From Terricaulis silvestris (lineage in GTDB: Bacteria > Pseudomonadota > Alphaproteobacteria > Caulobacterales > Aquidulcibacteraceae), in contig NZ_CP047045.1 in the NCBI RefSeq assembly GCF_009792355.1, forward strand, positions 1,240,001-1,304,000: 64,000 bases of DNA, read 5' to 3'. The position numbers and the translations under genes were made by a program. Of the stretch, positions 1 to 64,000 are shown in pieces. The first letter of the stretch is position 1, and each line of letters starts with the position of its first letter. A model generated the notes under the pieces. It made no database searches and was not told where the DNA came from. It saw nothing but the letters and a program-made list of their open reading frames with translations.

Positions 1-556
1 CATGGCGGTGTCGAACGAATGGCTGTTTGGGCCGCTGTTGAAGCAGCGCATGGATGGCAATCCAGCGGCGCGGGCGCTGTTGGGCACGACGGTGGCGCCG
101 ACGATGGTTTCGGGCGGCTCGCGGCCAAACGTGTTGCCGGCGGAAGCGACGGCGATGATCAATTTCCGCATTCATCCACGCGATACGACGGCGGATTTAC
201 TGCGCGAGGCGCGGCAGGCGGTGGCGGATCTCGACGGTGTGACGGTGGAGTGGGCCGATGAGCCGACGGATGCGAGCCCGATCTCGAGCACGACATCGAC
301 GAGCTACGGCCTTATCGCGGCGTTGTCGCAGCAGATGATGCCGGACGCGCCGGTGGCGCCGGGGCTGGTGCTCGCGGGCACGGATTCGCGGCACTACACC
401 GATGTCGCGGAGAACGTGTACCGGTATCAGCCGATCATGCTGAACGATCAAGATTTAACGCGGCCGCATGGTTTGAACGAGCGGCTGTCGGTCGAGAACT
501 TCGAGCGCATGATCCGGTTCTATATCGGGTTGATGGAAGCAGGGGCGATGCAATGA
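1..556 (+). CDS. M20 family metallopeptidase, C-terminal part (5' end outside window)
   Basis: The open frame enters from the left edge and stops at 554-556, so only about the last 185 residues are visible. GTDSRHY in the visible part fits the late metal-binding histidine of PM20D1-like M20 carboxypeptidases, and PHGLNERLS near the end is typical of the same clade. The segment with INFRIHPRD looks like the dimerisation/lid domain. Such enzymes are di-zinc hydrolases of peptide or N-acyl amino acid bonds; the substrate here is unknown. The stop overlaps the next start as ATGA, so the two genes are probably translationally coupled. The ATG at position 2 is in frame but is almost certainly an internal methionine. 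Confidence 0.85.
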   Translation, partial: MAVSNEWLFGPLLKQRMDGNPAARALLGTTVAPTMVSGGSRPNVLPAEATAMINFRIHPRDTTADLLREARQAVADLDGVTVEWADEPTDASPISSTTSTSYGLIAALSQQMMPDAPVAPGLVLAGTDSRHYTDVAENVYRYQPIMLNDQDLTRPHGLNERLSVENFERMIRFYIGLMEAGAMQ

Positions 557-1533
557 GGGCATTGATTGTTGCGTTGGCGCTGTGCGCCGCTGCGCCTGCA
601 TTCGCTCAGGAGACGGAGCCGCGCCGCCCTGTGCATACGTTCTCCATCGTCGCGCGCGATGCTGCGACCGGGCAGATGGGTGTGGCGGTGCAATCGCACT
701 GGTTCTCGGTTGGCGGCGTGGTGACGTGGGCGGAGCCAGGCGTCGGCGCGGTGGCGACGCAATCGTTTGCGCTGCGCAGCTATGGCCCGCTTGGGCTGGA
801 GCTGATGCGCAACGGCATGACAGCGGATCAAGCGCTGACGGCGCTGGTTGCAGGCGATGCGCACCCGGAAGGTCGGCAGGTCGGTATGGTCGATGCGCAC
901 GGCAATGTCGCGAATCACACCGGGCCGAGTGCGATCCGCGAAGCGTGCGACATCGAAGGCGAAGGCTTCACAGTGCAGGCCAATATGATGGGGCCATCGA
1001 CGGTGTGCACGGCGATGGCGGCGGCGTATCAAGCGGCGCAAGGCGATCTCTCGGCGCGGTTGATGGCGGCGTTGCACGCGGCGCAGCGTGAGGGTGGCGA
1101 TATTCGTGGGCAGCAATCGGCGGCGTTGCTGGTGGTGTCGGGCGATCGCGCGCAGCACGCATGGAGCGGGCGGATTTTCGATCTGCGGGTGGAAGATCAT
1201 CAGCGGCCGATTCAGGAGTTGGAGCGGCTGCTCGGGTTGGCGCGCGCTTACAATCTGATGACCGAAGGCGATGACGCGATGGCGGCGGGCGATGTCGCGA
1301 CGGCGCGGCAGCGTTACACCGCGGCGATGGCGTTGGCGCCGGACAACCACGAGATGGTGTTCTGGACGGCAGTGACGCTCGCGAGCACCGGCGACGTGGA
1401 CGAGGCGTTGCCGCTGTTTCGCCGTGCGTTTCGTATGCATCGGCCATGGCGTGAGCTGCTACAGAGATTGCCTGCGGCAGGACAGTTTCCGGATGACCCG
1501 GCTTTGATGAGCCGCATCCTGGCGGTGCGATAG
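553..1533 (+). CDS. Exported DUF1028 (Ntn-hydrolase-like) protein with C-terminal TPR
   Basis: This 326-residue protein begins with a clear Sec signal (cleavage after AAPAFA, about residue 18). From HTFSIVARD to about residue 220 it matches the DUF1028 family, including the GQMGVAVQSHW and GVGAVATQ blocks. DUF1028 proteins adopt an Ntn-hydrolase-like fold, but their substrates are not established. The last 90 residues look like tetratricopeptide helices (ARQRYTAAMALAPDNHEM), so this is a periplasmic DUF1028-TPR fusion. It overlaps the preceding M20 peptidase by four bases. A role in periplasmic peptide or amide breakdown is inferred only from that neighbour. Confidence 0.85.
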   Translation: MRALIVALALCAAAPAFAQETEPRRPVHTFSIVARDAATGQMGVAVQSHWFSVGGVVTWAEPGVGAVATQSFALRSYGPLGLELMRNGMTADQALTALVAGDAHPEGRQVGMVDAHGNVANHTGPSAIREACDIEGEGFTVQANMMGPSTVCTAMAAAYQAAQGDLSARLMAALHAAQREGGDIRGQQSAALLVVSGDRAQHAWSGRIFDLRVEDHQRPIQELERLLGLARAYNLMTEGDDAMAAGDVATARQRYTAAMALAPDNHEMVFWTAVTLASTGDVDEALPLFRRAFRMHRPWRELLQRLPAAGQFPDDPALMSRILAVR

Positions 1534-1543
1534 GAGTGAACTC

Positions 1544-1987
1544 ATGCGCTTTGCATTTTTCGCGGTCGCGTTGCTGGCCGCCGCGTGCGCGCCGGCGCCG
1601 AGTGAAGACGTGGCTTCCGTGAACGGACCGGTTGCCGCGCCGACGCCGGATGATGTCGCGGTGCGCATCACGGCGGAGCAAGCGGGGCAGACGGTCGAGA
1701 TCGGTGTCAATCAGCGTTTCGCCATCGAACTCGTGGGCGTGCCGACGGCGGGATACGTCTGGGCGCCGGCGCAGATGCCGGCGTTCGTGCAGCGCGCGGG
1801 CGAGGCCAGCGGCGCCACCACGCAAGCGCAATCGCAGCCGGGCTTTACCGGCGGCAATCATTGGGAGGTGACGATGTTCGTCGCCACCGCGCCGGGGACG
1901 GGCGAGATCGTGATGGAGCAGCGGCGGCCTTGGGAAACCAATGAGGCGCCGAACAACACGTTTCGCGTGACCGTGACGGCGCGCTGA
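1544..1987 (+). CDS. Chagasin-like (I42) protease inhibitor lipoprotein
   Basis: The 147-residue product starts with a lipoprotein signal (LLAAAC, Cys15). The mature part carries the three loop signatures of the I42/chagasin family in order: VPTAGYVW (loop like NPTTGY), GGNHWEV (GxGG-like) and RRPWE (RPW loop). Chagasin-fold proteins inhibit papain-type cysteine proteases by wedging these loops into the active site. A bacterial lipoprotein of this kind would act in the periplasm or at the outer membrane. It follows a DUF1028 gene and an M20 peptidase, but no C1 protease is seen nearby, so its target is unknown. Confidence 0.8.
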   Translation: MRFAFFAVALLAAACAPAPSEDVASVNGPVAAPTPDDVAVRITAEQAGQTVEIGVNQRFAIELVGVPTAGYVWAPAQMPAFVQRAGEASGATTQAQSQPGFTGGNHWEVTMFVATAPGTGEIVMEQRRPWETNEAPNNTFRVTVTAR

Positions 1988-1991
1988 CGTT

Positions 1992-2219
1992 TTGCTCGTT
2001 ATCGCGCAGACCATTCTTTACATGGCGGCTGTAGGCGGGATTGTCGCCGGGTCGCTGGGGCTGATCTTCTTCGCCGGCGGCGCCATGAACCAGGCGCGGC
2101 CGGCGGCGATGCGGATGCGGCGTTGGGGGCTGGCGGCGCTTTGCCTGTGCGGAATCGTCGCCTCAGCGGCGTTGGGGTTTGTCGGCGTGCCCGCGATCCT
2201 CTATCTCGCGCAGCAATGA
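1992..2219 (+). CDS. Small two-helix membrane protein
   Basis: The 75-residue product starts at a TTG four bases after the previous stop; the frame holds no better early start. It has two hydrophobic stretches, about residues 4-28 (VGGIVAGSLGLIFFAGGAM) and 46-70, separated by a basic loop (MRMRRWG), which suggests a hairpin in the inner membrane. Its end overlaps the start of the downstream Rieske gene as ATGA, so it is probably expressed with it. I do not recognise a family. A role as an accessory to the oxygenase is only a guess from position. Confidence 0.6.
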   Translation: MLVIAQTILYMAAVGGIVAGSLGLIFFAGGAMNQARPAAMRMRRWGLAALCLCGIVASAALGFVGVPAILYLAQQ

Positions 2220-3274
2220 GCGATCTTCTCCGGGACCTTTGGTACTTCGCCGCGCCCTCGCGCGAGCTGAAGCGCGGCGAAATGTTTCGCCGTGAGATTC
2301 TGGGCGATCCGGTGTTGCTCGGGCGGGACGAAGAGGGCCGCGCCTTTGCGATGCGCGATATCTGCCCGCACCGCGCCGTGCCGCTGTCGGCCGGGAGGAT
2401 CGTGTCGAATGATGGCGTGCAGACGGTCGAGTGCCCGTATCACGGCTGGCGCTATGGCACGCAGGATGGCGTCTGCAAGCTGATCCCGTCTTTGGTGGAG
2501 GGGCAGCCGTACGACGCGGGCCGCATTCGGGTGCGCCATTTTCCGACGCATGAGGCCAACGGCATTGTGCTGGTGTTCGTCTCCAGCGACCCAAAATTTG
2601 CGGGTGCAGCGCCACCGGCGCCGGAGTTTGGTTTGGCGGAGCTGACCGAACCGAAGTTTGTGATCCATCGTGTCTTCGCGGCGGCGATGGACAACGCGGT
2701 GGTGGGTCTGATGGACCCGGCGCACGTGCCGTACGTGCATAACCAGTGGTGGTGGCGCCCGCCGAGCACGGGCAAAAAGCTCAAAGAGAAACGCTTCGTG
2801 CCGCGTGAACGCGGGTGGTCGATCGAACGGCACAAGCCGGCGTCGAATTCGCTGGCGTATAAGTATTTGTTTGGCGGCGATGTGACGACGGAAATATCGT
2901 TCATGCTGCCCGGCTTTCGCTGGGAAGTGGTGGAGACGCCGCGCTCCCGCTTGTTCACGCTGACGTGCCTCACGCCGGAGAACGAGAACTCCACACGCAT
3001 TACGCAAGTGACGTATTGGCGGGACGCGATTTGGCTCGATCTGATCAAGCCGATCCTGATCCCGGCCGCCAGCGAGTTCCTTGATCAGGACGGCCGCATG
3101 GTCGATCTGCAGAACAGTGGGCTGGCGTATAGCCCTTCTATGCTCTGGATCGACGACATCGACGTGCAGGCGAAGTGGTACCTGAAGCTGAAACGCGAAT
3201 GGGCCAAGAGCCGCGAAGAGAACCGCGACTTCGTCAATCCGATTGAGCCGGTGACTCTGAAGTGGATGAGCTGA
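2216..3274 (+). CDS. Rieske [2Fe-2S] aromatic ring/demethylase-type oxygenase
   Basis: The 352-residue product has an N-terminal Rieske domain with ligands C50/H52 (CPHRA) and C73/H76 (CPYHGW). The catalytic domain carries the mononuclear-iron signature D167-P-A-H170 and H175 (DPAHVPYVH). Size and motifs fit the vanillate O-demethylase/VanA-like oxygenase group rather than two-subunit dioxygenases. It would need a separate reductase, which is not in the window. The ATG at 2216 is chosen because it overlaps the upstream stop and leads directly into the conserved LRDLWYFAAP start. The substrate cannot be told from sequence alone. Confidence 0.85.
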   Translation: MSDLLRDLWYFAAPSRELKRGEMFRREILGDPVLLGRDEEGRAFAMRDICPHRAVPLSAGRIVSNDGVQTVECPYHGWRYGTQDGVCKLIPSLVEGQPYDAGRIRVRHFPTHEANGIVLVFVSSDPKFAGAAPPAPEFGLAELTEPKFVIHRVFAAAMDNAVVGLMDPAHVPYVHNQWWWRPPSTGKKLKEKRFVPRERGWSIERHKPASNSLAYKYLFGGDVTTEISFMLPGFRWEVVETPRSRLFTLTCLTPENENSTRITQVTYWRDAIWLDLIKPILIPAASEFLDQDGRMVDLQNSGLAYSPSMLWIDDIDVQAKWYLKLKREWAKSREENRDFVNPIEPVTLKWMS

Positions 3275-3275
3275 G

Positions 3276-3713
3276 TTAGTTCGGCGCCAGGATCACCGGC
3301 ACGCGAACTTCGCGCGGCGCCTCGCCCTCGCCGGGCATGTCTTCCTGCAGCACGAGCGTTGCGGGCGTTTCGCGGGTGACGCTGAAGCTCAATTGCGCGT
3401 CGAATTCCTTCGGTTCGGCGTTCTCGGTCCAGTTCACGCGCGGCGTCGCTGGCGCCATAGCGATCTCGACGCCCTGCGCATCGACCAAACGCACAGGAAA
3501 CTGGTTCTCGAAATACCAATTGGCAGGCGCCGTACCGGTGACTGCGAGCGGGCTGGTCACGCGTGCATTCGCCGCTGGCGCCGAGACGGTGGTCAGCGTC
3601 GCGTCTGGCGCGAGCGTCGCGCTTTCGGCGGACGGCGCTTCCGGCGTTGGTGACGAAGGCGGCGAACACGCGGCGAGTGCCGCGGCGAGGGCAAGCGATG
3701 CAATCAGGCGCAT
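3276..3713 (-). CDS. Lipoprotein with Gmad2 immunoglobulin-like domain
   Basis: The 145-residue product has a lipoprotein signal (LAAALAAC). After a Pro/Ala/Ser-rich linker comes a domain with VTSPLAVTGTA, NWYFENQFPVRLVD and QLSFSV, which matches the Gmad2 domain, an immunoglobulin-like fold known from spore germination proteins and many proteobacterial lipoproteins. The function in Gram-negatives is unknown; surface or periplasmic protein binding is a usual suggestion. It converges on the Rieske gene with one base between the stops. Confidence 0.75.
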   Translation of the reverse strand: MRLIASLALAAALAACSPPSSPTPEAPSAESATLAPDATLTTVSAPAANARVTSPLAVTGTAPANWYFENQFPVRLVDAQGVEIAMAPATPRVNWTENAEPKEFDAQLSFSVTRETPATLVLQEDMPGEGEAPREVRVPVILAPN

Positions 3714-3751
3714 GACGCCTGATCGCACACGAATGCGGCGATTGCCAGACG

Positions 3752-5050
3752 TTAGGCGCCGCCGGCGATCCAGGCTTCGACTTCGGCCACCGTGCGCGGG
3801 ACGGATGCGGTCATGTGCTCGCAGCCGTTGCGGGTGATGAGGTACATGTCTTCGATGCGCACGCCGAAGCCGCGATCTGGTAGATAGAGGCCGGGCTCGA
3901 TGGTGAAGCAGGCGCCGACGGGAAGCGGGCGGTTGTAATCGCCGGCGTCGTGGACTTCGAGGCCGACGAAGTGGCCAAGGCCATGCCAGAATGAATCGAT
4001 CAGGCCAGCTTGGCGGAACACGTTGTCGGCGGCGTCTTGCAGCGCGCTGTAGTGCACGCCTGGACGCGCGACGCGAAACGCGGCTTCCTGCGCTTGCAGC
4101 ACCAGTTCGTAGATGCGGCGCTGTTCGTCGTTGAAGCGGCCGCTGATCGGGAAGGTGCGGGTGATGTCGGCGCAATAGTAATCGTATTTCGCGCCGAGAT
4201 CGCACAGCACCATGTCGCCGGCTTGGATGGTGTTGGTGTCGAGCGGGTAGTGCAGCACGGCGCTGTTGCGGCCGGCGCCGACGATGGACGGGAACGCCAT
4301 GCCGCGCGCGCCTTCGGCGCGGAATTCGAACTCGATGATGTCCTTCACGTCGTATTCGTGCATGCCGACGCGGGCGCGGCGCATGGCGGCGCGATGGCCG
4401 CGTTCGGTGGCGGTGATGGCGCGGCGAATTTTCTCGACTTCGCGCGGCTCCTTCTGTTCACGCATGTAGGGGATCATCATCGCGGATTGTTCGATGCTGA
4501 CGCCGGGTACGCGAGTTTGGATATTGCGGTAGAGTTCAAGCGCGCGCGGCACAGGCGCGTTGGGGCCAGCGAGCGGTCCCATGAAGCAGAGCTTGCCCGC
4601 GCGTGAGGCCATGCCTGTGACTTGGCCGCCGAGGCCGCCCATGCGGCTCACATTGGCGATGCCGGTGATGCGTTCGACTTCGCTGCCGAGCGGCATGCGC
4701 GCGCCCTCCCAGCGTTCGCTTTCGATATCGCGGTTGGCGAGGAAGAGGGTTTCCTTGTTGATGCGCTCCTCCGGCGCCAGGACGAGGGCGCAGTTCACTT
4801 CGTCGGCGATGCCGGTGAGGTAGAGAAAGTTCGGGTCTTGGCCTTCGCCTTCGAGCGTTGTGGCGGAGTAGATCACGGCGACGCCGCCGCGAATCTGATC
4901 CATCAAGCGCCGGCGGCGCTCGCGGAAGACTTCCGGCGGAAACGGCTGTGGCGGCCCGGGGGTGGCGTAGGTGTTCTCTTGTGCGGACGCTTGTCCAAGC
5001 GTCGCGCTGGCGCCGGCCAACGATCCCAAAAGCGCGCGGCGATGCATCAT
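3752..5050 (-). CDS. Exported Xaa-Pro aminopeptidase (M24B)
   Basis: This 432-residue protein begins with a twin-arginine-like signal (HRRALLGSLAG), so it is probably exported folded. The pita-bread domain carries the five metal ligands of M24 peptidases: two Asp in LCDLGAKYDYYCADITR, His in GLGHFVGLEVHD, Glu in TIEPGLYL and Glu in GVRIEDM. These enzymes remove N-terminal residues preceding proline using two metal ions, usually manganese. It is divergent from the acyl-CoA dehydrogenase across a 145-bp intergenic region. Most aminopeptidase P proteins are cytoplasmic, so the export signal is the notable point. Confidence 0.9.
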   Translation of the reverse strand: MMHRRALLGSLAGASATLGQASAQENTYATPGPPQPFPPEVFRERRRRLMDQIRGGVAVIYSATTLEGEGQDPNFLYLTGIADEVNCALVLAPEERINKETLFLANRDIESERWEGARMPLGSEVERITGIANVSRMGGLGGQVTGMASRAGKLCFMGPLAGPNAPVPRALELYRNIQTRVPGVSIEQSAMMIPYMREQKEPREVEKIRRAITATERGHRAAMRRARVGMHEYDVKDIIEFEFRAEGARGMAFPSIVGAGRNSAVLHYPLDTNTIQAGDMVLCDLGAKYDYYCADITRTFPISGRFNDEQRRIYELVLQAQEAAFRVARPGVHYSALQDAADNVFRQAGLIDSFWHGLGHFVGLEVHDAGDYNRPLPVGACFTIEPGLYLPDRGFGVRIEDMYLITRNGCEHMTASVPRTVAEVEAWIAGGA

Positions 5051-5195
5051 AGTCCCGTCCCCCGTCGTTTAAGACGGCGACCGTACCGTAGCGTCGCCCT
5101 GACGGGAAATGCGCTCGTCGAATAGTGCGTGTGAATGGCCGCAGGACGCGCGCCGCGAAAGCCGTTTTGCAACTGCGAAAAGCCGGTTAGAGAGC

Positions 5196-6809
5196 ATGGG
5201 TATGAGCGATTTGTTCTCCGATCTCGATGCTGTCGTCACAGACGCTTCCGCCTACGCCGATCGCGCGCGGCAGGCGGTGAAGGCGCGCGTGTCGATCAAG
5301 GATCGCGCGGCGCTCGATCGCGAACAGCACATCGTCCACGGCCTCGCGTGGGTGGCGACTTATGCAGAGACTTTGCGCGAAGTGCGCGACTGGGCGCGGG
5401 CGCTGAAGGAGGCGGGCAAGCTCGGCGAAGTGGAGCAGCTGTTGGCGAAGCTGCTGGCGGCTGAGTACGCGGCGCAGCTCGCGGGCGGCGTGCCGATGAC
5501 GCAAGTCGAGACGATCCGTCCGGCGGACTTTGGCGTTGAAGCGCCGCGCGTGGCGTTGGCGATTTCGCAGGAGGAGAAAACGCGGCTGGCGGCGTTGCTG
5601 CGCGAGGGGCGCGGGCGGGCGACGTTGGAGAACACCGGGCTCGATGACGACTTCGAGTTGATCCGCGATCAGTTCCGCAAGTTTGCCGACGCTGAGGTCG
5701 TGCCGTTTGCGCACGGGTGGCATTTGAAGGACCAGCTGATCCCGATCGAGATCGTCGAGCATATGGGTGAGCTCGGTGTGTTCGGGCTGACGATTCCGGA
5801 AGCGTTTGGAGGCTCGGGGCTGGGCAAGACGGCGATGTGCGTGGTGTCCGAGGAGCTTTCGCGCGGTTATATCGGCGTAGGCTCGCTGGGTACGCGCTCG
5901 GAGATCGCGGCCGAGCTCATTCTCACCGGCGGCACCGACGAGCAGAAGGCGTACTGGCTGCCGAAGATCGCGAACGCCGAAATACTGCCGACGGCGGTCT
6001 TCACTGAACCGAACACGGGGTCGGACCTTGCTTCACTGCGTACTCGCGCGGCGAAGGATGGCGATGCGTATGTCGTGACCGGCAACAAGACGTGGATCAC
6101 GCACGCGGCGCGGGCCGACATGATGACGCTGCTGGTGCGTACCGATGCCGCAAGCACCGATCACCGCGGGCTTTCGATGCTGTTGGCGCCGAAGGCGCGC
6201 GGTGATGGCGACGAGCCCTTTCCAACGGAGGGCATGTCGGGCGGCGAGATTGAGGTGCTGGGCTATCGTGGCATGAAGGAGTTCGAGATCGGGTTTGATG
6301 GCTTCCGCGTACCAGCGGCGAATTTGCTTGGCGGCATTGAGGGGCAAGGCTTCAAGCAGCTGATGGCGACGTTTGAGAGCGCGCGGATTCAGACGGCGGC
6401 GCGCGCGGTTGGCGTGGCGCAATGCGCGCTGGAGCTGGGGCTACAGTATGCGTTGGAGCGTAAGCAGTTCGGCGTCGAAATTTTCAGCTTCCCGCGTGTG
6501 GCCAACAAGCTGGTGATGATGGCGGCTGAGATCATGGCGTCTCGGCAGATCGCGTATTTTGCGGCGCGGCGGAAGGACAGCGGCAAACGCTGCGACCTGG
6601 AAGCAGGGATGGCGAAGTTGCTGGCGGCGCGGGTGGCGTGGGCGGCGGCGGACAACGCGCTGCAAATTCACGGCGGCAACGGCTTTGCGCTGGAATATCC
6701 CATCAGCCGCGTGCTGTGCGATGCGCGCATTCTCAACATCTTTGAGGGCGCAGGCGAAATCCAAGCGCAAGTGATCGGTCGCAGGCTGCTGGAAGAGAGC
6801 GTCAACTAG
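5196..6809 (+). CDS. mcd: Acyl-CoA dehydrogenase, probable (2S)-methylsuccinyl-CoA dehydrogenase
   Basis: The product has about 537 residues, long for an acyl-CoA dehydrogenase because of an extra helical N-terminal domain of about 150 residues (HIVHGLAWVATYAETLR, LAGGVPMTQ). That extension and its wording resemble, from memory, (2S)-methylsuccinyl-CoA dehydrogenase (Mcd) of the ethylmalonyl-CoA pathway, which oxidises methylsuccinyl-CoA to mesaconyl-CoA with FAD. Standard family blocks follow (TEPNTGSDLASLRT, QIHGGNGFALEYPISR). The start is either ATG 5196 or ATG 5202. Ccr, Ecm and Mch, its usual partners, are not in the window, so the specific assignment is weaker than the family assignment. 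Confidence 0.8.
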   Translation: MGMSDLFSDLDAVVTDASAYADRARQAVKARVSIKDRAALDREQHIVHGLAWVATYAETLREVRDWARALKEAGKLGEVEQLLAKLLAAEYAAQLAGGVPMTQVETIRPADFGVEAPRVALAISQEEKTRLAALLREGRGRATLENTGLDDDFELIRDQFRKFADAEVVPFAHGWHLKDQLIPIEIVEHMGELGVFGLTIPEAFGGSGLGKTAMCVVSEELSRGYIGVGSLGTRSEIAAELILTGGTDEQKAYWLPKIANAEILPTAVFTEPNTGSDLASLRTRAAKDGDAYVVTGNKTWITHAARADMMTLLVRTDAASTDHRGLSMLLAPKARGDGDEPFPTEGMSGGEIEVLGYRGMKEFEIGFDGFRVPAANLLGGIEGQGFKQLMATFESARIQTAARAVGVAQCALELGLQYALERKQFGVEIFSFPRVANKLVMMAAEIMASRQIAYFAARRKDSGKRCDLEAGMAKLLAARVAWAAADNALQIHGGNGFALEYPISRVLCDARILNIFEGAGEIQAQVIGRRLLEESVN

Positions 6810-6837
6810 CGGTACCAACGCGGCGGGAGGATTGCCG

Positions 6838-7224
6838 ATGGCCCGCGTCGTCCACTTTGAACTTCACGCCGCAGATCCCGAGCGCGCCATGCGCTTCTAC
6901 GAAAGCGTGTTTGACTGGCGTTTCAGCAAAATGCCGGGCGAAGGCGTGGCGTATTGGCTGATCTCGACTGGCGAAGGTGATGGCATCAATGGCGGGCTGT
7001 TGCCGCGCCAGGGTCCGCCGCCAAGCGATGGCCAACCTGTCAACGCCTACACCTGCACGCTCGCGGTCGATGATATCGACGCTTCAATGAAGGCGGGCGT
7101 GGAAGCCGGCGGAAGCGTCGCACTGCCGCGCATGACTATTCCCGGGGTCGGTTATGTCGGGTACCTCAAGGATACCGAGGGCAACATTTTTGGCCTGCAC
7201 CAGGCTGATCACGATGCGAAGTGA
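6838..7224 (+). CDS. VOC-family (glyoxalase/dioxygenase fold) protein
   Basis: This 128-residue single-domain protein has the paired beta-alpha-beta-beta-beta pattern of the vicinal oxygen chelate fold: RVVHFELHAADPERAMRFYE at the start and GYLKDTEGNIFGLHQ at the end. His7 and Glu9 (HFE) and the late segment could supply metal ligands. The ATG at 6838 is preferred over an in-frame TTG at 6832 because GGAGG sits at 6826-6830. Proteins of this CFP30-like subgroup rarely have a proven reaction. It follows mcd in the same direction by 28 bp. Confidence 0.8.
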   Translation: MARVVHFELHAADPERAMRFYESVFDWRFSKMPGEGVAYWLISTGEGDGINGGLLPRQGPPPSDGQPVNAYTCTLAVDDIDASMKAGVEAGGSVALPRMTIPGVGYVGYLKDTEGNIFGLHQADHDAK

Positions 7225-7230
7225 GGTTTG

Positions 7231-7542
7231 ATGCGTCTGGTTCTTGCTCTTGCCGTGTTCGCACTCGCGGCATGCTCGCCGCGTTCGGGCGAATATCCGC
7301 CGGACATCGAAATGAACTTCATGCGCGCCTGCGAGGCGCAAAGCACGGTGCCGGGTCTGTGCGCGTGCACTTGGGACAAGATCAAGATGGAGGTGCCCGT
7401 CACCGACTTCCAGGCGCTTGAGCTATTGCCTGGCCCGGAGCGACTGGCCCACCCGCTGTCGCAGCAGATCAACGGCTATGCGGTGGCTTGCGGTGCGCAA
7501 CTCACTCAACAACCAGCTGGGGAACCGGCTGGCGGTCAGTGA
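7231..7542 (+). CDS. Small lipoprotein with CxCTWDK motif
   Basis: The 103-residue product has a lipobox (VFALAAC) and a short mature domain containing LCACTWDKIK. A second gene at 8071 encodes another small lipoprotein with VCTCTWDKLT at the same relative place, so the two look like members of one family. Conserved cysteines suggest a disulfide or metal site in the periplasm. I know no named family with a function. It starts six bases after the stop of the VOC gene. Confidence 0.7.
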   Translation: MRLVLALAVFALAACSPRSGEYPPDIEMNFMRACEAQSTVPGLCACTWDKIKMEVPVTDFQALELLPGPERLAHPLSQQINGYAVACGAQLTQQPAGEPAGGQ

Positions 7543-7556
7543 CGTTGAGGAGCGTC

Positions 7557-7985
7557 ATGGGCGCCGTGCCGCACCGTATCCCTTTGAGGCTGACCGCCTG
7601 TATGAGCGCGCTGGTCGCGGCGGCGTGCGCTTCTCTCGCACCTGCACCCAGCTCCGATCTCGCCGGTACGCGCTGGGCGGTGCGGTCGATCAACGGCCAG
7701 CCCACGCAAATTCGCACGCCGTCGGTCGAGTTTGCGGTGGAGGATCGCATCGCCGGCGGCGGCGGCTGCAACCGGTATTCCGGCGTCTATGAAGCGGCTG
7801 ACGGCGCCATCGCCGTACGCGCTCTGGGGCGCACCGAAATGGCCTGCGATACGCCGGTGATGCGCCAGGAGGATGCGTTCTTCACGGTGCTGGATGACGC
7901 GGATCGCTATCGCCGCGACGGCGAACAGCTTGTGATCACGGCGGAAGATGGGGGCTCTCTGGTCCTGGCTCCGCTAACGCTTTAA
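7557..7985 (+). CDS. META/HslJ-like domain lipoprotein
   Basis: The 142-residue product carries a signal sequence ending in a lipobox-like ALVAAAC. The mature part matches the META domain of HslJ-type proteins: LAGTRWAVRSING, GGGGCNRYSGVYE, MACDTPVMRQEDAF and a final LVLAPL strand. Such lipoproteins are associated with envelope stress in some bacteria, but their mechanism is unknown. The ATG at 7557 is chosen because GAGGAG lies 4-5 bases upstream; longer in-frame starts would not give a proper signal peptide. It lies between the two CxCTWDK lipoprotein genes. Confidence 0.8.
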   Translation: MGAVPHRIPLRLTACMSALVAAACASLAPAPSSDLAGTRWAVRSINGQPTQIRTPSVEFAVEDRIAGGGGCNRYSGVYEAADGAIAVRALGRTEMACDTPVMRQEDAFFTVLDDADRYRRDGEQLVITAEDGGSLVLAPLTL

Positions 7986-8070
7986 CGACGTTCTCGTGGC
8001 TCTCCTTTAACGCTATTGGCGCATACTCGCTTCGTGGCGCGGCAAGATTTGCCGAGTCGGGAGTAGGACA

Positions 8071-8340
8071 ATGCGGTGGGCCTTCATCGCCCTCGTGGCG
8101 ATCGGACTAGCAGGGTGTGGCGAGGCTGCGCCCAATCCGTATCCGGAAGCAGCGCAGGCGCGGTTTGAAGCGTCTTGCCCCAGCGAGAACGCGGTTTGCA
8201 CCTGCACCTGGGACAAGCTCACGCGCACGATGACGTACGAAGAATACGAAGCTGCGCTCGCGCGCTTCCGCGAGACTGGGCTGATGGAGCCGCGTGTGAC
8301 GCGCGCGCGCACCGCGTGCGTTGAGCGTCACCGCGAATAG
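8071..8340 (+). CDS. Small lipoprotein with CxCTWDK motif, likely paralogue of the 7231 gene
   Basis: The 89-residue product has a lipoprotein signal (AIGLAGC) and a mature region rich in charged residues. The motif VCTCTWDKLT corresponds to LCACTWDKIK in the product of 7231-7542, and a further cysteine occurs near the C terminus in both. The arrangement with a META-domain lipoprotein between the two suggests a local duplication. The function is unknown. It ends two bases before the converging DoxX gene. Confidence 0.7.
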   Translation: MRWAFIALVAIGLAGCGEAAPNPYPEAAQARFEASCPSENAVCTCTWDKLTRTMTYEEYEAALARFRETGLMEPRVTRARTACVERHRE

Positions 8341-8342
8341 CG

Positions 8343-8741
8343 TCAGGCTTTTTTGCTGAGCGCCCGATCGAGCGCCCACGGCCCGCCGCCGGCTGCAGCG
8401 ATGTAGAGGAAGGCGAAGCAGAACAGGATCGCGGCATCGCCCTGGTTTTGCAGCGGGTAGAACGATTGCTGCGCGTGGACCATCCAGTAGGCGACGGCCA
8501 TTTGGCCTGAGAGCACGAATGCGACGGGCCGGGTGAAGAGGCCAAGCGCCAGCAATGCGCCGCCGACCAGTTCGAGCACGCCCGCGATCCACGTCAGCGT
8601 GCCGACTTCCGGCGCTTGCGCGAACATCTCTGTCGGCGGGAAATTCAGCAGCTTTGCGGTGCCGTGCTCCATGAAGAGCAGCGCGCTGACGATGCGGAGG
8701 ATGCTGAGCAGCGGTCCAGAGAATTTATCGAGAAAGCCCAT
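8343..8741 (-). CDS. DoxX family membrane protein
   Basis: The 132-residue product has four hydrophobic helices and the family features LRIVSALLFMEHGTAKL, a WIAGVLELVGG block and LFTRPVAFVL. DoxX-type proteins are small inner-membrane proteins linked to redox and thiol chemistry in some bacteria, mostly uncharacterised. ATG 8741 is preceded by AGGAGAT, a good ribosome binding site, and is preferred to an upstream in-frame ATG at 8780. It is last in the minus-strand run that begins with dnaX, 65 bp after recR. Confidence 0.85.
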   Translation of the reverse strand: MGFLDKFSGPLLSILRIVSALLFMEHGTAKLLNFPPTEMFAQAPEVGTLTWIAGVLELVGGALLALGLFTRPVAFVLSGQMAVAYWMVHAQQSFYPLQNQGDAAILFCFAFLYIAAAGGGPWALDRALSKKA

Positions 8742-8806
8742 ATCGATCTCCTGTGGCGCCACGCTACCGTGAGGCGACATCTGCGGTCGAGCGAAATGAG
8801 TTCCGG

Positions 8807-9418
8807 TTAGGTCGAGCGGCGGCTTTGTAGCGCCGCGAAGAGCGTGCCGTCGTCGAGAAGATCGAGTTCGCCGCCGACGGGGACGCCGTGCGAGAGGCGG
8901 CTGATCGTGATGTTGAGGGAGTGCAGCCGCTCGGCGAGGTAGTGCGCAGTGGTTTGGCCATCGACGGTGGCGGAGAGCGCGAGGATAATTTCGCGCACGC
9001 CGGGTGCGCCGGCGCGTTCGAGCAGGCGCGGGATGCGGAGGTCATCGGGGCGGACGCCGTCCAGCGCTGACAATGTGCCGCCGAGCACGTGGTAGCGGCC
9101 TTTGAAGGCGCCGGCGCGTTCGAGTGCCCAGACGTCGCCGACTTCGGCGACGACGCAGATCAGGCCGTCATCGCGATCGGGCGCCGAGCAGAGCGCGCAC
9201 GGGTCCTGCGTGTCGAGCGCGCCGCAATTGGAGCACGGGCGAACTTTCTCAGCGGCTTCCGAAAGCGCGGCGGCGAGGGGGACCATGAGTTGATCCTTAC
9301 GCTTCATCAGCTGCAACGCCGCACGCCGCGCAGAGCGCGGGCCGAGGCCTGGCACTTTGGCGAGAAGCGCGATCAGCGCTTCTATTTCAGGCGCCGCGAT
9401 GATGGATTTGGTGCGCAT
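8807..9418 (-). CDS. recR: Recombination mediator RecR
   Basis: This 203-residue protein has the RecR order of domains: helix-hairpin-helix ([18 protein letters not shown]), a four-cysteine zinc site ([16 protein letters not shown]) and a Toprim domain ([30 protein letters not shown]). With RecO and RecF it loads RecA onto SSB-coated gaps. The length is normal for the family. It is downstream of dnaX and ybaB as in many bacteria, but here two extra genes lie between ybaB and recR. Confidence 0.97.
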
Positions 9419-9423
9419 CTTGG

Positions 9424-9744
9424 TCAGCTAGCGCGGGGTCGAATTAAGACGCCCCACTCCGTACATGCGCCGCCGAAAGGCTCTGCAAGTTCCGACAGAT
9501 CTGTCTGCATCCGAGTCACAAACTCGTAGGTTAGAAACTCTTCGATCTGCACGACCAATCCGTCCTCTTGAGCGGTGATGGTTGCCAGGGGGAAAGCGGT
9601 TGCAATGGCGCTTGCGGCCTGCGGAGCAAGGCGGCTGTTGTGAAAATAGATATCGAAGTCAATCTCTGCACGGTTCGCGAAATTAAATCCCGCTTCCCGA
9701 AGTCTGCGCAAGACATCGCCATCCGCGTCTAGCGGCCAATCCAT
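9424..9744 (-). CDS. RraB-like ribonuclease E regulator family protein
   Basis: The 106-residue product fits the RraB fold family (regulator of ribonuclease activity B): [22 protein letters not shown] and the [20 protein letters not shown] helix. In Escherichia coli RraB binds RNase E and reduces mRNA decay; most distant members have no tested function. It starts one base after the stop of a DUF433 gene (TAA-A-ATG), so the two are very probably translated together. The pair sits between ybaB and recR, where two unrelated genes are not expected. Its base composition looks less GC-rich than its neighbours by eye. Confidence 0.7.
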
Positions 9745-9745
9745 T

Positions 9746-9931
9746 TTAGCAATCCTCGAGGAACGTCACGACCTGATGGCGCGTCACTGAAGGAAAACCT
9801 TCGAGGAAATCATCGATCGTGTCGCCGCCTTCCAGATAATCCAGGAGTGTTTGCACGCGCACGCGCGTCCCTTGGAAGACTGCGGCGCCGCCCATTACAT
9901 CCTGATCGCGATTGATGGCACTTTCCGGCAT
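9746..9931 (-). CDS. DUF433 domain protein
   Basis: The 61-residue product matches DUF433: INRDQDVMGGAAVFQGTRV, a TLLDYLEGGDTIDDFLEGFP middle and a helical end. DUF433 proteins have a winged-helix-like fold and are often the antitoxin of a pair with a PIN-like (DUF5615) partner. No such partner is present; the next gene, one base away, is RraB-like instead. Whether this pair is regulatory or a toxin-antitoxin variant is unknown. Confidence 0.8.
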   Translation of the reverse strand: MPESAINRDQDVMGGAAVFQGTRVRVQTLLDYLEGGDTIDDFLEGFPSVTRHQVVTFLEDC

Positions 9932-9938
9932 GCAGGCC

Positions 9939-10262
9939 TTAGAACGGCATCTTGAAGCCGGGCAGAATCCCTAGACCGCCGCCCAAGCCCTTCATCTCTT
10001 CGTTTTGCGCGTCGTCGAGTTTGCGGCGGGCGTCGTCGTGGGCGGCTTTGATCAGGTCTTCGACGATTTCGCGCTCGTCTTCCTTCATCAGCGATGGATC
10101 GATCGAGAGCGACAGCAGCGCGTTCTTGCCGGAGATGCGAAGCTTCACCATACCGCCGCCGGCGGTGCCTTCGACTTCCATGGCTTCGAGCTTTTTCTGC
10201 GCCTCGTTGATCTTGGCCTGCATGGCCTGCGCCTGGCGCATGATCTGCGAGATGTCTTTCAT
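9939..10262 (-). CDS. ybaB: YbaB/EbfC nucleoid-associated protein
   Basis: The 107-residue protein has the family pattern: an N-terminal helix rich in Gln and Lys (IMRQAQAMQAKINEAQKKLE), the VEGTAGGGMVKLRISG strands and a PSLMKEDEREIVEDLIKAA helix. YbaB/EbfC forms dimers that bind DNA non-specifically or with weak preference. Its ATG overlaps the dnaX stop as ATGA, which is the conserved arrangement in many bacteria. Confidence 0.95.
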   Translation of the reverse strand: MKDISQIMRQAQAMQAKINEAQKKLEAMEVEGTAGGGMVKLRISGKNALLSLSIDPSLMKEDEREIVEDLIKAAHDDARRKLDDAQNEEMKGLGGGLGILPGFKMPF

Positions 10263-12052
10263 CTGTCGGCTTCCTTTTTGCGCGCCGGGGAGGGCGCGGG
10301 CGCATCGCGTTGCGGGAAGGGTGCAACATCGCCGCCGCCGTCTTCAACCGGTTGCGTCACCTTGGCGATTTCCGCGCCGGGAAAATGCTTCAGCGCTTCA
10401 GCAACGAAAGGCTGGCGCTTCAGCTCTTCAAGCGCTCTTGCTTCCTCGCGTTTGCGGCGGTCGGCGAGGCTTTCGATAGGCGCGGTGGATTCGGTGGTGG
10501 AGCGGATGGTCCACTCGAACGGCGTGCGCTCTTCGAGGAACGCTTTGAGCTGGCGCACCAGATCGCGCGGCTGATCGGGATGCGCGATGTAGACGACCTC
10601 GCCCGCCGGCGAGAAGCGCGTGACTTTGAGGCGTTCCAGCGCGAGTTCGAGCTCGATATCGCGTTCCTCTGCGACGGCCTTCGTGACGTCCTCGAACGTT
10701 TGGAACGGAGAATCGACTGTATGCGCGGGAGGCTGCGCTTGGACCGCCGGCGTCTCGCCGGCGGTTTTGTTTGCTACAGGCTGCGCCGGCGCAGCGTTCA
10801 CGGTGGGTGACTTTTGCGCTGACGGCGCTGAACCCGCCGGCGAGACGCCGGCGGTCCAAGACGCGCCATCGCGCAGCAGGCGCGCGGCTTCCTCTGGCGG
10901 CGGCAGCGATTGCGCGGCGCACAAGCGCACCATCGCCATTTCAACAGCGGCGATGGGGTCTGGGGCCTTGCCGGCTTCTTCTAGCGCCTTCAGCAGCATC
11001 TGCCACAAGCGCGAAAGTTGCGCGGGCGAGAGCTGTTCGGCCAAGCCACGCACGCGCTCGACCCAATCGGCCCCACCAATGATGCGGGCATCGGCGCCGA
11101 GCGCTTGAGCGCGCGCGGCTTCGTGACCGACATCGAGGAGATCGCGGAGAATGAGCGTTGGGTCGGCGCCGCTGTCGTATTGGTTGCGTACGTCCGTGAT
11201 CGCGGCCTTGGCGTCCCCTTTGGCGATGGCTTCGAACACGTCGAGCACGCGGCCGCGATCGGCGAGGCCGAGCATGTCGCGCACATCAGCGGCGGAGACT
11301 GATGCGCCGGGCTTTTGCACCAAAGCTTGATCGAGCAAGGAGAGGCCGTCGCGGGCCGAGCCTTCGGCCGCGCGGGCAATCAGAGCGAGCGCATCGGTAT
11401 CGACCTTTACGCCTTCCTTCGCGCAAATGCTGGCGAGGTGTTCGGCGAGCCGCTCGCTATCGATGCGCTTCAGATCGAAGCGTTGGCAGCGCGAGAGCAC
11501 CGTCACCGGCACTTTGCGGATTTCCGTCGTCGCGAAGATGAACTTCACGTGCGGCGGCGGCTCTTCCAGCGTCTTCAGCAAGCCGTTGAAGGCTTGCGTC
11601 GAGAGCATGTGCACTTCGTCGATGATGTAGACTTTGTAGCGCGCCATCACGGGCGCGTAGCGGACGCTGTCCAGGATTTCGCGAATGTCGTTGATGCCGG
11701 TGCGGGAGGCGGCATCCATCTCGAACACGTCGGGATGGCGGCTTTCCATGATGGCCTGGCAGTTCTCGCCCATCGGGTCGAGTTCAACACTCGGGCCATT
11801 GATGGCGCCGGACTTGTAGTTGAGCGCGCGGGCGAGCAGGCGGGCGGTGGTGGTTTTGCCGACGCCGCGGACGCCGGTGAGCATGGTGGCGTGCGGGATG
11901 CGGCCGAGCGCGAAGGAATTGGCGATGGTGCGGACCATCGCTTCCTGGCCGATCAGGTCGGCGAACGTCTTTGGGCGATATTTCCGAGCCAGAACGACAT
12001 AGCCGCCGTCCGGTTCGTCGCCGAAAAGGCCTGGAGAATTGGATTCGCTCAC
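10259..12052 (-). CDS. dnaX: DNA polymerase III subunit gamma/tau
   Basis: The 597-residue clamp-loader ATPase has a Walker A (GVRGVGKTT), Walker B (IIDEVHML) and SRC motif (VLSRCQRFDL). The zinc module that normally follows Walker A is degenerate: only NCQAI remains of the expected four cysteines. After about residue 370 comes a variable Ala/Pro-rich linker, then the C-terminal tau region that contacts the polymerase. Two 26-bp inverted copies of a palindromic element lie inside the linker (10739-10764 and 10834-10859) and are translated as TAGETPAVQ and WTAGVSPAG. ybaB follows with a 4-bp overlap. I see no obvious slippery A-run for frameshifting. Confidence 0.97.
   Translation of the reverse strand: MSESNSPGLFGDEPDGGYVVLARKYRPKTFADLIGQEAMVRTIANSFALGRIPHATMLTGVRGVGKTTTARLLARALNYKSGAINGPSVELDPMGENCQAIMESRHPDVFEMDAASRTGINDIREILDSVRYAPVMARYKVYIIDEVHMLSTQAFNGLLKTLEEPPPHVKFIFATTEIRKVPVTVLSRCQRFDLKRIDSERLAEHLASICAKEGVKVDTDALALIARAAEGSARDGLSLLDQALVQKPGASVSAADVRDMLGLADRGRVLDVFEAIAKGDAKAAITDVRNQYDSGADPTLILRDLLDVGHEAARAQALGADARIIGGADWVERVRGLAEQLSPAQLSRLWQMLLKALEEAGKAPDPIAAVEMAMVRLCAAQSLPPPEEAARLLRDGASWTAGVSPAGSAPSAQKSPTVNAAPAQPVANKTAGETPAVQAQPPAHTVDSPFQTFEDVTKAVAEERDIELELALERLKVTRFSPAGEVVYIAHPDQPRDLVRQLKAFLEERTPFEWTIRSTTESTAPIESLADRRKREEARALEELKRQPFVAEALKHFPGAEIAKVTQPVEDGGGDVAPFPQRDAPAPSPARKKEADR
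10739..10859. repeat. Inverted pair of 26-bp palindromic elements inside dnaX
   Basis: TTGGACCGCCGGCGTCTCGC begins the copy at 10739-10764; its exact reverse complement occupies 10834-10859, with 69 bp between. Each copy is itself a hairpin: CCGCCGGCG, a 3-base loop, CGCCGGCGG. Both lie in frame in the poorly conserved linker of DnaX and so add short Ala/Pro/Gly/Thr peptides. The structure resembles REP-type elements that have entered a tolerant coding region. Confidence 0.8.
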
Positions 12053-12092
12053 CCGCCAAACCTAAGGCTTTCGGCCGGAAATACGACCCCTC

Positions 12093-12114
12093 CGGCAGCG
12101 GCGTAAGGCTGCCG
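12093..12114. other. Short hairpin between dnaX and a divergent kinase gene
   Basis: CGGCAGC at 12093-12099 pairs with GCTGCCG at 12108-12114 across an 8-base loop. It lies in the 110-bp gap between the divergent dnaX and histidine kinase genes and would fall in the 5' leader of dnaX. The role is unknown; it is too short to name. Confidence 0.3.
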
Positions 12115-12162
12115 TTTACCAGAATGGCACTACCACACAGGCAATACTGATATCGCAGAATT

Positions 12163-13593
12163 TTGGGGCGAACCTTGGCAGTGGGCAGTGGGCCAGCGTC
12201 GCACCGCGTGTGGGTGCTCACCGTCCGCCGCTTCGCGGAACTGGCTTGGACCCGCCACGGCCCGGTTCGCTACGTCTCGGTTGGGCTGACGCCCATCCTG
12301 GTCGCACTGTTGACGCCCGGCTGGTGGTGGGCGCTATGCGCGACCGGCGCGATTGTCGGGGCGCTGCTCGACCTGCGAACGCAGGCTGCTTTCACCCGGC
12401 TGTGCGCGCGTTTGGACGATCTCGACGACGCCACCATCCGCGCGGCCGTCAATCGGCACATCTGGTCGCTCGCGGCGATCACGGCGGCCTATGTCGCGCC
12501 GTACGCAGCGCTCGCCTTCGCCCCGCAGCCGGCGCCGTTGATCGGCTTGTTGTTCTGCGCCGGCACAGCACTGATTTGCGCCACGCTTCACGTCATGACG
12601 CCAGCGATGATCGTGCGGACGATCCCCGCTGTAATCGTAGGTCTGGCGATGAACGCCTATGCGTTCGGCTCAGGCTTTTCTGGCGTGGTGCTGGCGATCA
12701 TGGCCGGTTTGCTGGGCGTGAACGCCATCATGGCGGCGCGAGCGGGCGCGGCCAGTTTCGGCGATTTGATCGGCGCACGCCTCAATGCCGAAGCCGCGGC
12801 CGAGGATCTCGAACGGCGCGTTCGGGAGCGCACGACGCAACTCGCCGTCGCCACCAAGCGCGCGCAGGCGGCGAGCAAGGCGAAGTCAATGTTCCTGGCG
12901 AATATGAGCCACGAATTGCGCACACCGCTCAATGCCGTGATTGGTTATGCCGAGATCGTCCAGGAAGATCTGGAAAGCGGTGAGACTGGCAGCAGCGCCG
13001 CAGACCTTGATCGCATTCGCAACGCGGCGAACCACCTGTTGGCGATGATCAACGAAGTGCTAGATCTGTCGCGCATTGAAGCGGGCAGGCTCGATCTTCG
13101 GCCGACGCCGATCGATCTGCATGTGCTGCTGCGCGGCGCAATGGACACGGTGCGGCCGACGGCCACCAAGCAACGCACGGTGTGTCAGGTGAACATTGCG
13201 CCCGGGGTGGAGACGCTGGTCGCCGACGAAACGCGCGTACGCCAGTGCGTGCTGAACCTGCTCTCGAACGCAGCGAAGTTCACGCAGAATGGCGTGGTTG
13301 CGCTTGATGCGCGTGCATGCCGGATCGGCAGTGTGCCGGGCTTTGCAATTTCGGTGAAGGACACAGGGCCGGGCATGAACGCTGAACAACTGGAGCGCCT
13401 GTTCCAGCCGTTCGTGCAGATCGATGCTTCGCATACGCGTGCGCATGACGGCGCGGGCCTGGGCCTGGTGATCACACGACGGCTCGCGCGCGCGATGGGC
13501 GGCGATGTACAAGCGCACAGCAAGCTCGGGCAGGGCTCGACGTTTACGCTCTACCTGCCGGCGAAATCCGCACCGGCGCGGGTCGCGGCTTAG
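12163..13593 (+). CDS. Membrane sensor histidine kinase
   Basis: The product has up to 476 residues. About five or six hydrophobic helices fill residues 30-200, followed by a short coiled linker and the kinase core: H-box SHELRTPLNAVIGYAEI, N-box LLSNAAKFT, G1 DTGPGMN and G2 GAGLGLVI. There is no receiver domain and no obvious periplasmic sensor, so it may sense within the membrane. The start is uncertain: TTG 12163 opens the frame, while GTG 12181 and GTG 12208 are alternatives. It converges on a TetR-family gene and the two stops share TTAG. No response regulator gene is adjacent. Confidence 0.85.
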   Translation: MGRTLAVGSGPASHRVWVLTVRRFAELAWTRHGPVRYVSVGLTPILVALLTPGWWWALCATGAIVGALLDLRTQAAFTRLCARLDDLDDATIRAAVNRHIWSLAAITAAYVAPYAALAFAPQPAPLIGLLFCAGTALICATLHVMTPAMIVRTIPAVIVGLAMNAYAFGSGFSGVVLAIMAGLLGVNAIMAARAGAASFGDLIGARLNAEAAAEDLERRVRERTTQLAVATKRAQAASKAKSMFLANMSHELRTPLNAVIGYAEIVQEDLESGETGSSAADLDRIRNAANHLLAMINEVLDLSRIEAGRLDLRPTPIDLHVLLRGAMDTVRPTATKQRTVCQVNIAPGVETLVADETRVRQCVLNLLSNAAKFTQNGVVALDARACRIGSVPGFAISVKDTGPGMNAEQLERLFQPFVQIDASHTRAHDGAGLGLVITRRLARAMGGDVQAHSKLGQGSTFTLYLPAKSAPARVAA

Positions 13594-14213
13594 CCGCCGA
13601 AGACAAGCTTCACGTACGAGCGATATTGCAAGATTTGGCGCGGCAGCACGCCGGGCTCGTGCAAGCTCTTCGACAGAATGATTGCGCCATCCACCATCGC
13701 CGAGAGCATGTCGGCCATGTCGTCGAGGCTGACGTCGATGCGTGGCGGGTAACGCACGGCGATGGGATCTAGCCGCTCGCGGAATCGTTTGCGCCAAATG
13801 CGGTGGCCTTCCTCCGACATCGTGCGGACTTCGCGGCTGAAAAGGTGATCCTGATAGACGTAGGACGCTACCAGACAGCCAGGATGGCCGTTCGGCAGAT
13901 CGTTGGTGAGATCGGCGAACAGCTTCAGGAAAATGAGAAAGCTATGAAGCGGATCGTCGCTCAGCTCGTCAGCCTGTTTGAACAGGCCGTCGAACACTCT
14001 CCATTCCTCGTCGAGGTAGCGCTGCAGGAGCGCCTTGGCGAGATCGTTCTTGTCCTTGAAGTGGTAGAAGAAGCCTGACTTGGTGATGGCCGCTTCGGCG
14101 ATGATCTCGTCGAGCGAAGTGCCGGCGAAGCCCTTCGCGAGCACCGCGTCTTGCGCGATGTCGAGAATGCGCCCGCGCGTCGCCTCGCCCTTGCTCAAAA
14201 CCTTCACGCTCAT
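13590..14213 (-). CDS. TetR/AcrR family transcriptional regulator
   Basis: The 207-residue protein has an N-terminal TetR helix-turn-helix (RGRILDIAQDAVLAKGFAGT, then ITKSGFFYHFKDKNDL) and a helical ligand domain of the TetR_C type with PGCLVASYVYQD. It is likely a repressor released by a small molecule. Its start faces a 228-bp region that contains a GTACT palindrome (14231-14252), a candidate operator for itself. The downstream plus-strand genes (a 35-residue ORF and a TPR protein) could be regulated from the same region. The ligand is unknown. Confidence 0.9.
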   Translation of the reverse strand: MSVKVLSKGEATRGRILDIAQDAVLAKGFAGTSLDEIIAEAAITKSGFFYHFKDKNDLAKALLQRYLDEEWRVFDGLFKQADELSDDPLHSFLIFLKLFADLTNDLPNGHPGCLVASYVYQDHLFSREVRTMSEEGHRIWRKRFRERLDPIAVRYPPRIDVSLDDMADMLSAMVDGAIILSKSLHEPGVLPRQILQYRSYVKLVFGG

Positions 14214-14230
14214 CTCAAAACCAAACCATA

Positions 14231-14252
14231 AGTACTGTACTGCGAGTACGGT
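14231..14252. promoter_or_regulatory. Candidate TetR-type operator
   Basis: AGTACT (14231-14236) is followed by GTACTGCGAGTAC (14237-14249), a perfect 5-bp inverted repeat with a 3-base centre, so three GTACT half-sites fall within 20 bp. The site lies 18 bp upstream of the TetR gene start, where an autoregulatory operator would be expected. Assignment to this regulator is inference from position. Confidence 0.5.
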
Positions 14253-14441
14253 TCTCTCGCGTCCGTTATCAAACGCAGTCGCGACCCGTTCGTATGTGAC
14301 AGCTGTAACAGCCGAATTTCAAAGCGAAATTAGAAATGTGCGAGAGCCGCACCATGAGTTTTCTATCTCGACGCGGGCCCGAAGAATACACCTTTCGCCA
14401 TCCGGACGCGGTGTCCGGTATCGAAAGCAAGGAATTCAGTC

Positions 14442-14549
14442 ATGTCACGCGGCGTAGCCGTTTTGGTGTCGATCATCGTCTTTTGGCACAGCGGCCTGGG
14501 CGCGCTGAGCAAGGCGTACGTCGCCCACGGCGAACTGCCGTTCGCCTGA
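14442..14549 (+). CDS. Putative 35-residue membrane protein
   Basis: The frame reads MSRGVAVLVSIIVFWHSGLG and ends HGELPFA, with one hydrophobic segment at residues 4-20. AAGGA lies 8 bases before the ATG, a normal ribosome binding site. It sits 32 bp before the TPR gene in the same direction and downstream of the TetR operator region, so it may be the first gene of that transcript. It is too short for a family call and could be chance. Confidence 0.4.
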   Translation: MSRGVAVLVSIIVFWHSGLGALSKAYVAHGELPFA

Positions 14550-14581
14550 TCTGACCCGCTCGCTCCCCCGGAGATTTTCCA

Positions 14582-15919
14582 ATGTTGAAAGACCGCTACG
14601 GCAACGCCGCCTCTACCAAGTCCGAAGCCGCAGTCGCCAGATACAACGAGGCGCTCGACCTTATCCGCGTCTATCGCGGCGATCCGATCGCGGCGCTGGA
14701 TGCGGCGCTTGAGGAAGATCCGGAGTTCGGCGGCGCCTGGGCAGCGCGCGCGGGACTCTTGGTGACCGCGACGGACAAGGCTTATGGCGAAGAAACGGCA
14801 AAGAGCCTCCGCGCCGGCGCTGCCGCCAACTTGAACGAGCGCGACTCTGCGCTGCTGAAAGGCGCGCAAGATTGGGCCGAAGGCCGCTACGCCGACGGCA
14901 CGGCGCGCTTCGCTCGCGTCGCGCAGGAGAATCCGCGCGATGTGCTGGCGCTACAGTACGCGCACGTCGGTTGCTTCTTCCTTGGCCTGCAAAGCGAATT
15001 GCGCGACTGGCCGCTGCAGGCGATGCGCGCGTTCAAGAGCAGTGAGGACGGTTACAGCTACATCCTCGGCATGGCCGCGTTTGGCCTAGAGGAATGCGGC
15101 GACTATGCCCGCGCCGACATCTATGGCCGCCAGGCGGTTGAGATCGATCCGCGCGATGGCTGGGCGGTGCATGCGGTGGCGCACGTCAACGAAATGCGCG
15201 GCGATCTCGATACCGGCATTCCGTGGTTGGCGGACAGCGCGCATCAGTGGGCGCCGGACAGCGGGTTTGCCTATCACAATTGGTGGCACCTCGGGCTTTT
15301 GTACCTCGATCGCGGCGACATCGCCGAAGTGCTGAAGCTGTTCGACGAAAAAGTGCGGCCCAATCCGGATCAGCAGGTCCTGATGGAGTGGCTCGATGCC
15401 TCGGCGATGCTGTGGCGCTTGAAGCTCGAAGGCGTCGACACTGGCGATCGGTTCGCCACGCTGGCGGTATGCTGGGAGCGTGCTGGCGAGGATGCGTTCT
15501 ACGCGTTCAACGATTTGCATGCGATCATGGCCTTCCTCGGCGCCGGCCGCATGGCGGATGCAGAGCGCACGCTGAAGGCGATGCGGCAGGCGGCGGCCGA
15601 TGGCGGCGATAATGGCTACATGACGCGCAAAGTCGGCCTGCCGTTGGCGGAAGCGTTCGTGGCGTTCGAAGCCGGTCGATATGGCGAATGCGTCGAGAAG
15701 ATCGCATCCGTCCGCGGCATCGCGCAGCGATTTGGCGGCAGCCATGCGCAGCGTGACGTTCTCTCGCTAACGGCGCTGCACGCGGCGCTCCGTGGTGGGT
15801 TCGCGCAGACAGCGGAAGCGTTCGCCGCTGAGCGGCTGGCGCACAAGCCGCAAAGTCCTTGGGCCGGGCGCCTCGCGCGCCAAGCCCGTGAGCTGCGTGT
15901 CAAAGAACACGCGGCTTAA
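14582..15919 (+). CDS. TTC38-like tetratricopeptide repeat protein
   Basis: The 445-residue cytoplasmic protein (no signal peptide) is made of helical pairs like those of the TTC38 family: an N-terminal YNEALDLIRVYRGDP region, AWAARAGLL, LALQYAHVGCFFLG, DPRDGWAVHAVAHVNEMRG and SGFAYHNWWHLGLLYLD. TTC38 homologues are widespread, but no molecular function is established. It follows a TetR regulator region and precedes the SRP RNA gene on the other strand. Confidence 0.8.
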   Translation: MLKDRYGNAASTKSEAAVARYNEALDLIRVYRGDPIAALDAALEEDPEFGGAWAARAGLLVTATDKAYGEETAKSLRAGAAANLNERDSALLKGAQDWAEGRYADGTARFARVAQENPRDVLALQYAHVGCFFLGLQSELRDWPLQAMRAFKSSEDGYSYILGMAAFGLEECGDYARADIYGRQAVEIDPRDGWAVHAVAHVNEMRGDLDTGIPWLADSAHQWAPDSGFAYHNWWHLGLLYLDRGDIAEVLKLFDEKVRPNPDQQVLMEWLDASAMLWRLKLEGVDTGDRFATLAVCWERAGEDAFYAFNDLHAIMAFLGAGRMADAERTLKAMRQAAADGGDNGYMTRKVGLPLAEAFVAFEAGRYGECVEKIASVRGIAQRFGGSHAQRDVLSLTALHAALRGGFAQTAEAFAAERLAHKPQSPWAGRLARQARELRVKEHAA

Positions 15920-15921
15920 AC

Positions 15922-15974
15922 CGAACCGGCGGCGGGCGTCCTCCCAACGGCCCCGAGAGTCCGCTGCCGGTTCG
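15922..15974. terminator. Large hairpin between the TPR gene and the SRP RNA, possible terminator
   Basis: CGAACCGGCGGCGG (15922-15935) pairs with CCGCTGCCGGTTCG (15961-15974) with a single mismatch that allows a G-U pair; the loop is 25 bases. Read on the minus strand it follows the SRP RNA and is trailed by GGTTTAAG, a weak U-tract. It may end the SRP RNA transcript and also the TPR gene transcript. Confidence 0.45.
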
Positions 15975-15994
15975 ACGTTTCCATCGGAGAAGGT

Positions 15995-16087
15995 GCAGAC
16001 AGGACGGCGACCCGTACGCAACCCGTTACGGCTGCTTCCTTCCGGACCTGACCGGGTTGGCGGGGCGGCCGTCCGCCGCCTGCCTGC
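15995..16087 (-). ncRNA. ffs: Signal recognition particle RNA (4.5S, small bacterial type)
   Basis: On the minus strand the apical loop reads GGTCAGGTCCGGAAGGAAGC, the conserved SRP54/Ffh-binding domain with its GGAA tetraloop. The stem is supported by AACCCG/CGGGTT around the loop, GGACGGC (16068-16074) against GCCGTCC (16002-16008), and GCAGGCA against TGTCTGC at the base, giving an RNA of about 93 nt. It pairs with Ffh to target membrane proteins to the translocon; YidC, encoded at 29.2-31.1 kb, acts in the same insertion route. Ends are estimated from pairing and from the promoter upstream. Confidence 0.92.
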
Positions 16088-16093
16088 GGCGCT

Positions 16094-16122
16094 GATATCG
16101 CGGTTTCGGGGAACCTCGGCAA
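16094..16122 (-). promoter_or_regulatory. Promoter of the SRP RNA gene
   Basis: On the minus strand TTGCCG (16117-16122) and GATATC (16094-16099) are separated by 17 bp, and the predicted RNA begins 7 bases downstream of the second box. This fits a sigma-70 promoter for a strongly transcribed small RNA. No other candidate in the 16088-16205 stretch was as good by eye. Confidence 0.55.
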
Positions 16123-16205
16123 GGGGCGGAACGCCGCGTCGGGTGAAGCGTTTCTATCGCGAACCCCGGAACTTGGAGGCCGCGCCCAAAGCGTGGAAAC
16201 CGCAA

Positions 16206-16526
16206 ATGCTGCGAACCCTTGTGATCACCCTAGCGCTCGGCTTACCGGGCGTCGCCGCGGCCCAACAAGCGCAATTCAACGATTCAGCCGTCGGCATCGA
16301 AGTACGTGGTGATGACGGGACCGTCGTTGGCCGCGTCAACGCCGTGCAGCGTGACGCAAACGGGCGGATCGTGGCAGTGGAGATTGCCGGACAGGAGCCG
16401 GGCAGCGCGCCTTACGCGGCAAGCGATCTGGTCGCCGATCGCCGCGATGGCCGCAACGCGCTCATCAGCGATCGCCAGCGTGAACGTTCACGCGTCGCCA
16501 GCAGCGACCGAACCGCGACGCGCTAG
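16206..16526 (+). CDS. Exported PRC-barrel-like small protein
   Basis: The 106-residue product has a Sec signal (ITLALGLPGVAAAQ) and a mature domain with VGIEVRGDDGTVVGRVNAVQ and RIVAVEIAG, the strand pattern of a PRC-barrel. The end is basic (SDRQRERSRVASSDRTATR). PRC-barrel proteins in the alphaproteobacterial envelope are common and mostly uncharacterised. Its last 39 bases overlap the end of the converging membrane-protein gene. Confidence 0.65.
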   Translation: MLRTLVITLALGLPGVAAAQQAQFNDSAVGIEVRGDDGTVVGRVNAVQRDANGRIVAVEIAGQEPGSAPYAASDLVADRRDGRNALISDRQRERSRVASSDRTATR

Positions 16527-17012
16527 ATCGTAGCCCGCTAGCACAAATCCCAAGCCGAATAGGATGCCCGCGACCATGAAGCCGTATGGCTCAGTCGCGG
16601 GCGAAAGCCCGAGCGCGCCTGCAGCGACGACGCTCGCAAACCAGCAGACCGGTGCAAAGATCGGCCGCTCGCCGGCGCTGATCCAAGCGATGCTCAATCC
16701 CACTAGCGCAATCGTAAGCGTGACTGCGCCTTGCTCATAGGTGCTGAAGCCGAACGGATCTGCGTCAGGTCCGCCGATGAAGGAGAGCGCCGCCAGAGCG
16801 ATGACGAAGCTGGCGAAGCCTAGAATGCGAAGCCGCGCGGCGCGATCGAGGTAGATGCCGATGATGCCGAAGGTCAACAGCACGTCGATGCCGGTATAGA
16901 GCCATTGGAGCGTGATCTCGTCGCTGATGACGGGAAAGGCGACGGTGATGCGGAGCAAGCCGCCGGCAATGGCGGCGAAGCCGGAGAGAGTGAAGAGCTG
17001 CGTGGTGTTCAT
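16488..17012 (-). CDS. Five- to six-helix membrane protein of unknown function
   Basis: The 174-residue product is almost wholly hydrophobic: helices near residues 5-25, 38-55, 62-80, 95-112, 120-137 and 145-165. I do not recognise the family; it resembles small uncharacterised inner-membrane proteins. ATG 17012 is chosen because the first helix starts just after it (MNTTQLFTLSGFAAIAGG). It overlaps the PRC-barrel-like gene tail to tail by 39 bp, and it lies downstream of the terminator of the OmpA-like gene, so it must have its own promoter. Confidence 0.7.
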   Translation of the reverse strand: MNTTQLFTLSGFAAIAGGLLRITVAFPVISDEITLQWLYTGIDVLLTFGIIGIYLDRAARLRILGFASFVIALAALSFIGGPDADPFGFSTYEQGAVTLTIALVGLSIAWISAGERPIFAPVCWFASVVAAGALGLSPATEPYGFMVAGILFGLGFVLAGYDLARRGSVAAGDA

Positions 17013-17075
17013 GCCCGGCGTTGTGGCGCTCGCGCCGCGCCGGTTCAACCCGATGCGCTTTGGGCAATCGCGCAG

Positions 17076-17111
17076 GAAAAAGGGCCCAGCCACCTATGCG
17101 GCCAGGCCCTT
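17076..17111 (-). terminator. Rho-independent terminator after the OmpA-like gene
   Basis: On the minus strand AAGGGCC (17105-17111) pairs with GGCCCTT (17080-17086), and the transcript continues with a run of five U. It lies 18 bp past the stop of the gene at 17129-18100. It is one of the few classical stem-plus-U terminators visible in the window. Confidence 0.75.
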
Positions 17112-17128
17112 GCCCCTAACGCCCCGCC

Positions 17129-18100
17129 TTAGGTGGACGGCGTCGGGTCCGTATCTTCCTCACCTGACGGACCGCCTTCTGGCGGCACGGGTGAGGGCGG
17201 CGTGGCGACACCGGGTGTTTCGGGCGCGACCGTAGGCGGAGCGTTCGGCGCCGGCGTTGGCGTAGGCCCCGTTGCTGCCGCAGACGCGGCGGCTGCCGCC
17301 GTAGCAGGGCTGCCGCCATTGGCGACACCCGCGAACGCCATGCGCAGATCGAGGCGTCCGGTGCTCGCGGCTTCCGCGTCCGCATTCACTTCCTGGGACA
17401 CGGTGATCCGCTCCGCTGGGATACCCTGGCGGATCAAGGTTGCGCGCACTGCAGCGGCGCGACGCGACGAAGTGCGGCCTTCCGCGCTATCGACGATCGT
17501 CACCGTTTGCAGATCGCATACCGATGCGGCGTCAGCGGCGTATTCGATCGCATTTTGGTTCTGGCGGCTTAGCGCGCTGCCGCGGGCGCCGAAATGCACG
17601 GACGTGGTGCGCGCTTCGCACACCGTCGCGGCCGTCACGGGCACCGCGAGCGCTGCATTTTCCTGGGCTTGCACCTCATCAGGCGCCGCGGCTTGCGTTG
17701 TGGCGCTCGGCGCCGGTGGCGTCACCGTTTGCGCTTCGGTTTGAGCAGGGACGGCCGGGCTGGCGGTTTGAAGCGGCGGAGCTGCCGTCTGCGGCGTTTG
17801 AGGCGCGGCGCCGGCCACGTCCGGCGTTGGCGTCTGCATCTGGGCCGCTCCCGTTGTTTGCGCTTGGACGGCACTAGGCGGCGTTACTGGTGTCGCCGTT
17901 TGCGCCTGCGCGGCCGTTTCGGCCTCGGTGGTTACGCCCGCCGTCCCGACCTGCGGTTCCGCGGTGGGTTCCGTTGGCTGTTCTGTGTCCGTTGGCGTTG
18001 TGATCGGCGGGGTCGCTGGAACAGACACCTGCGCCATCGCCGGCAGCGCGGCGAAAGTTAGGCCGACCGTCGCTACCGAGGCGAGCAGGAAGCGTTTCAT
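17129..18100 (-). CDS. Exported OmpA-like domain protein with long Ala/Pro/Thr-rich arms
   Basis: The 323-residue protein has a Sec signal (VGLTFAALPAMAQ), then about 130 residues of low-complexity Thr/Pro/Ala/Gln, a central OmpA-like region (SVHFGARGSALSRQNQNAIE, RTSSRRAAAVRATLIRQGIP) and a Pro-rich acidic tail. The OmpA-like part probably binds peptidoglycan or sits in the periplasm, and the arms may span the cell wall. Two cysteines (TVCEART, SVCDLQT) flank the first strand and helix and could form a disulfide. AAGGAG precedes ATG 18100. A true terminator follows the gene. Confidence 0.7.
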   Translation of the reverse strand: MKRFLLASVATVGLTFAALPAMAQVSVPATPPITTPTDTEQPTEPTAEPQVGTAGVTTEAETAAQAQTATPVTPPSAVQAQTTGAAQMQTPTPDVAGAAPQTPQTAAPPLQTASPAVPAQTEAQTVTPPAPSATTQAAAPDEVQAQENAALAVPVTAATVCEARTTSVHFGARGSALSRQNQNAIEYAADAASVCDLQTVTIVDSAEGRTSSRRAAAVRATLIRQGIPAERITVSQEVNADAEAASTGRLDLRMAFAGVANGGSPATAAAAASAAATGPTPTPAPNAPPTVAPETPGVATPPSPVPPEGGPSGEEDTDPTPST

Positions 18101-18257
18101 CTGGAAACTCCTTGAGCGGGAACTGAAAACGAGAAAAGGCGCGAGCTTTCGCCCACGCCCCGCACGCTGAATGGCTAACGCCAACTTGGCGCCCGTGTTC
18201 CCCGCTATGCACCGGTTTGCTTGACGCCGTGCGCGGCGCTTCATACCTCAGGTTCCC

Positions 18258-18794
18258 ATGGCACTCCGTCCTATCCTCGTCGCGCCCGACCCGCGCCTGA
18301 AGCAAAAATCCGCGCCCGTCGAAGGCGGTGTTACCGACGCGCATCGTGCGCTGATGGACGACATGCTTGAGACGATGTACGAGGCGCCCGGCATTGGCCT
18401 CGCCGCCGTTCAGATCGGCGAGCCGTTGCGGATCATCGTGATGGATCTCTCGCGCGACGAAGATCCCAAAGAACCGCGCTATTTGGTGAACCCGGAAATC
18501 CTCTGGGCGTCGGACGAGCTGTTCACTTACGAGGAAGGTTGCCTCTCGGTGCCGGACATCTACGACGATGTAGAGCGTCCGAACAAAGTGAAGCTCCGCT
18601 ACCTCGATTATGACGGCAAGCAGATCGAGGAAGATGCTGAGGGGCTCTACGCGGTGTGCGTCCAGCACGAGATGGATCACCTCGAAGGCGTGCTCTTCAT
18701 CGACCACCTCTCACGACTGAAGCGCGAGAAGGCGCTGCAGCGGCTGAAGAAGGCCAAGCGCGACGCCGACGACGAAAAGGCGCATCGGCTTTAG
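18258..18794 (+). CDS. def: Peptide deformylase
   Basis: The 178-residue enzyme has all three deformylase motifs: [10 protein letters not shown] (residues 44-53), EEGCLSVPD with metal ligand C94, and QHEMDHL with H136, E137 and H140. It removes the formyl group from nascent proteins, the reverse partner of fmt encoded 1 kb downstream. def and fmt are normally adjacent; here a YihY-family gene on the other strand lies between them. Confidence 0.97.
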
Positions 18795-18798
18795 GCCG

Positions 18799-19770
18799 CT
18801 AACGCCCCGTCACTTGTTTCTGGCCGCCGTCCGCCGCGATCGGCGGCTCGATGGACTCACCCGCAACTACGGGCTGCGCCGGTTTTCCAAGTGCGAAGAA
18901 TTCGAGTTCCGCGTTGAGCGCGCCGCCAAGCAGAAACACGAGCGCGGTGATGTAGAGCCAGAGCAGCAGCGCCACGACGCTGGCGAGCGAGCCGTAAGCG
19001 GCGCCGAATGCGGGAAACTCTCGCAGCGCGAATGTCAGCGCGCTGGAGGCGATCAACCAGAGCAGCGGAGCGAAGATGGCGCCCGGGACCAGCCAGCGCC
19101 ACGGCGGCGGACGCCGGCGCGGACCCCAGCGATAGAGAATGAGCGCGACCGCGATCGCAGCACCACCCAGCACGGGCCAGCGCAGCACCAACAGCCACAC
19201 TTCGACGCCGCTGGTGAGGTTGAGCAGCGTCAGCGCGACGGGCGCCACGCCCATCAGGAGGACGGCGAGCACGCTCAAGCCCAGCCCGTAGAGCGTGAAC
19301 ATGCCAGCGGCGAGGAAGCGGCCCAGCACTTTGCGCTGTTCGGCGCGACGATTGACGGCGGTCAGCGCCATCAACACCCAGCGCGTGCCTTGCACCGCGC
19401 TCCACAGCGCAAGCAGCAGGTTGAAAGCGGCGCCGGCAAGCAGCGTGTCTTCTTGCGCAAGCAATAAGCGCGAGACCTGCTCGTGGATGATCGTGACTAC
19501 TGCGTCGGGCGCGATGCCGCCGAGTGCTTCGATCTGCTGGCCGATCCAAGCCGGATCGCCGAACACGCCGACCAGTGCGGCAACCGCGGCCAGACCGGGG
19601 ATCACTGCCATCAGCGCGAAGAACGCAACGCCCGCGGAAATCAAAGCGAGGTTCGCGCGTTCGGCGGTGGCGCCGACGCCCTGCACGACGCACCACCATT
19701 GCGACGGTGTCAGCGACCATGGTCCCGCAACGGGCTCGGGTTGGGTTGGGCAAGCTTGCGCGTCTGTCAT
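18799..19770 (-). CDS. YihY/virulence factor BrkB family membrane protein
   Basis: The 323-residue product has six predicted helices and the family features ANLALISAGVAFFALMAVIPG, FGDPAWIG, and WRWLVPGAIFAPLLWL followed by FPAFGAAYGSLASVVALLLWLY. YihY proteins were once annotated as ribonuclease BN, an error now corrected; they are membrane proteins of unclear role. The gene lies between def and fmt on the opposite strand, ending four bases after def and starting 51 bp before fmt. Confidence 0.9.
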   Translation of the reverse strand: MTDAQACPTQPEPVAGPWSLTPSQWWCVVQGVGATAERANLALISAGVAFFALMAVIPGLAAVAALVGVFGDPAWIGQQIEALGGIAPDAVVTIIHEQVSRLLLAQEDTLLAGAAFNLLLALWSAVQGTRWVLMALTAVNRRAEQRKVLGRFLAAGMFTLYGLGLSVLAVLLMGVAPVALTLLNLTSGVEVWLLVLRWPVLGGAAIAVALILYRWGPRRRPPPWRWLVPGAIFAPLLWLIASSALTFALREFPAFGAAYGSLASVVALLLWLYITALVFLLGGALNAELEFFALGKPAQPVVAGESIEPPIAADGGQKQVTGR

Positions 19771-19821
19771 CGCGGAACAAACCCGCGTTTTGCTCGGCGG
19801 GTTCCGCTATAGGAGGCGGCA

Positions 19822-20742
19822 ATGAGTCTTCGTCTCGCCTTTATGGGTTCCCCTACGTTCGCGCTTCCCGCGCTGGAGGCGTTGCTCGACGCCGACCACG
19901 AGGTGGCTTGCGTCTATTCGCAACCACCGCGTCCGGCGGGGCGGGGCAAGCAGGAGCGGCAGACGCCCGTTCATGCGTTCGCCGCCTCGCGCGGTATCGA
20001 GGTGCGGACGCCGAAGAGCTTGAAGCGCGCCGAGGAGCAGGAGACGTTCGCGGCGCTGCAGCTCGATGCGGTGATCGTGGTCGCGTATGGGCTGATCTTG
20101 CCTAAGCCGGTCCTCGAAGCGCCGAGGCTCGGCGCGTTCAACCTCCACGGCTCGCTGTTGCCGCGCTGGCGGGGGGCCGCGCCGATCCAGCGCGCGATCA
20201 TGGCGGGCGATCGCGTCACCGGCGTGCAGGTGATGCGGATGGAGGAAGGGCTCGATACTGGGCCTGTGCTGGCGACCGCGGAAACGCCGATCGATGCCGA
20301 GGACAATTCGTCGACTTTGCACGATAGATTGGCGGGACTTGGCGCCGGACTTTTGATCGACACGCTCGACAAGCTGGAGCGTGGAGAGGCGAGAGAAACG
20401 CCACAAGGCGAGGAGGGCGTTACCTACGCGCACAAGATCACGCCGGCGGAGGCGCGGATCGATTGGACGCGTCCGGCGCGCGAAGTCGATTGCATGATCC
20501 GAGGGCTGTCGCCGCATCCTGGCGCTTGGTTTGAACTCGGCGGCGCGCGCATCAAGGTGCTGCATTCGCGGCTCGGTTGGGGCGAGGGCGAGCCGGGCGA
20601 AGCGCTCGACGACGAGCTCCTCATTGCCTGTGGTTCAGGCGCTGTACGCTTGCTGACAGTGCAACGCGAAGGCCGCGCGCCGCTCGCGGCCGAGGCATAT
20701 TTGCGTGGCGCCCCGGTTTCGGCAGGAATCCGGCTGAGATAG
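19822..20742 (+). CDS. fmt: Methionyl-tRNA formyltransferase
   Basis: The 306-residue enzyme starts with the family sequence RLAFMGSPTFALPALEALL and carries the folate-binding HGSLLPRWRGAAPIQRA motif with catalytic Asn/His and the later GLDTGPVL aspartate. It formylates initiator Met-tRNA. The C-terminal oligonucleotide-binding domain is complete. It is followed at 65 bp by a lipoprotein gene and then truA, a frequent gene order. Confidence 0.97.
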   Translation: MSLRLAFMGSPTFALPALEALLDADHEVACVYSQPPRPAGRGKQERQTPVHAFAASRGIEVRTPKSLKRAEEQETFAALQLDAVIVVAYGLILPKPVLEAPRLGAFNLHGSLLPRWRGAAPIQRAIMAGDRVTGVQVMRMEEGLDTGPVLATAETPIDAEDNSSTLHDRLAGLGAGLLIDTLDKLERGEARETPQGEEGVTYAHKITPAEARIDWTRPAREVDCMIRGLSPHPGAWFELGGARIKVLHSRLGWGEGEPGEALDDELLIACGSGAVRLLTVQREGRAPLAAEAYLRGAPVSAGIRLR

Positions 20743-20807
20743 CTCGATTGAAGCCGCCGATTGAAGCTCTTGGGGCGAGCGGCTATGACGAAGGCGCGGA
20801 GGGATTC

Positions 20808-21374
20808 ATGAAATTGCGCATCGCTTTGATCGTCTTGGCGCTGGCTGCCGCCGGGTGCGACCGGCAGGCGTCGACGTCGGGCGGCGCGGACGCTCCGCAG
20901 CTCGATGCGCCAGCGCCCGAAAACGAACCGGCGCGCCAATTTACAGCCGCCAACGATGGCGCGCGCGCGGCGGCGGGCGAACTCTCAGTCTCAGTGTCGC
21001 TGCGCCTACCAGACGCCGGGAACGCTGACGGCGACGCGCAGGAAGTGCTGACGCTGCGCGGCGGCAATGGTTTGGTTGTGGAGTCAGAAATCACGGGCTC
21101 GGTGTCGCCGGCGACGCAAGTCGGCGGGCAGACGCTGCGCGCGCTGCTGAGCATACCGGTCGAGGAGCCGGGGGTGCTGGTCTATCGCGTCGTGAGCGAG
21201 ACCAAGCCGGAAGGCGGCGGCGGGCTGTGCGGCGCCGATGCGCCGGCGTTCTTGGTGGTCTGGGAGCCGGCCGGGCCGGGCGAACCGGTGATGAAGCTGC
21301 TGGGCCTGACCGGCGGCCAACCCGGCGCCGCGAATTCGCGCGCGTGCACGATGCTGGAATATCGGCGCGGCTGA
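20808..21374 (+). CDS. Lipoprotein of unknown function between fmt and truA
   Basis: The 188-residue product has a lipobox (ALAAAGC) and a mature region with an Asp/Pro-rich linker followed by a beta-rich domain (LSVSVSLRLPDAG, VLVYRVVSETKPEG). I do not recognise a family. ATG 20808 has GGAGG seven bases upstream. The gene ends seven bases before truA, so the two are probably cotranscribed. Confidence 0.7.
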   Translation: MKLRIALIVLALAAAGCDRQASTSGGADAPQLDAPAPENEPARQFTAANDGARAAAGELSVSVSLRLPDAGNADGDAQEVLTLRGGNGLVVESEITGSVSPATQVGGQTLRALLSIPVEEPGVLVYRVVSETKPEGGGGLCGADAPAFLVVWEPAGPGEPVMKLLGLTGGQPGAANSRACTMLEYRRG

Positions 21375-21381
21375 GGCCGCG

Positions 21382-22122
21382 ATGCGATTTAAGCTGACGC
21401 TTGAGTATGACGGCCGCGCCTTCCTCGGATGGCAGCGCGTCATTCATGGCGCTAGCGTGCAGGGCGTGCTTGAGGATGCTGTCGAACAGCTAACGGGCGT
21501 ACGGGCTGAAGTGGTTGGAGCGGGGCGCACTGACTCAGGCGTGCATGCGATGGCGCAGGTCGCGCATGTGGACATCGACAAGACGGTATCGACTGACCGT
21601 GTCCGCGATGGTTTGAACGCCTTAGTGAGGCCGCATCCCGTTTCCGTGTTGAGCGTCAAAGAAGCTGCGCCGGAGTTTCATGCGCGGTTCGACGCAGTGC
21701 GGCGCGTGTACCTCTATTCGATCCTCAATCGCCGTGCGCCTGCGGCGCTTGCGCGGGGGCTTGTGTGGTGTGTTTCGCGCGCTCTCGATGTTGATGCCAT
21801 GCACGCTGCGGCTCAGCGACTGATCGGTCACCACGACTTCACCACGTTTCGCGACAGTCACTGCCAAGCCAAGAGCCCGGTGAAGACGCTCGACCGTCTC
21901 GACGTTTCTCGCGATGGTGAGACAATCCGGGTGTGGTGCGAGGCGCGGAGCTTTTTGCACCGCCAGGTGCGCTCGACGGTGGGGACGTTGGTTGAGGTCG
22001 GCTTGGGCAAGATGAGTGCGCAGGATGTGGCGGACGCGCTCGCCGCCGCGGATCGCACGCGCTGTGGTCCGGTAGCGCCGTCCGACGGCCTGTATCTGCT
22101 GCGCGTGGATTACGCGAAGTAG
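21382..22122 (+). CDS. truA: tRNA pseudouridine(38-40) synthase
   Basis: The 246-residue enzyme has the TruA start (RFKLTLEYDGRAFLGWQ), the catalytic aspartate in GAGRTDSGVHA, and the LVRPHPVSVLSV and SFLHRQVRSTVGTLVEVG blocks. It modifies the anticodon stem-loop of many tRNAs. It converges on dapE, and the last 13 bases of the two genes overlap. Confidence 0.97.
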   Translation: MRFKLTLEYDGRAFLGWQRVIHGASVQGVLEDAVEQLTGVRAEVVGAGRTDSGVHAMAQVAHVDIDKTVSTDRVRDGLNALVRPHPVSVLSVKEAAPEFHARFDAVRRVYLYSILNRRAPAALARGLVWCVSRALDVDAMHAAAQRLIGHHDFTTFRDSHCQAKSPVKTLDRLDVSRDGETIRVWCEARSFLHRQVRSTVGTLVEVGLGKMSAQDVADALAAADRTRCGPVAPSDGLYLLRVDYAK

Positions 22123-23249
22123 CGGCGCAGCACCGCTTCGTAGCAACGCGCAAGCGCGCGGACGTCATCGACGGCGCAATTCTCATCGACCATGTGCGCG
22201 GTCTCGTTGCGAAGGCCGAGTTCGGCGACCGGGCAATAGAGGCGGATGAAGCGCGCGTCGGAGGTGCCGCCAGTGGTGGCGAGGACGGGGCGGATGCCGA
22301 AGGCTTCCTCGACCGACGCGACGATGAGATCGGTGAACGGGCCGGGGTCGGTGTAGAACGCCAGGCTCTGAGACGGGATCACGCGCGCGTAGCTCACGCC
22401 GGCGCGGTCGGCGTTGGCCTTCGCGGTCTCATCGATCCAAGCCAACAGCGTTTCAGCGGTATGGTTGGTGTTGAACCGAATGTTGAGCTTCGCGGCGGCT
22501 TTCTGCGGGATCACGTTGTGCGCCGGATTGCCGACGTCGATGCTGGTGACTTCCAGGTTTGACGCATCGAAACCCGGTGCTCCGTCGTCGAGCTTGCGCG
22601 CTTTCAGCGCCGCGAGCGTTTGCAACAATGGCGTCACGGGGTTCGCTGCGCGGTGCGGGTAGGCGACGTGGCCCTGTTTGCCATCCATGGTGATGGCGAC
22701 GTTGAGGCTGCCACGGCGGCCATTCTTGATCATATCGCCGACGCTGGTCTCGCTGGTCGGTTCGCCGACGATGCAGTGATCGATCTTCTCGCCCTCTTCG
22801 GCGAGCGCTTCGAGCACGCGCTTGGTGCCGTCGATCGCGGGGCCTTCCTCGTCGCATGTGAGCAAGAACGAGATCGAGCCGCGCGGGGCGCCTTGTCGCA
22901 AAAAGTTCTCTGTACCCGCGATCATGGCGGCGATGGCGGTCTTCATGTCAGTGGCGCCGCGCCCGTAAAGCACACCGTCGCGGATGTCGGCGGCGAACGG
23001 ATCGCTGGTCCAGCCTTCGCCCGGCGGGACGACATCGAGGTGCCCGGCGAAGCAAAAATTCGGCGCCGCATTGCCAAGGCGCGCATAAAGATTTTCCACA
23101 ACGCCAAACCTGTAGCGCTTGGTGCGGAAGCCGAGCTTCGTCAGCGCCTGCTCGGCGATGTCCATAACCCCAGCTTCCGCCGGTGTAATCGACGGACGGC
23201 GCATTAGGGCCTGGGCGAGCGGAATGGGATCGGCGATAGTGTCGGCCAT
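22110..23249 (-). CDS. dapE: Succinyl-diaminopimelate desuccinylase
   Basis: The 379-residue M20 enzyme has the metal-binding blocks CFAGHLDVVPPGEGW, YGRGATDMKTA and TCDEEGPAIDGT, and the late GGTSDARFI segment specific to DapE. It hydrolyses N-succinyl-LL-diaminopimelate in the lysine and peptidoglycan precursor pathway. dapD, two steps earlier in that route, lies 1.6 kb away on the same strand. ATG 23249 is preferred to the adjacent GTG 23252. Confidence 0.95.
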   Translation of the reverse strand: MADTIADPIPLAQALMRRPSITPAEAGVMDIAEQALTKLGFRTKRYRFGVVENLYARLGNAAPNFCFAGHLDVVPPGEGWTSDPFAADIRDGVLYGRGATDMKTAIAAMIAGTENFLRQGAPRGSISFLLTCDEEGPAIDGTKRVLEALAEEGEKIDHCIVGEPTSETSVGDMIKNGRRGSLNVAITMDGKQGHVAYPHRAANPVTPLLQTLAALKARKLDDGAPGFDASNLEVTSIDVGNPAHNVIPQKAAAKLNIRFNTNHTAETLLAWIDETAKANADRAGVSYARVIPSQSLAFYTDPGPFTDLIVASVEEAFGIRPVLATTGGTSDARFIRLYCPVAELGLRNETAHMVDENCAVDDVRALARCYEAVLRRYFA

Positions 23250-23292
23250 CACTGCGATCTAGCCTTGGATCGAGAGCGGGGGAAGCGTCGCC

Positions 23293-24513
23293 ATGAGCCT
23301 GACGACCGAAGGTACGCCGAGAATCGAAAGCCTGGATGTTCTGCGCGGCTTCGCGATCCTGGGCATCTTGATCGTCAACGCACCGTACTTCGCGTCGGTG
23401 TGGCAGGCGGCGATTTTGCCTAATTCAGTGCCGCATTTGTCGATCGACGAGAGCACGCTGTGGTCGTGGCTCGTCATGTACACGTTCTTCGAGTTCAAGT
23501 GCATCACGCTGTTCTCGATGCTGTTCGGCGTCAGCATCTATCTTGTCGGCGGTGAACGTAGCGACAAAGAAAAGGGCAAGCAGCTGCGCCGGCGGCTCGG
23601 CTGGATGGTGTTGTTTGGGCTCATCCATGGCGCGCTGATCTGGTATGGCGACATTCTGTTGGTGTACGCGCTGACGGGCTTCCTGGTGTTGCTGGCGCGC
23701 TCGTGGCGGCCGATGACGCTCCTGATCGTCGGCCTCATCCTCACCCTCAGCTTGAGCGGGCTGCTCGGGTTGATGATGCTGGGCGGTGATCACATGCCGG
23801 CGGAGCTTGCCGCAAAGCAGGCGGCGGCGTTCGCGGTGACGCCCGAGGAATTCGCCGCGCTCAAAGCGCGGATCACCGGCGGCTTTGTCAGCACGGTCTC
23901 CACCAATTTTGAATGGTGGGCCGCGTTTGCTAGTCAGTCATTGTTCATTATCCCGCGCACAGCGGGTGTGATGATGATTGGCCTTGCGCTGTTCAAGTGG
24001 GGCTTCCTGGCCGCGCGCAGCCCGGTCTGGGTTTATGTGGTTTTCCTTGTGCTCGGCGCTGCTTCCTTTGCGGTGACGTGGATGGAAGGCCTGCGTGAGT
24101 TCCAGTCTGGGTTTGACCGCCATCAGGTGCAAGGCGAGGGCATGCTGGTGCTGTCACTGGCGTCGCCGTTCGGGACGCTGTTCTATGTCAGCTTGCTCAT
24201 TCTGATCATGAAGTCGGGTGTACTCGGCTTTTTGCTCAAGATACTAGCTGCGACCGGGCGCATGGCGTTCACCAACTACATCGCTCAATCGCTGATCATG
24301 ACGACGACCTTCTGGCATTTAGGCCATTTCGGCGAAATCTCGCGGCCCGAGCTTTGGCTTGTCGTCGGCGGCGTGTGGCTGGCGGAGCTGATTTGGTCGC
24401 CGCTGTGGCTCTCGATGTTCGCGATGGGGCCGTTGGAATGGATGTGGCGGTGCTTGACCTACAAGCGCTGGGTGCCGATTACGAAGAGCAAAGCCGCAGC
24501 TGCGGTCGCATAA
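23293..24513 (+). CDS. DUF418 domain membrane protein
   Basis: The 406-residue protein has about ten hydrophobic helices. RIESLDVLRGFAILGILIVN at the start and the C-terminal GRMAFTNYIAQSLI with FGPLEWxWR-type end (MGPLEWMWRCLTYKRW) are hallmarks of the DUF418 family, distantly related to acyltransferase-3-like membrane proteins. No reaction is established. It is divergent from dapE across 43 bp. Confidence 0.88.
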   Translation: MSLTTEGTPRIESLDVLRGFAILGILIVNAPYFASVWQAAILPNSVPHLSIDESTLWSWLVMYTFFEFKCITLFSMLFGVSIYLVGGERSDKEKGKQLRRRLGWMVLFGLIHGALIWYGDILLVYALTGFLVLLARSWRPMTLLIVGLILTLSLSGLLGLMMLGGDHMPAELAAKQAAAFAVTPEEFAALKARITGGFVSTVSTNFEWWAAFASQSLFIIPRTAGVMMIGLALFKWGFLAARSPVWVYVVFLVLGAASFAVTWMEGLREFQSGFDRHQVQGEGMLVLSLASPFGTLFYVSLLILIMKSGVLGFLLKILAATGRMAFTNYIAQSLIMTTTFWHLGHFGEISRPELWLVVGGVWLAELIWSPLWLSMFAMGPLEWMWRCLTYKRWVPITKSKAAAAVA

Positions 24514-24533
24514 CAATAATGGTGGAGGAAACG

Positions 24534-24884
24534 ATGAAGAGATTTGCTGTGGTGCTTGCGTTTGGTGTGGCCCTGGGCGGCGGCGCTGCGTTCGCGGACA
24601 CGATCCAGAACGGCTACGGCAACACGTTCGTGGTCACCAGAGCCGACGGCGCCGTGGTCCGCTATCAGTTCAACGAAGACGGCACCTTCGGCGGCGTTGC
24701 GCCGGGCGGTTCGACCATGGCCGGCACCTACACCATCGCGGACGGTCAGCTCTGCTTGATCCCGCCAAGCGGCGCCGCGCCGCAATGCACGGCGATAGCT
24801 GCAGACAAAAACGTCGGCGATACCTGGACGCAAACCGGCACGGACGGCACTGAAATCAGTGTTACGCTGGAAGCCGGGCGCTAG
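24534..24884 (+). CDS. Small exported protein of unknown function
   Basis: The 116-residue product has a Sec signal ([11 protein letters not shown]) and a beta-rich mature domain ([35 protein letters not shown]) with two cysteines that could form a disulfide. ATG 24534 is preceded by GGAGGAA. I recognise no family, though it resembles short secreted proteins annotated only as hypothetical. It is 20 bp after the DUF418 gene and shares CTAG with dapD as overlapping convergent stops. Confidence 0.65.
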
Positions 24885-25726
24885 TCGCGCAGTAGCTCGT
24901 TCACACCAGTTTTCGCGCGCGTCTGTGCATCGACACGTTTGACGATCACGACGCATGCGAGGCTGGGGCCGTGGCCGCGCGGGTCTGGCATCGAGCCGGG
25001 CACGATTACGCTATAGGCGGGGACTTCGCCGCGCGTGAACTGGCCGGTCTCGCGGTCGACGATCTTGGTCGATTGGCTGATGAAGGTACCCATGGCCAGC
25101 ACCGCGCCTTCGCGCACGATCACGCCCTCGGCGACTTCCGAACGTGCGCCGATGAAGCAGCCGTCTTCAATGATGGTGGGGTTGGCTTGGATCGGCTCCA
25201 GCACGCCGCCAATGCCAGCGCCGCCGCTGATGTGCACGTTCTTGCCGATCTGTGCGCAAGAACCGACGGTGGCCCAGGTGTCCACCATCGTGCCTTCATC
25301 GACGTAAGCGCCGATGTTTATAAACGACGGCATCAGCACGACGTTCTTACCGATGAAGCTGCCGCGGCGCGCGACCGCGCCCGGCACGGCGCGGAAGCCG
25401 GCCTTCTCAAATGCGGCGTCGCTCCAACCGAGGAATTTGGAGGGCACCTTGTCCCAATAGGGGCCGGGCGACGGATCACCGTTGCCGCCGACGGCGCCGA
25501 TGAGTTGGTTTGCAGTGATGCGGAAGGAAAGCAGCACGGCTTTCTTCAGCCATTGCTGCGTTGTCCATGCTCCGTCAGCGCGCGCCGCGACCCGCGCCTG
25601 GCCGCTATCGAGTAGCTCAAGTGCTGCTTCGATGGCTTCGACGTCGGCGCCTTTGCTCTGCGGCGAAAGCTCGGTGCGCCGTTCCCAGGCGGCTTCGATT
25701 TGTTGGGCGAGTTGGTCGTGGGCCAT
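24881..25726 (-). CDS. dapD: 2,3,4,5-tetrahydropyridine-2,6-dicarboxylate N-succinyltransferase
   Basis: The 281-residue enzyme has an N-terminal helical domain ([20 protein letters not shown]) and a left-handed beta helix of hexapeptide repeats ([39 protein letters not shown]). It uses succinyl-CoA in the first committed succinylase step towards meso-diaminopimelate; dapE nearby acts later. The HAD nucleotidase gene is 9 bp upstream on the same strand, so they may be cotranscribed. Confidence 0.96.
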
Positions 25727-25735
25727 GGGAAGGAA

Positions 25736-26401
25736 TTACGGTGCTTGGGTCGGCGAGGCAACGCCGATCCAATCGCTGAGCAGGTGCTTCAAATCGCGCG
25801 ACCAGTAATCGACATACGCTGGACGCGGTTCGGGGCAGTCGGCGCCGATGAGGGCGGTGGTGAAGCCCATGGCGTGCGCCGGCGGCAGATTGCGGAGCGA
25901 GTCTTCGATCAGCACGGCTTTGCGTGGATCGAAGCCGCACGCCTGCACTAGGCGCTCGTAGCTTTCGCGTTGCGGCTTTGGCGCGAGCCCCGCGCTTTCA
26001 ATGTCGAACACAGTGTCGAAGAGATCGGCGAGGCCGAGGCTTGCGAGCACGCGCTCGGCGTGACCGCCGCCGCCATTGGTGTGGATGATGCGCCGGCCTG
26101 GCAGCGCCTCGATCAAGCCGCGCAATTCTGGATCGATCATCAACACGGAATGGTCCGCCGTGTGCACGTCGCGCAGGAAATCCGGCGCGTCGATAGCATG
26201 GTGACGGACTAAGCCAACGATCGTCGCGCCATATTCGTGGAAGTAGCGCTCGCGCAGCTCGAGCGCGGCATCGGTTTCGACACCGAGCGTGCGGGCGATG
26301 TAGGCCGTCATGCGCTCGCCGATCTCGTCGTAGAGCACCGGCGCGGGGTAGAGCGTGTTATCGAGATCGAACACCCAGACGTCGATGTGCGCGAGGCTCA
26401 T
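25736..26401 (-). CDS. HAD-family pyrimidine 5'-nucleotidase (Sdt1-like)
   Basis: The 221-residue protein has HAD motif I (VFDLDNTLYP), motif II (IIHTNGGGGHA with Thr) and motif III/IV (KPQRESYE, VLIEDSLRNL). The sequence DLDNTLYP with a four-helix cap fits the Sdt1/pyrimidine 5'-nucleotidase group that dephosphorylates UMP or CMP. ATG 26401 overlaps the stop of the upstream DUF1036 gene by one base (TGATG). Confidence 0.85.
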   Translation of the reverse strand: MSLAHIDVWVFDLDNTLYPAPVLYDEIGERMTAYIARTLGVETDAALELRERYFHEYGATIVGLVRHHAIDAPDFLRDVHTADHSVLMIDPELRGLIEALPGRRIIHTNGGGGHAERVLASLGLADLFDTVFDIESAGLAPKPQRESYERLVQACGFDPRKAVLIEDSLRNLPPAHAMGFTTALIGADCPEPRPAYVDYWSRDLKHLLSDWIGVASPTQAP

Positions 26402-27579
26402 CAATCGCCGCTGCCGCGATCCTGAGTGTCCGCGCTCTCCGGCACAAGGCCGCGGCGGGGCGCGTCACGCGCGGTAGGCGCGTCGCCCGCGTCTCGCGCG
26501 ACTTGCAGCGCGCGCGGCTCTTCGCCGACAGGCAGGAAGTCGCGGTCTTCGAAGTCCACAACCAGGCCATCGCGATTGCGTGCAGAGATCGGGGTGAACA
26601 GCATGGTGTCGTAGTAGCGCGTCTCGCAGGCTTCGCGGCCGAGGATCGCGAAGCGCGCGCCGCTGGTGCAGAACGGCTCGCCGCCGGCGGCGAGTTGGCG
26701 GATGCCGTCAGGCGCTTCCAGGCTCGCGTGTACAAAGTACACTTCCTGGATCAGCACTTCATCGATGGTGCGGACGCAGCCGCCGGGATTGAGCGGCCAC
26801 CAGCCGCGGCTTTCCCAGCCTTCGCCACGGCGGCGCGCAACAGCCGTCCACATGCGGCCGCGGGCGCGGTTGCAGAGCGTGAGGCCGACTTGCTGTGCGC
26901 GGCGGCGCGCCGCGGTTTCGAGCGCGTCGATCAGCTGGTTTTCGCTGGCGCTCGGCGCGAGGCGCGCCGATTGCCGGAATTGCGCGATGGCTTGGGCGAT
27001 GCGGCGCGGATCGGCGCCGCGGCGGCCTTCGCGCAGATCGTAGCCGGCGTCATCGAGCAGGCGCTGCAGGCCGATCTGGCGCGCGCGCGCGATGGTGTAG
27101 GGTGTGGCTTCCGCGAATGAGGTGCGCCAGCTGTCGCGCTTATTGATCTGGACGCGGCGGAAGCGGCGTTCGTCGAGGCTCATCGCCGCGCATTGCGGCG
27201 GGTTCTCGATGGTGAAGGAGGAAGAGGAGTCCACACAGAGCCGGGCGTCACCGCCCCATTGGCGGCGGCCCCCGCGATGCGCCGAGGAAGTGCGGGCGTA
27301 GAGATAGTGCGTGCCGCGCGCGAGTGGAGCGCCGACGGAGATGCGGCATTCACCCGGGCGGAGCCGGGTCCAGCCTTGCACGACGATGGCGCGGCCGTCG
27401 GGACGGCCAGTGGCGGCTTCGAGCACGAAGCTGGTTTCGTTGCACAGCTGCCAGCCGTTGGCTTGGCGCTGTTGCTGTTGCGCGGTGGCGTGACCGGCGA
27501 ACGCAAGCAGCGCCGCGAAAGCAGCGCATACGATCGCGGCGAGAACGCCCGGTCTAATGAATGAGCGTGCCAGCGCCAT
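26401..27579 (-). CDS. Exported protein with two DUF1036 domains
   Basis: The 392-residue product has a signal-anchor or signal peptide (FAALLAFAGHATAQ). Residues about 42-135 (GWQLCNETSFVLEAATG, WTRLRPGECRI, YLYARTSSA) and about 235-330 (VGLTLCNRARGRMWTAVAR, WWPLNPGGCVRTI, YFVHASLE) are two copies of DUF1036, joined by a helical segment. DUF1036 proteins are secreted and cysteine-paired, with no known function. The likely ATG 27579 lies 26 bp inside the end of argB, so translation may be coupled to argB. Confidence 0.8.
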   Translation of the reverse strand: MALARSFIRPGVLAAIVCAAFAALLAFAGHATAQQQQRQANGWQLCNETSFVLEAATGRPDGRAIVVQGWTRLRPGECRISVGAPLARGTHYLYARTSSAHRGGRRQWGGDARLCVDSSSSFTIENPPQCAAMSLDERRFRRVQINKRDSWRTSFAEATPYTIARARQIGLQRLLDDAGYDLREGRRGADPRRIAQAIAQFRQSARLAPSASENQLIDALETAARRRAQQVGLTLCNRARGRMWTAVARRRGEGWESRGWWPLNPGGCVRTIDEVLIQEVYFVHASLEAPDGIRQLAAGGEPFCTSGARFAILGREACETRYYDTMLFTPISARNRDGLVVDFEDRDFLPVGEEPRALQVARDAGDAPTARDAPRRGLVPESADTQDRGSGD

Positions 27580-28516
27580 GTTCTGTGAAGAGTTCCATAA
27601 GCAGGACGTGCGGCGTGCGCCCGTCGAGGATGACGGCGGCCGGTTTGTGTTCGGAATGTTCGGCTTCGCTCTCGTTGCCTTCGAGCGCGCTGATGCAGGT
27701 CTCAAGTTTCGGGATCATGCCGCCCGTGGCGACGCCTGTTTCGATCAGCTTGCGCGCTTCGGCGACCGTCATCTTCTCGATTAGCTCGCCATTGCCATCG
27801 AGCACGCCAGGGATGTCTGAAAGCAGCAGGAAGCGCTTTGCGTTGAGCGCTTTGAAGACGGCGCCGGCGGCGGTATCGGCGTTGATGTTGTAGGTCTTGC
27901 CGCTGTCTTTCTCAACACCGATCGGCGCGATCACTGGGATATAATCTTCCGGCGCGTTGATCAGCGCCTGAATCAAAGTCGGGTCGACTTCGGTGGGTTC
28001 ACCGACGAAGCCGAGATCGACCACTTGTTCGATCATGCTGTCGGGATCCTTGCGCGTGCGCACGGCTTTCTCGACGGTGATCAGGCGCGCGTCTTTGCCC
28101 GACAAGCCAACGCCGCGCACGTCCGCTTCGCGGCCGGCAGCCGTGATCAGGTGCGCGAGTTCTTTGTTGACGCTGCCCGAGAGCACCATCTCCGCCACTT
28201 CCATCGTCTCCGCGTCAGTGACGCGAAGCCCGTCCACGAATTGCGATTTGACGCCCGCCCGATCGAGCATGCGGCTGATCTGCGGGCCGCCGCCGTGCAC
28301 GACGACGGGGTGAAGGCCCACCAGCTTCAAAAGGACGACGTCTGCGGCGAATTTGCGGGCGGTTTCTGTGTCGCCCATGGCGTGACCGCCATATTTCACC
28401 ACCACGATCTCGCGGTCGTAGATTTGGATGAACGGCAGCGCCTCGGCGAGTGTCTTCGCCTTGGTCAGACCGTCTTCGAGCGCCTTCAGGCGATCCTTCG
28501 GAGGAAGCTTGCTCAC
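27554..28516 (-). CDS. argB: Acetylglutamate kinase
   Basis: The 320-residue kinase has the phosphate loop VVKYGGHAMGD, the substrate loop VHGGGPQISRML and the late GVATGGMIPKLETCISAL segment. It phosphorylates N-acetylglutamate in arginine synthesis. The N-terminal helix and the C-terminal arginine-sensing region suggest the hexameric, feedback-inhibited type, though this is not certain. It follows engB and yidC on the minus strand. Confidence 0.97.
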   Translation of the reverse strand: MSKLPPKDRLKALEDGLTKAKTLAEALPFIQIYDREIVVVKYGGHAMGDTETARKFAADVVLLKLVGLHPVVVHGGGPQISRMLDRAGVKSQFVDGLRVTDAETMEVAEMVLSGSVNKELAHLITAAGREADVRGVGLSGKDARLITVEKAVRTRKDPDSMIEQVVDLGFVGEPTEVDPTLIQALINAPEDYIPVIAPIGVEKDSGKTYNINADTAAGAVFKALNAKRFLLLSDIPGVLDGNGELIEKMTVAEARKLIETGVATGGMIPKLETCISALEGNESEAEHSEHKPAAVILDGRTPHVLLMELFTEHGAGTLIH

Positions 28517-28542
28517 GGGCGGTTCCTAAGCGGTAACGCGCC

Positions 28543-29199
28543 CTAGGCCAAGGCCGCGATTTCAGCGCGCAGACGCTCAATCCCCAGGCCGGTTTCAGAA
28601 GAGGTCGAGATCACCTCGGGATGTGCGGCTGGCCGTTTTACGATGGCTGCAGTGGTGGCCGCTGCGGTCTCCGCGAGTTCGGTTGGCTTCAGCTTGTCGG
28701 CTTTGGTGAGCACGAGTTGATAGGTGACGGCCGATGTGTCGAGCGCATCCATGACATCCTTGTCATGCGGCTTCAGGCCGTGACGTGAATCGATCAGCAG
28801 GATGACGCGCTTCAGCGACGGGCGCCCGCGCAGGTAATCCCGCGTGAGCGCGGTCCAACGTTCAATGTCGGCGCGGCCGGCTTTGGCGTAGCCGTAGCCG
28901 GGGAGGTCAACCAGGCGCAGCGTGTCGCCAACGCGGAAGAAGTTGAGTTCACGCGTGCGGCCGGGTTCGGTGGAGGCGCGCGCGAGTTTCAATCGTCCGG
29001 TGATGGCGTTGACGAGGCTCGACTTGCCCACGTTCGAGCGCCCCGCGAACGCAACTTCAGGCAGCGAAGAGTCCGGCAGGAACTCCATGCTTGGCACGCC
29101 GCGCTCGAACTCGATTTGTCCCGCGAACAACAGGCGGCCCGTTTCGAGCCACTCGGCTTCTTCCTCCGGCGTCACACTATTCCGCCGCGCTCGGTTCAC
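28543..29199 (-). CDS. engB: Ribosome biogenesis GTPase EngB (YihA/YsxC)
   Basis: The 218-residue GTPase shows G1 GRSNVGKSS, a G2 threonine in TEPGRTRELNFF, G3 DLPGYGYAKAG and G4 LTKADKL. EngB helps late assembly of the large ribosomal subunit. ATG 29199 overlaps the end of yidC by 23 bp; GTG 29175 is an alternative start just past the yidC stop. The arrangement rpmH-rnpA-yidC-engB-argB is common in alphaproteobacteria. Confidence 0.95.
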   Translation of the reverse strand: MNRARRNSVTPEEEAEWLETGRLLFAGQIEFERGVPSMEFLPDSSLPEVAFAGRSNVGKSSLVNAITGRLKLARASTEPGRTRELNFFRVGDTLRLVDLPGYGYAKAGRADIERWTALTRDYLRGRPSLKRVILLIDSRHGLKPHDKDVMDALDTSAVTYQLVLTKADKLKPTELAETAAATTAAIVKRPAAHPEVISTSSETGLGIERLRAEIAALA

Positions 29200-31078
29200 T
29201 CTTCCCGAATCGTTTCTTTAGGAACGTGTCGAGCTGCGTCTCGACGCCTTGCCGGCGCATGATGACGTATTGCTGCAGAATCGAGAGCGTGTTCGACCAG
29301 GTCCAGTAGATCACCAGGCCCGCCGGGAAGGCGGCGAACATGAAGGTGAACAGGATCGGCAGCAGGCGGAAGATCTGCGCCTGCACCGGGTCGGTCGGCG
29401 GCGGCGACAGCGCCTGCAGCGCCCACATCGAGAGCCCGTACAGGATCGGCCAAACGCCGATCATGAGAAACCCGCCGATCAACGGCACAGTTGACGGGTC
29501 GAATGGCAGCAGGGTGAACAGGTTGAAGATCGACGTCGGATCGCGCGCTGAGAGATCTTGGATCCAGCCCACGAACGGTTCGTGCCGCATTTCGATGGTG
29601 ACGGTAAGCGTTTTGTAGAGCGCGAAGAACACCGGAATTTGCAACAGGATCGGAATGCAGCCCGAAACTGGATTGATCTTCTCGGTCTGATAAAGGCGCA
29701 TCAGTTCTTGTTGCTGCCGTTGCTTGTCGGCGGCGTAGCGCTCCTGGAGTTCCTTCATCTTCGGCTGCATGCCGCGCATCTTCGCCATCGCCTTGAAGGA
29801 TTGGTACACGAGCGGGAACAGCAGCAATTTGACGACGACAGTGGACGCCAGAATCGCCAGGCCGAAATTGAAAATGATGCCCCAGCCGGCGAAGGTCTGG
29901 CCGAACCAATGCAGCATCGCGAAGAAAGGACGCGTAAGGAAATAGAAATTGCCCCAGTCGATCGCCCAGATGAAACGCGGGATCTCCAGCGCCTGCTGGT
30001 AGTCGTTCAGCAAATCATAACGCTTGGCGCCGGCGAACAGATGCTGCGTGTAGGTGACTTGCGCGCCGGCGCCGACTTGATGCCAATCGCCGCGATAAGC
30101 GGCGCGGTATTCGTTGGTCGCGCCGTCGGCGCCGGCGTCAAAGTAGGTCGAGGTGCGCTCGTTCTGCGCGGGGATGATTGCGGTGAGCCAGTAGTGGTCG
30201 GTGATGCCGAGCCAACCGCCTTGGCCCTGCATGTCTTCGATGCGCTCATCCGCGCCGACGCGGCCCCGTCCGCGATCGCGGACGTGTTTGCCGGCGTTCT
30301 CGAACGTGACCTGATGTGAACTGTTGTTTTCGCCGAAGGCGCCAATGAGGCCTTGGTGCACAATCTGGTTGCGCACGTAGTCTTCTGGCATGCCCTCGCG
30401 GCGAACGGTGCCAAACGGGCGCACGGCAAGGGCGCCGCCCGACGTGTTGGTCACGACATCCGTGATCGTGAACATGAAGTTCTCGTCGATCGCGATGGTG
30501 CGTACGACGGTGACGCCGTTGCCGGCGTCGAGCCTGAGCGTCACCGGCGTTTGCGGTGTAAGCGTCGCGGCGCCTTCACCAAGCGACCACGCCGAACGCG
30601 CGTCAGCAACGGTGGACACCGCCTCGCCGGACTGCATTTCCCAGCCGAAGAAGGCGTAGTGGCCGAATTCAGTGTTGCTCGGCGCGAGCAGCGTCACTTC
30701 CGGGCTGCTGTCATCCACGGTGCGGTGATAGCCGCGCAGGTTGAGGTCATCGATGCGCGCGCCTTCGAGCGAGATCGAGCCATCGACGGCGCCGGTGTCA
30801 ATCGGGACGCGCGAGGCGGTGGTGGCTGCGAGCACCTGTTCACGCTGCACGGGCTCTGTCGAACTCGGCGCATCCGGCGTGCCGATGGCGTCGCCTTGCG
30901 CTTCCGCTGTCCGCGCCGCGTCCTGCGACTGCTCGATCTGGGCGCGCTCGGCCTGCGCGCGTTCGCGGGCGGGACCGGCATAGAAAAAGTCAAAGCCGAT
31001 GAAAATCCCGATCGACAACACGATCGCCAGGATCACGTTTCTCGTCTCGTTGGGCCCTTGCCCGCCGCTAGGTTGCAT
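29177..31078 (-). CDS. yidC: Membrane protein insertase YidC
   Basis: The 633-residue protein has an N-terminal transmembrane helix (NVILAIVLSIGIFIGFDFFY), a large periplasmic beta-sandwich domain to about residue 370, and the conserved five-helix core (FFAMLHWFGQTFAGWGIIFN, KAMAKMRGMQPKMKELQERY, QIPVFFALYKTL). It inserts membrane proteins alone or with SecYEG. It starts 6 bp after rnpA; the YidD gene often found between them is absent. Confidence 0.97.
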   Translation of the reverse strand: MQPSGGQGPNETRNVILAIVLSIGIFIGFDFFYAGPARERAQAERAQIEQSQDAARTAEAQGDAIGTPDAPSSTEPVQREQVLAATTASRVPIDTGAVDGSISLEGARIDDLNLRGYHRTVDDSSPEVTLLAPSNTEFGHYAFFGWEMQSGEAVSTVADARSAWSLGEGAATLTPQTPVTLRLDAGNGVTVVRTIAIDENFMFTITDVVTNTSGGALAVRPFGTVRREGMPEDYVRNQIVHQGLIGAFGENNSSHQVTFENAGKHVRDRGRGRVGADERIEDMQGQGGWLGITDHYWLTAIIPAQNERTSTYFDAGADGATNEYRAAYRGDWHQVGAGAQVTYTQHLFAGAKRYDLLNDYQQALEIPRFIWAIDWGNFYFLTRPFFAMLHWFGQTFAGWGIIFNFGLAILASTVVVKLLLFPLVYQSFKAMAKMRGMQPKMKELQERYAADKQRQQQELMRLYQTEKINPVSGCIPILLQIPVFFALYKTLTVTIEMRHEPFVGWIQDLSARDPTSIFNLFTLLPFDPSTVPLIGGFLMIGVWPILYGLSMWALQALSPPPTDPVQAQIFRLLPILFTFMFAAFPAGLVIYWTWSNTLSILQQYVIMRRQGVETQLDTFLKKRFGKSEPSAAE

Positions 31079-31084
31079 TTTGGG

Positions 31085-31504
31085 TCAATCGCTTTCGGTC
31101 GGCGTTTCGCGCTCAGGGTGGGATTGCGCGCGCGGGCGGCGCTCGGATGTCGCGCCGGCTTGCAAGTCGGCGGCGAGCCTTAACAACGCGCTCTTAAGAT
31201 CGTCAAGCAAGGCCGCCCAGTCGGCGTCCGGGGTGGATTGACGCGCCACCAGGACGTAGTCGACCCCAGCCAGGCCATGTTTCGGCAAAAGCTGGCGCGC
31301 GGCCTCCCGGAGCCGGCGCTTGGCGCGGTTGCGGATGACGGCCCCGCCGACCTTCTTGCTGGCGGTGAAGCCGATGCCCATGGGGCCGTCCTCGGCCCGG
31401 CGGCGGGCCTCGACCAGGAGATTAGGCCGGGCCGCGCGAACGCCAGCGCGCACATGCAGGAACTGGGCGCGCTTGGTCAGACGTTGGAGGCTGGTTTGGC
31501 TCAT
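31085..31504 (-). CDS. rnpA: Ribonuclease P protein component
   Basis: The 139-residue basic protein has the RnpA signature IRNRAKRRLREAAR and the start LQRLTKRAQFLHVRAG. It binds RNase P RNA and helps mature tRNA 5' ends. The C-terminal 30 residues (SERRPRAQSHPERE) are a variable tail. It follows rpmH by 29 bp and precedes yidC. Confidence 0.95.
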   Translation of the reverse strand: MSQTSLQRLTKRAQFLHVRAGVRAARPNLLVEARRRAEDGPMGIGFTASKKVGGAVIRNRAKRRLREAARQLLPKHGLAGVDYVLVARQSTPDADWAALLDDLKSALLRLAADLQAGATSERRPRAQSHPERETPTESD

Positions 31505-31533
31505 TTTGCCGGAGATGTACCCCGGCGCCGGGA

Positions 31534-31674
31534 TCAGGCCGAGAGCTTCTTGCGGCCCTTGGCGCGGCGGCGCGCCAGCACCTTTTGGCCGCCAGCGGTG
31601 GCCATGCGGGCGCGGAATCCATGGCGGCGCTTCCGCACGAGCCGGCTCGGCTGATAGGTCCGCTTGGTGCTCAC
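31534..31674 (-). CDS. rpmH: 50S ribosomal protein L34
   Basis: The 46-residue basic product begins [19 protein letters not shown] after a GTG start at 31674 and ends KGRKKLSA, which is complete L34. It is a late-assembling large-subunit protein. It heads the rpmH-rnpA-yidC-engB-argB run. Confidence 0.96.
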
Positions 31675-31751
31675 GACGCGCCTCGATCTCTTTTGGGCAG
31701 TAAAAATGAAGGCGCGGGGATTACCCCAGCGCCTCCCGAGCGTCAAGATGA

Positions 31752-31856
31752 TCAGCCCTGAACTAGGGCCTGGATGATGATGAAGACGATAGCGACCGCC
31801 CAGAGGGCGCCAAAGTAGACGAGCGTTCGCGACAGGGTCCGTTTCTCGGTGGACAT
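31752..31856 (-). CDS. Putative 34-residue membrane protein upstream of rpmH
   Basis: The frame reads [20 protein letters not shown] then a hydrophobic helix [14 protein letters not shown] to the stop. AAGGAG lies 6 bases before the ATG, one of the best ribosome binding sites in the window. A single spanning helix with a basic N terminus suggests an inner-membrane small protein with its N terminus inside. It lies 77 bp before rpmH on the same strand and may share its promoter. I recognise no family. Confidence 0.65.
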
Positions 31857-31936
31857 GGGGCGCTCCTTGGGGAGGGGGCGGGAGCAGGCACTCCAATCGC
31901 CAGCAAGCCATAACGAGGCCGACGATATCCATAGCG

Positions 31937-32035
31937 GGGAACCCTCGTTCTGCGAATGAAATTACTGTTGCGGTTCCCAGCGGCTCCCAACGGTTCCCGC
32001 CGGGGACAAGGGCTTGCCCTTGGGCTAAGGGCTTG
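31937..32035. promoter_or_regulatory. Three 10-bp iterons and a palindrome before a histidine kinase gene
   Basis: CGGTTCCCAG (31971-31980), CGGCTCCCAA (31981-31990) and CGGTTCCCGC (31991-32000) follow one another with exactly one helical turn spacing. A reverse-oriented GGGAACC lies at 31937-31943. Directly after the iterons comes a hairpin CAAGGG-CTTG-CCCTTG (32007-32022) and a second AAGGGCTTG (32027-32035). The array ends just before the kinase start at 32042 and also lies upstream of the minus-strand 34-residue ORF, so it could control either side. The binding protein is unknown. Confidence 0.55.
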
Positions 32036-32041
32036 GAGACG

Positions 32042-33484
32042 ATGGCCAATCCCGACATTTCGCCGAGCCGGCCGGGTCCGATCCAGAGCATCCGCAACTT
32101 CGTGGACAGCTTGGCCGGCCGCCTGCTCGGGCTGACCGTGATCGCGGTGCTGGTGGGCGAGGCGCTAGTGTTTGCGGGCGCCCTGGCCGGGTTCCACGAG
32201 CAATGGCTGCGGGAACGCATGAACCTGGCGCAGATCGCGGCGCTGGCGCTGGAGGTTTCCCCCGATCTCGAGATCGCGGAATCGCTTGAGTACGAATTGC
32301 TGACCAACGCCGAAGTGCAGCGCGCTGCGCTGCAGCGGGCCGGCGAGCGGGTGCTGCTGTTGGAAGATCCGAATGTCGTGCCGACCGAACCGTTGGTGAC
32401 CTACGATTATACGCAGGCCGACGAGGCGCGCCCGTTCTGGTGGGCGGTGGAGAGCTTCTTTGCGCCGCCGGGGCGGGTGCTTCGGGTGCTGTCGCGGCCG
32501 CGTTTTGAGAGCGGCGAGTTCATCGAGATTGTGCTGAACGAAGCGCCGCTGAAGCGCGCCATGAACGAATTCGCGCAACAGTTTCTGCTCGCATCGACGT
32601 GGATTCTGATCGCGGCGGCGGCGCTGATCTATTTCATGCTGACGCTCGCGTTCGTCGGTCCGATGCACGATCTCACGCGCGCCATAGAACGTTTCCGAGA
32701 CAAGCCCGAAGACGTGTCGATCGCGTTTCCCCGTAGTTCACGCGGCGACGAGATCGGCCGGGCGCAGCGCGCAGCCGCGGATATGGCCGAGCAGGTTCGC
32801 AACGCGTTGCGGCAGAACGAGCGGCTCGCAGCGCTTGGCGGCGCTGTTGCGCGGATTGGCCACGATTTGCGCAATATGCTCTCCACAGCGCAACTCGTGG
32901 CCGATCGTTTGAAAAACTCCGAAGATGAGGAAGTGCGCCGCTTATTGCCGCGTTTGGAGCGCACGATCGATCGCGCGGCCGGCCTCGCGTCGAGCACGCT
33001 GAAATACGGACGCGCGGATGAGAAAGCGCCGGAACTGGAGCGGGTCGATGTTGCGGTCGCAACTGAGGATGCGGCGAGCGACGCGCTCGGTGGCTTTGAG
33101 GGCGTAAGCTATCGCGGCGACATCGAACCGCGGCTGGCGTGCGTGGCGGACGCAGAGCACTTGAATCGCATTGTGGTCAACCTGATGCGCAACGCGGCGC
33201 AGGCGATGGTGGATCACGATCGCAGCGACAAAACGATCGTTGTCCGCGCCGTGCGCGTGGAGGGCCGCTGTGAAATCGATGTGATCGACCATGGGCCTGG
33301 CGTGCGCGAGAATTTGCGCGCGCGTCTGTTTGAGCCGTTCGTGTCGGCAGCGCCGGAAGCGGGCGGCACCGGGCTTGGCCTAGCGATCGCGCGCGAACTC
33401 ACGCGCTCGATGGGAGGCGAATTGGAGCTGACGCGGACCGGCGCCGAGGGCACGACGTTCCGGATCACGTTGCCAGCGGCGTGA
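32042..33484 (+). CDS. HAMP-containing sensor histidine kinase
   Basis: The 480-residue protein has two transmembrane helices (residues about 26-48 and 185-205) around a periplasmic sensor of about 130 residues, a HAMP segment ([19 protein letters not shown]), and a kinase core with H-box [16 protein letters not shown]-box [11 protein letters not shown]1 DHGPGV and G2 GGTGLGLAI. The H-box with Asp-Leu-Arg-Asn resembles NtrB/NtrY-like kinases. No partner response regulator is adjacent. ATG 32042 is chosen over TTG 32033. Confidence 0.88.
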
Positions 33485-33519
33485 GCGGCGACCAACCGAC
33501 CGGCGCGCGCGACTGACAC

Positions 33520-33560
33520 TTGTCATGATATTATTGTCAGGCGATAATTAATCATCGCCA
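33520..33560 (+). promoter_or_regulatory. Promoter with operator shared with the 55.7-kb operon
   Basis: TTGTCA (33520-33525) and GATAAT (33543-33548) are 17 bp apart and form a good sigma-70 promoter. The segment 33533-33560 matches 55673-55700 at 24 of 28 positions. Within it CGATAAT and ATCATCG form an imperfect inverted repeat, so a repressor bound here would cover the -10 box. It lies 24 bp before the start of the exported-protein gene. Confidence 0.65.
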
Positions 33561-33583
33561 ACAAGAAATATCGGAGAAAATCC

Positions 33584-34045
33584 ATGCGTTGGGCGTTAGC
33601 CGCACTCGTTGTCATGATCGCGGGCGTCGCCGTGGCGCAGCCATCGCGGCGCTACGACCTCTACATTTTCGACACCGGCGATGGGCGGGAGATTTACGCC
33701 GTCGCCGCTGCTGGCCGGGCGTCCGCGCTCGAGGTGCGCGGCTGTGGCGATGTGAGTTTGATCGCGGAAGCCGCCGAGATGGTGCATGAGCTGCGCGTGC
33801 GGCGCGCGCGCGACGACGACAACGTCATCATCGTTCACGGCCGCAACTCGCGCACCGAACTCGGTCCATGCGGCGCCGACGAAGATTCGGAAAATCTGGA
33901 TGAGGAAGCGCAGCGAGAAGACGACGCGACATCGCTCGTCGTCATCGAGAACATGTCGCCGTCGCAGACACGCAACACGCTGCGCACACTCGACGCGGCG
34001 CCCGTCGCGATCCGCGAACGGATGATCGCTGATCTAGGGCTTTAA
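33584..34045 (+). CDS. Exported protein of unknown function
   Basis: The 153-residue product has a Sec signal (ALVVMIAGVAVAQ) and a mature domain with RRYDLYIFDTGDGREIYAVA, two cysteines (VRGCGDV, LGPCGAD) that may pair, and an acidic stretch (DEDSENLDEEAQREDD). It ends in a helical MSPSQTRNTLRTLDAAP segment. I recognise no family. Its promoter carries the same operator as the membrane/XRE operon at 55.7-57.0 kb. It shares TTAA with ggt as overlapping stops. Confidence 0.65.
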   Translation: MRWALAALVVMIAGVAVAQPSRRYDLYIFDTGDGREIYAVAAAGRASALEVRGCGDVSLIAEAAEMVHELRVRRARDDDNVIIVHGRNSRTELGPCGADEDSENLDEEAQREDDATSLVVIENMSPSQTRNTLRTLDAAPVAIRERMIADLGL

Positions 34046-35790
34046 GGCGCTGGCTGAATGTGACCAACGATGCCTTCGCGGCGTGGGTCAGCGCCGCCGA
34101 CGAGGCCCTGCGGCGTGACGCGAATGGCGTGAATGCCGGAATCCTCCATGGCGCCGACTTCGCGGAGCTGCCAGCCGCGCGCGGTAATCGCGTCGGCGAT
34201 GCCTGCCGGCAGGCGCGATGGCTCGATAACGACCGATGACGTGCGCGCTGTGGCGTTGGAAAGATCGATCGCTTGTTGCGGCGTCAGACCCCAATCGAGG
34301 ATGCCGATCGTGGTGCGCGCGACGTAGCCGATGATCGAGGAGCCGCCGGGCGAGCCGATTACGAGCGCCAGTTCGCCGTTGCGGTCGGTGACAATCATTG
34401 GCGACATCGAGGAGCGTGGCGCTTTGCCTGGCTCAACAGCATTGGCGACGGGGCGTCCGTTGAGTGTCGGCTCGAAGGCGAAGTCCGTCAGCTGGTTGTT
34501 CAGGAAGAAGCCCGCAACCATGCGCTGCGCGCCGAATGCGGATTCCACTGTCGCAGTCATCGACACGGCGTTGCCCCAGGCGTCGACGATGGACACGTGC
34601 GACGTGCCGCTATCCTCGCTGAACGCATTGCCCCAGCGATCGTAAAGCTCTTGTCCCACCGGCATGCCGGGCAACACTTGCGTCGGCGCGTGCGCGACAT
34701 CGATCTGCTGGGCGCGTTGATCCAGATATTCCGGTGCAATCAGTTCGAGTGTGGGAACTGTCGCGAACTGCGAGTCGGCCATGTAGTGGTCGCGGTCGGC
34801 GTAGGCGAGGCGGCTGGCCCATAGGAACGCCGACCAATCATCGGCGTTCTCGGCGCCGCCGGGCAAGGGACGCGCGCGCTGATAGAGGCCGAGGATCGCA
34901 AGCGTCGCGTTGCCTGATGACGGCGAGCCGACCGTGCAGGCGCGATAGACGCGATAAACGCTGCACACAGGCTCCATCCGGCGCGGCGTGACCGCGCGCA
35001 GATCGTCGAGCGTGAGCGTGCCGCGGCGTGGATTGGCTTGGGCTGCGGCGACGATGGCGTCAGCGATCGGCCCTTCGCTCAACGCGCTCGGGCCGCGTTC
35101 GGCGATAGCGCGCAACGTGCGTGCGTAGTCGGGATTGCGCAGCAGATAGCCGACAGTGCGCGGCGCGCCGGCCGCGTCAAAGAAATAGGCGCGCGCCGCG
35201 AAATCCGCGCGCAGACGTCCGCGTTCGCCATAAGCGGCGATCAATCGCGCCAAACGCGGCGAAACTTCAAAGCCGTCTTCGGCGAGTTGCATTGCGGGTT
35301 CAACAAGGCGCGACCACGGCAACCGGCCGTGCTCGTCGTGCGCCAGTTTGAGCATCGCCACCAAAGACGGCGCCCCGATTGAACGGCCGCTCGCTTGCGC
35401 GTCCATGAACGGCAGCGGCCGGCCGCGATTGTCCAAGAACATCGTGGGTGTTGCGCCAGCCGGCGCGCGTTCGCGGCCGTCATAGGCGCTGATGGCTTCA
35501 CTGTGGTCGTCGTAGAACATCAAGAAGCCGCCGCCGCCGATGCCAGACGATTGCGGCTCCACCAACCCCAGCACGAACTCAGCGGCGATCGCTGCGTCCA
35601 CGGCGTTGCCGCCTTCGCCCAAAATCTGAATTGCGGCGTTGACCGCGTGCGGATTGGCGGCGGTGACCATTGCTTCGCCGCGCGCGGGTGGCGGCCCTTG
35701 CGAGTCCGGCGCGGATGCGGATGCGCAGGCAGCGAGCGCGAGCGCGATGAGCGGCGCGGCGAGGCGCTTCAACGATTGCTTGTCAAACAT
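34042..35790 (-). CDS. ggt: Gamma-glutamyltransferase/hydrolase
   Basis: The 582-residue precursor has a lipoprotein-like signal (IALALAAC). Core motifs are MVTAANPHAVNAAIQILGEG, GIGGGGFLMFYD and the autoprocessing site just before TSHVSIVDAWGNAVSMT, where the Thr of TSH becomes the N-terminal nucleophile of the small subunit. The GGSSIIGYV block (substrate carboxylate binding) is present. It would cleave gamma-glutamyl bonds such as glutathione in the periplasm. It is divergent from the P1 peptidase across 49 bp. Confidence 0.93.
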   Translation of the reverse strand: MFDKQSLKRLAAPLIALALAACASASAPDSQGPPPARGEAMVTAANPHAVNAAIQILGEGGNAVDAAIAAEFVLGLVEPQSSGIGGGGFLMFYDDHSEAISAYDGRERAPAGATPTMFLDNRGRPLPFMDAQASGRSIGAPSLVAMLKLAHDEHGRLPWSRLVEPAMQLAEDGFEVSPRLARLIAAYGERGRLRADFAARAYFFDAAGAPRTVGYLLRNPDYARTLRAIAERGPSALSEGPIADAIVAAAQANPRRGTLTLDDLRAVTPRRMEPVCSVYRVYRACTVGSPSSGNATLAILGLYQRARPLPGGAENADDWSAFLWASRLAYADRDHYMADSQFATVPTLELIAPEYLDQRAQQIDVAHAPTQVLPGMPVGQELYDRWGNAFSEDSGTSHVSIVDAWGNAVSMTATVESAFGAQRMVAGFFLNNQLTDFAFEPTLNGRPVANAVEPGKAPRSSMSPMIVTDRNGELALVIGSPGGSSIIGYVARTTIGILDWGLTPQQAIDLSNATARTSSVVIEPSRLPAGIADAITARGWQLREVGAMEDSGIHAIRVTPQGLVGGADPRREGIVGHIQPAP

Positions 35791-35839
35791 GCAGGCGCTT
35801 CCTACGAGGGCGAGGTTTAACAAACGCGGAAGCAAGCCC

Positions 35840-36850
35840 ATGGCGCGTCCCGGCCCGACCAATACTTTGTGTGATGTGGCCGGTTTGTCCATAGGAACAG
35901 CCGAAGACTCCGATGCGCTGACGGGCGTCACCGTGATCGTGCCCGAGACGCGTGCGGTGTGCGCGGCGGATGTGCGCGGCGGCGGGCCAGGTACACGCGA
36001 AACTGACGCACTGGCGCCGGGCGGCATCGCTGGCGCCGTTGACGCCGTCGTGCTCGCGGGGGGCTCTGTGTACGGACTCGCCGCGGCGGATGGCGTCACC
36101 GCAGCGATGGGCGCGGAAGGCAAAGGCTTTGGGCTGATCGACTTGCCCGGCGTGCCGCGCTCGCCAGTGATTCCAGCTGCGATCCTCTACGACTTGGCGA
36201 ATGGCGGAAACAAAGCGTGGGGCGATGCGCCGCCCTACGCCGCGCTCGGCAAGCGCGCGTACGCGGCGCGCTCACGCGACGTGAAGCTTGGCAATGTCGG
36301 CGCCGGGCTCGGCGCCAAAGCCGGCGCGCTGAAAGGCGGTCAGGGCACCGCGTCGATTGTTACGAGTGACGGCTTCACTGTCGCCGCGTTGGCGTGCGTG
36401 AATTGCTGGGGGTCGACGACGATGCCGGGGCAGCGCGCGTTCTGGGCGGCGGCGTTCGAGATCGACGGCGAGTTCGGCGGCGTCGCGCCGCTTGCTCTGC
36501 CGTTCGATCTGGAGGAGTGGGGCGGCGCCAAGATGCAAACAGCGCCGCGCGCTAACACGACAATCGCGTGTGTGGCTGTCGACGCAGATCTCACGCCGAC
36601 GGAGATCAAACGCGTCGCGCAGATGGCGAGCGCGGGGCTAGCGCGCGCGATCCGTCCGGTGTTTGCGCCGTTCGACGGCGACGTCGTGTTTGCGCTCGCG
36701 ACGGCGGCGAAGGTAACGCCCGAACCGCGGGTGCTTGCCGTTGCTCGCTTTGGCGCGTTGGCGGCGGATTGTTTGGCGCGCGCAGTGGCGCGGGCCGTTT
36801 ATGCTGCGGAAACCGTCGGTGTTCACAGCGCGTGGCGCGAACTCTCTTGA
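35840..36850 (+). CDS. P1 (DmpA/S58-like) family peptidase
   Basis: The 336-residue cytoplasmic enzyme has the family start NTLCDVAGLSIGTAED, the GGGPGTRETDAL loop, VLAGGSVYGLAAADGV and GNVGAGLGAKAG. Members are Ntn-type hydrolases that self-cleave; a GQGTASIVTSDGF stretch near residue 168 holds the likely Gly-Thr processing site. Known relatives act on D- or beta-amino acid peptides. ATG 35840 gives the conserved start. It is divergent from ggt, another self-cleaving hydrolase. Confidence 0.88.
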   Translation: MARPGPTNTLCDVAGLSIGTAEDSDALTGVTVIVPETRAVCAADVRGGGPGTRETDALAPGGIAGAVDAVVLAGGSVYGLAAADGVTAAMGAEGKGFGLIDLPGVPRSPVIPAAILYDLANGGNKAWGDAPPYAALGKRAYAARSRDVKLGNVGAGLGAKAGALKGGQGTASIVTSDGFTVAALACVNCWGSTTMPGQRAFWAAAFEIDGEFGGVAPLALPFDLEEWGGAKMQTAPRANTTIACVAVDADLTPTEIKRVAQMASAGLARAIRPVFAPFDGDVVFALATAAKVTPEPRVLAVARFGALAADCLARAVARAVYAAETVGVHSAWRELS

Positions 36851-37449
36851 AGAGGCCGGTCACAGTAAAGGCCGAGAAGGTTCACACCTTCAAGACCGAG
36901 GGCGCCTTCTACAAATGGCTCGCCAAGCATCACGGCGACGACGAAGTCTGGATCAAGATCCACAAGGTGAGTTCGGGATTGAAGTCGATCACGCCGAAGG
37001 AGGCGATCGATACCGTCCTGTGTTGGGGCTGGATTGATGGCGTCCGCAAGAGTCTCGACGACACCAGCTATCTGCAGCGCTACTCACCGCGCACCAAGAC
37101 GAGCATCTGGAGCAAGATCAACGTCGACAACGTCGCGCGTTTGATCCTTGAAGGCCGGATGACCGAGCATGGGCTGAAGCAAGTCGAGGCCGCGAAGGCG
37201 GACGGTCGCTGGGCGCGCGCTTACGGCAGCGGCCAGGGCATGAAGATCCCGCCTGATCTTCAGGCGGCGATCGACGCCGATCCCAAAGCGCGCGCCATGC
37301 TGAAGAAACTCAGCGCACAGAACCGCTTCGCGCTCGCCTTTCGCGTCCACAACATGAAGACGGAGACGGGTCGCAAGAAGAAGGTCGCCGACTTCGTCGC
37401 CATGCTCCGGCGCGGCGAAACGATCCACCCGCAGCGCGACAAGCCCTGA
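36847..37449 (+). CDS. YdeI/OmpD-associated family protein
   Basis: The 200-residue protein has the YdeI features EVWIKIHKVSSG, SITPKEAIDTVLCWGWIDGVRK, RYSPRTKTSIWSKIN and a C-terminal KKLSAQNRFALAF helix with Lys-rich end. In Bacillus, YdeI relatives affect resistance to antimicrobial peptides; the mechanism is not known. No ATG precedes the conserved domain, so the start is probably the TTG at 36847, which overlaps the stop of the P1 peptidase gene. Confidence 0.8.
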   Translation: MKRPVTVKAEKVHTFKTEGAFYKWLAKHHGDDEVWIKIHKVSSGLKSITPKEAIDTVLCWGWIDGVRKSLDDTSYLQRYSPRTKTSIWSKINVDNVARLILEGRMTEHGLKQVEAAKADGRWARAYGSGQGMKIPPDLQAAIDADPKARAMLKKLSAQNRFALAFRVHNMKTETGRKKKVADFVAMLRRGETIHPQRDKP

Positions 37450-37551
37450 GCCCGCAGGAACGAGCGGTAGGTCGTCCTGAACCGCCGCCGCCGGCCCGGC
37501 CACTGCCGCCTTGCAACCGCCATCACGGGAGGCTATGCACCGCGCCTTCGC

Positions 37552-37628
37552 GCGCCCTTAGCTCAGCTGGATAGAGCACCAGACTACGAATCTGGGGGTC
37601 AGGAGTTCGAATCTCTTAGGGCGCGCCA
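37552..37628 (+). tRNA. tRNA-Arg (anticodon ACG)
   Basis: The 77-nt cloverleaf is complete: acceptor GCGCCCT/AGGGCGC, D-stem GCTC/GAGC, anticodon stem CCAGA/TCTGG with loop CTACGAA (anticodon ACG), T-stem AGGAG/CTCTT with TTCGAAT loop, discriminator G and an encoded CCA. A34 of this tRNA is the substrate of TadA, whose gene is at 47958-48410. It reads CGN codons after deamination to inosine. Confidence 0.97.
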
Positions 37629-37664
37629 TTTCCCGGTAAAATATACCCTCTCACGGCTTTGACG

Positions 37665-37686
37665 CGGTGATTTTTCACCGGATTTT
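37665..37686 (+). terminator. Terminator after tRNA-Arg
   Basis: CGGTGA (37665-37670) and TCACCG (37675-37680) form a 6-bp stem with a TTTT loop, followed by GATTTT. It lies 36 bp past the tRNA CCA end and is the likely end of that transcript. Confidence 0.6.
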
Positions 37687-37779
37687 CGACGAATATTGCG
37701 CGAATGCGTCGGCTGTGGTTGTTGCCGCGCAAATAGGCAGCCCTAGCGTAAGAGCGGCCGTCGGAGCGAAGCGTCCATC
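37687..37779. other. Intergenic region before the leucine dehydrogenase gene
   Basis: This stretch holds no supported gene. By eye it is less GC-rich near its left end (TTTTCGACGAATATTGCGCG) and probably contains the promoter of the branched-chain catabolic operon, but I cannot point to convincing -35 and -10 boxes. Confidence 0.3.
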
Positions 37780-37853
37780 ATGAAATCGTCGCGCCGCCGG
37801 GTCGTAATCACGCTCGGGCTTTCTGTGCTCGCCCAGCTTCCGGAGCCGCTTTG

Positions 37854-37854
<1 letters not shown>
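37780..37854 (+). CDS. Possible 24-residue leader peptide before leucine dehydrogenase
   Basis: The frame reads MKSSRRRVVITLGLSVLAQL then PEPL, with six leucines, and its TGA overlaps the leucine dehydrogenase ATG by one base (TGATG). The only purine-rich candidate ribosome site is 13 bases upstream, too far to be strong. It could be a leader peptide that couples translation to the amino-acid supply, or chance. Confidence 0.25.
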
Positions 37855-40132
<2,278 letters not shown>

Positions 40133-40137
40133 CGCCC

Positions 40138-41151
40138 ATGGCCACGATGACCATGATCCAGGCGCTGAACTCAGCGCTCGACAACATGATGGAACGCGAT
40201 CCGAACGTCCTGACGTTCGGCGAAGACGTCGGCTATTTCGGCGGCGTGTTCAAAGTGACGGAGCATTTGCAGAAGAAGTACGGCGCCAAGCGCTGCTTCG
40301 ATGCGCCGATCAACGAGAACGGCATCGCTGGCGTTGCTGTCGGCATGGCCGCCTATGGTCTGCGTCCCGTGATCGAAATCCAGTTCGCGGACTACATGTA
40401 TCCCGCTTACGACCAGCTGGTCAGCGAAGCGGCGCGGCTGCGCTATCGCTCGGCTGGCGACTTCACTGCCCCGCTTACGGTGCGTATGCCGTACGGCGGC
40501 GGCATTCGCGGCGGACAAACGCACAGCCAATCGCCGGAAGCTCTGTTCACGCACGTCGCCGGTTTGAAGACGGTGATTCCATCGACGCCGTACGACGCGA
40601 AAGGGTTGCTGATCTCGGCGATCGAAGAAGACGATCCGGTGATCTTCATGGAGCCGAAGCGGATCTATAACGGCCCGTTCGATGGTTTCCACGATCGCCA
40701 AGTTTCGCCGTGGTCGAAGCATCCGGCCAGCGACGTGCCGGAGGGCTATTACAAAATCCCTCTAGGCAAGGCGAACATCGTGCGCCCGGGCGAGGCGGTG
40801 ACTGTGCTTGCATATGGCACGATGGTTCACGTCGCGAAGGCGGCCGCTGAAGAAAGCGGGATCGACGCGGAAGTGATCGATCTGCGCACGCTGCTGCCGG
40901 TGGACATCGATACAATCGTAGCGTCGGTCGAGAAGACCGGGCGCTGCGTGATCGTGCACGAAGCGACGCGCACGTCTGGCTACGGCGCGGAGTTGAGTGC
41001 GCTGGTGCAGGAGCATTGCTTTTATAAGCTCGAGGCGCCGATCCAACGCGTCACGGGCTACGATACGCCGTATCCGCACTCGCTTGAGTGGGAGTATTTT
41101 CCGACGCCGCCGCGCATCATCAAGGCGATGCGCGCCGTCGTGGACGCCTGA
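40138..41151 (+). CDS. bkdA2: Branched-chain 2-oxoacid dehydrogenase E1 subunit beta
   Basis: The 337-residue transketolase-type subunit shows TMIQALNSALDNMMERDPNV, FGEDVGYFGGVFKVTEHL, the ENGIAGVAVGMA active-site block and GGGIRGGQTHSQSPEALF. It contributes the second half of the thiamine diphosphate site. It starts five bases after E1 alpha. Confidence 0.95.
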   Translation: MATMTMIQALNSALDNMMERDPNVLTFGEDVGYFGGVFKVTEHLQKKYGAKRCFDAPINENGIAGVAVGMAAYGLRPVIEIQFADYMYPAYDQLVSEAARLRYRSAGDFTAPLTVRMPYGGGIRGGQTHSQSPEALFTHVAGLKTVIPSTPYDAKGLLISAIEEDDPVIFMEPKRIYNGPFDGFHDRQVSPWSKHPASDVPEGYYKIPLGKANIVRPGEAVTVLAYGTMVHVAKAAAEESGIDAEVIDLRTLLPVDIDTIVASVEKTGRCVIVHEATRTSGYGAELSALVQEHCFYKLEAPIQRVTGYDTPYPHSLEWEYFPTPPRIIKAMRAVVDA

Positions 41152-41158
41152 GGGAATA

Positions 41159-42523
41159 ATGGGCCAATTCGTTTTCAAACTGCCGGATGTGGGCGAAGGT
41201 ACGGCTGAGGCCGAGATCGTCGCGTGGCATGTACGCGTGGGCGATGTCGTCAAGGAAGACGCGCCGCTCGTGGACGTGATGACGGATAAGGCGACGGTGG
41301 AGATGACCGCGCCCGTTTCCGGCAAAATCGTGTCACTTCACGGCGAGCCTGGCGACATGGCGCCCGTCGGCGGCCAGATCGTGGTGTTCGAGACCGATGG
41401 CGAAGAGGTTTCCTCCCCCGCAAGCGGGGGAGCAAAAGGAAACGGCGCCGAGCCTAAGCCACGCATCCGCGCACAAGCAGGCGCGACGTGGTCCGAGGAC
41501 GAAGTGAAAGCGGCGATGCAAGGCGGCGCTCCGCAGGCGAAGGCCGTGCCGGCGGCGGCAATGCCGGGTGCTGCGCAGAAAGCTAAGGCGCCCGCGCCGT
41601 CGCAAGCTGTCGCTAAGCCGGCGGGGCGTGATGCAACAGTGCGCGAATGGTCGGAGGCGCAAGCGTCGCCGGCCGTGCGCGCGCGTGCGCGGAAGCTGGG
41701 CCTCGAGCTTGGCCAAGTGCGCGGCACAGGCCCGGAGGGCCGCATTACGCACGAAGATCTAGACGCGGTGCTTGTGCCTGCCGCCGGCTCGCGCCGCGGC
41801 GGTTCGGCTCTGACCGAGAAGAACGGCGTGGAGCCGGTGAAGATTATCGGCCTGCGGCGCAAGATCGCGGAGAAGATGCAGGACGCCAAGCGCCGCATTC
41901 CGCACTTTGCGTACGTCGAAGAATGCGATCTCACCGAGCTTGAAGAACTCCGCGCGCACCTGAACGCCACCAAGCGCAGCGATCAGCCGAAGCTGACGCT
42001 ATTGCCGTTCCTGATGCGGGCGCTGGTGCTCTCGCTGCCGGATTTCCCGCAGATCAATGCGCGCTTCGATGACGAACAGGGAATCGTCTATCGCCACGAC
42101 AACGTCGATATTGGCATCGCCACGCAAACAGATAACGGCCTGATCGTGCCGGTGGTGTGCCACGCAGAAGCGCGCGACGTGTGGGATAGCGCCACCGAAG
42201 TCTCGCGCCTCGCCGCCGCGGTGCGCGCCAATACGGCGACGAAGGAAGAGTTGTCCGGCTCCACTATCACCATCACCTCGCTCGGCGCGTTGGGCGGCAT
42301 CGTTACGACGCCAGTGATCAATCACCCGGAAGTGGCGATCATTGGCGTCAACAAGCTAGTTGAGCGCCCGGTGGTGAAGAACGGCGCGATCGTCATTCGT
42401 AAGATGATGAACCTCAGCTCGTCGTTCGATCACCGCGTGGTCGATGGCTACGACGCAGCCGCGTTCATTCAGCGCGTCAAAGGCATGCTGGAGCATCCGG
42501 CGGCCTTGTTTATTGATCGGTAA
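41159..42523 (+). CDS. bkdB: Dihydrolipoamide acyltransferase (E2) of the branched-chain complex
   Basis: The 454-residue E2 has one lipoyl domain with the lipoylated lysine in VMTDKATVEM, a peripheral-subunit-binding domain (ASPAVRARARKLGLELGQV, GPEGRITHEDLDAVL) and the catalytic domain ending in SFDHRVVDGYDAAAF. An 8-bp palindrome (41413-41432) is embedded in the first linker and translated as SSPASGGAK. No E3 (lipoamide dehydrogenase) gene follows, so E3 must be encoded elsewhere. AGGGA precedes ATG 41159. Confidence 0.94.
   Translation: MGQFVFKLPDVGEGTAEAEIVAWHVRVGDVVKEDAPLVDVMTDKATVEMTAPVSGKIVSLHGEPGDMAPVGGQIVVFETDGEEVSSPASGGAKGNGAEPKPRIRAQAGATWSEDEVKAAMQGGAPQAKAVPAAAMPGAAQKAKAPAPSQAVAKPAGRDATVREWSEAQASPAVRARARKLGLELGQVRGTGPEGRITHEDLDAVLVPAAGSRRGGSALTEKNGVEPVKIIGLRRKIAEKMQDAKRRIPHFAYVEECDLTELEELRAHLNATKRSDQPKLTLLPFLMRALVLSLPDFPQINARFDDEQGIVYRHDNVDIGIATQTDNGLIVPVVCHAEARDVWDSATEVSRLAAAVRANTATKEELSGSTITITSLGALGGIVTTPVINHPEVAIIGVNKLVERPVVKNGAIVIRKMMNLSSSFDHRVVDGYDAAAFIQRVKGMLEHPAALFIDR
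41413..41432. repeat. REP-like palindrome inside bkdB
   Basis: CTCCCCCG (41413-41420), loop CAAG, CGGGGGAG (41425-41432) form a perfect hairpin in frame within the linker between the lipoyl domain and the E3/E1-binding domain. It contributes a Ser/Pro/Ala/Gly peptide. The form is like short intergenic palindromes common in alphaproteobacteria. Confidence 0.65.
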
Positions 42524-42526
42524 GTG

Positions 42527-42994
42527 ATGCGCATTCTCGTCGCCATCGGTGCAATCGCACTTTGTGTCGCCGGCGCGGCGTTGGCGCGGGAGGAGCCGCA
42601 AGCCAATCCCGAGCTGGAGTATGAGCGCCAGCCGACAGGGCCGGACTATGCGCGCAATTTTCCGCCAGGATACAATGCGCCAGGCTCGGCAGGCTTAGTC
42701 GTCTTGTGTTGCAGGCCAAATGCGGAGCGCGGACTGAGCTGTGATGTGGCGTTCGAAGCGCCGCGTAACGTTGGATTCAGTCAAGCGACGCTCAACATTG
42801 TCCGGCGTTTTCGCCTTACGCCTGAATCCTACGCCGCCTATCAAGCCGGCCCGCGCCTGCCAATCAGACGTACGATCCATTGGATAATGAATCCGAAGCC
42901 TGAAGGGTGGGACGACTACGCCGCGCAGGTCCGAACCGCGACAGCCGAAATTTGTGAACCGCCTCCTGCGAGCCCGACGCCGAGCCCGAATTGA
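42527..42994 (+). CDS. Exported protein with TonB C-terminal-like domain
   Basis: The 155-residue product has a Sec signal (ALCVAGAALARE). The mature part SAGLVVLCCRPNAERGLSCD, VGFSQATLNIVRRFRLTPES and LPIRRTIHW follows the pattern of TonB_C domains (strand, CxV turn, GFGxAAL helix, final strand), but there is no transmembrane anchor after processing. It may be a soluble TonB-like periplasmic protein; energy transduction is unlikely. It starts three bases past bkdB. Confidence 0.6.
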   Translation: MRILVAIGAIALCVAGAALAREEPQANPELEYERQPTGPDYARNFPPGYNAPGSAGLVVLCCRPNAERGLSCDVAFEAPRNVGFSQATLNIVRRFRLTPESYAAYQAGPRLPIRRTIHWIMNPKPEGWDDYAAQVRTATAEICEPPPASPTPSPN

Positions 42995-43310
42995 CCGACT
43001 TCACCGAAGCCGCCGCCAACAATCGCCGCGTCACGCGCCTCACCGCGCTGATGGCTGGGCATGGCTTGACGTTCCTTCAGGACTCTACACCTTCTACGTC
43101 GACACCGTGCAGGGCCTGATGATGCCGCACTTGCGTGCGCAGGTGGTGACGTTCGGCGTTGCGATGCTTGCGGGTGTTGCGCTCGCGCATGCGGGGTTGG
43201 TTGTGCCGGATGCGCGCCCGTGGACGCGGCGCGTGCTTGAAGGCGCTTCGGGGGCGCTGCTGCTGTTGACGTGGTTCGTGTTGGGGAACGCGTTCCTCAA
43301 TCTGCACTGA
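42991..43310 (+). pseudogene. Small membrane-protein gene apparently split by a frameshift
   Basis: A frame starting at TTG 42991 (overlapping the upstream stop as TTGA) reads TDFTEAAANNRRVTRLTALM with strong GC-rich third positions but stops at 43119. From about 43075 a second frame reads LYTFYVDTVQGLMMPHLRAQ and continues through two hydrophobic helices (VTFGVAMLAGVALAHAGLVV and ALLLLTWFVLGNAFL) to 43310. The coding character seems to switch frame near 43070-43090. This could be a real mutation, a sequencing error or two overlapping genes. The family is unknown. Confidence 0.5.
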
Positions 43311-43343
43311 GGAACTGGCGGTACAACGCGACGTTTACGATGC

Positions 43344-43745
43344 ATGCTCGATCACACCGGAATCGTCGTCACCGATCTCGATAAAGCGCGCCGCTTCTAT
43401 GATGCGATTGCCAAGCCGCTGGGCTTGATGACGGCAGACAACGGTCCCGACGCATTTCTGTTGGGCAGGAGTCCAACCGAATACCCATATCTTTGGATCG
43501 GCCGGTTGATCCCGTCTTACTGGGTCGAAGGTTCTCGACCTGGCATCAATCAGATGCACGTTGCGTTCGCGGCGAAGACGAAAGCCGCGGTCGATGCATT
43601 TTATGCGACGGCGCTGGAGGCCGGGGGCAAGGACAATGGCCTGCCGGGGCCACGGAAGGGCGCGGATCAATATTATGGCGCGTTCGTGCTGGATCCCGAC
43701 GGCAACAACATCGAGGCCTGCTATCGCGGCCCGGACGCTGTCTAA
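43344..43745 (+). CDS. VOC-family (glyoxalase/bleomycin resistance-like) protein
   Basis: The 133-residue protein has the single VOC domain pattern: LDHTGIVVTDLDKARRFYDA at the start, YYGAFVLDPDGNNIEACY at the end, and H4 with E128 as possible metal ligands. The DPDGNNIEA wording is close to a lactoylglutathione lyase-like group of unknown substrate. Confidence 0.85.
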   Translation: MLDHTGIVVTDLDKARRFYDAIAKPLGLMTADNGPDAFLLGRSPTEYPYLWIGRLIPSYWVEGSRPGINQMHVAFAAKTKAAVDAFYATALEAGGKDNGLPGPRKGADQYYGAFVLDPDGNNIEACYRGPDAV

Positions 43746-43885
43746 CGCTCTGTCATAGAGCGAAAAAACGACATTCCCCACGCAGCCGTGACCGGCGTCA
43801 TCTTCCCGCCGCGCTTGCAAGCGCCTATTGGGGGGGCAGGGACAACTCGAGGCGGCGCTAGAACGCGCCGAGGCAGGGGCGCGTC

Positions 43886-45463
43886 ATGGCGGACATCTTC
43901 ATTTCTTACGCCAGCGAGGATCGCAATCGGGTGCGGCCGCTCGCGGAAGCTCTGATGTCGCGTGGCTTCAATGTGTGGTGGGATCGCTCGCTCTCGGCGG
44001 GCCAGGACTACACCGCCATCATCGAGAAAGAGCTGAAGAGCGCCAAAGCGGTGATCGTGGTGTGGACGCGGTCGTCGTCGGCCTCGACATTCGTGCGCGA
44101 CGAAGCAGGCCGCGCACGTGACGAAGGCCGGCTCGTGCCGGTGATGTTCGACCGCGTCGAGATCCCGCTCGGCTTCGGCGCCTTCCAGGCAGAGGATTTC
44201 ACCAACTGGAACGGCGGCGCCAACGCCCCGCAACTGAAGCTGCTGGAAGAAGTGCTGAAGGCGAAGCTCTCCGGCCGCGATGTGAATGTCGCCGAGATCG
44301 AGCGCCGCCGCCGCCGCTTGGGCGCGCGTATCCGGCTGGTGTCCGTTCTCACGGTGATCGCGCTCATCATCGGTATCGCAGCGGGTGGTCGCTACATCTT
44401 CGCGCCGCCTGACACCGAAGTGACGCAGGAAGATCTGCGCGCCGAATTGCTGCGCTTGCTCGCTGAAGGTCAGCTGACGCCCGAGCAGGCGATCACACTT
44501 GCCGAATTGCTGGAAGCTGGCGCGCTGGGCGAAACACAAAGCGCGTCGAACGAAATGGCCCCCGGCGCATCTCCCGCGCCAAGCTCCGAAGCGCGCTTAG
44601 ACGAAGGTGCGGTGAGTGAAGCGTCATTCGATGCGACCGCGAGCGAAGCATATCGCGCCGCCTTCGCCGCGCTGGCCGCACACCCCGATGCGCAGGTCCG
44701 CATTGCCGTGGCGCAAATGGCTGCGGACGGCACGCGCCCGGCTGCAATGCAAACGCTCTGGGCCTACGCGCAAGCGCATCCGGACGATCCGCTGCGTGAT
44801 CAAATCTATCTGCTGTGCGGCTCCGTCGGCGAAGCCAACGGGGATCCGCTGGGTCAACGCGCGCTGGAGCAGGCGACCAACCTCTCACCGCGCGATCCTG
44901 GCGTGTGGCGGATGCTGTCGCGCTCGTACGCGCGGGCCAACCGCGCCACGGAAGCCACCGCGGCGGCGCAAGTCTCTGATGGCGTAACGGCTCAGAACGC
45001 CGGCCAGACCGAGCAAGCCGAAGCGCAGCTGCAGTTGGCGTTGCCACAGCTGGCGCCAACTGTCGCAGCACCCGTGGCGTCGGAGCTGGGCGAGATCGCG
45101 GTGCAGCGTAACGACTGGAGCGGCGCGAGCGCCCGGTTCGAACGCGCGCTGAGTCTGCGTGAAGAAAGCGCCGGCTCGAACGCCGAAGCGCCAGCTGCGG
45201 CGGCTATTGAGGCGGACGCGCAGCAATTGGTTCGCTCGCTCGATCGCTCTGGCCGGACGCGCGAAGCGTGTCAGCGTTTGGAGCAGGTGCAAGCCGAACA
45301 TGACGTCGCCTCGCCAGACGCCGATCTGCTCAACCGCTGCCGCACCCAGTTCCGCGCGCGCTTGAACACTGACGTTCAGCTTGCCCCGCAATTGCGCACG
45401 ATCCGTCCTGGCGTGGTGCAGCGCACGGCGCCAGCAGCGGAAGTCGCGCCAGCGACGCCGTAG
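43886..45463 (+). CDS. Membrane-anchored TIR domain protein with TPR-like C terminus
   Basis: Residues 1-130 form a TIR domain (DIFISYASEDRNRVRPLAEA, FNVWWDRSLSAGQDY, AKAVIVVWTRSSSAS); E73 in FVRDEAGRA lies where TIR NADases have their catalytic glutamate. A basic stretch (EIERRRRRLGARIR) leads to one transmembrane helix at about 150-172. The rest is an Ala/Glu-rich linker and TPR-like helices (AQAHPDDPLRDQIYLLCGS, WRMLSRSYARANRATEA). The topology places TIR in the cytoplasm and TPR in the periplasm. Similar proteins exist in alphaproteobacteria without known function. A NADase or defence role is inference only. Confidence 0.8.
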   Translation: MADIFISYASEDRNRVRPLAEALMSRGFNVWWDRSLSAGQDYTAIIEKELKSAKAVIVVWTRSSSASTFVRDEAGRARDEGRLVPVMFDRVEIPLGFGAFQAEDFTNWNGGANAPQLKLLEEVLKAKLSGRDVNVAEIERRRRRLGARIRLVSVLTVIALIIGIAAGGRYIFAPPDTEVTQEDLRAELLRLLAEGQLTPEQAITLAELLEAGALGETQSASNEMAPGASPAPSSEARLDEGAVSEASFDATASEAYRAAFAALAAHPDAQVRIAVAQMAADGTRPAAMQTLWAYAQAHPDDPLRDQIYLLCGSVGEANGDPLGQRALEQATNLSPRDPGVWRMLSRSYARANRATEATAAAQVSDGVTAQNAGQTEQAEAQLQLALPQLAPTVAAPVASELGEIAVQRNDWSGASARFERALSLREESAGSNAEAPAAAAIEADAQQLVRSLDRSGRTREACQRLEQVQAEHDVASPDADLLNRCRTQFRARLNTDVQLAPQLRTIRPGVVQRTAPAAEVAPATP

Positions 45464-46024
45464 TCAGGGCGGCTTGAGGAAAAGCACCTTCGCGGCGCCA
45501 TAGTCGCGCGTGTCCAGCGTTTCGAATGCGGGGATCGCGGGCGTCTCGTCGGCGCCAACTTCGAACACGATCAGCGCATCGCTCGTGATCCACGAGCCGG
45601 CGCCCAGCTGCCCGAGCGCTGCTTCGCCCAGACCCTTGCCGTAGGGCGGGTCGAGGAACACCAGATCGAATGGATCGCCAAGACCGGAAGGCTTTAAGCC
45701 CAGATCGGTTGCGTCACGGCGATGGATGCGCGTGGTCCCGAACAGGCCCAGCGCTTCGATGTTGTCACGTATCACGCCGCGTGCGGCGGCATCCGTCTCC
45801 ACGAACAACGCGAACGCGGCGCCGCGCGACATCGCTTCAAGCCCAAGCGCGCCCGAGCCTGCGAACAAGTCAAGCACGCGCCGGCCTTCAATGCCCGGCG
45901 ACCAGGGTGCGTGGGCGAGAATGTTGAACACGGCCTCGCGGGCGCGGTCGCTGGTCGGGCGCGTGTCCCGTCCTACCGGCGCTGCGATTGGCCGTCCCTT
46001 GAATTGTCCGCCCACAATGCGCAT
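45464..46024 (-). CDS. rsmD: 16S rRNA (guanine966-N2)-methyltransferase
   Basis: The 186-residue enzyme has the RsmD start MRIVGGQFKGRPIAAP, the SAM-binding VLDLFAGSGALGLEAMSRG and catalytic DPPYGKG. It modifies the small-subunit rRNA during assembly. ATG 46024 is chosen over ATG 46036 for fit to the family start. It faces the TIR-TPR gene with no base between the stops. Confidence 0.93.
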   Translation of the reverse strand: MRIVGGQFKGRPIAAPVGRDTRPTSDRAREAVFNILAHAPWSPGIEGRRVLDLFAGSGALGLEAMSRGAAFALFVETDAAARGVIRDNIEALGLFGTTRIHRRDATDLGLKPSGLGDPFDLVFLDPPYGKGLGEAALGQLGAGSWITSDALIVFEVGADETPAIPAFETLDTRDYGAAKVLFLKPP

Positions 46025-46176
46025 CGACGCCCACATGCGGCGCCGCGGCGCCGCGTGCAACATTGCAGATAATCGGCGTGCGCCATATGTCGCGCACGAC
46101 GGGCGCTTGACCCGCACCGTACGTTTCGGGAACAAGAATGGCGCCGAAGGTCGGTAGATTGCGGAGCTGAACAATC

Positions 46177-46884
46177 GTGGAATCACTGGCCGCTCATTTT
46201 GCCGACCTGTTCAATCCCGATCTCGCTGTCGCAAACTTCACGGCGCTGTTCTCGGTCATCCTCATCGACTTGGCTCTGGCCGGCGACAACGCCGTGGCCG
46301 TGGGCCTAGCGGCTGCTGCCCTGCCGGCGGTTCAGCAGCGGCGTGCGATCTTTTGGGGCATCATCGTTGCCCTCGTGCTGCGGATCGTTTTTGCCACCGT
46401 GACTCAGCAATTGTTGGCAATCGATTGGTTGCTGCTCGCTGGCGGTCTGCTGCTGTTTTGGGTGGCGTGGCGGATGTGGGAAGACCTGCGCAAACATCAG
46501 CCCATTTCGGTGGGCGATCCTGTCGCCGGCGAGCATATGGCTGAGGTGATCGCGTCCCACGGCAAGAAGCCAAGGACATTCCTCAGCGCACTGATGACGA
46601 TCATAATCGCCGACGTTTCGATGTCGCTCGACAACGTGCTCGCGGTGGCGGCGGTCTCGCGCCACAACGAAGTTATCATGTGGTTCGGCCTCGTGCTGTC
46701 AGTAGTCCTGATGGGCGTGGCGGCGACGTTCATTGCGCGCGTTATCGAAAAGCACCGCTGGATTGCGCTTGTCGGCATTATCATCATCGTCTTCGCCGGC
46801 GCCCGTATGGTTTGGGAAGGCTGTCACATCTTGTGGCCGGCCTACTTCCCGCCAATCCCCGCCTTCCTCGGTGGCGGCCACTAA
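46177..46884 (+). CDS. TerC/YjbE family membrane protein, putative metal exporter
   Basis: The 235-residue protein has seven helices and the two family motifs IDLALAGDNAVAVGLAA and IIIADVSMSLDNVLAVAAV, each with acidic residues in the membrane. TerC/YjbE members export manganese, some to supply secreted metalloenzymes. The start is GTG 46177. I looked for a yybP-ykoY manganese riboswitch upstream and saw none. Its stop shares CTAA with the pseudouridine synthase. Confidence 0.88.
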   Translation: MESLAAHFADLFNPDLAVANFTALFSVILIDLALAGDNAVAVGLAAAALPAVQQRRAIFWGIIVALVLRIVFATVTQQLLAIDWLLLAGGLLLFWVAWRMWEDLRKHQPISVGDPVAGEHMAEVIASHGKKPRTFLSALMTIIIADVSMSLDNVLAVAAVSRHNEVIMWFGLVLSVVLMGVAATFIARVIEKHRWIALVGIIIIVFAGARMVWEGCHILWPAYFPPIPAFLGGGH

Positions 46885-47642
46885 GCGAAGTCTTTGCCCA
46901 GCTGTTCGCGCAGCACTTTGCGTGGAATTTCCTCGACCGCGTTCGGCGCCAGCACGCCGAGCTGGAACGGCCCGTACGCGATGCGGATGAGCCGGTTCAC
47001 TTTCAAGCCGAGCGCGTCGAGCACGCGGCGGACTTCGCGGTTCTTGCCTTCGGTGATCGACACCGTGATCCAGGAATTGGCGCTGGAAATGGCGCCTTGA
47101 CCACGCTCAAGCTTGGCGTCGATTGGCCCATAGCGCACGTCATCGACGGTGATGCCGTCCTTAAGCTGATCCAGCTCCTCCTGCGCCACCCGCCCGAACG
47201 CGCGCGCCCGGTAGCGCCTAATCCAGCCATTGGCCGGCAGCTCCAGCCGCCGCGCCAGTTCGCCGTCATTGGTGAGCAGCAGCAGGCCCTCGGATGTCAG
47301 ATCGAGCCGCCCGACGGAAACCACACGGGGCAGGTCCGGCGGTAAATTCTCGAACACCGTCGGCCGCCCGGCGGGATCGCGGTGCGTGGTCACGAGGCCG
47401 GAGGGCTTATGGTAGCGCCAGAGCCGTGTGGCGTCGGCCGCGCCGACCGGGCGGCCATCCACGCTGATCTTGTCCTTGGCCGTGACCTTCACGGCCGGCG
47501 TATCCAGCGTCGTGCCGTTGAGCTTCACTCGGCCCTCGGCGATCAGCTTTTCGGCGTCCCGGCGCGAACAGACGCCCGCGCGCGCCAGGAATTTGGCAAT
47601 GCGCTCGCCTTCGCTAGAAGAGAAGTCAGAGGAAGAAGCCAT
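46881..47642 (-). CDS. RsuA/RluB-family rRNA pseudouridine synthase
   Basis: The 253-residue enzyme has an N-terminal S4 domain (RIAKFLARAGVCSRRDAEKL), WRYHKPSGLVTTHRDPAGR and the catalytic aspartate in GRLDLTSEGLLLLTND. The spacing fits RluB (U2605 of 23S rRNA), although RluE/RsuA-type specificity cannot be excluded. Its ATG overlaps the ATG of the divergent gene at 47641 by two bases (CATG). Confidence 0.88.
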   Translation of the reverse strand: MASSSDFSSSEGERIAKFLARAGVCSRRDAEKLIAEGRVKLNGTTLDTPAVKVTAKDKISVDGRPVGAADATRLWRYHKPSGLVTTHRDPAGRPTVFENLPPDLPRVVSVGRLDLTSEGLLLLTNDGELARRLELPANGWIRRYRARAFGRVAQEELDQLKDGITVDDVRYGPIDAKLERGQGAISSANSWITVSITEGKNREVRRVLDALGLKVNRLIRIAYGPFQLGVLAPNAVEEIPRKVLREQLGKDFA

Positions 47643-47961
47643 GTTCGCCGTGATTTACCGCTGGCAGGTCGTACCAGGGCTGGAGGCGCAATTCGAGGCG
47701 GGTTGGAAGCGCGGCACCGAGCGGATCGCCGCGGAGTTCGGCGGCTGGGGCTCGCGGCTGCACCGGGCGGAGGGGAATGTGTACATCGCTTACGCGCAAT
47801 GGCCGGATCGGGAGACGTGGCAGCGCGCCAGCGAGGCGCGGATGCGCCATTCCGACGATGAAGCGCGGCGGATGTACCGCGAGGCCATCGTGCCTGGCAC
47901 CTTCGAGACGCTTTACGCCATGCCGGTGGTCGCCGATCTGCTCGAACTCAAACGCGCATGA
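47641..47961 (+). CDS. Antibiotic biosynthesis monooxygenase-like (dimeric alpha-beta barrel) protein
   Basis: The 106-residue protein begins MFAVIYRWQVVPGLEAQFEA and contains WGSRLHRAEGNVYIAYAQWP and the ETWQRA helix, typical of the ABM/dimeric ferredoxin-like fold. Members include quinone and heme-degrading monooxygenases; the substrate is unknown. AGAGGAAG lies just before the ATG. Its stop overlaps the tadA start. Confidence 0.75.
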   Translation: MFAVIYRWQVVPGLEAQFEAGWKRGTERIAAEFGGWGSRLHRAEGNVYIAYAQWPDRETWQRASEARMRHSDDEARRMYREAIVPGTFETLYAMPVVADLLELKRA

Positions 47962-48410
47962 GCGACGAGAACCACATGTCGCGCGCTCTTTCGCTCGCTG
48001 TCGCCGCCGCGGGCTCGGGCGAGGCGCCGATTGGTTGCGTGATCGTCGACGGGCTGGGCGAGATTATCGCCGAAGGCGCCAACATGCCGATCTCCGCGCA
48101 TGATCCGACGGCGCACGCCGAGATCATCGCGCTGCGGAATGCGGCAGCGGTGCTGGAGAATTATCGGCTGAAGCCGGGGCTGACGATGTACGTGACGCTG
48201 GAACCCTGCGCGATGTGCGCCGGCGCCATCAGCCACGCGCGCATCAGCCGGCTCGTCTACGGCGCGAGCGATCCCAAGGGCGGCGGCGTCGCGCACGGCA
48301 GCCGCGTGTTCGATCAATCGACCTGTCATTGGAAGCCGGCGATCACCGCTGGCGTCTGCGCCGATGCCGCGTCAAAGCTGCTCAAGGACTTCTTCAAGGC
48401 GCGGCGGTAG
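47958..48410 (+). CDS. tadA: tRNA-specific adenosine deaminase
   Basis: The 150-residue enzyme has the deaminase motifs HAEIIALRNA and TLEPCAMCAGAISHARI, with zinc bound by His and two Cys and Glu as proton shuttle. It converts A34 to inosine in tRNA-Arg(ACG), the tRNA encoded at 37552-37628. It overlaps the preceding gene by four bases. Confidence 0.95.
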   Translation: MSDENHMSRALSLAVAAAGSGEAPIGCVIVDGLGEIIAEGANMPISAHDPTAHAEIIALRNAAAVLENYRLKPGLTMYVTLEPCAMCAGAISHARISRLVYGASDPKGGGVAHGSRVFDQSTCHWKPAITAGVCADAASKLLKDFFKARR

Positions 48411-48419
48411 AGGAAGCGC

Positions 48420-48860
48420 ATGACTCTCCCCGAAACCCAAACGCTCTATTTCGAAGATGTCCGCGTCGGCATGCGCGAGACGTACTCGAAGCACGTCAAA
48501 GCCTCGGATGTCGTCGGATTCGCCGAGATCAGCGGCGACCGCAACCCGATCCATCTGAGTGAACACTTCGCCGCCAAAACGCCCTTCGGCGGCCGCATCG
48601 CGCACGGGCTCTACACGGCGAGCTTGATCTCCGCCGTCATCGGCACGCGCATGCCGGGGCCGGGCGCGATCTACATTTCGCAGACGCTGCGCTTTCTGGC
48701 GCCAGTGCGGATCGGCGACACGGTCGAGGCCACGGTTGAGATCGTCGAGCTGGTGGAGAAGGGGCGGCGCGGTAAGCTGAAGTGCGAATGCCGCGTTGGC
48801 GACACGGTCGTGCTTGAAGGCGAGGCTGAGGTGAAAATCCCAACGCGGCCCATCCCCTAG
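48420..48860 (+). CDS. MaoC-like (R)-specific enoyl-CoA hydratase
   Basis: The 146-residue hot-dog-fold protein carries the hydratase motif SGDRNPIHLSEHFA with the Asp/His catalytic pair, followed by GGRIAHGLYTASLIS. It resembles PhaJ-type hydratases that make (R)-3-hydroxyacyl-CoA. It starts 9 bp after tadA; the next base after its stop belongs to a palindromic repeat. Confidence 0.88.
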   Translation: MTLPETQTLYFEDVRVGMRETYSKHVKASDVVGFAEISGDRNPIHLSEHFAAKTPFGGRIAHGLYTASLISAVIGTRMPGPGAIYISQTLRFLAPVRIGDTVEATVEIVELVEKGRRGKLKCECRVGDTVVLEGEAEVKIPTRPIP

Positions 48861-48962
48861 AGTCATTCCAGACACGCGAAGCGTGATCTGGAATCTAGGG
48901 CAAACGTTCAGCTCTACGATCCCTGGATTCCAGATCGGCCTTCGGCCGTCTGGAATGACTCT
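48859..48962. repeat. Intergenic palindromic element A
   Basis: AGAGTCATTCCAGA (48859-48872) and TCTGGAATGACTCT (48949-48962) are a perfect 14-bp inverted repeat. Inside lie two small hairpins (CACGCGAAGCGTG and CGGCCTTCGGCCG) and a 23-bp core, 48900-48922, that matches element B with three differences. The outer arms overlap both flanking stop codons (MaoC and ribF), so the element exactly fills the convergent gap. Confidence 0.85.
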
Positions 48963-49890
48963 ATGGGGTGATCAGCGCGCGCCTTGCGTTGATGACATCC
49001 TGCGTCATCTGCCGCCGCATTGCGTTCACATCGTCGAACTTGGCCTCGTCGCGCAGGAACGCCGCGAGTTCAACTTCGATGGTCTTGCCGTAAAGATCGC
49101 CGCTGAAATCGAACAGATGCGCCTCTAGCACAGGCTCTGGCAGCGCCCCGACTGTCGGATTCACGCCGACGCTCGCCGCGCCGGGCAACAGTACGCCATC
49201 GCCGGTATCGACGCGAACTGCGTAGACGCCAAGCCGGGGGCGCACATACGCGCCAAGCGCCACGTTTGCCGTGGGAAAGCCGAAGCCGCGACCGCGCTGG
49301 AAGCCGCGCAGCACTTCGCCCTCGATTGCCCAGGGCCGCGTCAGCATATCAGCCGCGCGCGGCATGTCGCCCGCAGCGATGGCCTCGCGGATCGCGGAGG
49401 AGGACACTTTTGCGTTGCCATCTGTCACTGGTGCAACGGCTCCGACCGTAAAGCCGAGCTGTTGGCCGAGCGCCGCAAGGCCTTGAGCGTCGCCCATCCG
49501 GCCTCTGCCAAAGCGAAAATCGGCGCCGACGCTCACGTGGGACGCGCCGAGCGTACCTTTCAGAACTTTCTCCGCAAACTCCGCATCGGTCGAGTCAGCA
49601 ACCGCTGCATCAAAACCAATTTCAAACACTTCGCTTACGCCAACATCGCCAAGCGCTCGCGCGCGTTGGCGATTGCTCTGCAGACGAAAGGGCGGTGTGT
49701 CCGGCTTGAAGAAGCGGCGCGGGTGCGGTTCGAATACGGCGGCTCCGAGCGCAACGCCGTACTCTTCCGCAACAGCACGCGCCGACTCGATTACGGCCTG
49801 ATGTCCGCGATGCACGCCGTCGAAATTGCCGAGCGCGATCGCCGCGCCGAGCGCGTCTGCTGGAACTAAAGTTTCTGACGGATCGTCCAT
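48961..49890 (-). CDS. ribF: Bifunctional riboflavin kinase/FMN adenylyltransferase
   Basis: The 309-residue enzyme has the N-terminal nucleotidyltransferase motif ALGNFDGVHRGHQAV and the C-terminal kinase motif GRGFGFPTANV. It makes FMN and FAD from riboflavin, serving the flavoenzymes such as the acyl-CoA dehydrogenases here. ATG 49890 is preferred to upstream in-frame starts, which would add an unusual basic leader. Confidence 0.94.
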   Translation of the reverse strand: MDDPSETLVPADALGAAIALGNFDGVHRGHQAVIESARAVAEEYGVALGAAVFEPHPRRFFKPDTPPFRLQSNRQRARALGDVGVSEVFEIGFDAAVADSTDAEFAEKVLKGTLGASHVSVGADFRFGRGRMGDAQGLAALGQQLGFTVGAVAPVTDGNAKVSSSAIREAIAAGDMPRAADMLTRPWAIEGEVLRGFQRGRGFGFPTANVALGAYVRPRLGVYAVRVDTGDGVLLPGAASVGVNPTVGALPEPVLEAHLFDFSGDLYGKTIEVELAAFLRDEAKFDDVNAMRRQMTQDVINARRALITP

Positions 49891-49986
49891 TCGTTCACAA
49901 AGTCTTGCGTTTCGCGCCGATCTGAGCGCTGTCCCTTGCCAAAGCATGACCAGCGCAAGCTTAGACGCGCGCGCGTTCACTCATAC

Positions 49987-50001
49987 TTAAGCGCTACTTT
50001 A
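49987..50001. promoter_or_regulatory. Near-match CtrA binding site
   Basis: TTAA-GCGCTAC-TTTA fits the CtrA consensus TTAA-N7-TTAA at seven of eight defined positions. It lies 149 bp before the CheY-like gene and about 100 bp before ribF on the other strand, in a relatively AT-rich stretch. In Caulobacter CtrA controls chemotaxis and flagellar genes. One site by eye is weak evidence. Confidence 0.35.
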
Positions 50002-50149
50002 CCGAAAATTCTCAGGTCTTTGCTATCTGTGATCTTACTACACGGCGCAATAAGAGCCGGGAACGTCTCGCCGCTGGATCGTCGCACCCCGATCCGGCGG
50101 CGCGCCGCCCCCTCAACAACAAGCGCCGGGGTGCGGGAGAGCCGAGCGT

Positions 50150-50533
50150 ATGTCCGTATCGATGACGATGCCGATTTTGATCGTGGATGACTACAACACC
50201 ATGATCCGGATCATGCGCAATCTGCTCCGCCAGCTTGGTTTCACCAATATCGACGAAGCATCCGACGGGCGCACAGCGCTCGCCAAGATGCAGGCGAAGA
50301 ACTACGCGCTCGTGATCTCCGATTGGAGCATGGCGTCGATGACGGGCATGGAATTGCTGCAACGCGTTCGCGCCGATGAGAAAACCGCCGCCACACCGTT
50401 CGTGATGCTCGCCAACGACAACGAAGAAGGCGAAGCCGCCGAAGGCCGCGCCGGCGCGTCATCCTATTTGGTGAAGCCGTTCACCGCCCAGGCGCTGAAG
50501 CAAAAGCTCGTGCCGGTGATCGGCGCGTTCTGA
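50150..50533 (+). CDS. CheY-like single-domain response regulator
   Basis: The 127-residue receiver has the acidic pair (LIVDDYNTMIRIM), the phosphoacceptor Asp in VISDWSMASMTGMEL and the switch lysine in YLVKPFTAQAL. The conserved Thr/Ser of the beta-4 strand is replaced: the strand reads PFVMLANDNEEGE. This may alter signalling. It has its own upstream region of about 260 bp and no kinase nearby. Confidence 0.88.
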   Translation: MSVSMTMPILIVDDYNTMIRIMRNLLRQLGFTNIDEASDGRTALAKMQAKNYALVISDWSMASMTGMELLQRVRADEKTAATPFVMLANDNEEGEAAEGRAGASSYLVKPFTAQALKQKLVPVIGAF

Positions 50534-51304
50534 TCAGACGACGGTCTGCCCGCCGTCAATCACAAATGTCTGCCCCGTCGTGAAGTCGCCGGCCTTCGAC
50601 GCTAGGAACACCGCCATGCCCGCGATCTCATCCGGTTGACCGATGCGGCGTAGCGGCGAACGTTCGGTCGCGACTTTCAGAATTTCCGGATTCTCCCATA
50701 ACGCGCGCGCGAAATCGGTCTGGATCAGGCCGGGCGCGATGGTGTTGACGCGGACGTTATCCGGCCCGAATTCGGCCGCGAGATTGCGCGTGAGCTGCAT
50801 GTCGGCGGCCTTTGAGATCGCATAGGCGCCAAGCACCGGCGTGCCGCGCAAGCCGCCGATCGACGAAATGATGATCACCGAGCCATCCTTGCGCGCGCGC
50901 ATCTCGGGCGCGACCATCTGGATCAGCCAGTGGTTGGATACGATGTTGTTCTGCAGGATCTTGTTGAACTGATCGTCCTGCATGTTGCCCATCGGGCCGA
51001 AATACGGGTTCGACGCAGCGTTGCAGCAGAGGATGTCGATCTGGCCAAGCTGACGCCGAGTTTCGTCAACGAGGTTCTGTAGCGCCTCTTTTGCAGCGAT
51101 GTTGCACGGAATGGCGATCGCAGCGTTGCGACCGACCTGATCGTTGATCTCAGCCACCACCGCGTCGCACACGTCCGCCTTGCGCGATGACACCACGACA
51201 TTGGCGCCATGTTCCGCCAGCCGATGCGCGATGGCTTTGCCGATGCCCTTGGTGGAGCCGGTAATGATGGCGGTCTTGCCGCTGAGGTCGAACAAATTGG
51301 CCAT
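50534..51304 (-). CDS. Short-chain dehydrogenase/reductase (SDR)
   Basis: The 256-residue classical SDR has TGSTKGIGKA for NAD(P) binding, CNAASNPYFGPM, the Ser of IIISSIGG and catalytic YAISK, then NTIAPGLIQTDFA. The family wording is close to dehydrogenase/reductase SDR4-like enzymes. The substrate is unknown. It abuts the CheY-like gene tail to tail with no gap. Confidence 0.9.
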   Translation of the reverse strand: MANLFDLSGKTAIITGSTKGIGKAIAHRLAEHGANVVVSSRKADVCDAVVAEINDQVGRNAAIAIPCNIAAKEALQNLVDETRRQLGQIDILCCNAASNPYFGPMGNMQDDQFNKILQNNIVSNHWLIQMVAPEMRARKDGSVIIISSIGGLRGTPVLGAYAISKAADMQLTRNLAAEFGPDNVRVNTIAPGLIQTDFARALWENPEILKVATERSPLRRIGQPDEIAGMAVFLASKAGDFTTGQTFVIDGGQTVV

Positions 51305-51382
51305 CGCACCGCTCCCTGTTATGTGAGCGCCAGTCTAGGCGCGCCGGGCGAGGGCGGTCTAGGCTGACGTGGGAGGAACGCG

Positions 51383-52315
51383 ATGCGGGTTTGGGTTGTG
51401 GTGTTGGTTGGGGCGCTGGCGCTGGTGGCATGCGACCGCGCAAGCGATGATCCGCTCGCACGCAACCGCGTCACCTGCGCCAATGCAAACGCCGAAGCCG
51501 CTGAGCGCGACGCGGCGTGCACCGCGCTGATCGACAGCGGCGAACTGGACGAAGCCGCGCGAGCCGAGGCGCAGGCGCATCGTGGCGTGGCGCGCCGTGC
51601 CGCCGGGCAAGTGACGCCGGCGCTACGGGACTTTGAAGCAGCGCTGCAGGTGGATGAGAACAATGCGGAAGCGCTCGCTGGGCGCGCAGCGATCCTGCTT
51701 GCGAGCGGCCAGCTTGATGCGGTCGAGCCGCTAGTGGACCGGCTGATCGCGCAAGGCGATGAACTGGATCAGGCCCACCTGATGAAGGGCGACATCGCGT
51801 TCCAACGCGGCGACTATCAAGCGGCGGTCGCGTCCTACGACGAAGCGATCAACCGCAATCGCAGCTTGGCGCTAGCCTACGCCCACCGCGGCCGCGCCAA
51901 GCAGCGGCTGCAAGACGACCTCGGCGCGCTTGCCGACTTCGACGCCGCCGTGCGCAACGATAACGATCTGGTCGACGCCCGCGCCGCACGCTGCTGGCTC
52001 TCAGTGCAGCAGTCGCGCAACCTAGATCGCGCACGCGGCGATGCGGAAACTGCCGTCGCGGCGGCGCCGGATAATGTGGAGGCCCAACTCTGTCGCGGCG
52101 TGCTGCAATTGCGCGGCGGCGAATGGGCTGGCGCGCGCACGTCCTTCGAAGCGGCGCTAGGAATCGAGCCTGGTAATCCGACGGCGCTGTTCGGCCGCGG
52201 AGTCGCCCGTCGTCGCAGCGGAGACAATGACGGCAGCGACGACATGGACCGCGCCCGCGACTTCGACCGTCACATCGGCGAAGCCTTCGACGATATGGGC
52301 GTGCGGACGTTTTAG
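51383..52315 (+). CDS. TPR repeat lipoprotein
   Basis: The 310-residue product has a lipobox (GALALVAC) and about six TPR units, for example AALRDFEAALQVDENNAEAL-like ALRDFEAALQVDENNAEAL, KGDIAFQRGDYQAAVASYDE and WAGARTSFEAALGIEPGN. It is a periplasmic-side scaffold of unknown partners. It shares TTAG with the HAD gene as overlapping stops. Confidence 0.8.
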   Translation: MRVWVVVLVGALALVACDRASDDPLARNRVTCANANAEAAERDAACTALIDSGELDEAARAEAQAHRGVARRAAGQVTPALRDFEAALQVDENNAEALAGRAAILLASGQLDAVEPLVDRLIAQGDELDQAHLMKGDIAFQRGDYQAAVASYDEAINRNRSLALAYAHRGRAKQRLQDDLGALADFDAAVRNDNDLVDARAARCWLSVQQSRNLDRARGDAETAVAAAPDNVEAQLCRGVLQLRGGEWAGARTSFEAALGIEPGNPTALFGRGVARRRSGDNDGSDDMDRARDFDRHIGEAFDDMGVRTF

Positions 52316-53166
52316 GAGAGCGCAGTCATCGCGTACGCCGCGCGCACGCCTTCCAACGCTAGCGCTGCATCGACCTTCGCCACATCGATCGCGCCATCAG
52401 TCCATAGCGCTTCACCGTGCATGCCGGAGGCGATGAAGAGGCAATCCAGCCCTTGCGACTGCGCACCGGCGAGATCTGTCGGCACGCCATCGCCGATGGC
52501 GAGGATGCGGGATTTGTTGATGGACTCGCCGGCGACGCCTTCGAGTTCGCGATACGCCAAGTCGTAGATCGGCGCGAACGGCTTGCCGGCCATGATTACT
52601 TTGCCGCCGAGCGCTTCGTAATCGCGCGCGATCGCGCCGGCGCACCAGATCATGCGGTCGCCGAATTGGACGATGATGTCTGGGTTGGCGCAAATCATAT
52701 CGAGTTCGCGCGCACGCGCTTCGCGCAGTGTTTCGGCGTAGTCCGCCGGCGTCTCGTCATCGCGGTTGAGACCAGAGATAGCGACGAACTTCGCCGCGCT
52801 TAGCGGCGCTGTTGCGAGCCCCAATCCTTCCCACAGCGTCCGATCGTAATCGTCGGGTCCGATCTTATACATTGGTCCCGGCGCCCGGAGCGCCAGTTCG
52901 GCGCGGATCGCGTCGCCGGAGGTGACGATGGCGTCCCAGGCATCGCGCGGCACGCCGGCGTGATCGAGTTGGCCGGGGATCGGTCCGCGCGGCTTCGGCA
53001 CGTTCGTGATCAGGATGACGTGCTTGCCCGCGCGCTTGAAACGTTGCAGCGCTGCGCACGCGGCGGGGTAGGCGCGGCGGCCGTTGTGCAGAACGCCCCA
53101 GACGTCGCACAAAACGGCGTCGTAGCGATCGGCGATCGCGTCCAGACTCGGGATGATTTGCGTCAC
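52312..53166 (-). CDS. HAD-superfamily subfamily IIA hydrolase (TIGR01459-like)
   Basis: The 284-residue protein has HAD motif I (AVLCDVWGVLHNGRRAYP), motif II (ILITNVPKPRG), and AGKPFAPIYDLA and ILAIGDGVPTDLAGAQ for motifs III and IV. This DVWGVLHNG wording defines a group common in alphaproteobacteria, related to NagD and PLP phosphatases. The substrate is unknown. It overlaps the uridine kinase start by four bases. Confidence 0.88.
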   Translation of the reverse strand: MTQIIPSLDAIADRYDAVLCDVWGVLHNGRRAYPAACAALQRFKRAGKHVILITNVPKPRGPIPGQLDHAGVPRDAWDAIVTSGDAIRAELALRAPGPMYKIGPDDYDRTLWEGLGLATAPLSAAKFVAISGLNRDDETPADYAETLREARARELDMICANPDIIVQFGDRMIWCAGAIARDYEALGGKVIMAGKPFAPIYDLAYRELEGVAGESINKSRILAIGDGVPTDLAGAQSQGLDCLFIASGMHGEALWTDGAIDVAKVDAALALEGVRAAYAMTALS

Positions 53167-53774
53167 GCCAGGCGATCCAGAATTTGCGCGGCGCTTTGGT
53201 CCGCATGGTCGGGGCCGGCGTCATACGGGCAAACGATGACCATGTCAGCCAGCGCGCGCTGCGGCTCAATGTGGCGCTCGTGCATGGGGCGCACGGTGGT
53301 GAAGAACTGCGCCATGACGGAACGCGGCGTGCGCCCGCGCGATTCCGCGTCGCGGATCATGCGCCGGCCTAAGCGGAGCGCTTCGTCGGAGTGCATGTAG
53401 ACAGAGAGGTCGTAGAGCGCGCGCAGCTCAGGCGCCGCGAGCAGGTGGATGCCTTCGACGATGACCGTGTCGGCATGGACGATGCGTTCAACATCAGCTC
53501 TCCGCCGGTGCGTGACGAGATCGTAGACCGGCTTGTCGAACGCCTCGCCGCTCTTAGCGAGCGCCAGATGATCACCCAACAGCGCGTGCTCCTTCGCTTC
53601 CGGCGCATCGAAATTGTAGGTCGCGGCGTCGAAGTTCGGGATGGTGGAGGAGCAGCAATAGTAGTCATCCTCGGCAATGACCACCGCGCCCGCGCCGAGC
53701 TTTCGCGCCAGCGCGCGCGCTACCGTGGTCTTGCCGGCGCCGGAGCCGCCGGTGATGGCGATGATCTTCGTCAT
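53163..53774 (-). CDS. udk: Uridine kinase-like P-loop kinase
   Basis: The 203-residue protein has a Walker A loop GGSGAGKTTVARAL and the uridine kinase segments VIAEDDYYCC, FDAPEAKEHALL and VIVEGIHLLAAPEL. It would phosphorylate uridine or cytidine, although phosphoribulokinase-family specificities vary. The downstream HAD phosphatase may act on a related nucleotide. Confidence 0.8.
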   Translation of the reverse strand: MTKIIAITGGSGAGKTTVARALARKLGAGAVVIAEDDYYCCSSTIPNFDAATYNFDAPEAKEHALLGDHLALAKSGEAFDKPVYDLVTHRRRADVERIVHADTVIVEGIHLLAAPELRALYDLSVYMHSDEALRLGRRMIRDAESRGRTPRSVMAQFFTTVRPMHERHIEPQRALADMVIVCPYDAGPDHADQSAAQILDRLA

Positions 53775-53811
53775 GAGCGGCTAGTTGTGGCGGGACGCAG
53801 AAAAACTCAAC

Positions 53812-53914
53812 CGTCATCCCGGCCGACCGAAGGGGAGAGCCGGGACCCAGGGGATCGTAGAGCTGTGTGTTTGCCCCTGGGTCCCGGATCGCGCTCCGCG
53901 CGTCCGGGATGACG
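53812..53914. repeat. Intergenic palindromic element B
   Basis: Outer arms CGTCATCCCGG (53812-53822) and CCGGGATGACG (53904-53914) and inner arms CCGGGACCCAGGGG (53840-53853) and CCCCTGGGTCCCGG (53874-53887) are perfect inverted repeats. The core 53852-53874 is the reverse complement of the core of element A with three changes. The element ends exactly at the base before the YjbR stop codon. Confidence 0.85.
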
Positions 53915-54256
53915 TCAAGATTGGGAGTCGTGGGCTTTAATAACGCTTCTTGGCGCTTGCAGCCGCCAGGCCTTCTCCAGCCGCCCGCGCGCTTCCTTCT
54001 TGGTGAGCTTGCCCGGCCGCATCATCAGCGCCGGGTAACCCTTGTAGTGTGGCGTGATGTAGAACAGCTCCGGCGCCATCTCGCAGAGGAAGTCCTGCTC
54101 CTCGACATTGGCGATGCGCAGCACGAAGGCTTTTTCGTTCGGATTGTAGCCGGCCATGAACTTGCCGCGCACTTTGATCGCGGGTCGACCATATGAGGTG
54201 GATTCCTCCACCTCCGGCAGCTCCTTCGCGATCTTGACGAACTCGTCCCATTTCAT
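53915..54256 (-). CDS. MmcQ/YjbR family protein
   Basis: The 113-residue protein has the YjbR pattern EFVKIAKELPEVEESTSYGR, PAIKVRGKFMAGYNP, FYITPHYKGYPALMMR and EKAWRLQAP. The fold is CyaY-like and DNA binding has been proposed, with no firm function. It lies just downstream of the EAL gene on the same strand, 10 bp after it. Confidence 0.85.
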   Translation of the reverse strand: MKWDEFVKIAKELPEVEESTSYGRPAIKVRGKFMAGYNPNEKAFVLRIANVEEQDFLCEMAPELFYITPHYKGYPALMMRPGKLTKKEARGRLEKAWRLQAPRSVIKAHDSQS

Positions 54257-54266
54257 GGGACCGAAC

Positions 54267-55559
54267 TTACGCGATGCGGCCGGATTGCTTCATGTAGAAT
54301 TCGCGCGGCGGCGCGGTTTCTTCCATCAAGCTTTCCTTGATCGCGCGCGGTGTCCCGAACAGGTGCCCTTGGCCGAACGGGATATCGAGGTCGAGCACCT
54401 CGAGCACTGTGTCTTCGCTCTCGATGCGTTCCGCGATCATGTCGATGCCGTAGCGCTGGAACACCGCCGCGATATCGGCTGCCGCGATTTCGCGCGTGAT
54501 GGCCGAACGCGGGCGCATGCCGCGCGTGACGATCTGCTCGCTGATCGTGGTAGCGGAGATCTTCACGTACCGCACGCCTGAGCGTTCCAGGTCCGGCAGA
54601 TCCATCTCAGTGTTGGTGACGCGGTCGATCGAGAAGCGGAAGCCGAGGTCCACCATCTTGGCCATGGCGCGCGCTTCGATCGAGGTACGGTTCTCGTAGC
54701 CATCCTGCGGAATCTCAAAGATCACGCTGCCGGCAAGATCGCGGTTCTCACGCATGAAATCGAGGAATTGCGGGAAGAATTGTTCATCCGCCAGCGCCGA
54801 CGGCGAGATGTTGCAGAAGATGCCGATGCGGCGATCCTGCTTCATGAGCTTGCGGACAATCTGCACGCAGCGAAACAGCAGCACGTTGTCGATTGTGCTC
54901 ATCAGCCCAGCTTGCTCAGCCGCCGGGATAAATTCCTGCGGCAGAATGATGCGGCCGTTCATGTCCTTAAGACGCGTGAAGCCTTCGTAGAACGCGGTCT
55001 TGCGCTGCGGCAGCTGCACGATCGGTTGCAGGTAAAGTTCAACGCGGTTTTCCATCAGCGCCTCGCGCACGAGGTCCATCGGACCGCGTGCAGCGGTTGG
55101 GTTGATGGCGGTGATGTTGCCGGCGCCTTGAATCGTTTGTAGACGCGCATCCATAGCCGCGCCGAGCTTGTCGACGATCTGATCGATCATGCGCAGTTCG
55201 ATATTCGCCGGCTGCGTTTCGATCTGATGCGTGGTGGGCGCTGGCGTGCCGTACGCAATGGAGGCTTCCATCGAGTCGAGGCGCGTCTGCATCGCGTCGA
55301 TGTCGGCGGTGACTTCGCGGTGTGCGACACGCAAGCGCTCCATGTCGCGCTTCATCGACTTCTCGGTGTTGCCGACGCGGCCTGCGGCGGTCGTCGCTGA
55401 GATGCTCGAGTGCGTCACCGCGCATGCGCAGAAGAGCGCGATGCCGCCGAGGAACGACGAGCCCAAATCCTGGCCGCCCACTTCGTTCAGCAGCAACGCC
55501 ACCGTCAGCGAGATGGTGAGGTAGCCGAGGTAGAGCAGCACGTGGGTGATGATGGGCAT
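54267..55559 (-). CDS. tipF: TipF-like membrane protein with degenerate EAL domain
   Basis: The 430-residue protein has two N-terminal helices (THVLLYLGYLTISLTVALLL and LGGIALFCACAV), a coiled coil of about 60 residues (MKRDMERLRVAHREVTADID) and a C-terminal EAL domain. The domain keeps YLQPIV, the Glu of EGFTRL (normally EALxR), CNISPSAL and AERIES, but the metal-binding DDFG is replaced (SIDRVTN) and KxD is KIS. This architecture matches Caulobacter TipF, a cyclic-di-GMP receptor for flagellar assembly. Catalysis is unlikely; binding is possible. Confidence 0.75.
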   Translation of the reverse strand: MPIITHVLLYLGYLTISLTVALLLNEVGGQDLGSSFLGGIALFCACAVTHSSISATTAAGRVGNTEKSMKRDMERLRVAHREVTADIDAMQTRLDSMEASIAYGTPAPTTHQIETQPANIELRMIDQIVDKLGAAMDARLQTIQGAGNITAINPTAARGPMDLVREALMENRVELYLQPIVQLPQRKTAFYEGFTRLKDMNGRIILPQEFIPAAEQAGLMSTIDNVLLFRCVQIVRKLMKQDRRIGIFCNISPSALADEQFFPQFLDFMRENRDLAGSVIFEIPQDGYENRTSIEARAMAKMVDLGFRFSIDRVTNTEMDLPDLERSGVRYVKISATTISEQIVTRGMRPRSAITREIAAADIAAVFQRYGIDMIAERIESEDTVLEVLDLDIPFGQGHLFGTPRAIKESLMEETAPPREFYMKQSGRIA

Positions 55560-55641
55560 TTTTTGCCGTCCCGAATCTCAAGTGTCCCATGGGACCTGGA
55601 GCCTGGTTGACGCCGTCTTAACCTCCCTGAACGCATCCCGC

Positions 55642-55697
55642 TTGACACGGTTATCGTGACGCAATAATGGATATTGCCAGGCGATAATAAATTATCG
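55642..55697 (+). promoter_or_regulatory. Operator array before the membrane/XRE operon
   Basis: After TTGACA (55642-55647) come alternating half-sites: TTATCG (55651-55656), CAATAAT (55662-55668), ATATTG (55671-55676), CGATAAT (55682-55688) and ATTATCG (55691-55697). The last two form a perfect 7-bp inverted repeat with a 2-base centre. The right half matches the promoter at 33.5 kb at 24 of 28 positions. It lies 16 bp before the first gene; the XRE protein encoded third in the operon is the obvious candidate binder. Confidence 0.65.
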
Positions 55698-55713
55698 TCA
55701 GAGGGAGCGGACA

Positions 55714-56268
55714 ATGGGCGACTCGGAAACGCCGCGGGACATTTGGCGGGATTCGGTGATCAGGGCCGCGGCGGAGGCCAGCCGGCTTCAGCCTTTGGCA
55801 TCAATCCTGTTGGCGGCGGCGCTGCTGCTGATCCTTGGCCAGTACGTGATCGGCCCGATTAGCGAGGTGTTCTTCAACGAGTACGGCCCGGGCGAGGGCC
55901 GTGACTACGAGAGCCTCGTCCATCAAATCGTCGAAGCCTTCCCGCCGCTGATCCTTGCGTGGGGCCTTTGGGAGACGCGCAATTATCTTGGCCGGCTCGC
56001 ACGTGGCGAAGTTTGGGGCCCGGCGACGGCGATGCTGCTTGGCCGCATCGGCGACGCGCTGCTCTGGGCGGCGGCGATCGCGATGATCGTGGTGCCGAAC
56101 ATTCAGAACTGGGTGTCGGGCGGTTTCGGCGGCTTCGATTGGAATTTCGAGGCTGAGTACTTGGTGCTCGCGGGCTTGGGGCTGTTGCTGTCATTGATCG
56201 CACGCGTCGTGCGCAACGTCGTGGAAGTCGCTGCCGCGCTCAAAGCCGACAACGACCAGATTGTTTGA
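55714..56268 (+). CDS. DUF2975-like four-helix membrane protein
   Basis: The 184-residue protein has four hydrophobic helices (LASILLAAALLLILGQYVI, AFPPLILAWGLWE, ALLWAAAIAMIVVPNI, LVLAGLGLLLSLIARVV) and ends VVEVAAALKADNDQIV, which resembles the ExGxxLxxENDxTV end of DUF2975 proteins. Such proteins often accompany small XRE regulators like the one two genes downstream. The function is unknown; sensing at the membrane is possible. GAGGGAGCGG precedes the ATG. Confidence 0.65.
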   Translation: MGDSETPRDIWRDSVIRAAAEASRLQPLASILLAAALLLILGQYVIGPISEVFFNEYGPGEGRDYESLVHQIVEAFPPLILAWGLWETRNYLGRLARGEVWGPATAMLLGRIGDALLWAAAIAMIVVPNIQNWVSGGFGGFDWNFEAEYLVLAGLGLLLSLIARVVRNVVEVAAALKADNDQIV

Positions 56269-56279
56269 GGGAGAACGTC

Positions 56280-56780
56280 ATGCTGATGGTGAATCCCGCT
56301 GCGCCGATGGTGCGCGCACGCAAGTTGGCCGAAGGCGGCAGCGTCATGCTGATGGTGGCCATTGTGGCTGTCGTCGCGAGCGCGGTGCGCCAGCACGTTG
56401 CCGATCCAACCTTGGATGCGATCGCGCTGGAGTATTCGTGGCTGCAGGCGACGAACCACGTGCTGATCAACTCAGTGCTGACGTTGCCCAGCATCTATCT
56501 AATCTTGGCTTTGTGGCAGCTCCGTACAGCCGTCGAAGAATGCTTCTTCACGCGTGCGGCAGGGTCCGCGCTACGTTGCGCTGGTTATTGGGCGCTGTGG
56601 GCGCTGTTTGCGAAAATGCTGTTGGCGCCGACGCTTTACGGCATGTTCTCGACCGGGCAGTCGGGCGTCGTCGTCACTTATGAAACGTTCGACATCGGCA
56701 TGGTCGGCTTCTCGGCATTGCTGATGCTGGCGGGTTATGTCCTCGAAACCGCGACGACGCGGGAGTTTGTTGAACTCTAA
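56280..56780 (+). CDS. Second membrane protein of the XRE operon
   Basis: The 166-residue protein has four helices (VMLMVAIVAVVASAV, LPSIYLILALWQLRTAVEE, YWALWALFAKMLLAP, MVGFSALLMLAGYVLET). The overall plan is like the preceding gene's product, so it may be a diverged paralogue and heteromeric partner. GAGGGA lies before ATG 56280. Its TAA overlaps the ATG of the XRE gene (TAATG). Confidence 0.65.
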   Translation: MLMVNPAAPMVRARKLAEGGSVMLMVAIVAVVASAVRQHVADPTLDAIALEYSWLQATNHVLINSVLTLPSIYLILALWQLRTAVEECFFTRAAGSALRCAGYWALWALFAKMLLAPTLYGMFSTGQSGVVVTYETFDIGMVGFSALLMLAGYVLETATTREFVEL

Positions 56781-57034
56781 TGAGGATTGTCGTGACGCTC
56801 GATGTGATGCTGGCGCGCCGCAAGATGCGGGCGAAGGACCTCGCCGAGCGCATCGGCATCACCGAGGCCAACCTCTCGCTGCTCCGTACCGGCAAGGTGA
56901 AGGGTGTTCGCTTTGAGACCTTGGCCAAGCTCTGCGCCGCGCTCGAGTGCAAACCAGCGGACTTGTTGGACTTTGAAATGACGGAACCGCCGCCAGCGGC
57001 GGAGACGCCGGAAGAAGCGGCGGACGACGTCTAG
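56780..57034 (+). CDS. XRE/Cro-type regulator (YozG-like)
   Basis: The 84-residue protein is one helix-turn-helix domain: LDVMLARRKMRAKDLAERIG, ITEANLSLLRTGKVKGVRFE and LAKLCAALECKPADLLDF, plus an acidic Pro/Glu tail. YozG-like proteins are often encoded with DUF2975 membrane proteins, and autoregulation is likely. The operator array before this operon and the copy at 33.5 kb are its best candidate targets. Confidence 0.85.
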   Translation: MRIVVTLDVMLARRKMRAKDLAERIGITEANLSLLRTGKVKGVRFETLAKLCAALECKPADLLDFEMTEPPPAAETPEEAADDV

Positions 57035-57060
57035 ACTTTAGTTCGCGCGGGAGGCGCGAA

Positions 57061-57106
57061 GCCGGGACCCAGCCACGCAATCGCTCCATCCACTATGGGT
57101 CCCGGC
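57061..57106. repeat. Intergenic palindromic element C
   Basis: GCCGGGACCCA (57061-57071) and TGGGTCCCGGC (57096-57106) are a perfect 11-bp inverted repeat with a 24-base loop. The arm CCGGGACCCAG is the same as in element B, but the A/B core is absent. It fills most of the 80-bp gap between the converging XRE and TauE/SafE genes and could also act as a terminator. Confidence 0.75.
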
Positions 57107-57114
57107 CTCTTTCT

Positions 57115-57861
57115 TCAACTGGATGCGAACAAATGCGCCGCTTGGATCAGGTAGATCACGCCCAGCCCGGTTACGATCCAGCGCGTCCACTTCAGGAAAT
57201 TCACGTCGCTCATGCGGTTGAGCACCAGGCCGCCGAGATAAGCGCCGAGCATGGCGAGTGGCGCGGCGACGATGAAAAACCACCATGGCGGTAGGCCGGT
57301 CGCTTGCGCCGAGGCGAACAACGGCACGCCATAGAACACCATTTTCACCGTGTGGCTGAACGCTTGCGTCGCCGCTTTGGTGGCGACGATCTGGTGGCGC
57401 GTCAGCGCGGTGCGGACGAAGAAGACGTCGAGCAGCGGGCCGGAGACGCCTGCGATGACGTTGAGACCCGTAACGCTCAGTCCGCACGCAACGGCGTGAA
57501 CCGGCTTGGCGGCGTCGAGATTGAAGCGATCTTTGGGAATCCACGCCAAGCCCGGCACCAGCCCCAACAGCAAATACACCCAGGCTTTCGTCGGCGAATA
57601 GGTCACCATCGCCAGCAGTGCAGCGGCAACGGCGGAGCCCGCGCCGTAGAACAGGATGATCGGCCAATCGATGTACTTACGGTGCAGAATGGCGCGCCAG
57701 CCGTTGGAGACGAACTGGACGGCGCCGTGGGTCACCATGGCGGCGGCTACAGGCATGGCCAGCGTCAGCGCGCCCATCAGCATGAGGCCGCCGGCCATGC
57801 CGAACACGCCGGACACGGTCGCGGTGACGAGCACGACGATAAGCAGAACGATGTATGTCAT
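57115..57861 (-). CDS. TauE/SafE family anion permease
   Basis: The 248-residue protein has about eight helices and the family repeats VSGVFGMAGGLMLMGALT and LNVIAGVSGPLLDVFFV. TauE/SafE proteins are thought to export sulfite, organosulfonates or similar anions. ATG 57861 opens directly into the first helix (MTYIVLLIVVLV). The upstream 149 bp (57862-58010) hold no visible gene. Confidence 0.85.
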   Translation of the reverse strand: MTYIVLLIVVLVTATVSGVFGMAGGLMLMGALTLAMPVAAAMVTHGAVQFVSNGWRAILHRKYIDWPIILFYGAGSAVAAALLAMVTYSPTKAWVYLLLGLVPGLAWIPKDRFNLDAAKPVHAVACGLSVTGLNVIAGVSGPLLDVFFVRTALTRHQIVATKAATQAFSHTVKMVFYGVPLFASAQATGLPPWWFFIVAAPLAMLGAYLGGLVLNRMSDVNFLKWTRWIVTGLGVIYLIQAAHLFASS

Positions 57862-58010
57862 GGGCAGATTACGAGCGGTTTCGCGCACGCCTCCTTGAGT
57901 TCGAGTGGGGAGAGCGGCGCGGCGGGGAGCGCCCCGTAAGCCGCAACGAATGCGGTGCTCGCGTCAGACTCAATCTACGCGCGTTCGGCTAAATTGCAAA
58001 CGCGCAAGGA

Positions 58011-58595
58011 TCAGCCGAAGGCAGCCAATCGCGCTTCCAGCTTCGTTTCAACTGCCGGCCATTCCTCGCGCAACACCGAATACCAAGCCGTATCGCGCCA
58101 ACCACCCCAGGGTCTCCGCATGTGATGGCGGTGAATGCCTTCGAACGCGGTGCCGAGCTTCAGGATGGCCGCGCGCGAGTGCGCGTTCTCGGAATCCGTC
58201 TTCAACTCCACCCGCTCGGCGCCGCACGCAAAAGCGTGCCGCATCAGCAGCAACTTGCACGACGGATTGACCGGCCCGCCGCGCACGCGTTCGGCGTACC
58301 AGGTACCGCCGATCTCGACGCCGCCATCGTACTCGCGCGGATTGATGAAGCTGCTCTGCCCGCAAGCGCGACCGTCGGCGACGACCGCGTAAGGCTGCCA
58401 GCGCCCGGCGCGGCCTTGCTCGATCTGCCAGTCCACCATGGCCTCGAAACCGTCGTGATAGAGTTGCGGGCTCGGGCTGAAGCGCAGGGTCTTGAGCGGC
58501 TCGCCGATCGCTTCTCGGAGATCAGCCTTGTGGCGCTCATCCAGCGGTTCGAGGCGCACCCAAGCATTGGCGAGCGGCCCGTATTCCAGTTTCAT
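58011..58595 (-). CDS. GNAT family N-acetyltransferase
   Basis: The 194-residue protein fits the RimJ/RimL-like GNAT group: VRLEPLDERHKADLREAIG, QPYAVVADGRACGQSSFINP, EIGGTWYAERVRGG, PSCKLLLMRHAFACGAERVE and NAHSRAAILKLGTAFEG with the acetyl-CoA loop. The substrate (a protein N terminus or a small amine) is unknown. It is divergent from the acyl-CoA dehydrogenase gene. Confidence 0.85.
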   Translation of the reverse strand: MKLEYGPLANAWVRLEPLDERHKADLREAIGEPLKTLRFSPSPQLYHDGFEAMVDWQIEQGRAGRWQPYAVVADGRACGQSSFINPREYDGGVEIGGTWYAERVRGGPVNPSCKLLLMRHAFACGAERVELKTDSENAHSRAAILKLGTAFEGIHRHHMRRPWGGWRDTAWYSVLREEWPAVETKLEARLAAFG

Positions 58596-58703
58596 CACGG
58601 CTCCCAAAGCTTTCGCAGCGGCAAGCCAGAAAGGCGCGTTGCTCCCGCTCGCGCGGAGCCTTAGCGTGCGCTCAGCACCTGCGCCAGCGAGCCGGAGATC
58701 ACG

Positions 58704-59987
58704 ATGTATTTCGAACATTCAGACCGCGCCAAGGAATGGATCGGCCGCGTCAGCAAGTTCATGGACGACCACATCATCCCCGCGGTGCCCACCTATGAGG
58801 CGCAGCAGAAAGAGGGCAGCCGCTGGAAGGTGATCCAGGTCGTGGAAGACCTGAAGGTGAAGGCCAAGAAGGAGGGCCTCTGGAATTTCTTCATGCCGTC
58901 GTCGAGCGGACACCCGAAGGTCGATGACACGTTCCAGTTCGAGGGCGAGACGCTTACCAATCTCGAATATGCGCCTTTGGCTGAGATCATGGGCCGCGTC
59001 GTGTTCGCGTCGGAAGTGTTCAACTGCTCCGCGCCCGACACCGGCAACATGGAAGTGTTCGAGCGCTACGGCACGCGCGCGCAGAAGGATCAGTGGTTGA
59101 AGCCGCTGATGAACGGCGAAATCCGCTCGGCCTTCCTGATGACCGAGCCGGCCGTCGCCTCGTCCGACGCCACCAACATCCAGTGCGAAATCAAGCGTGA
59201 CGGCGATGACTACGTCATCAACGGCCGCAAGTGGTGGTCATCGGGCGCCGGCGATCCGCGGTGCAAGATCGCGATCCTGATGGGCAAGACCAATCCGGAC
59301 AACCCCAAGCACAGCCAGCAGAGCCAAATCCTGGTGCCGCTCGACGCCAAGGGCGTGACCATCGAGCGCCCTCTCACCGTGTTCGGCTATGATGACGCCC
59401 CGCACGGCCACATGGAAATCGAGTTGAAAAACGTGCGCGTGCCGGCGTCGAACCTGTTGTTGGGCGAAGGCCGCGGCTTCGAGATCGCGCAGGGCCGTCT
59501 CGGCCCCGGCCGCATCCACCATTGCATGCGCACCATCGGCGCCGCGGAAGCGGCGCTGGCGGCGCTCTGCAAGCGCATCACCACGCGCGTTGCGTTCGGC
59601 AAAACCATCGCCGAGCACTCGGTGTGGGAAGAGCGTATTGCCCGCGCCCGCATCGATATCGAGATGAACCGGCTGCTCTGCCTGAAGGCCGCCTACATGA
59701 TGGACGTCGCAGGCAACAAAGTGGCCAAAAACGAGATTGCGATGATCAAGGTGTCGGCGCCAACCATGGCGCTCCGGATCATCGACGACGCTATCCAGGC
59801 CCACGGCGCCGCGGGCGTCTGCCAGGACTTCAACCTAGCGAAGTCTTATGCCGGCATCCGCACTCTGCGCTTGGCTGACGGGCCGGATGAGGTGCACGCG
59901 CGCACCATCGCGATGAACGAGCTGGCCAAGTACGGCTGGACCGGCAAGCGCAAACAAGAAGGCGAGAGCCTGCCCGGCATGCGTTGA
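58704..59987 (+). CDS. Acyl-CoA dehydrogenase (ACAD10/11-like)
   Basis: The 427-residue flavoenzyme has [20 protein letters not shown] and [14 protein letters not shown] of the FAD/substrate site and [20 protein letters not shown] at the end. The [20 protein letters not shown] wording is close to the ACAD10/11 group, which in eukaryotes and some bacteria works with an aminoglycoside-phosphotransferase-like kinase. Such a kinase gene starts beyond the right edge of this window. Its stop overlaps the next ATG by one base. Confidence 0.88.
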
Positions 59988-60403
59988 TGCTGTTTGCTTG
60001 GATTTTGAACGCACTGGCGCTCGCGCTCGGTGCGGGCCTCGGCGCGCGTGCGCTGTACGACCCGCACTGGGCGTCGCGCTTCGTGCGCTTGAAGGCGGAT
60101 GAGCAAGAAGGCGGATTCGCCGAATTCCGCGCCACGTTCGGTGGCATGATCTTTTTGCTGCACCTGTGCGCGTTGGTGCTGACCTTGCGCTACGTGCTGG
60201 CGGGTGGCGCGCTGGTTGGTGTCGTCGCCACGGGCGCCTCAGCTGCCGTGGCAGCCGCTTGGGGCGGCGCGGCGTTCGGGCGTCTTGTCTCGATGTGGCG
60301 CGACAAGACCGATACCAAGTTCAACCGATTGAGCGTTTGCGTTGAAGTTGCAATGGCGCTTGCCGCCGGCCTGCCGTGGCTAGCGTGGTTCTTCGGCGGC
60401 TAG
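59987..60403 (+). CDS. Small four-helix membrane protein (DUF4345-like)
   Basis: The 138-residue product has four hydrophobic segments ([72 protein letters not shown]) and a conserved-looking GFAEFRATFGG. DUF4345 is the nearest family I can suggest, tentatively. It overlaps the acyl-CoA dehydrogenase stop and converges on the PTPS-like gene with a shared CTAG. Confidence 0.6.
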   Translation: MLFAWILNALALALGAGLGARALYDPHWASRFVRLKADEQEGGFAEFRATFGGMIFLLHLCALVLTLRYVLAGGALVGVVATGASAAVAAAWGGAAFGRLVSMWRDKTDTKFNRLSVCVEVAMALAAGLPWLAWFFGG

Positions 60404-60927
60404 TCCCGGAAGTCGTTGATGCTCATGTCCGAGCGCCGTGGCCAAACGCCGGCGCGCAAGCCGCAATCGGACGGATCGAAATTCTGGCGGTTGATCACCA
60501 CGGTGTTGGTTGGCGTTTCTTCGATGCGCACTTCGCGCACGGTGAACGCCAGTCCTTCGACCGCGACGAACGCAGTCAGCTTCAGCCAGAAGCAGGCCGC
60601 CAGCGCCTCGGTGGTCGGATCGCCCTGGAATGTTATGATCTGCGACAGCCGCTCCGGCTCGCGGGTGCGAAAGTAGCCGATCAGCGGATCGTTTTCGTCG
60701 AGGTGAAGGGCGTGATCGACATGCTCGTCGATCCATTGATGCCAGCGCCGCTTCACATGCTCGAACGGCGCCGCCGAATTGGCGCCGCCGAAGCGGAACG
60801 GTTCGGTCGGATCGAGGCGAACGGTGACGAACTCGTTATGCCCGTGCGGGATCGCGCATTTCGGGCTCTTGGTCGTCAACAGCCGATGGGCCATCGCATA
60901 GCGACGGGTGAATTCAAGCGAAGCCAT
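60400..60927 (-). CDS. 6-pyruvoyltetrahydropterin synthase/QueD family protein
   Basis: The 175-residue protein has the zinc and catalytic region YAMAHRLL, then SPKCAIPHGHNEFVTVRLD, in which His residues bind zinc and Cys acts as catalyst in QueD-like enzymes. It is longer than QueD (about 120 residues), with a helical insertion in the middle. Known members convert dihydroneopterin triphosphate; the longer form has no assigned reaction. GAGGGA precedes ATG 60927. Confidence 0.75.
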   Translation of the reverse strand: MASLEFTRRYAMAHRLLTTKSPKCAIPHGHNEFVTVRLDPTEPFRFGGANSAAPFEHVKRRWHQWIDEHVDHALHLDENDPLIGYFRTREPERLSQIITFQGDPTTEALAACFWLKLTAFVAVEGLAFTVREVRIEETPTNTVVINRQNFDPSDCGLRAGVWPRRSDMSINDFRD

Positions 60928-61051
60928 TGTTGCGTCCCTCGGGCCCTCCCGCAGCACAGACGGGCGCCAGAGCGGTGGCTTAGGCGCGGGCGTATGCGCC
61001 CGTCAATCGTTACACGGCAGATCGAGACGCCGGCAAAGCCAGGTTCCTAAT

Positions 61052-61981
61052 TCAGAACCAGCGCCGCCACTTGGCGATGGCAAACAGCGTGGCCGGGGCC
61101 GCGAACATCATCGCCACGCCAACCCACGGTCCCCAAGACGCGCGAAACCAGGTCATGTGATCGAAATTCATGCCGAAGATCGACGCGATCAGAGTCGGCG
61201 GCACGAAGGCGATGGTCGCGAGCGAGAGCGCTTTCAGCACATTAGTTTGCGCCGCGTTGATCAAGCCAAGCACGGCGTCCTGCAAGTACGAGAGCCGCGG
61301 CTGCATTTGCTCAGCGATGCGTTCTAGTTCGCTGACGTCACGCGCGAGCGCCGAAAGCCTGGAATCCACCAAGCCATATCTGCTCTTGCTGGCGCGTGCG
61401 TAGACGAACAAGCGCTGCATGCTTGTGAGCGAATCGTGCGCCAGCGCCGCCAATCCGCCAATCCGACCAAGGTCCTTGAGCGCCATGCGCAAGTCCATCG
61501 TGTCGGTTTCGTCGAACACCTTCACCGAGAGCGCGTTGGCGTCGCGTGTCGCGTCGGCCAGGACGTCGGCAAGCCGTTCAGCCGCGCCTTCGATCAGCGC
61601 CAGCATCACGTCGGCGCCGGTCTGCGCCGAGCTGATCCGCGCCGAGGCGCGGCCTTGGCCAATCTCGAACGCGCGCGGACGCACTTGGCGCACGGTGACG
61701 AGCTTGCCCTTCGTCAGAATGAAGGTGACGGCCCCCGACACGAGCGGTCCCTCATCTCGCCGCCCGAGCAGCGTGGCCGTCAAGTGCAGCGCCTCGTTCT
61801 CTTCATAGTAGCGCGCTGATTCCTCGAACGCGGCGCGTTCCGCGGGCGTCGGCACGTCGATGCCGAGCTCCTGCTCGACGTCCGCTTCTTCCTCGTTCGT
61901 GGGAGACTCCAGGTCATACCAAAGTGCGCCTGGGCTTTCGCAGGCAACCTCGGAACCGCCGCGGGCAAGTACTCTGAGCAT
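61052..61981 (-). CDS. corA: CorA family divalent cation transporter
   Basis: The 309-residue protein has the long helical cytoplasmic domain and two C-terminal membrane helices with the selectivity motif GMN (FGMNFDHMTW). The first helix, VLKALSLATIAFVPPTLIAS, is typical. It could carry Mg2+, Co2+ or, if ZntB-like, Zn2+. The cytoplasmic domain is complete. It is 70 bp from the PTPS-like gene end across an intergenic gap of 124 bp, with no visible Mg riboswitch. Confidence 0.92.
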   Translation of the reverse strand: MLRVLARGGSEVACESPGALWYDLESPTNEEEADVEQELGIDVPTPAERAAFEESARYYEENEALHLTATLLGRRDEGPLVSGAVTFILTKGKLVTVRQVRPRAFEIGQGRASARISSAQTGADVMLALIEGAAERLADVLADATRDANALSVKVFDETDTMDLRMALKDLGRIGGLAALAHDSLTSMQRLFVYARASKSRYGLVDSRLSALARDVSELERIAEQMQPRLSYLQDAVLGLINAAQTNVLKALSLATIAFVPPTLIASIFGMNFDHMTWFRASWGPWVGVAMMFAAPATLFAIAKWRRWF

Positions 61982-62013
61982 GGCGCTCCGTTAGCGCTAT
62001 TCGCGTCCGCCGC

Positions 62014-63327
62014 CTACTCGTTCTTGTGCGTAAAGCCCCGCGCCATGACGAAGCGGATGTTCATCAGCACGGCCACGTCCTGGGTTGGATCGCCGTCGAC
62101 CGCGATAATGTCGGCCGCATAACCCGGCGCGATGCGGCCGGCGATATTGTTCAGCTGCAGGTGATCGGCGGCGTCGATGGTAGCCATGCGGATGGCCTGC
62201 ATTGGCGTGTAGCCGCCTTCGACTAGGAACTGGAATTCGCGCGCGTTCTGGCCGTGGCGGGAGACCCCGGTGTCGGTGCCGAATGCGACCTGCACGCCGG
62301 CGCGGCGCGCGTTTTGGATGTTTTGGCGCATGCGCGTGCCGACTTCGCGGGCCTTGTTCGCTTGCGCCGGAGTCAACACGCCGCCCTGCGCCGCCATTTC
62401 TTCGACCGTGACACCGGCGAGAATAGTGGGAACGAGGTAGGCGTGGTTGCGGCGGAAGAGGCGGATGGAGTCCGCATCGGCGTATGAGCCGTGCTCGATC
62501 GAATCCACGCCAGCCCGGAGCGCCGCGTTTATGCCGCCGGCGCCGTGCGCGTGCGCGGTGACACGGCGTCCCATGGCGTGCGCCGCATCGACGATGGCTT
62601 CGAGTTCGGTGTCGCTGAATTGCTGATCGAGCCCTGCGGAGGTGTTGGAGAGCACGCCGCCTGTTGCGGTGATCTTGATGACGTCGGCGCCAGCCTGAAT
62701 TTGACGGCGCACGGCGCGGCGGCAGGCGTCGGCGCCAGAGCATGCATTCGGGCTACGCAGGGCATCGTTCACAGCCGGCGAAAAGCCGTTGACGTCGCCG
62801 TGGCCGCCATCAGGCGTGATCGCCGCGCCAGACGCGATAATACGTGGCCCAGGCACGCGGCCCTCGGCGATCGCGCGGCGGAGCGCGAAGATGGAATCGT
62901 TCATTGCGCCCAAGTCAGCGACCGTGGTGAAGCCCGCCAGTAGCGTGGTTCGCGCGAAGCCCGCGCCACGCAGGGCGCCGTCCGCCGCGGTGAGCGTCAC
63001 TTCTTCGATCAGTTGATCGGGGCCGAGTTCGCCGGTGAGGTGGACGTGGTTGTCGATCAGGCCCGGCAGTACGAAGCGGCTGCGCTGATCGATAATCGTC
63101 GCGCCCTGACGCTCCACGTAGCCGGCTTCGATGCCGATGATATTGCCCTCGGCGCCGACGAGGATGGATTGCTCACTGAGAATGCGGCCAGTCGAAGCGT
63201 CAGCGAGCAGGCGGCCCGCATGGATGATGCTGGCGACACGCGGTTCGGTTTCTTGCGCGAAACCCGAAGCGCTGAGCGCTGTCAACGCAACGAAAGCGGT
63301 GAGTGCCGTGATGGCGCGGTGCAGCAT
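62014..63327 (-). CDS. Exported amidohydrolase (imidazolonepropionase/prolidase-like)
   Basis: The 437-residue protein has a Sec signal (ALTALSASGFAQ) and a metal-dependent amidohydrolase barrel: GLIDNHVHLTGEL (HxH), DVIKITATGGVL with the lysine, GRRVTAHAHGAGG, SIEHGSYAD and AFGTDTGVSRH. Relatives include Sgx-type Xaa-Pro dipeptidases and organophosphate-acting enzymes. GAGGGGAC precedes ATG 63327. The substrate is unknown; with several other exported peptidases in the window, peptide use fits. Confidence 0.88.
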   Translation of the reverse strand: MLHRAITALTAFVALTALSASGFAQETEPRVASIIHAGRLLADASTGRILSEQSILVGAEGNIIGIEAGYVERQGATIIDQRSRFVLPGLIDNHVHLTGELGPDQLIEEVTLTAADGALRGAGFARTTLLAGFTTVADLGAMNDSIFALRRAIAEGRVPGPRIIASGAAITPDGGHGDVNGFSPAVNDALRSPNACSGADACRRAVRRQIQAGADVIKITATGGVLSNTSAGLDQQFSDTELEAIVDAAHAMGRRVTAHAHGAGGINAALRAGVDSIEHGSYADADSIRLFRRNHAYLVPTILAGVTVEEMAAQGGVLTPAQANKAREVGTRMRQNIQNARRAGVQVAFGTDTGVSRHGQNAREFQFLVEGGYTPMQAIRMATIDAADHLQLNNIAGRIAPGYAADIIAVDGDPTQDVAVLMNIRFVMARGFTHKNE

Positions 63328-63429
63328 GGATTGTCCCCTCGATCGGCCTTGAATCGAACCGCCCGCTGATCGCGTCAAGCGCTTACCCGCGTCGCACGAC
63401 GCGCTTCATCGATTTGCGCCGCCGTTCGT

Positions 63430-64000
63430 TCACTTCAGGCCGGCCTTCTGCGCGTACATGAATGCGGCGGTCGCGAGGGGGCGGATGCGCTGGATCATTT
63501 GCAACGCGTGCGCGCTCGCCGCCGTGCCGTCACGCACGCGGCCGGCAATGCCTTGGAGGATGCAGGCGAGGCGGAAGGCGTTGTAGGAGAAGTACCAGTC
63601 GAGCGCGGGGATGCCGTCGCGCCCTGTCTGTTGGCAATAGAGCTCGACTGCTTCGTCCTGCGTCGGGATCCCCAAGCTAGCGACATCGACGCCGCCAAGT
63701 CCGGCGCGGCCGTCGTGCGGCATCACCCAGTTGATCAGATAGTAGGTGAAATCGCCGAGCGGATCGCCGAGCGTTGAAAGCTCCCAATCCAGCACCGCGA
63801 TCACGCGCGGCTCGGTCTGATCCAGGATGAGATTGTCGAGCCTATAGTCGCCGTGAACGATCGAGGTGCGCTCACCGGACGGGATGGTTTGCGGCAGCCA
63901 TTCGATCAGACGGTTCATCTCGTCGATCGTTTCGGTTTCGCTCAATTTGTATTGCTTCGACCAGCGATCGATCTGACGTGCGAAATAATTGCCTGGTTTG
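63430..64000 (-). CDS. APH-fold phosphotransferase, C-terminal part (5' end outside window)
   Basis: The frame runs in from the right edge (PGNYFARQIDRWSKQYKLSE) and stops at 63430. It has the kinase catalytic loop VHGDYRLDNLILD and the metal-binding VLDWELSTLGDPLGDF. This wording fits the ACAD10/11- and LvaA-like hydroxyacyl kinase group rather than antibiotic kinases. An acyl-CoA dehydrogenase of the matching type is at 58704-59987. About 190 residues are visible. Confidence 0.85.
   Translation of the reverse strand, partial: KPGNYFARQIDRWSKQYKLSETETIDEMNRLIEWLPQTIPSGERTSIVHGDYRLDNLILDQTEPRVIAVLDWELSTLGDPLGDFTYYLINWVMPHDGRAGLGGVDVASLGIPTQDEAVELYCQQTGRDGIPALDWYFSYNAFRLACILQGIAGRVRDGTAASAHALQMIQRIRPLATAAFMYAQKAGLK

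Follow-up and report, generated by a model that had tools for sequence, protein, structure and literature searches.

Two palindromes lie in inverted orientation, and in frame, inside the gene for the tau/gamma subunit of DNA polymerase III in Terricaulis silvestris. The question raised by this locus is what these palindromes are, how they came to be part of a replication protein, and whether they serve the gene that carries them. The window, by which we mean the whole 64-kb stretch of DNA analysed here, contains one such pair, in the DnaX linker. The first-pass annotation had described two exact 26-bp copies, inverted and 69 bp apart, that are translated as part of the protein, and both the positions and the two predicted peptides were borne out. 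The 26-mer, TTGGACCGCCGGCGTCTCGCCGGCGG, is present without mismatch at 10739-10764 (+) and 10834-10859 (-), with a spacing of 69 nt, and the dnaX frame (10259-12052, -) translates the two arms as WTAGVSPAG and TAGETPAVQ. The inverted arms reach 30 nt (10738-10767 and 10831-10860, 97% match) and correspond to DnaX residues about 398-438, which, by the Pfam borders, belong to the linker that joins domain III to the C-terminal domain. Each arm is a hairpin on its own, with self-complementary halves around TCT (CCGCCGGCG-TCT-CGCCGGCGG), and the pair folds into one stem (-90 kcal/mol, z -9.7 relative to shuffles), as the annotation had also proposed. The features of the locus are as follows.

10259..12052, - strand: dnaX, DNA polymerase III tau/gamma subunit, 597 aa, the host gene (open reading frame; Pfam DNA_pol3_delta2, DNA_pol3_gamma3 and DUF3646).
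10703..10876, - strand: DnaX linker, aa 393-450, from domain III to the C-terminal domain (Pfam borders 252-392 and 451-565).
10738..10767, + strand: REP arm 2 in the dnaX direction, read as TAGETPAVQ, with the 26-mer at 10739-10764 (0 mismatches to the upstream arm of RAYT unit L276, described below).
10831..10860, - strand: REP arm 1 in the dnaX direction, read as WTAGVSPAG, with the 26-mer at 10834-10859 (exact inverted 26-mer).
10768..10830, - strand: interior between the arms, 63 nt (from the arm borders).
10787..10807, - strand: interior segment encoding PTVNAAP (from the linker alignment).

The interior bears on how the pair should be described. The linker alignment shows a segment similar to PTVNAAP in several congeneric linkers in which arms cannot be recognised. 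The dnaX pair may accordingly be a native sequence flanked by two separate REPs rather than one inserted REPIN, and the PTVNAAP segment itself may either belong to the original linker or be an ancient component of the insert.

The 24-nt core of the arms occurs at two sites in the 64-kb window, both in dnaX, and shuffles of the window predict 0.01. We looked for further copies in the 3.86-Mb genome (a single contig) by pattern, covariance-model and protein searches. The 26-mer matched at 10 sites when up to 3 mismatches were allowed, and its 23-nt core at 27 sites; reversed patterns, used as controls, gave none for either. A covariance model trained on ten short copies gave 74 strand matches (E ≤ 0.01), or about 38 elements. 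A chance origin was ruled out by these reversed patterns and by the shuffles, both of the 24-nt core and of codon-shuffled linkers (see below). The majority of sites are inverted pairs, with a 23-nt arm, a variable interior and a second arm of 23 or 24 nt, and the total length is 60-62 nt or roughly 70-100 nt. Most copies are extragenic and abut stop codons, often between convergent genes, and about nine lie in genes or near gene ends. Short GC-rich palindromes in many copies, mostly as inverted pairs and mainly outside genes, are the marks of REPs and REPINs, and the dnaX pair is a member of a genome-wide family of this kind.

Three other marks of known REP systems were absent. No Y1_Tnp domain, the signature of the RAYT transposases that accompany REPs and REPINs, was found in the T. 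silvestris genome. The arms end in TATGG, CTTGG and other sequences with no GTAG-like terminal tag, and they do not fit the CGTC superfamily as described in PMC3733652, which is marked by a terminal CGTC (or TGTC, CCTC) tag and by A-T as the first and second pairs of the stem. Searches of Rfam gave only weak matches below the gathering score, to unrelated miRNA and sRNA families, and these followed the stem itself. Copies of the family were present in all 30 congeners searched, with 1 to 124 strand matches each, and the 23-mer is also found in records named Reyranella, Gammaproteobacteria, Acidobacteriota and others.

Two other repeats were seen along the way. A second palindromic dimer in the window, at 48844-48977 (GAGTCATTCCAGACACGCGAAGCGTGATCTGGAAT...ATTCCAGATCGGCCTTCGGCCGTCTGGAATGACTC), resembles the CGTC-type REP dimers of Alphaproteobacteria. 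Elsewhere in the genome, at 1653746 and 1943001 (L041 and L042), two REP copies have a common extra upstream sequence, aagcgttgtccgg...cgctgtcccATGG, which is perhaps another repeat with the REP nested in it.

About eight copies besides that in dnaX are in genes or near gene ends in this genome. Four are in-frame elements at well-defined places in the encoded proteins: in the interdomain linker of mutL, directly ahead of the SNLPYN motif in rsmA/ksgA, ahead of LLIGPEGG in rsmE, and between the domains of a LysM-M23 peptidase. Less certain are a copy near the end of an mtaB-like radical-SAM gene, a single arm in the C-terminal tail of a DUF817 protein, and a pair at the same relative position in two related proteins that have no Pfam family. 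In these last two (68149-68247 and 3113335-3113410; L051 and L045), each palindromic pair is of a different subfamily. Among the short copies, three of the four that are 60 nt long, a multiple of three, are in genes, compared to one of the 15 that are 61-62 nt long (hypergeometric p about 0.016).

We compared the four best-defined sites across the genus, using relatives that are mostly MAGs; those for ksgA and rsmE were found with a joined two-protein query. Arms with up to 4 mismatches were detected in 18 of 25 dnaX linkers, including this one, and in 14 of 5000 codon-shuffled controls; the remaining seven linkers scored no arm at this threshold. Several species that retain arm 2 have an arm 1 that is eroded or of another type, and the linkers of G003, G013, G014, G019 and G023 contain arms of other subfamilies. 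Several congeneric linkers do not have the peptide encoded here, nor do those of other families in the order. The ksgA segment bounded by the DAL motif and SNLPYN measures 72-78 nt in most congeners, compared to 120 nt in T. silvestris. This genome (G000) and G003, G005 and G007 have arms there, read in the GPPA frame, and G022 has an arm of another subfamily, read in the WTAG frame. The rsmE site is about 120 nt long when empty, as in most congeners, and 171 nt here. The net gains at ksgA (+45 nt) and rsmE (+51 nt) are both smaller than a 60-nt element, indicating that neighbouring codons were lost during or after insertion. In about ten genomes the mutL linker has arms, which belong to subfamily A, B or C, and an unrelated palindrome, TCCCCCGTTTACGGGGGA, occupies the same mutL site in G005, G009 and G019. 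Likewise, the unrelated palindrome CCCCCTCTCCGCAAGGGAGAGGGGG is found at the rsmE site in G024 and G044.

Reading frames are broken near the palindrome sites of dnaX, mutL and ksgA in G015, and of ksgA in G023; these breaks may be real frameshifts or may have arisen where hairpins were misassembled from long reads. We also found an exact palindrome, CTCCCCCGCAAGCGGGGGAG, at 41413-41432 in the window, that resembles those inside mutL of several congeners. One similar match with 3 mismatches is within chance for the composition of the window; the match at 41413-41432 is exact.

We removed the insert columns, built a tree of the four proteins and counted the fewest state changes that it allows: 10 for dnaX, 6 for ksgA, 9 for rsmE and 11 for mutL (5, 5, 6 and 8, respectively, if only the presence of any palindrome is scored), with states assigned by hand and some remnants being judgement calls. 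The share of occupied sites rose with the copy number of the genome (rho 0.88, 29 genomes, uncorrected for kinship), and the relationship did not reach significance with phylogenetically independent pairs. As judged from these comparisons, elements of different REP subfamilies, or unrelated palindromes, have independently occupied the same sites in different species.

These comparisons bear on the simplest alternative, that an element entered dnaX once, long ago, and has since been inherited vertically and eroded unevenly, with no later insertion or homogenisation. The spread of subfamily A arms across the genus and the degenerate WSAG-like remnants in some element-poor species are what such a history would leave. 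However, the different arm subfamilies in five of the linkers and the unrelated palindromes that occupy the mutL and rsmE sites in other species argue for more than one event, as does the sequence of the second arm. Its 24 nt are identical in G000, G001, G009, G012 and G018, five lineages whose identities at 4-fold sites are only 0.53-0.70 and which share no identical eight-codon window among the 367 in the catalytic part of dnaX. We consider a single insertion unlikely, although it is the strongest of the competing accounts. The identity of the arm is not proof of selection, because the five species were chosen for having an exact arm. In other congeners it is lost or altered. Both the exact arms and the losses elsewhere are consistent with repeated insertion or with local refreshing. 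Gene conversion that simply draws on a large pool of genomic copies is doubtful in three species: the exact GCGCC arm of G020 occurs once in its genome, at dnaX, and exact copies of the species' own arm elsewhere number one in G018 and two in G009.

What might have moved the elements is indicated by the relatives. A protein-family search found no RAYT (PF01797) in the T. silvestris genome, and the copies here are therefore orphans. PF01797 is present in 16 of the 30 congeners. The proteins match NCBIfam REP_Tyr_transpos with scores just under or over the cut-off, and their best solved relative is TnpArep (4er8). We read 20 RAYT loci; at most of them the gene is closely flanked on each side by inverted arms. 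The type of arm tracks the RAYT clade, with ends of TATGG, CTTGG, TCTGG, CCCGG or GTTGG; several of the RAYTs examined had no arms of the types searched. Units with an HVH motif and clade-specific arms, the organisation of a REPtron, were found in sister species (L266, L271, L274, L276-L279, L284 and L285). The arms of two of them match those in dnaX linkers. In G001, the RAYT unit near rsmE (L276) has an upstream arm that is the dnaX 26-mer with 0 mismatches and a downstream arm with 1 mismatch. In G003, the arms of unit L284 (CTTGG...CTTCCAGCC) are of the subfamily found in the dnaX linkers of G003, G013, G019 and G023.

The surroundings of rsmE recur among these loci. RAYT genes lie about 0.2-2 kb from rsmE in five congeners (L276, L277, L278, L279 and L305), and four RAYTs near rsmE, which have CTTGG arms, group in a single clade (support 0.99). 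An in-frame REP pair is present in rsmE itself in several species. This clade of RAYTs seems to have been established near rsmE for a long time.

It could be that the family consists of ordinary miniature inverted-repeat elements mobilised by some other transposase, and that the association with RAYTs is coincidental. Many intergenic copies have TA at both outer edges, a possible target duplication, and the genome studied here has no RAYT. Against this, copies of other subfamilies have no edge TA, and coincidence would have to account for arms at both ends of RAYT genes whose type follows the RAYT clade. We regard this account as improbable.

A function for the stem in dnaX DNA or mRNA, for example in setting the tau/gamma ratio through frameshifting or pausing, is somewhat less probable again. 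The pair does fold far better than shuffled sequences, and the conservation of the second arm described above could be taken as a sign of constraint, but the five species that show it were picked for an exact arm. Arm 1 has decayed or belongs to another type in several species that retain arm 2, and seven of the 25 linkers scored no arm at up to 4 mismatches. A scan of dnaX found no in-frame slippery heptamer near the linker; the only one is at codon 25, far from it. The effect on the tau/gamma ratio suggested by the first-pass annotation is thus not supported, since most congeners have not kept two well-matched arms and the linker has no slippery heptamer near it. The short form of DnaX in Caulobacter is made by partial proteolysis by ClpXP, which stops near this region. 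An insert close to such a stop could in principle matter.

That the arms encode a conserved, functional DnaX peptide repeated by chance can be dismissed: AGETPAVQ does recur in several DnaX linkers, but the peptide is missing from other families of the order, and the copies throughout the genome, where the same DNA is read in other frames (YGPPAPRR in ksgA), refute this reading.

We therefore favor the interpretation, to which we assign a probability of about 80%, that the DnaX linker contains a REPIN-like element of a type copied by RAYTs that is now an orphan in this genome. The pair would consist of two inverted REP hairpins of the subfamily with CTTGGACC...GGTCCAAG ends, and it would have entered the linker in an ancestor within the genus. 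The insert would have been tolerated because the linker is flexible, the arms are free of stop codons in the frame used, and the length keeps the frame. The REP units were most likely copied by a RAYT, an HUH tyrosine transposase, that recognised the arm as single-stranded DNA; the RAYT of the CTTGG clade would bind and cut the CTTGGACCGCCGGCGTCTCGCCGGC arm. The RAYT was most likely lost from this genome, leaving orphan copies under erosion, and the same process probably placed the elements in mutL, ksgA, rsmE and other genes. We infer that a RAYT catalyses the copying and that the inserted peptides have no function of their own. The suggestion that REP-type elements had colonised a part of the protein that tolerates them, as Rickettsia palindromic elements do, is supported by the genome-wide repeats, by the relatives whose linkers do not have the peptide, and by the RAYT genes of sister species that are bracketed by the same arm.

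A broader proposal, which we make tentatively and at somewhat less than even odds, is that permissive sites in DnaX, MutL, RsmA (KsgA) and RsmE are, throughout the genus, shared docking sites for several unrelated palindromic mobile families, each of which would enter them independently. The occupied DNA would then be refreshed by new insertion or conversion and not merely inherited, and the sequence of these linkers and loops, in proteins of replication, repair and rRNA modification, would be largely written by REP-type elements.

Selfish DNA appears to have added peptides to core proteins repeatedly in this genus. How palindromes enter protein-coding genes has been a standing question since the Rickettsia elements, and it becomes testable here because the relatives hold occupied sites, empty sites and RAYT genes with the same arms. 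The DnaX and MutL linkers, the RsmA loop by the NLPY motif and the RsmE loop are natural maps of insertion tolerance. There is also a caution for annotation, in that linker peptides such as WTAGVSPAG and AGETPAVQ can be encoded by REP DNA rather than being protein motifs.

The elements are most similar to the REPINs and REP-RAYT systems described previously (Bertels and Rainey 2011, PMC3116915; Nunvar et al. 2010, PMC2817692), which likewise have short inverted palindromes, mostly at gene ends, and RAYT genes bracketed by the same palindromes. They differ in that some copies are in frame inside core genes, the ends are TATGG, CTTGG, TCTGG, CCCGG or GTTGG according to clade and not GTAG, and the genome studied here is free of RAYTs. 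GTAG and CGTC REPs and REP dimers have been reported inside open reading frames, many of them in genes for DNA synthesis and repair, and an intragenic REP is at about the same site of recB in two species of Xanthomonas (PMC3733652). The elements here are similarly placed but have neither terminal tag, and in this genus several genes have been resettled at the same codon sites by multiple subfamilies and unrelated palindromes. CGTC repeats predominate in Alphaproteobacteria, and the same study found no RAYT flanked by them (PMC3733652). With neither a GTAG nor a CGTC tag, the present arms leave that gap unfilled; they are RAYT-bracketed alphaproteobacterial REPs with other ends. The likeness to Rickettsia palindromic elements (reviewed in PMC10969869) is in habit only: both are in-frame palindromes in housekeeping proteins that add some tens of residues, whereas here the elements flank a RAYT gene in sister species. 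REPs inside genes and RAYT-REP units were already known; what is new is the repeated resettlement of the same codon sites within one genus.
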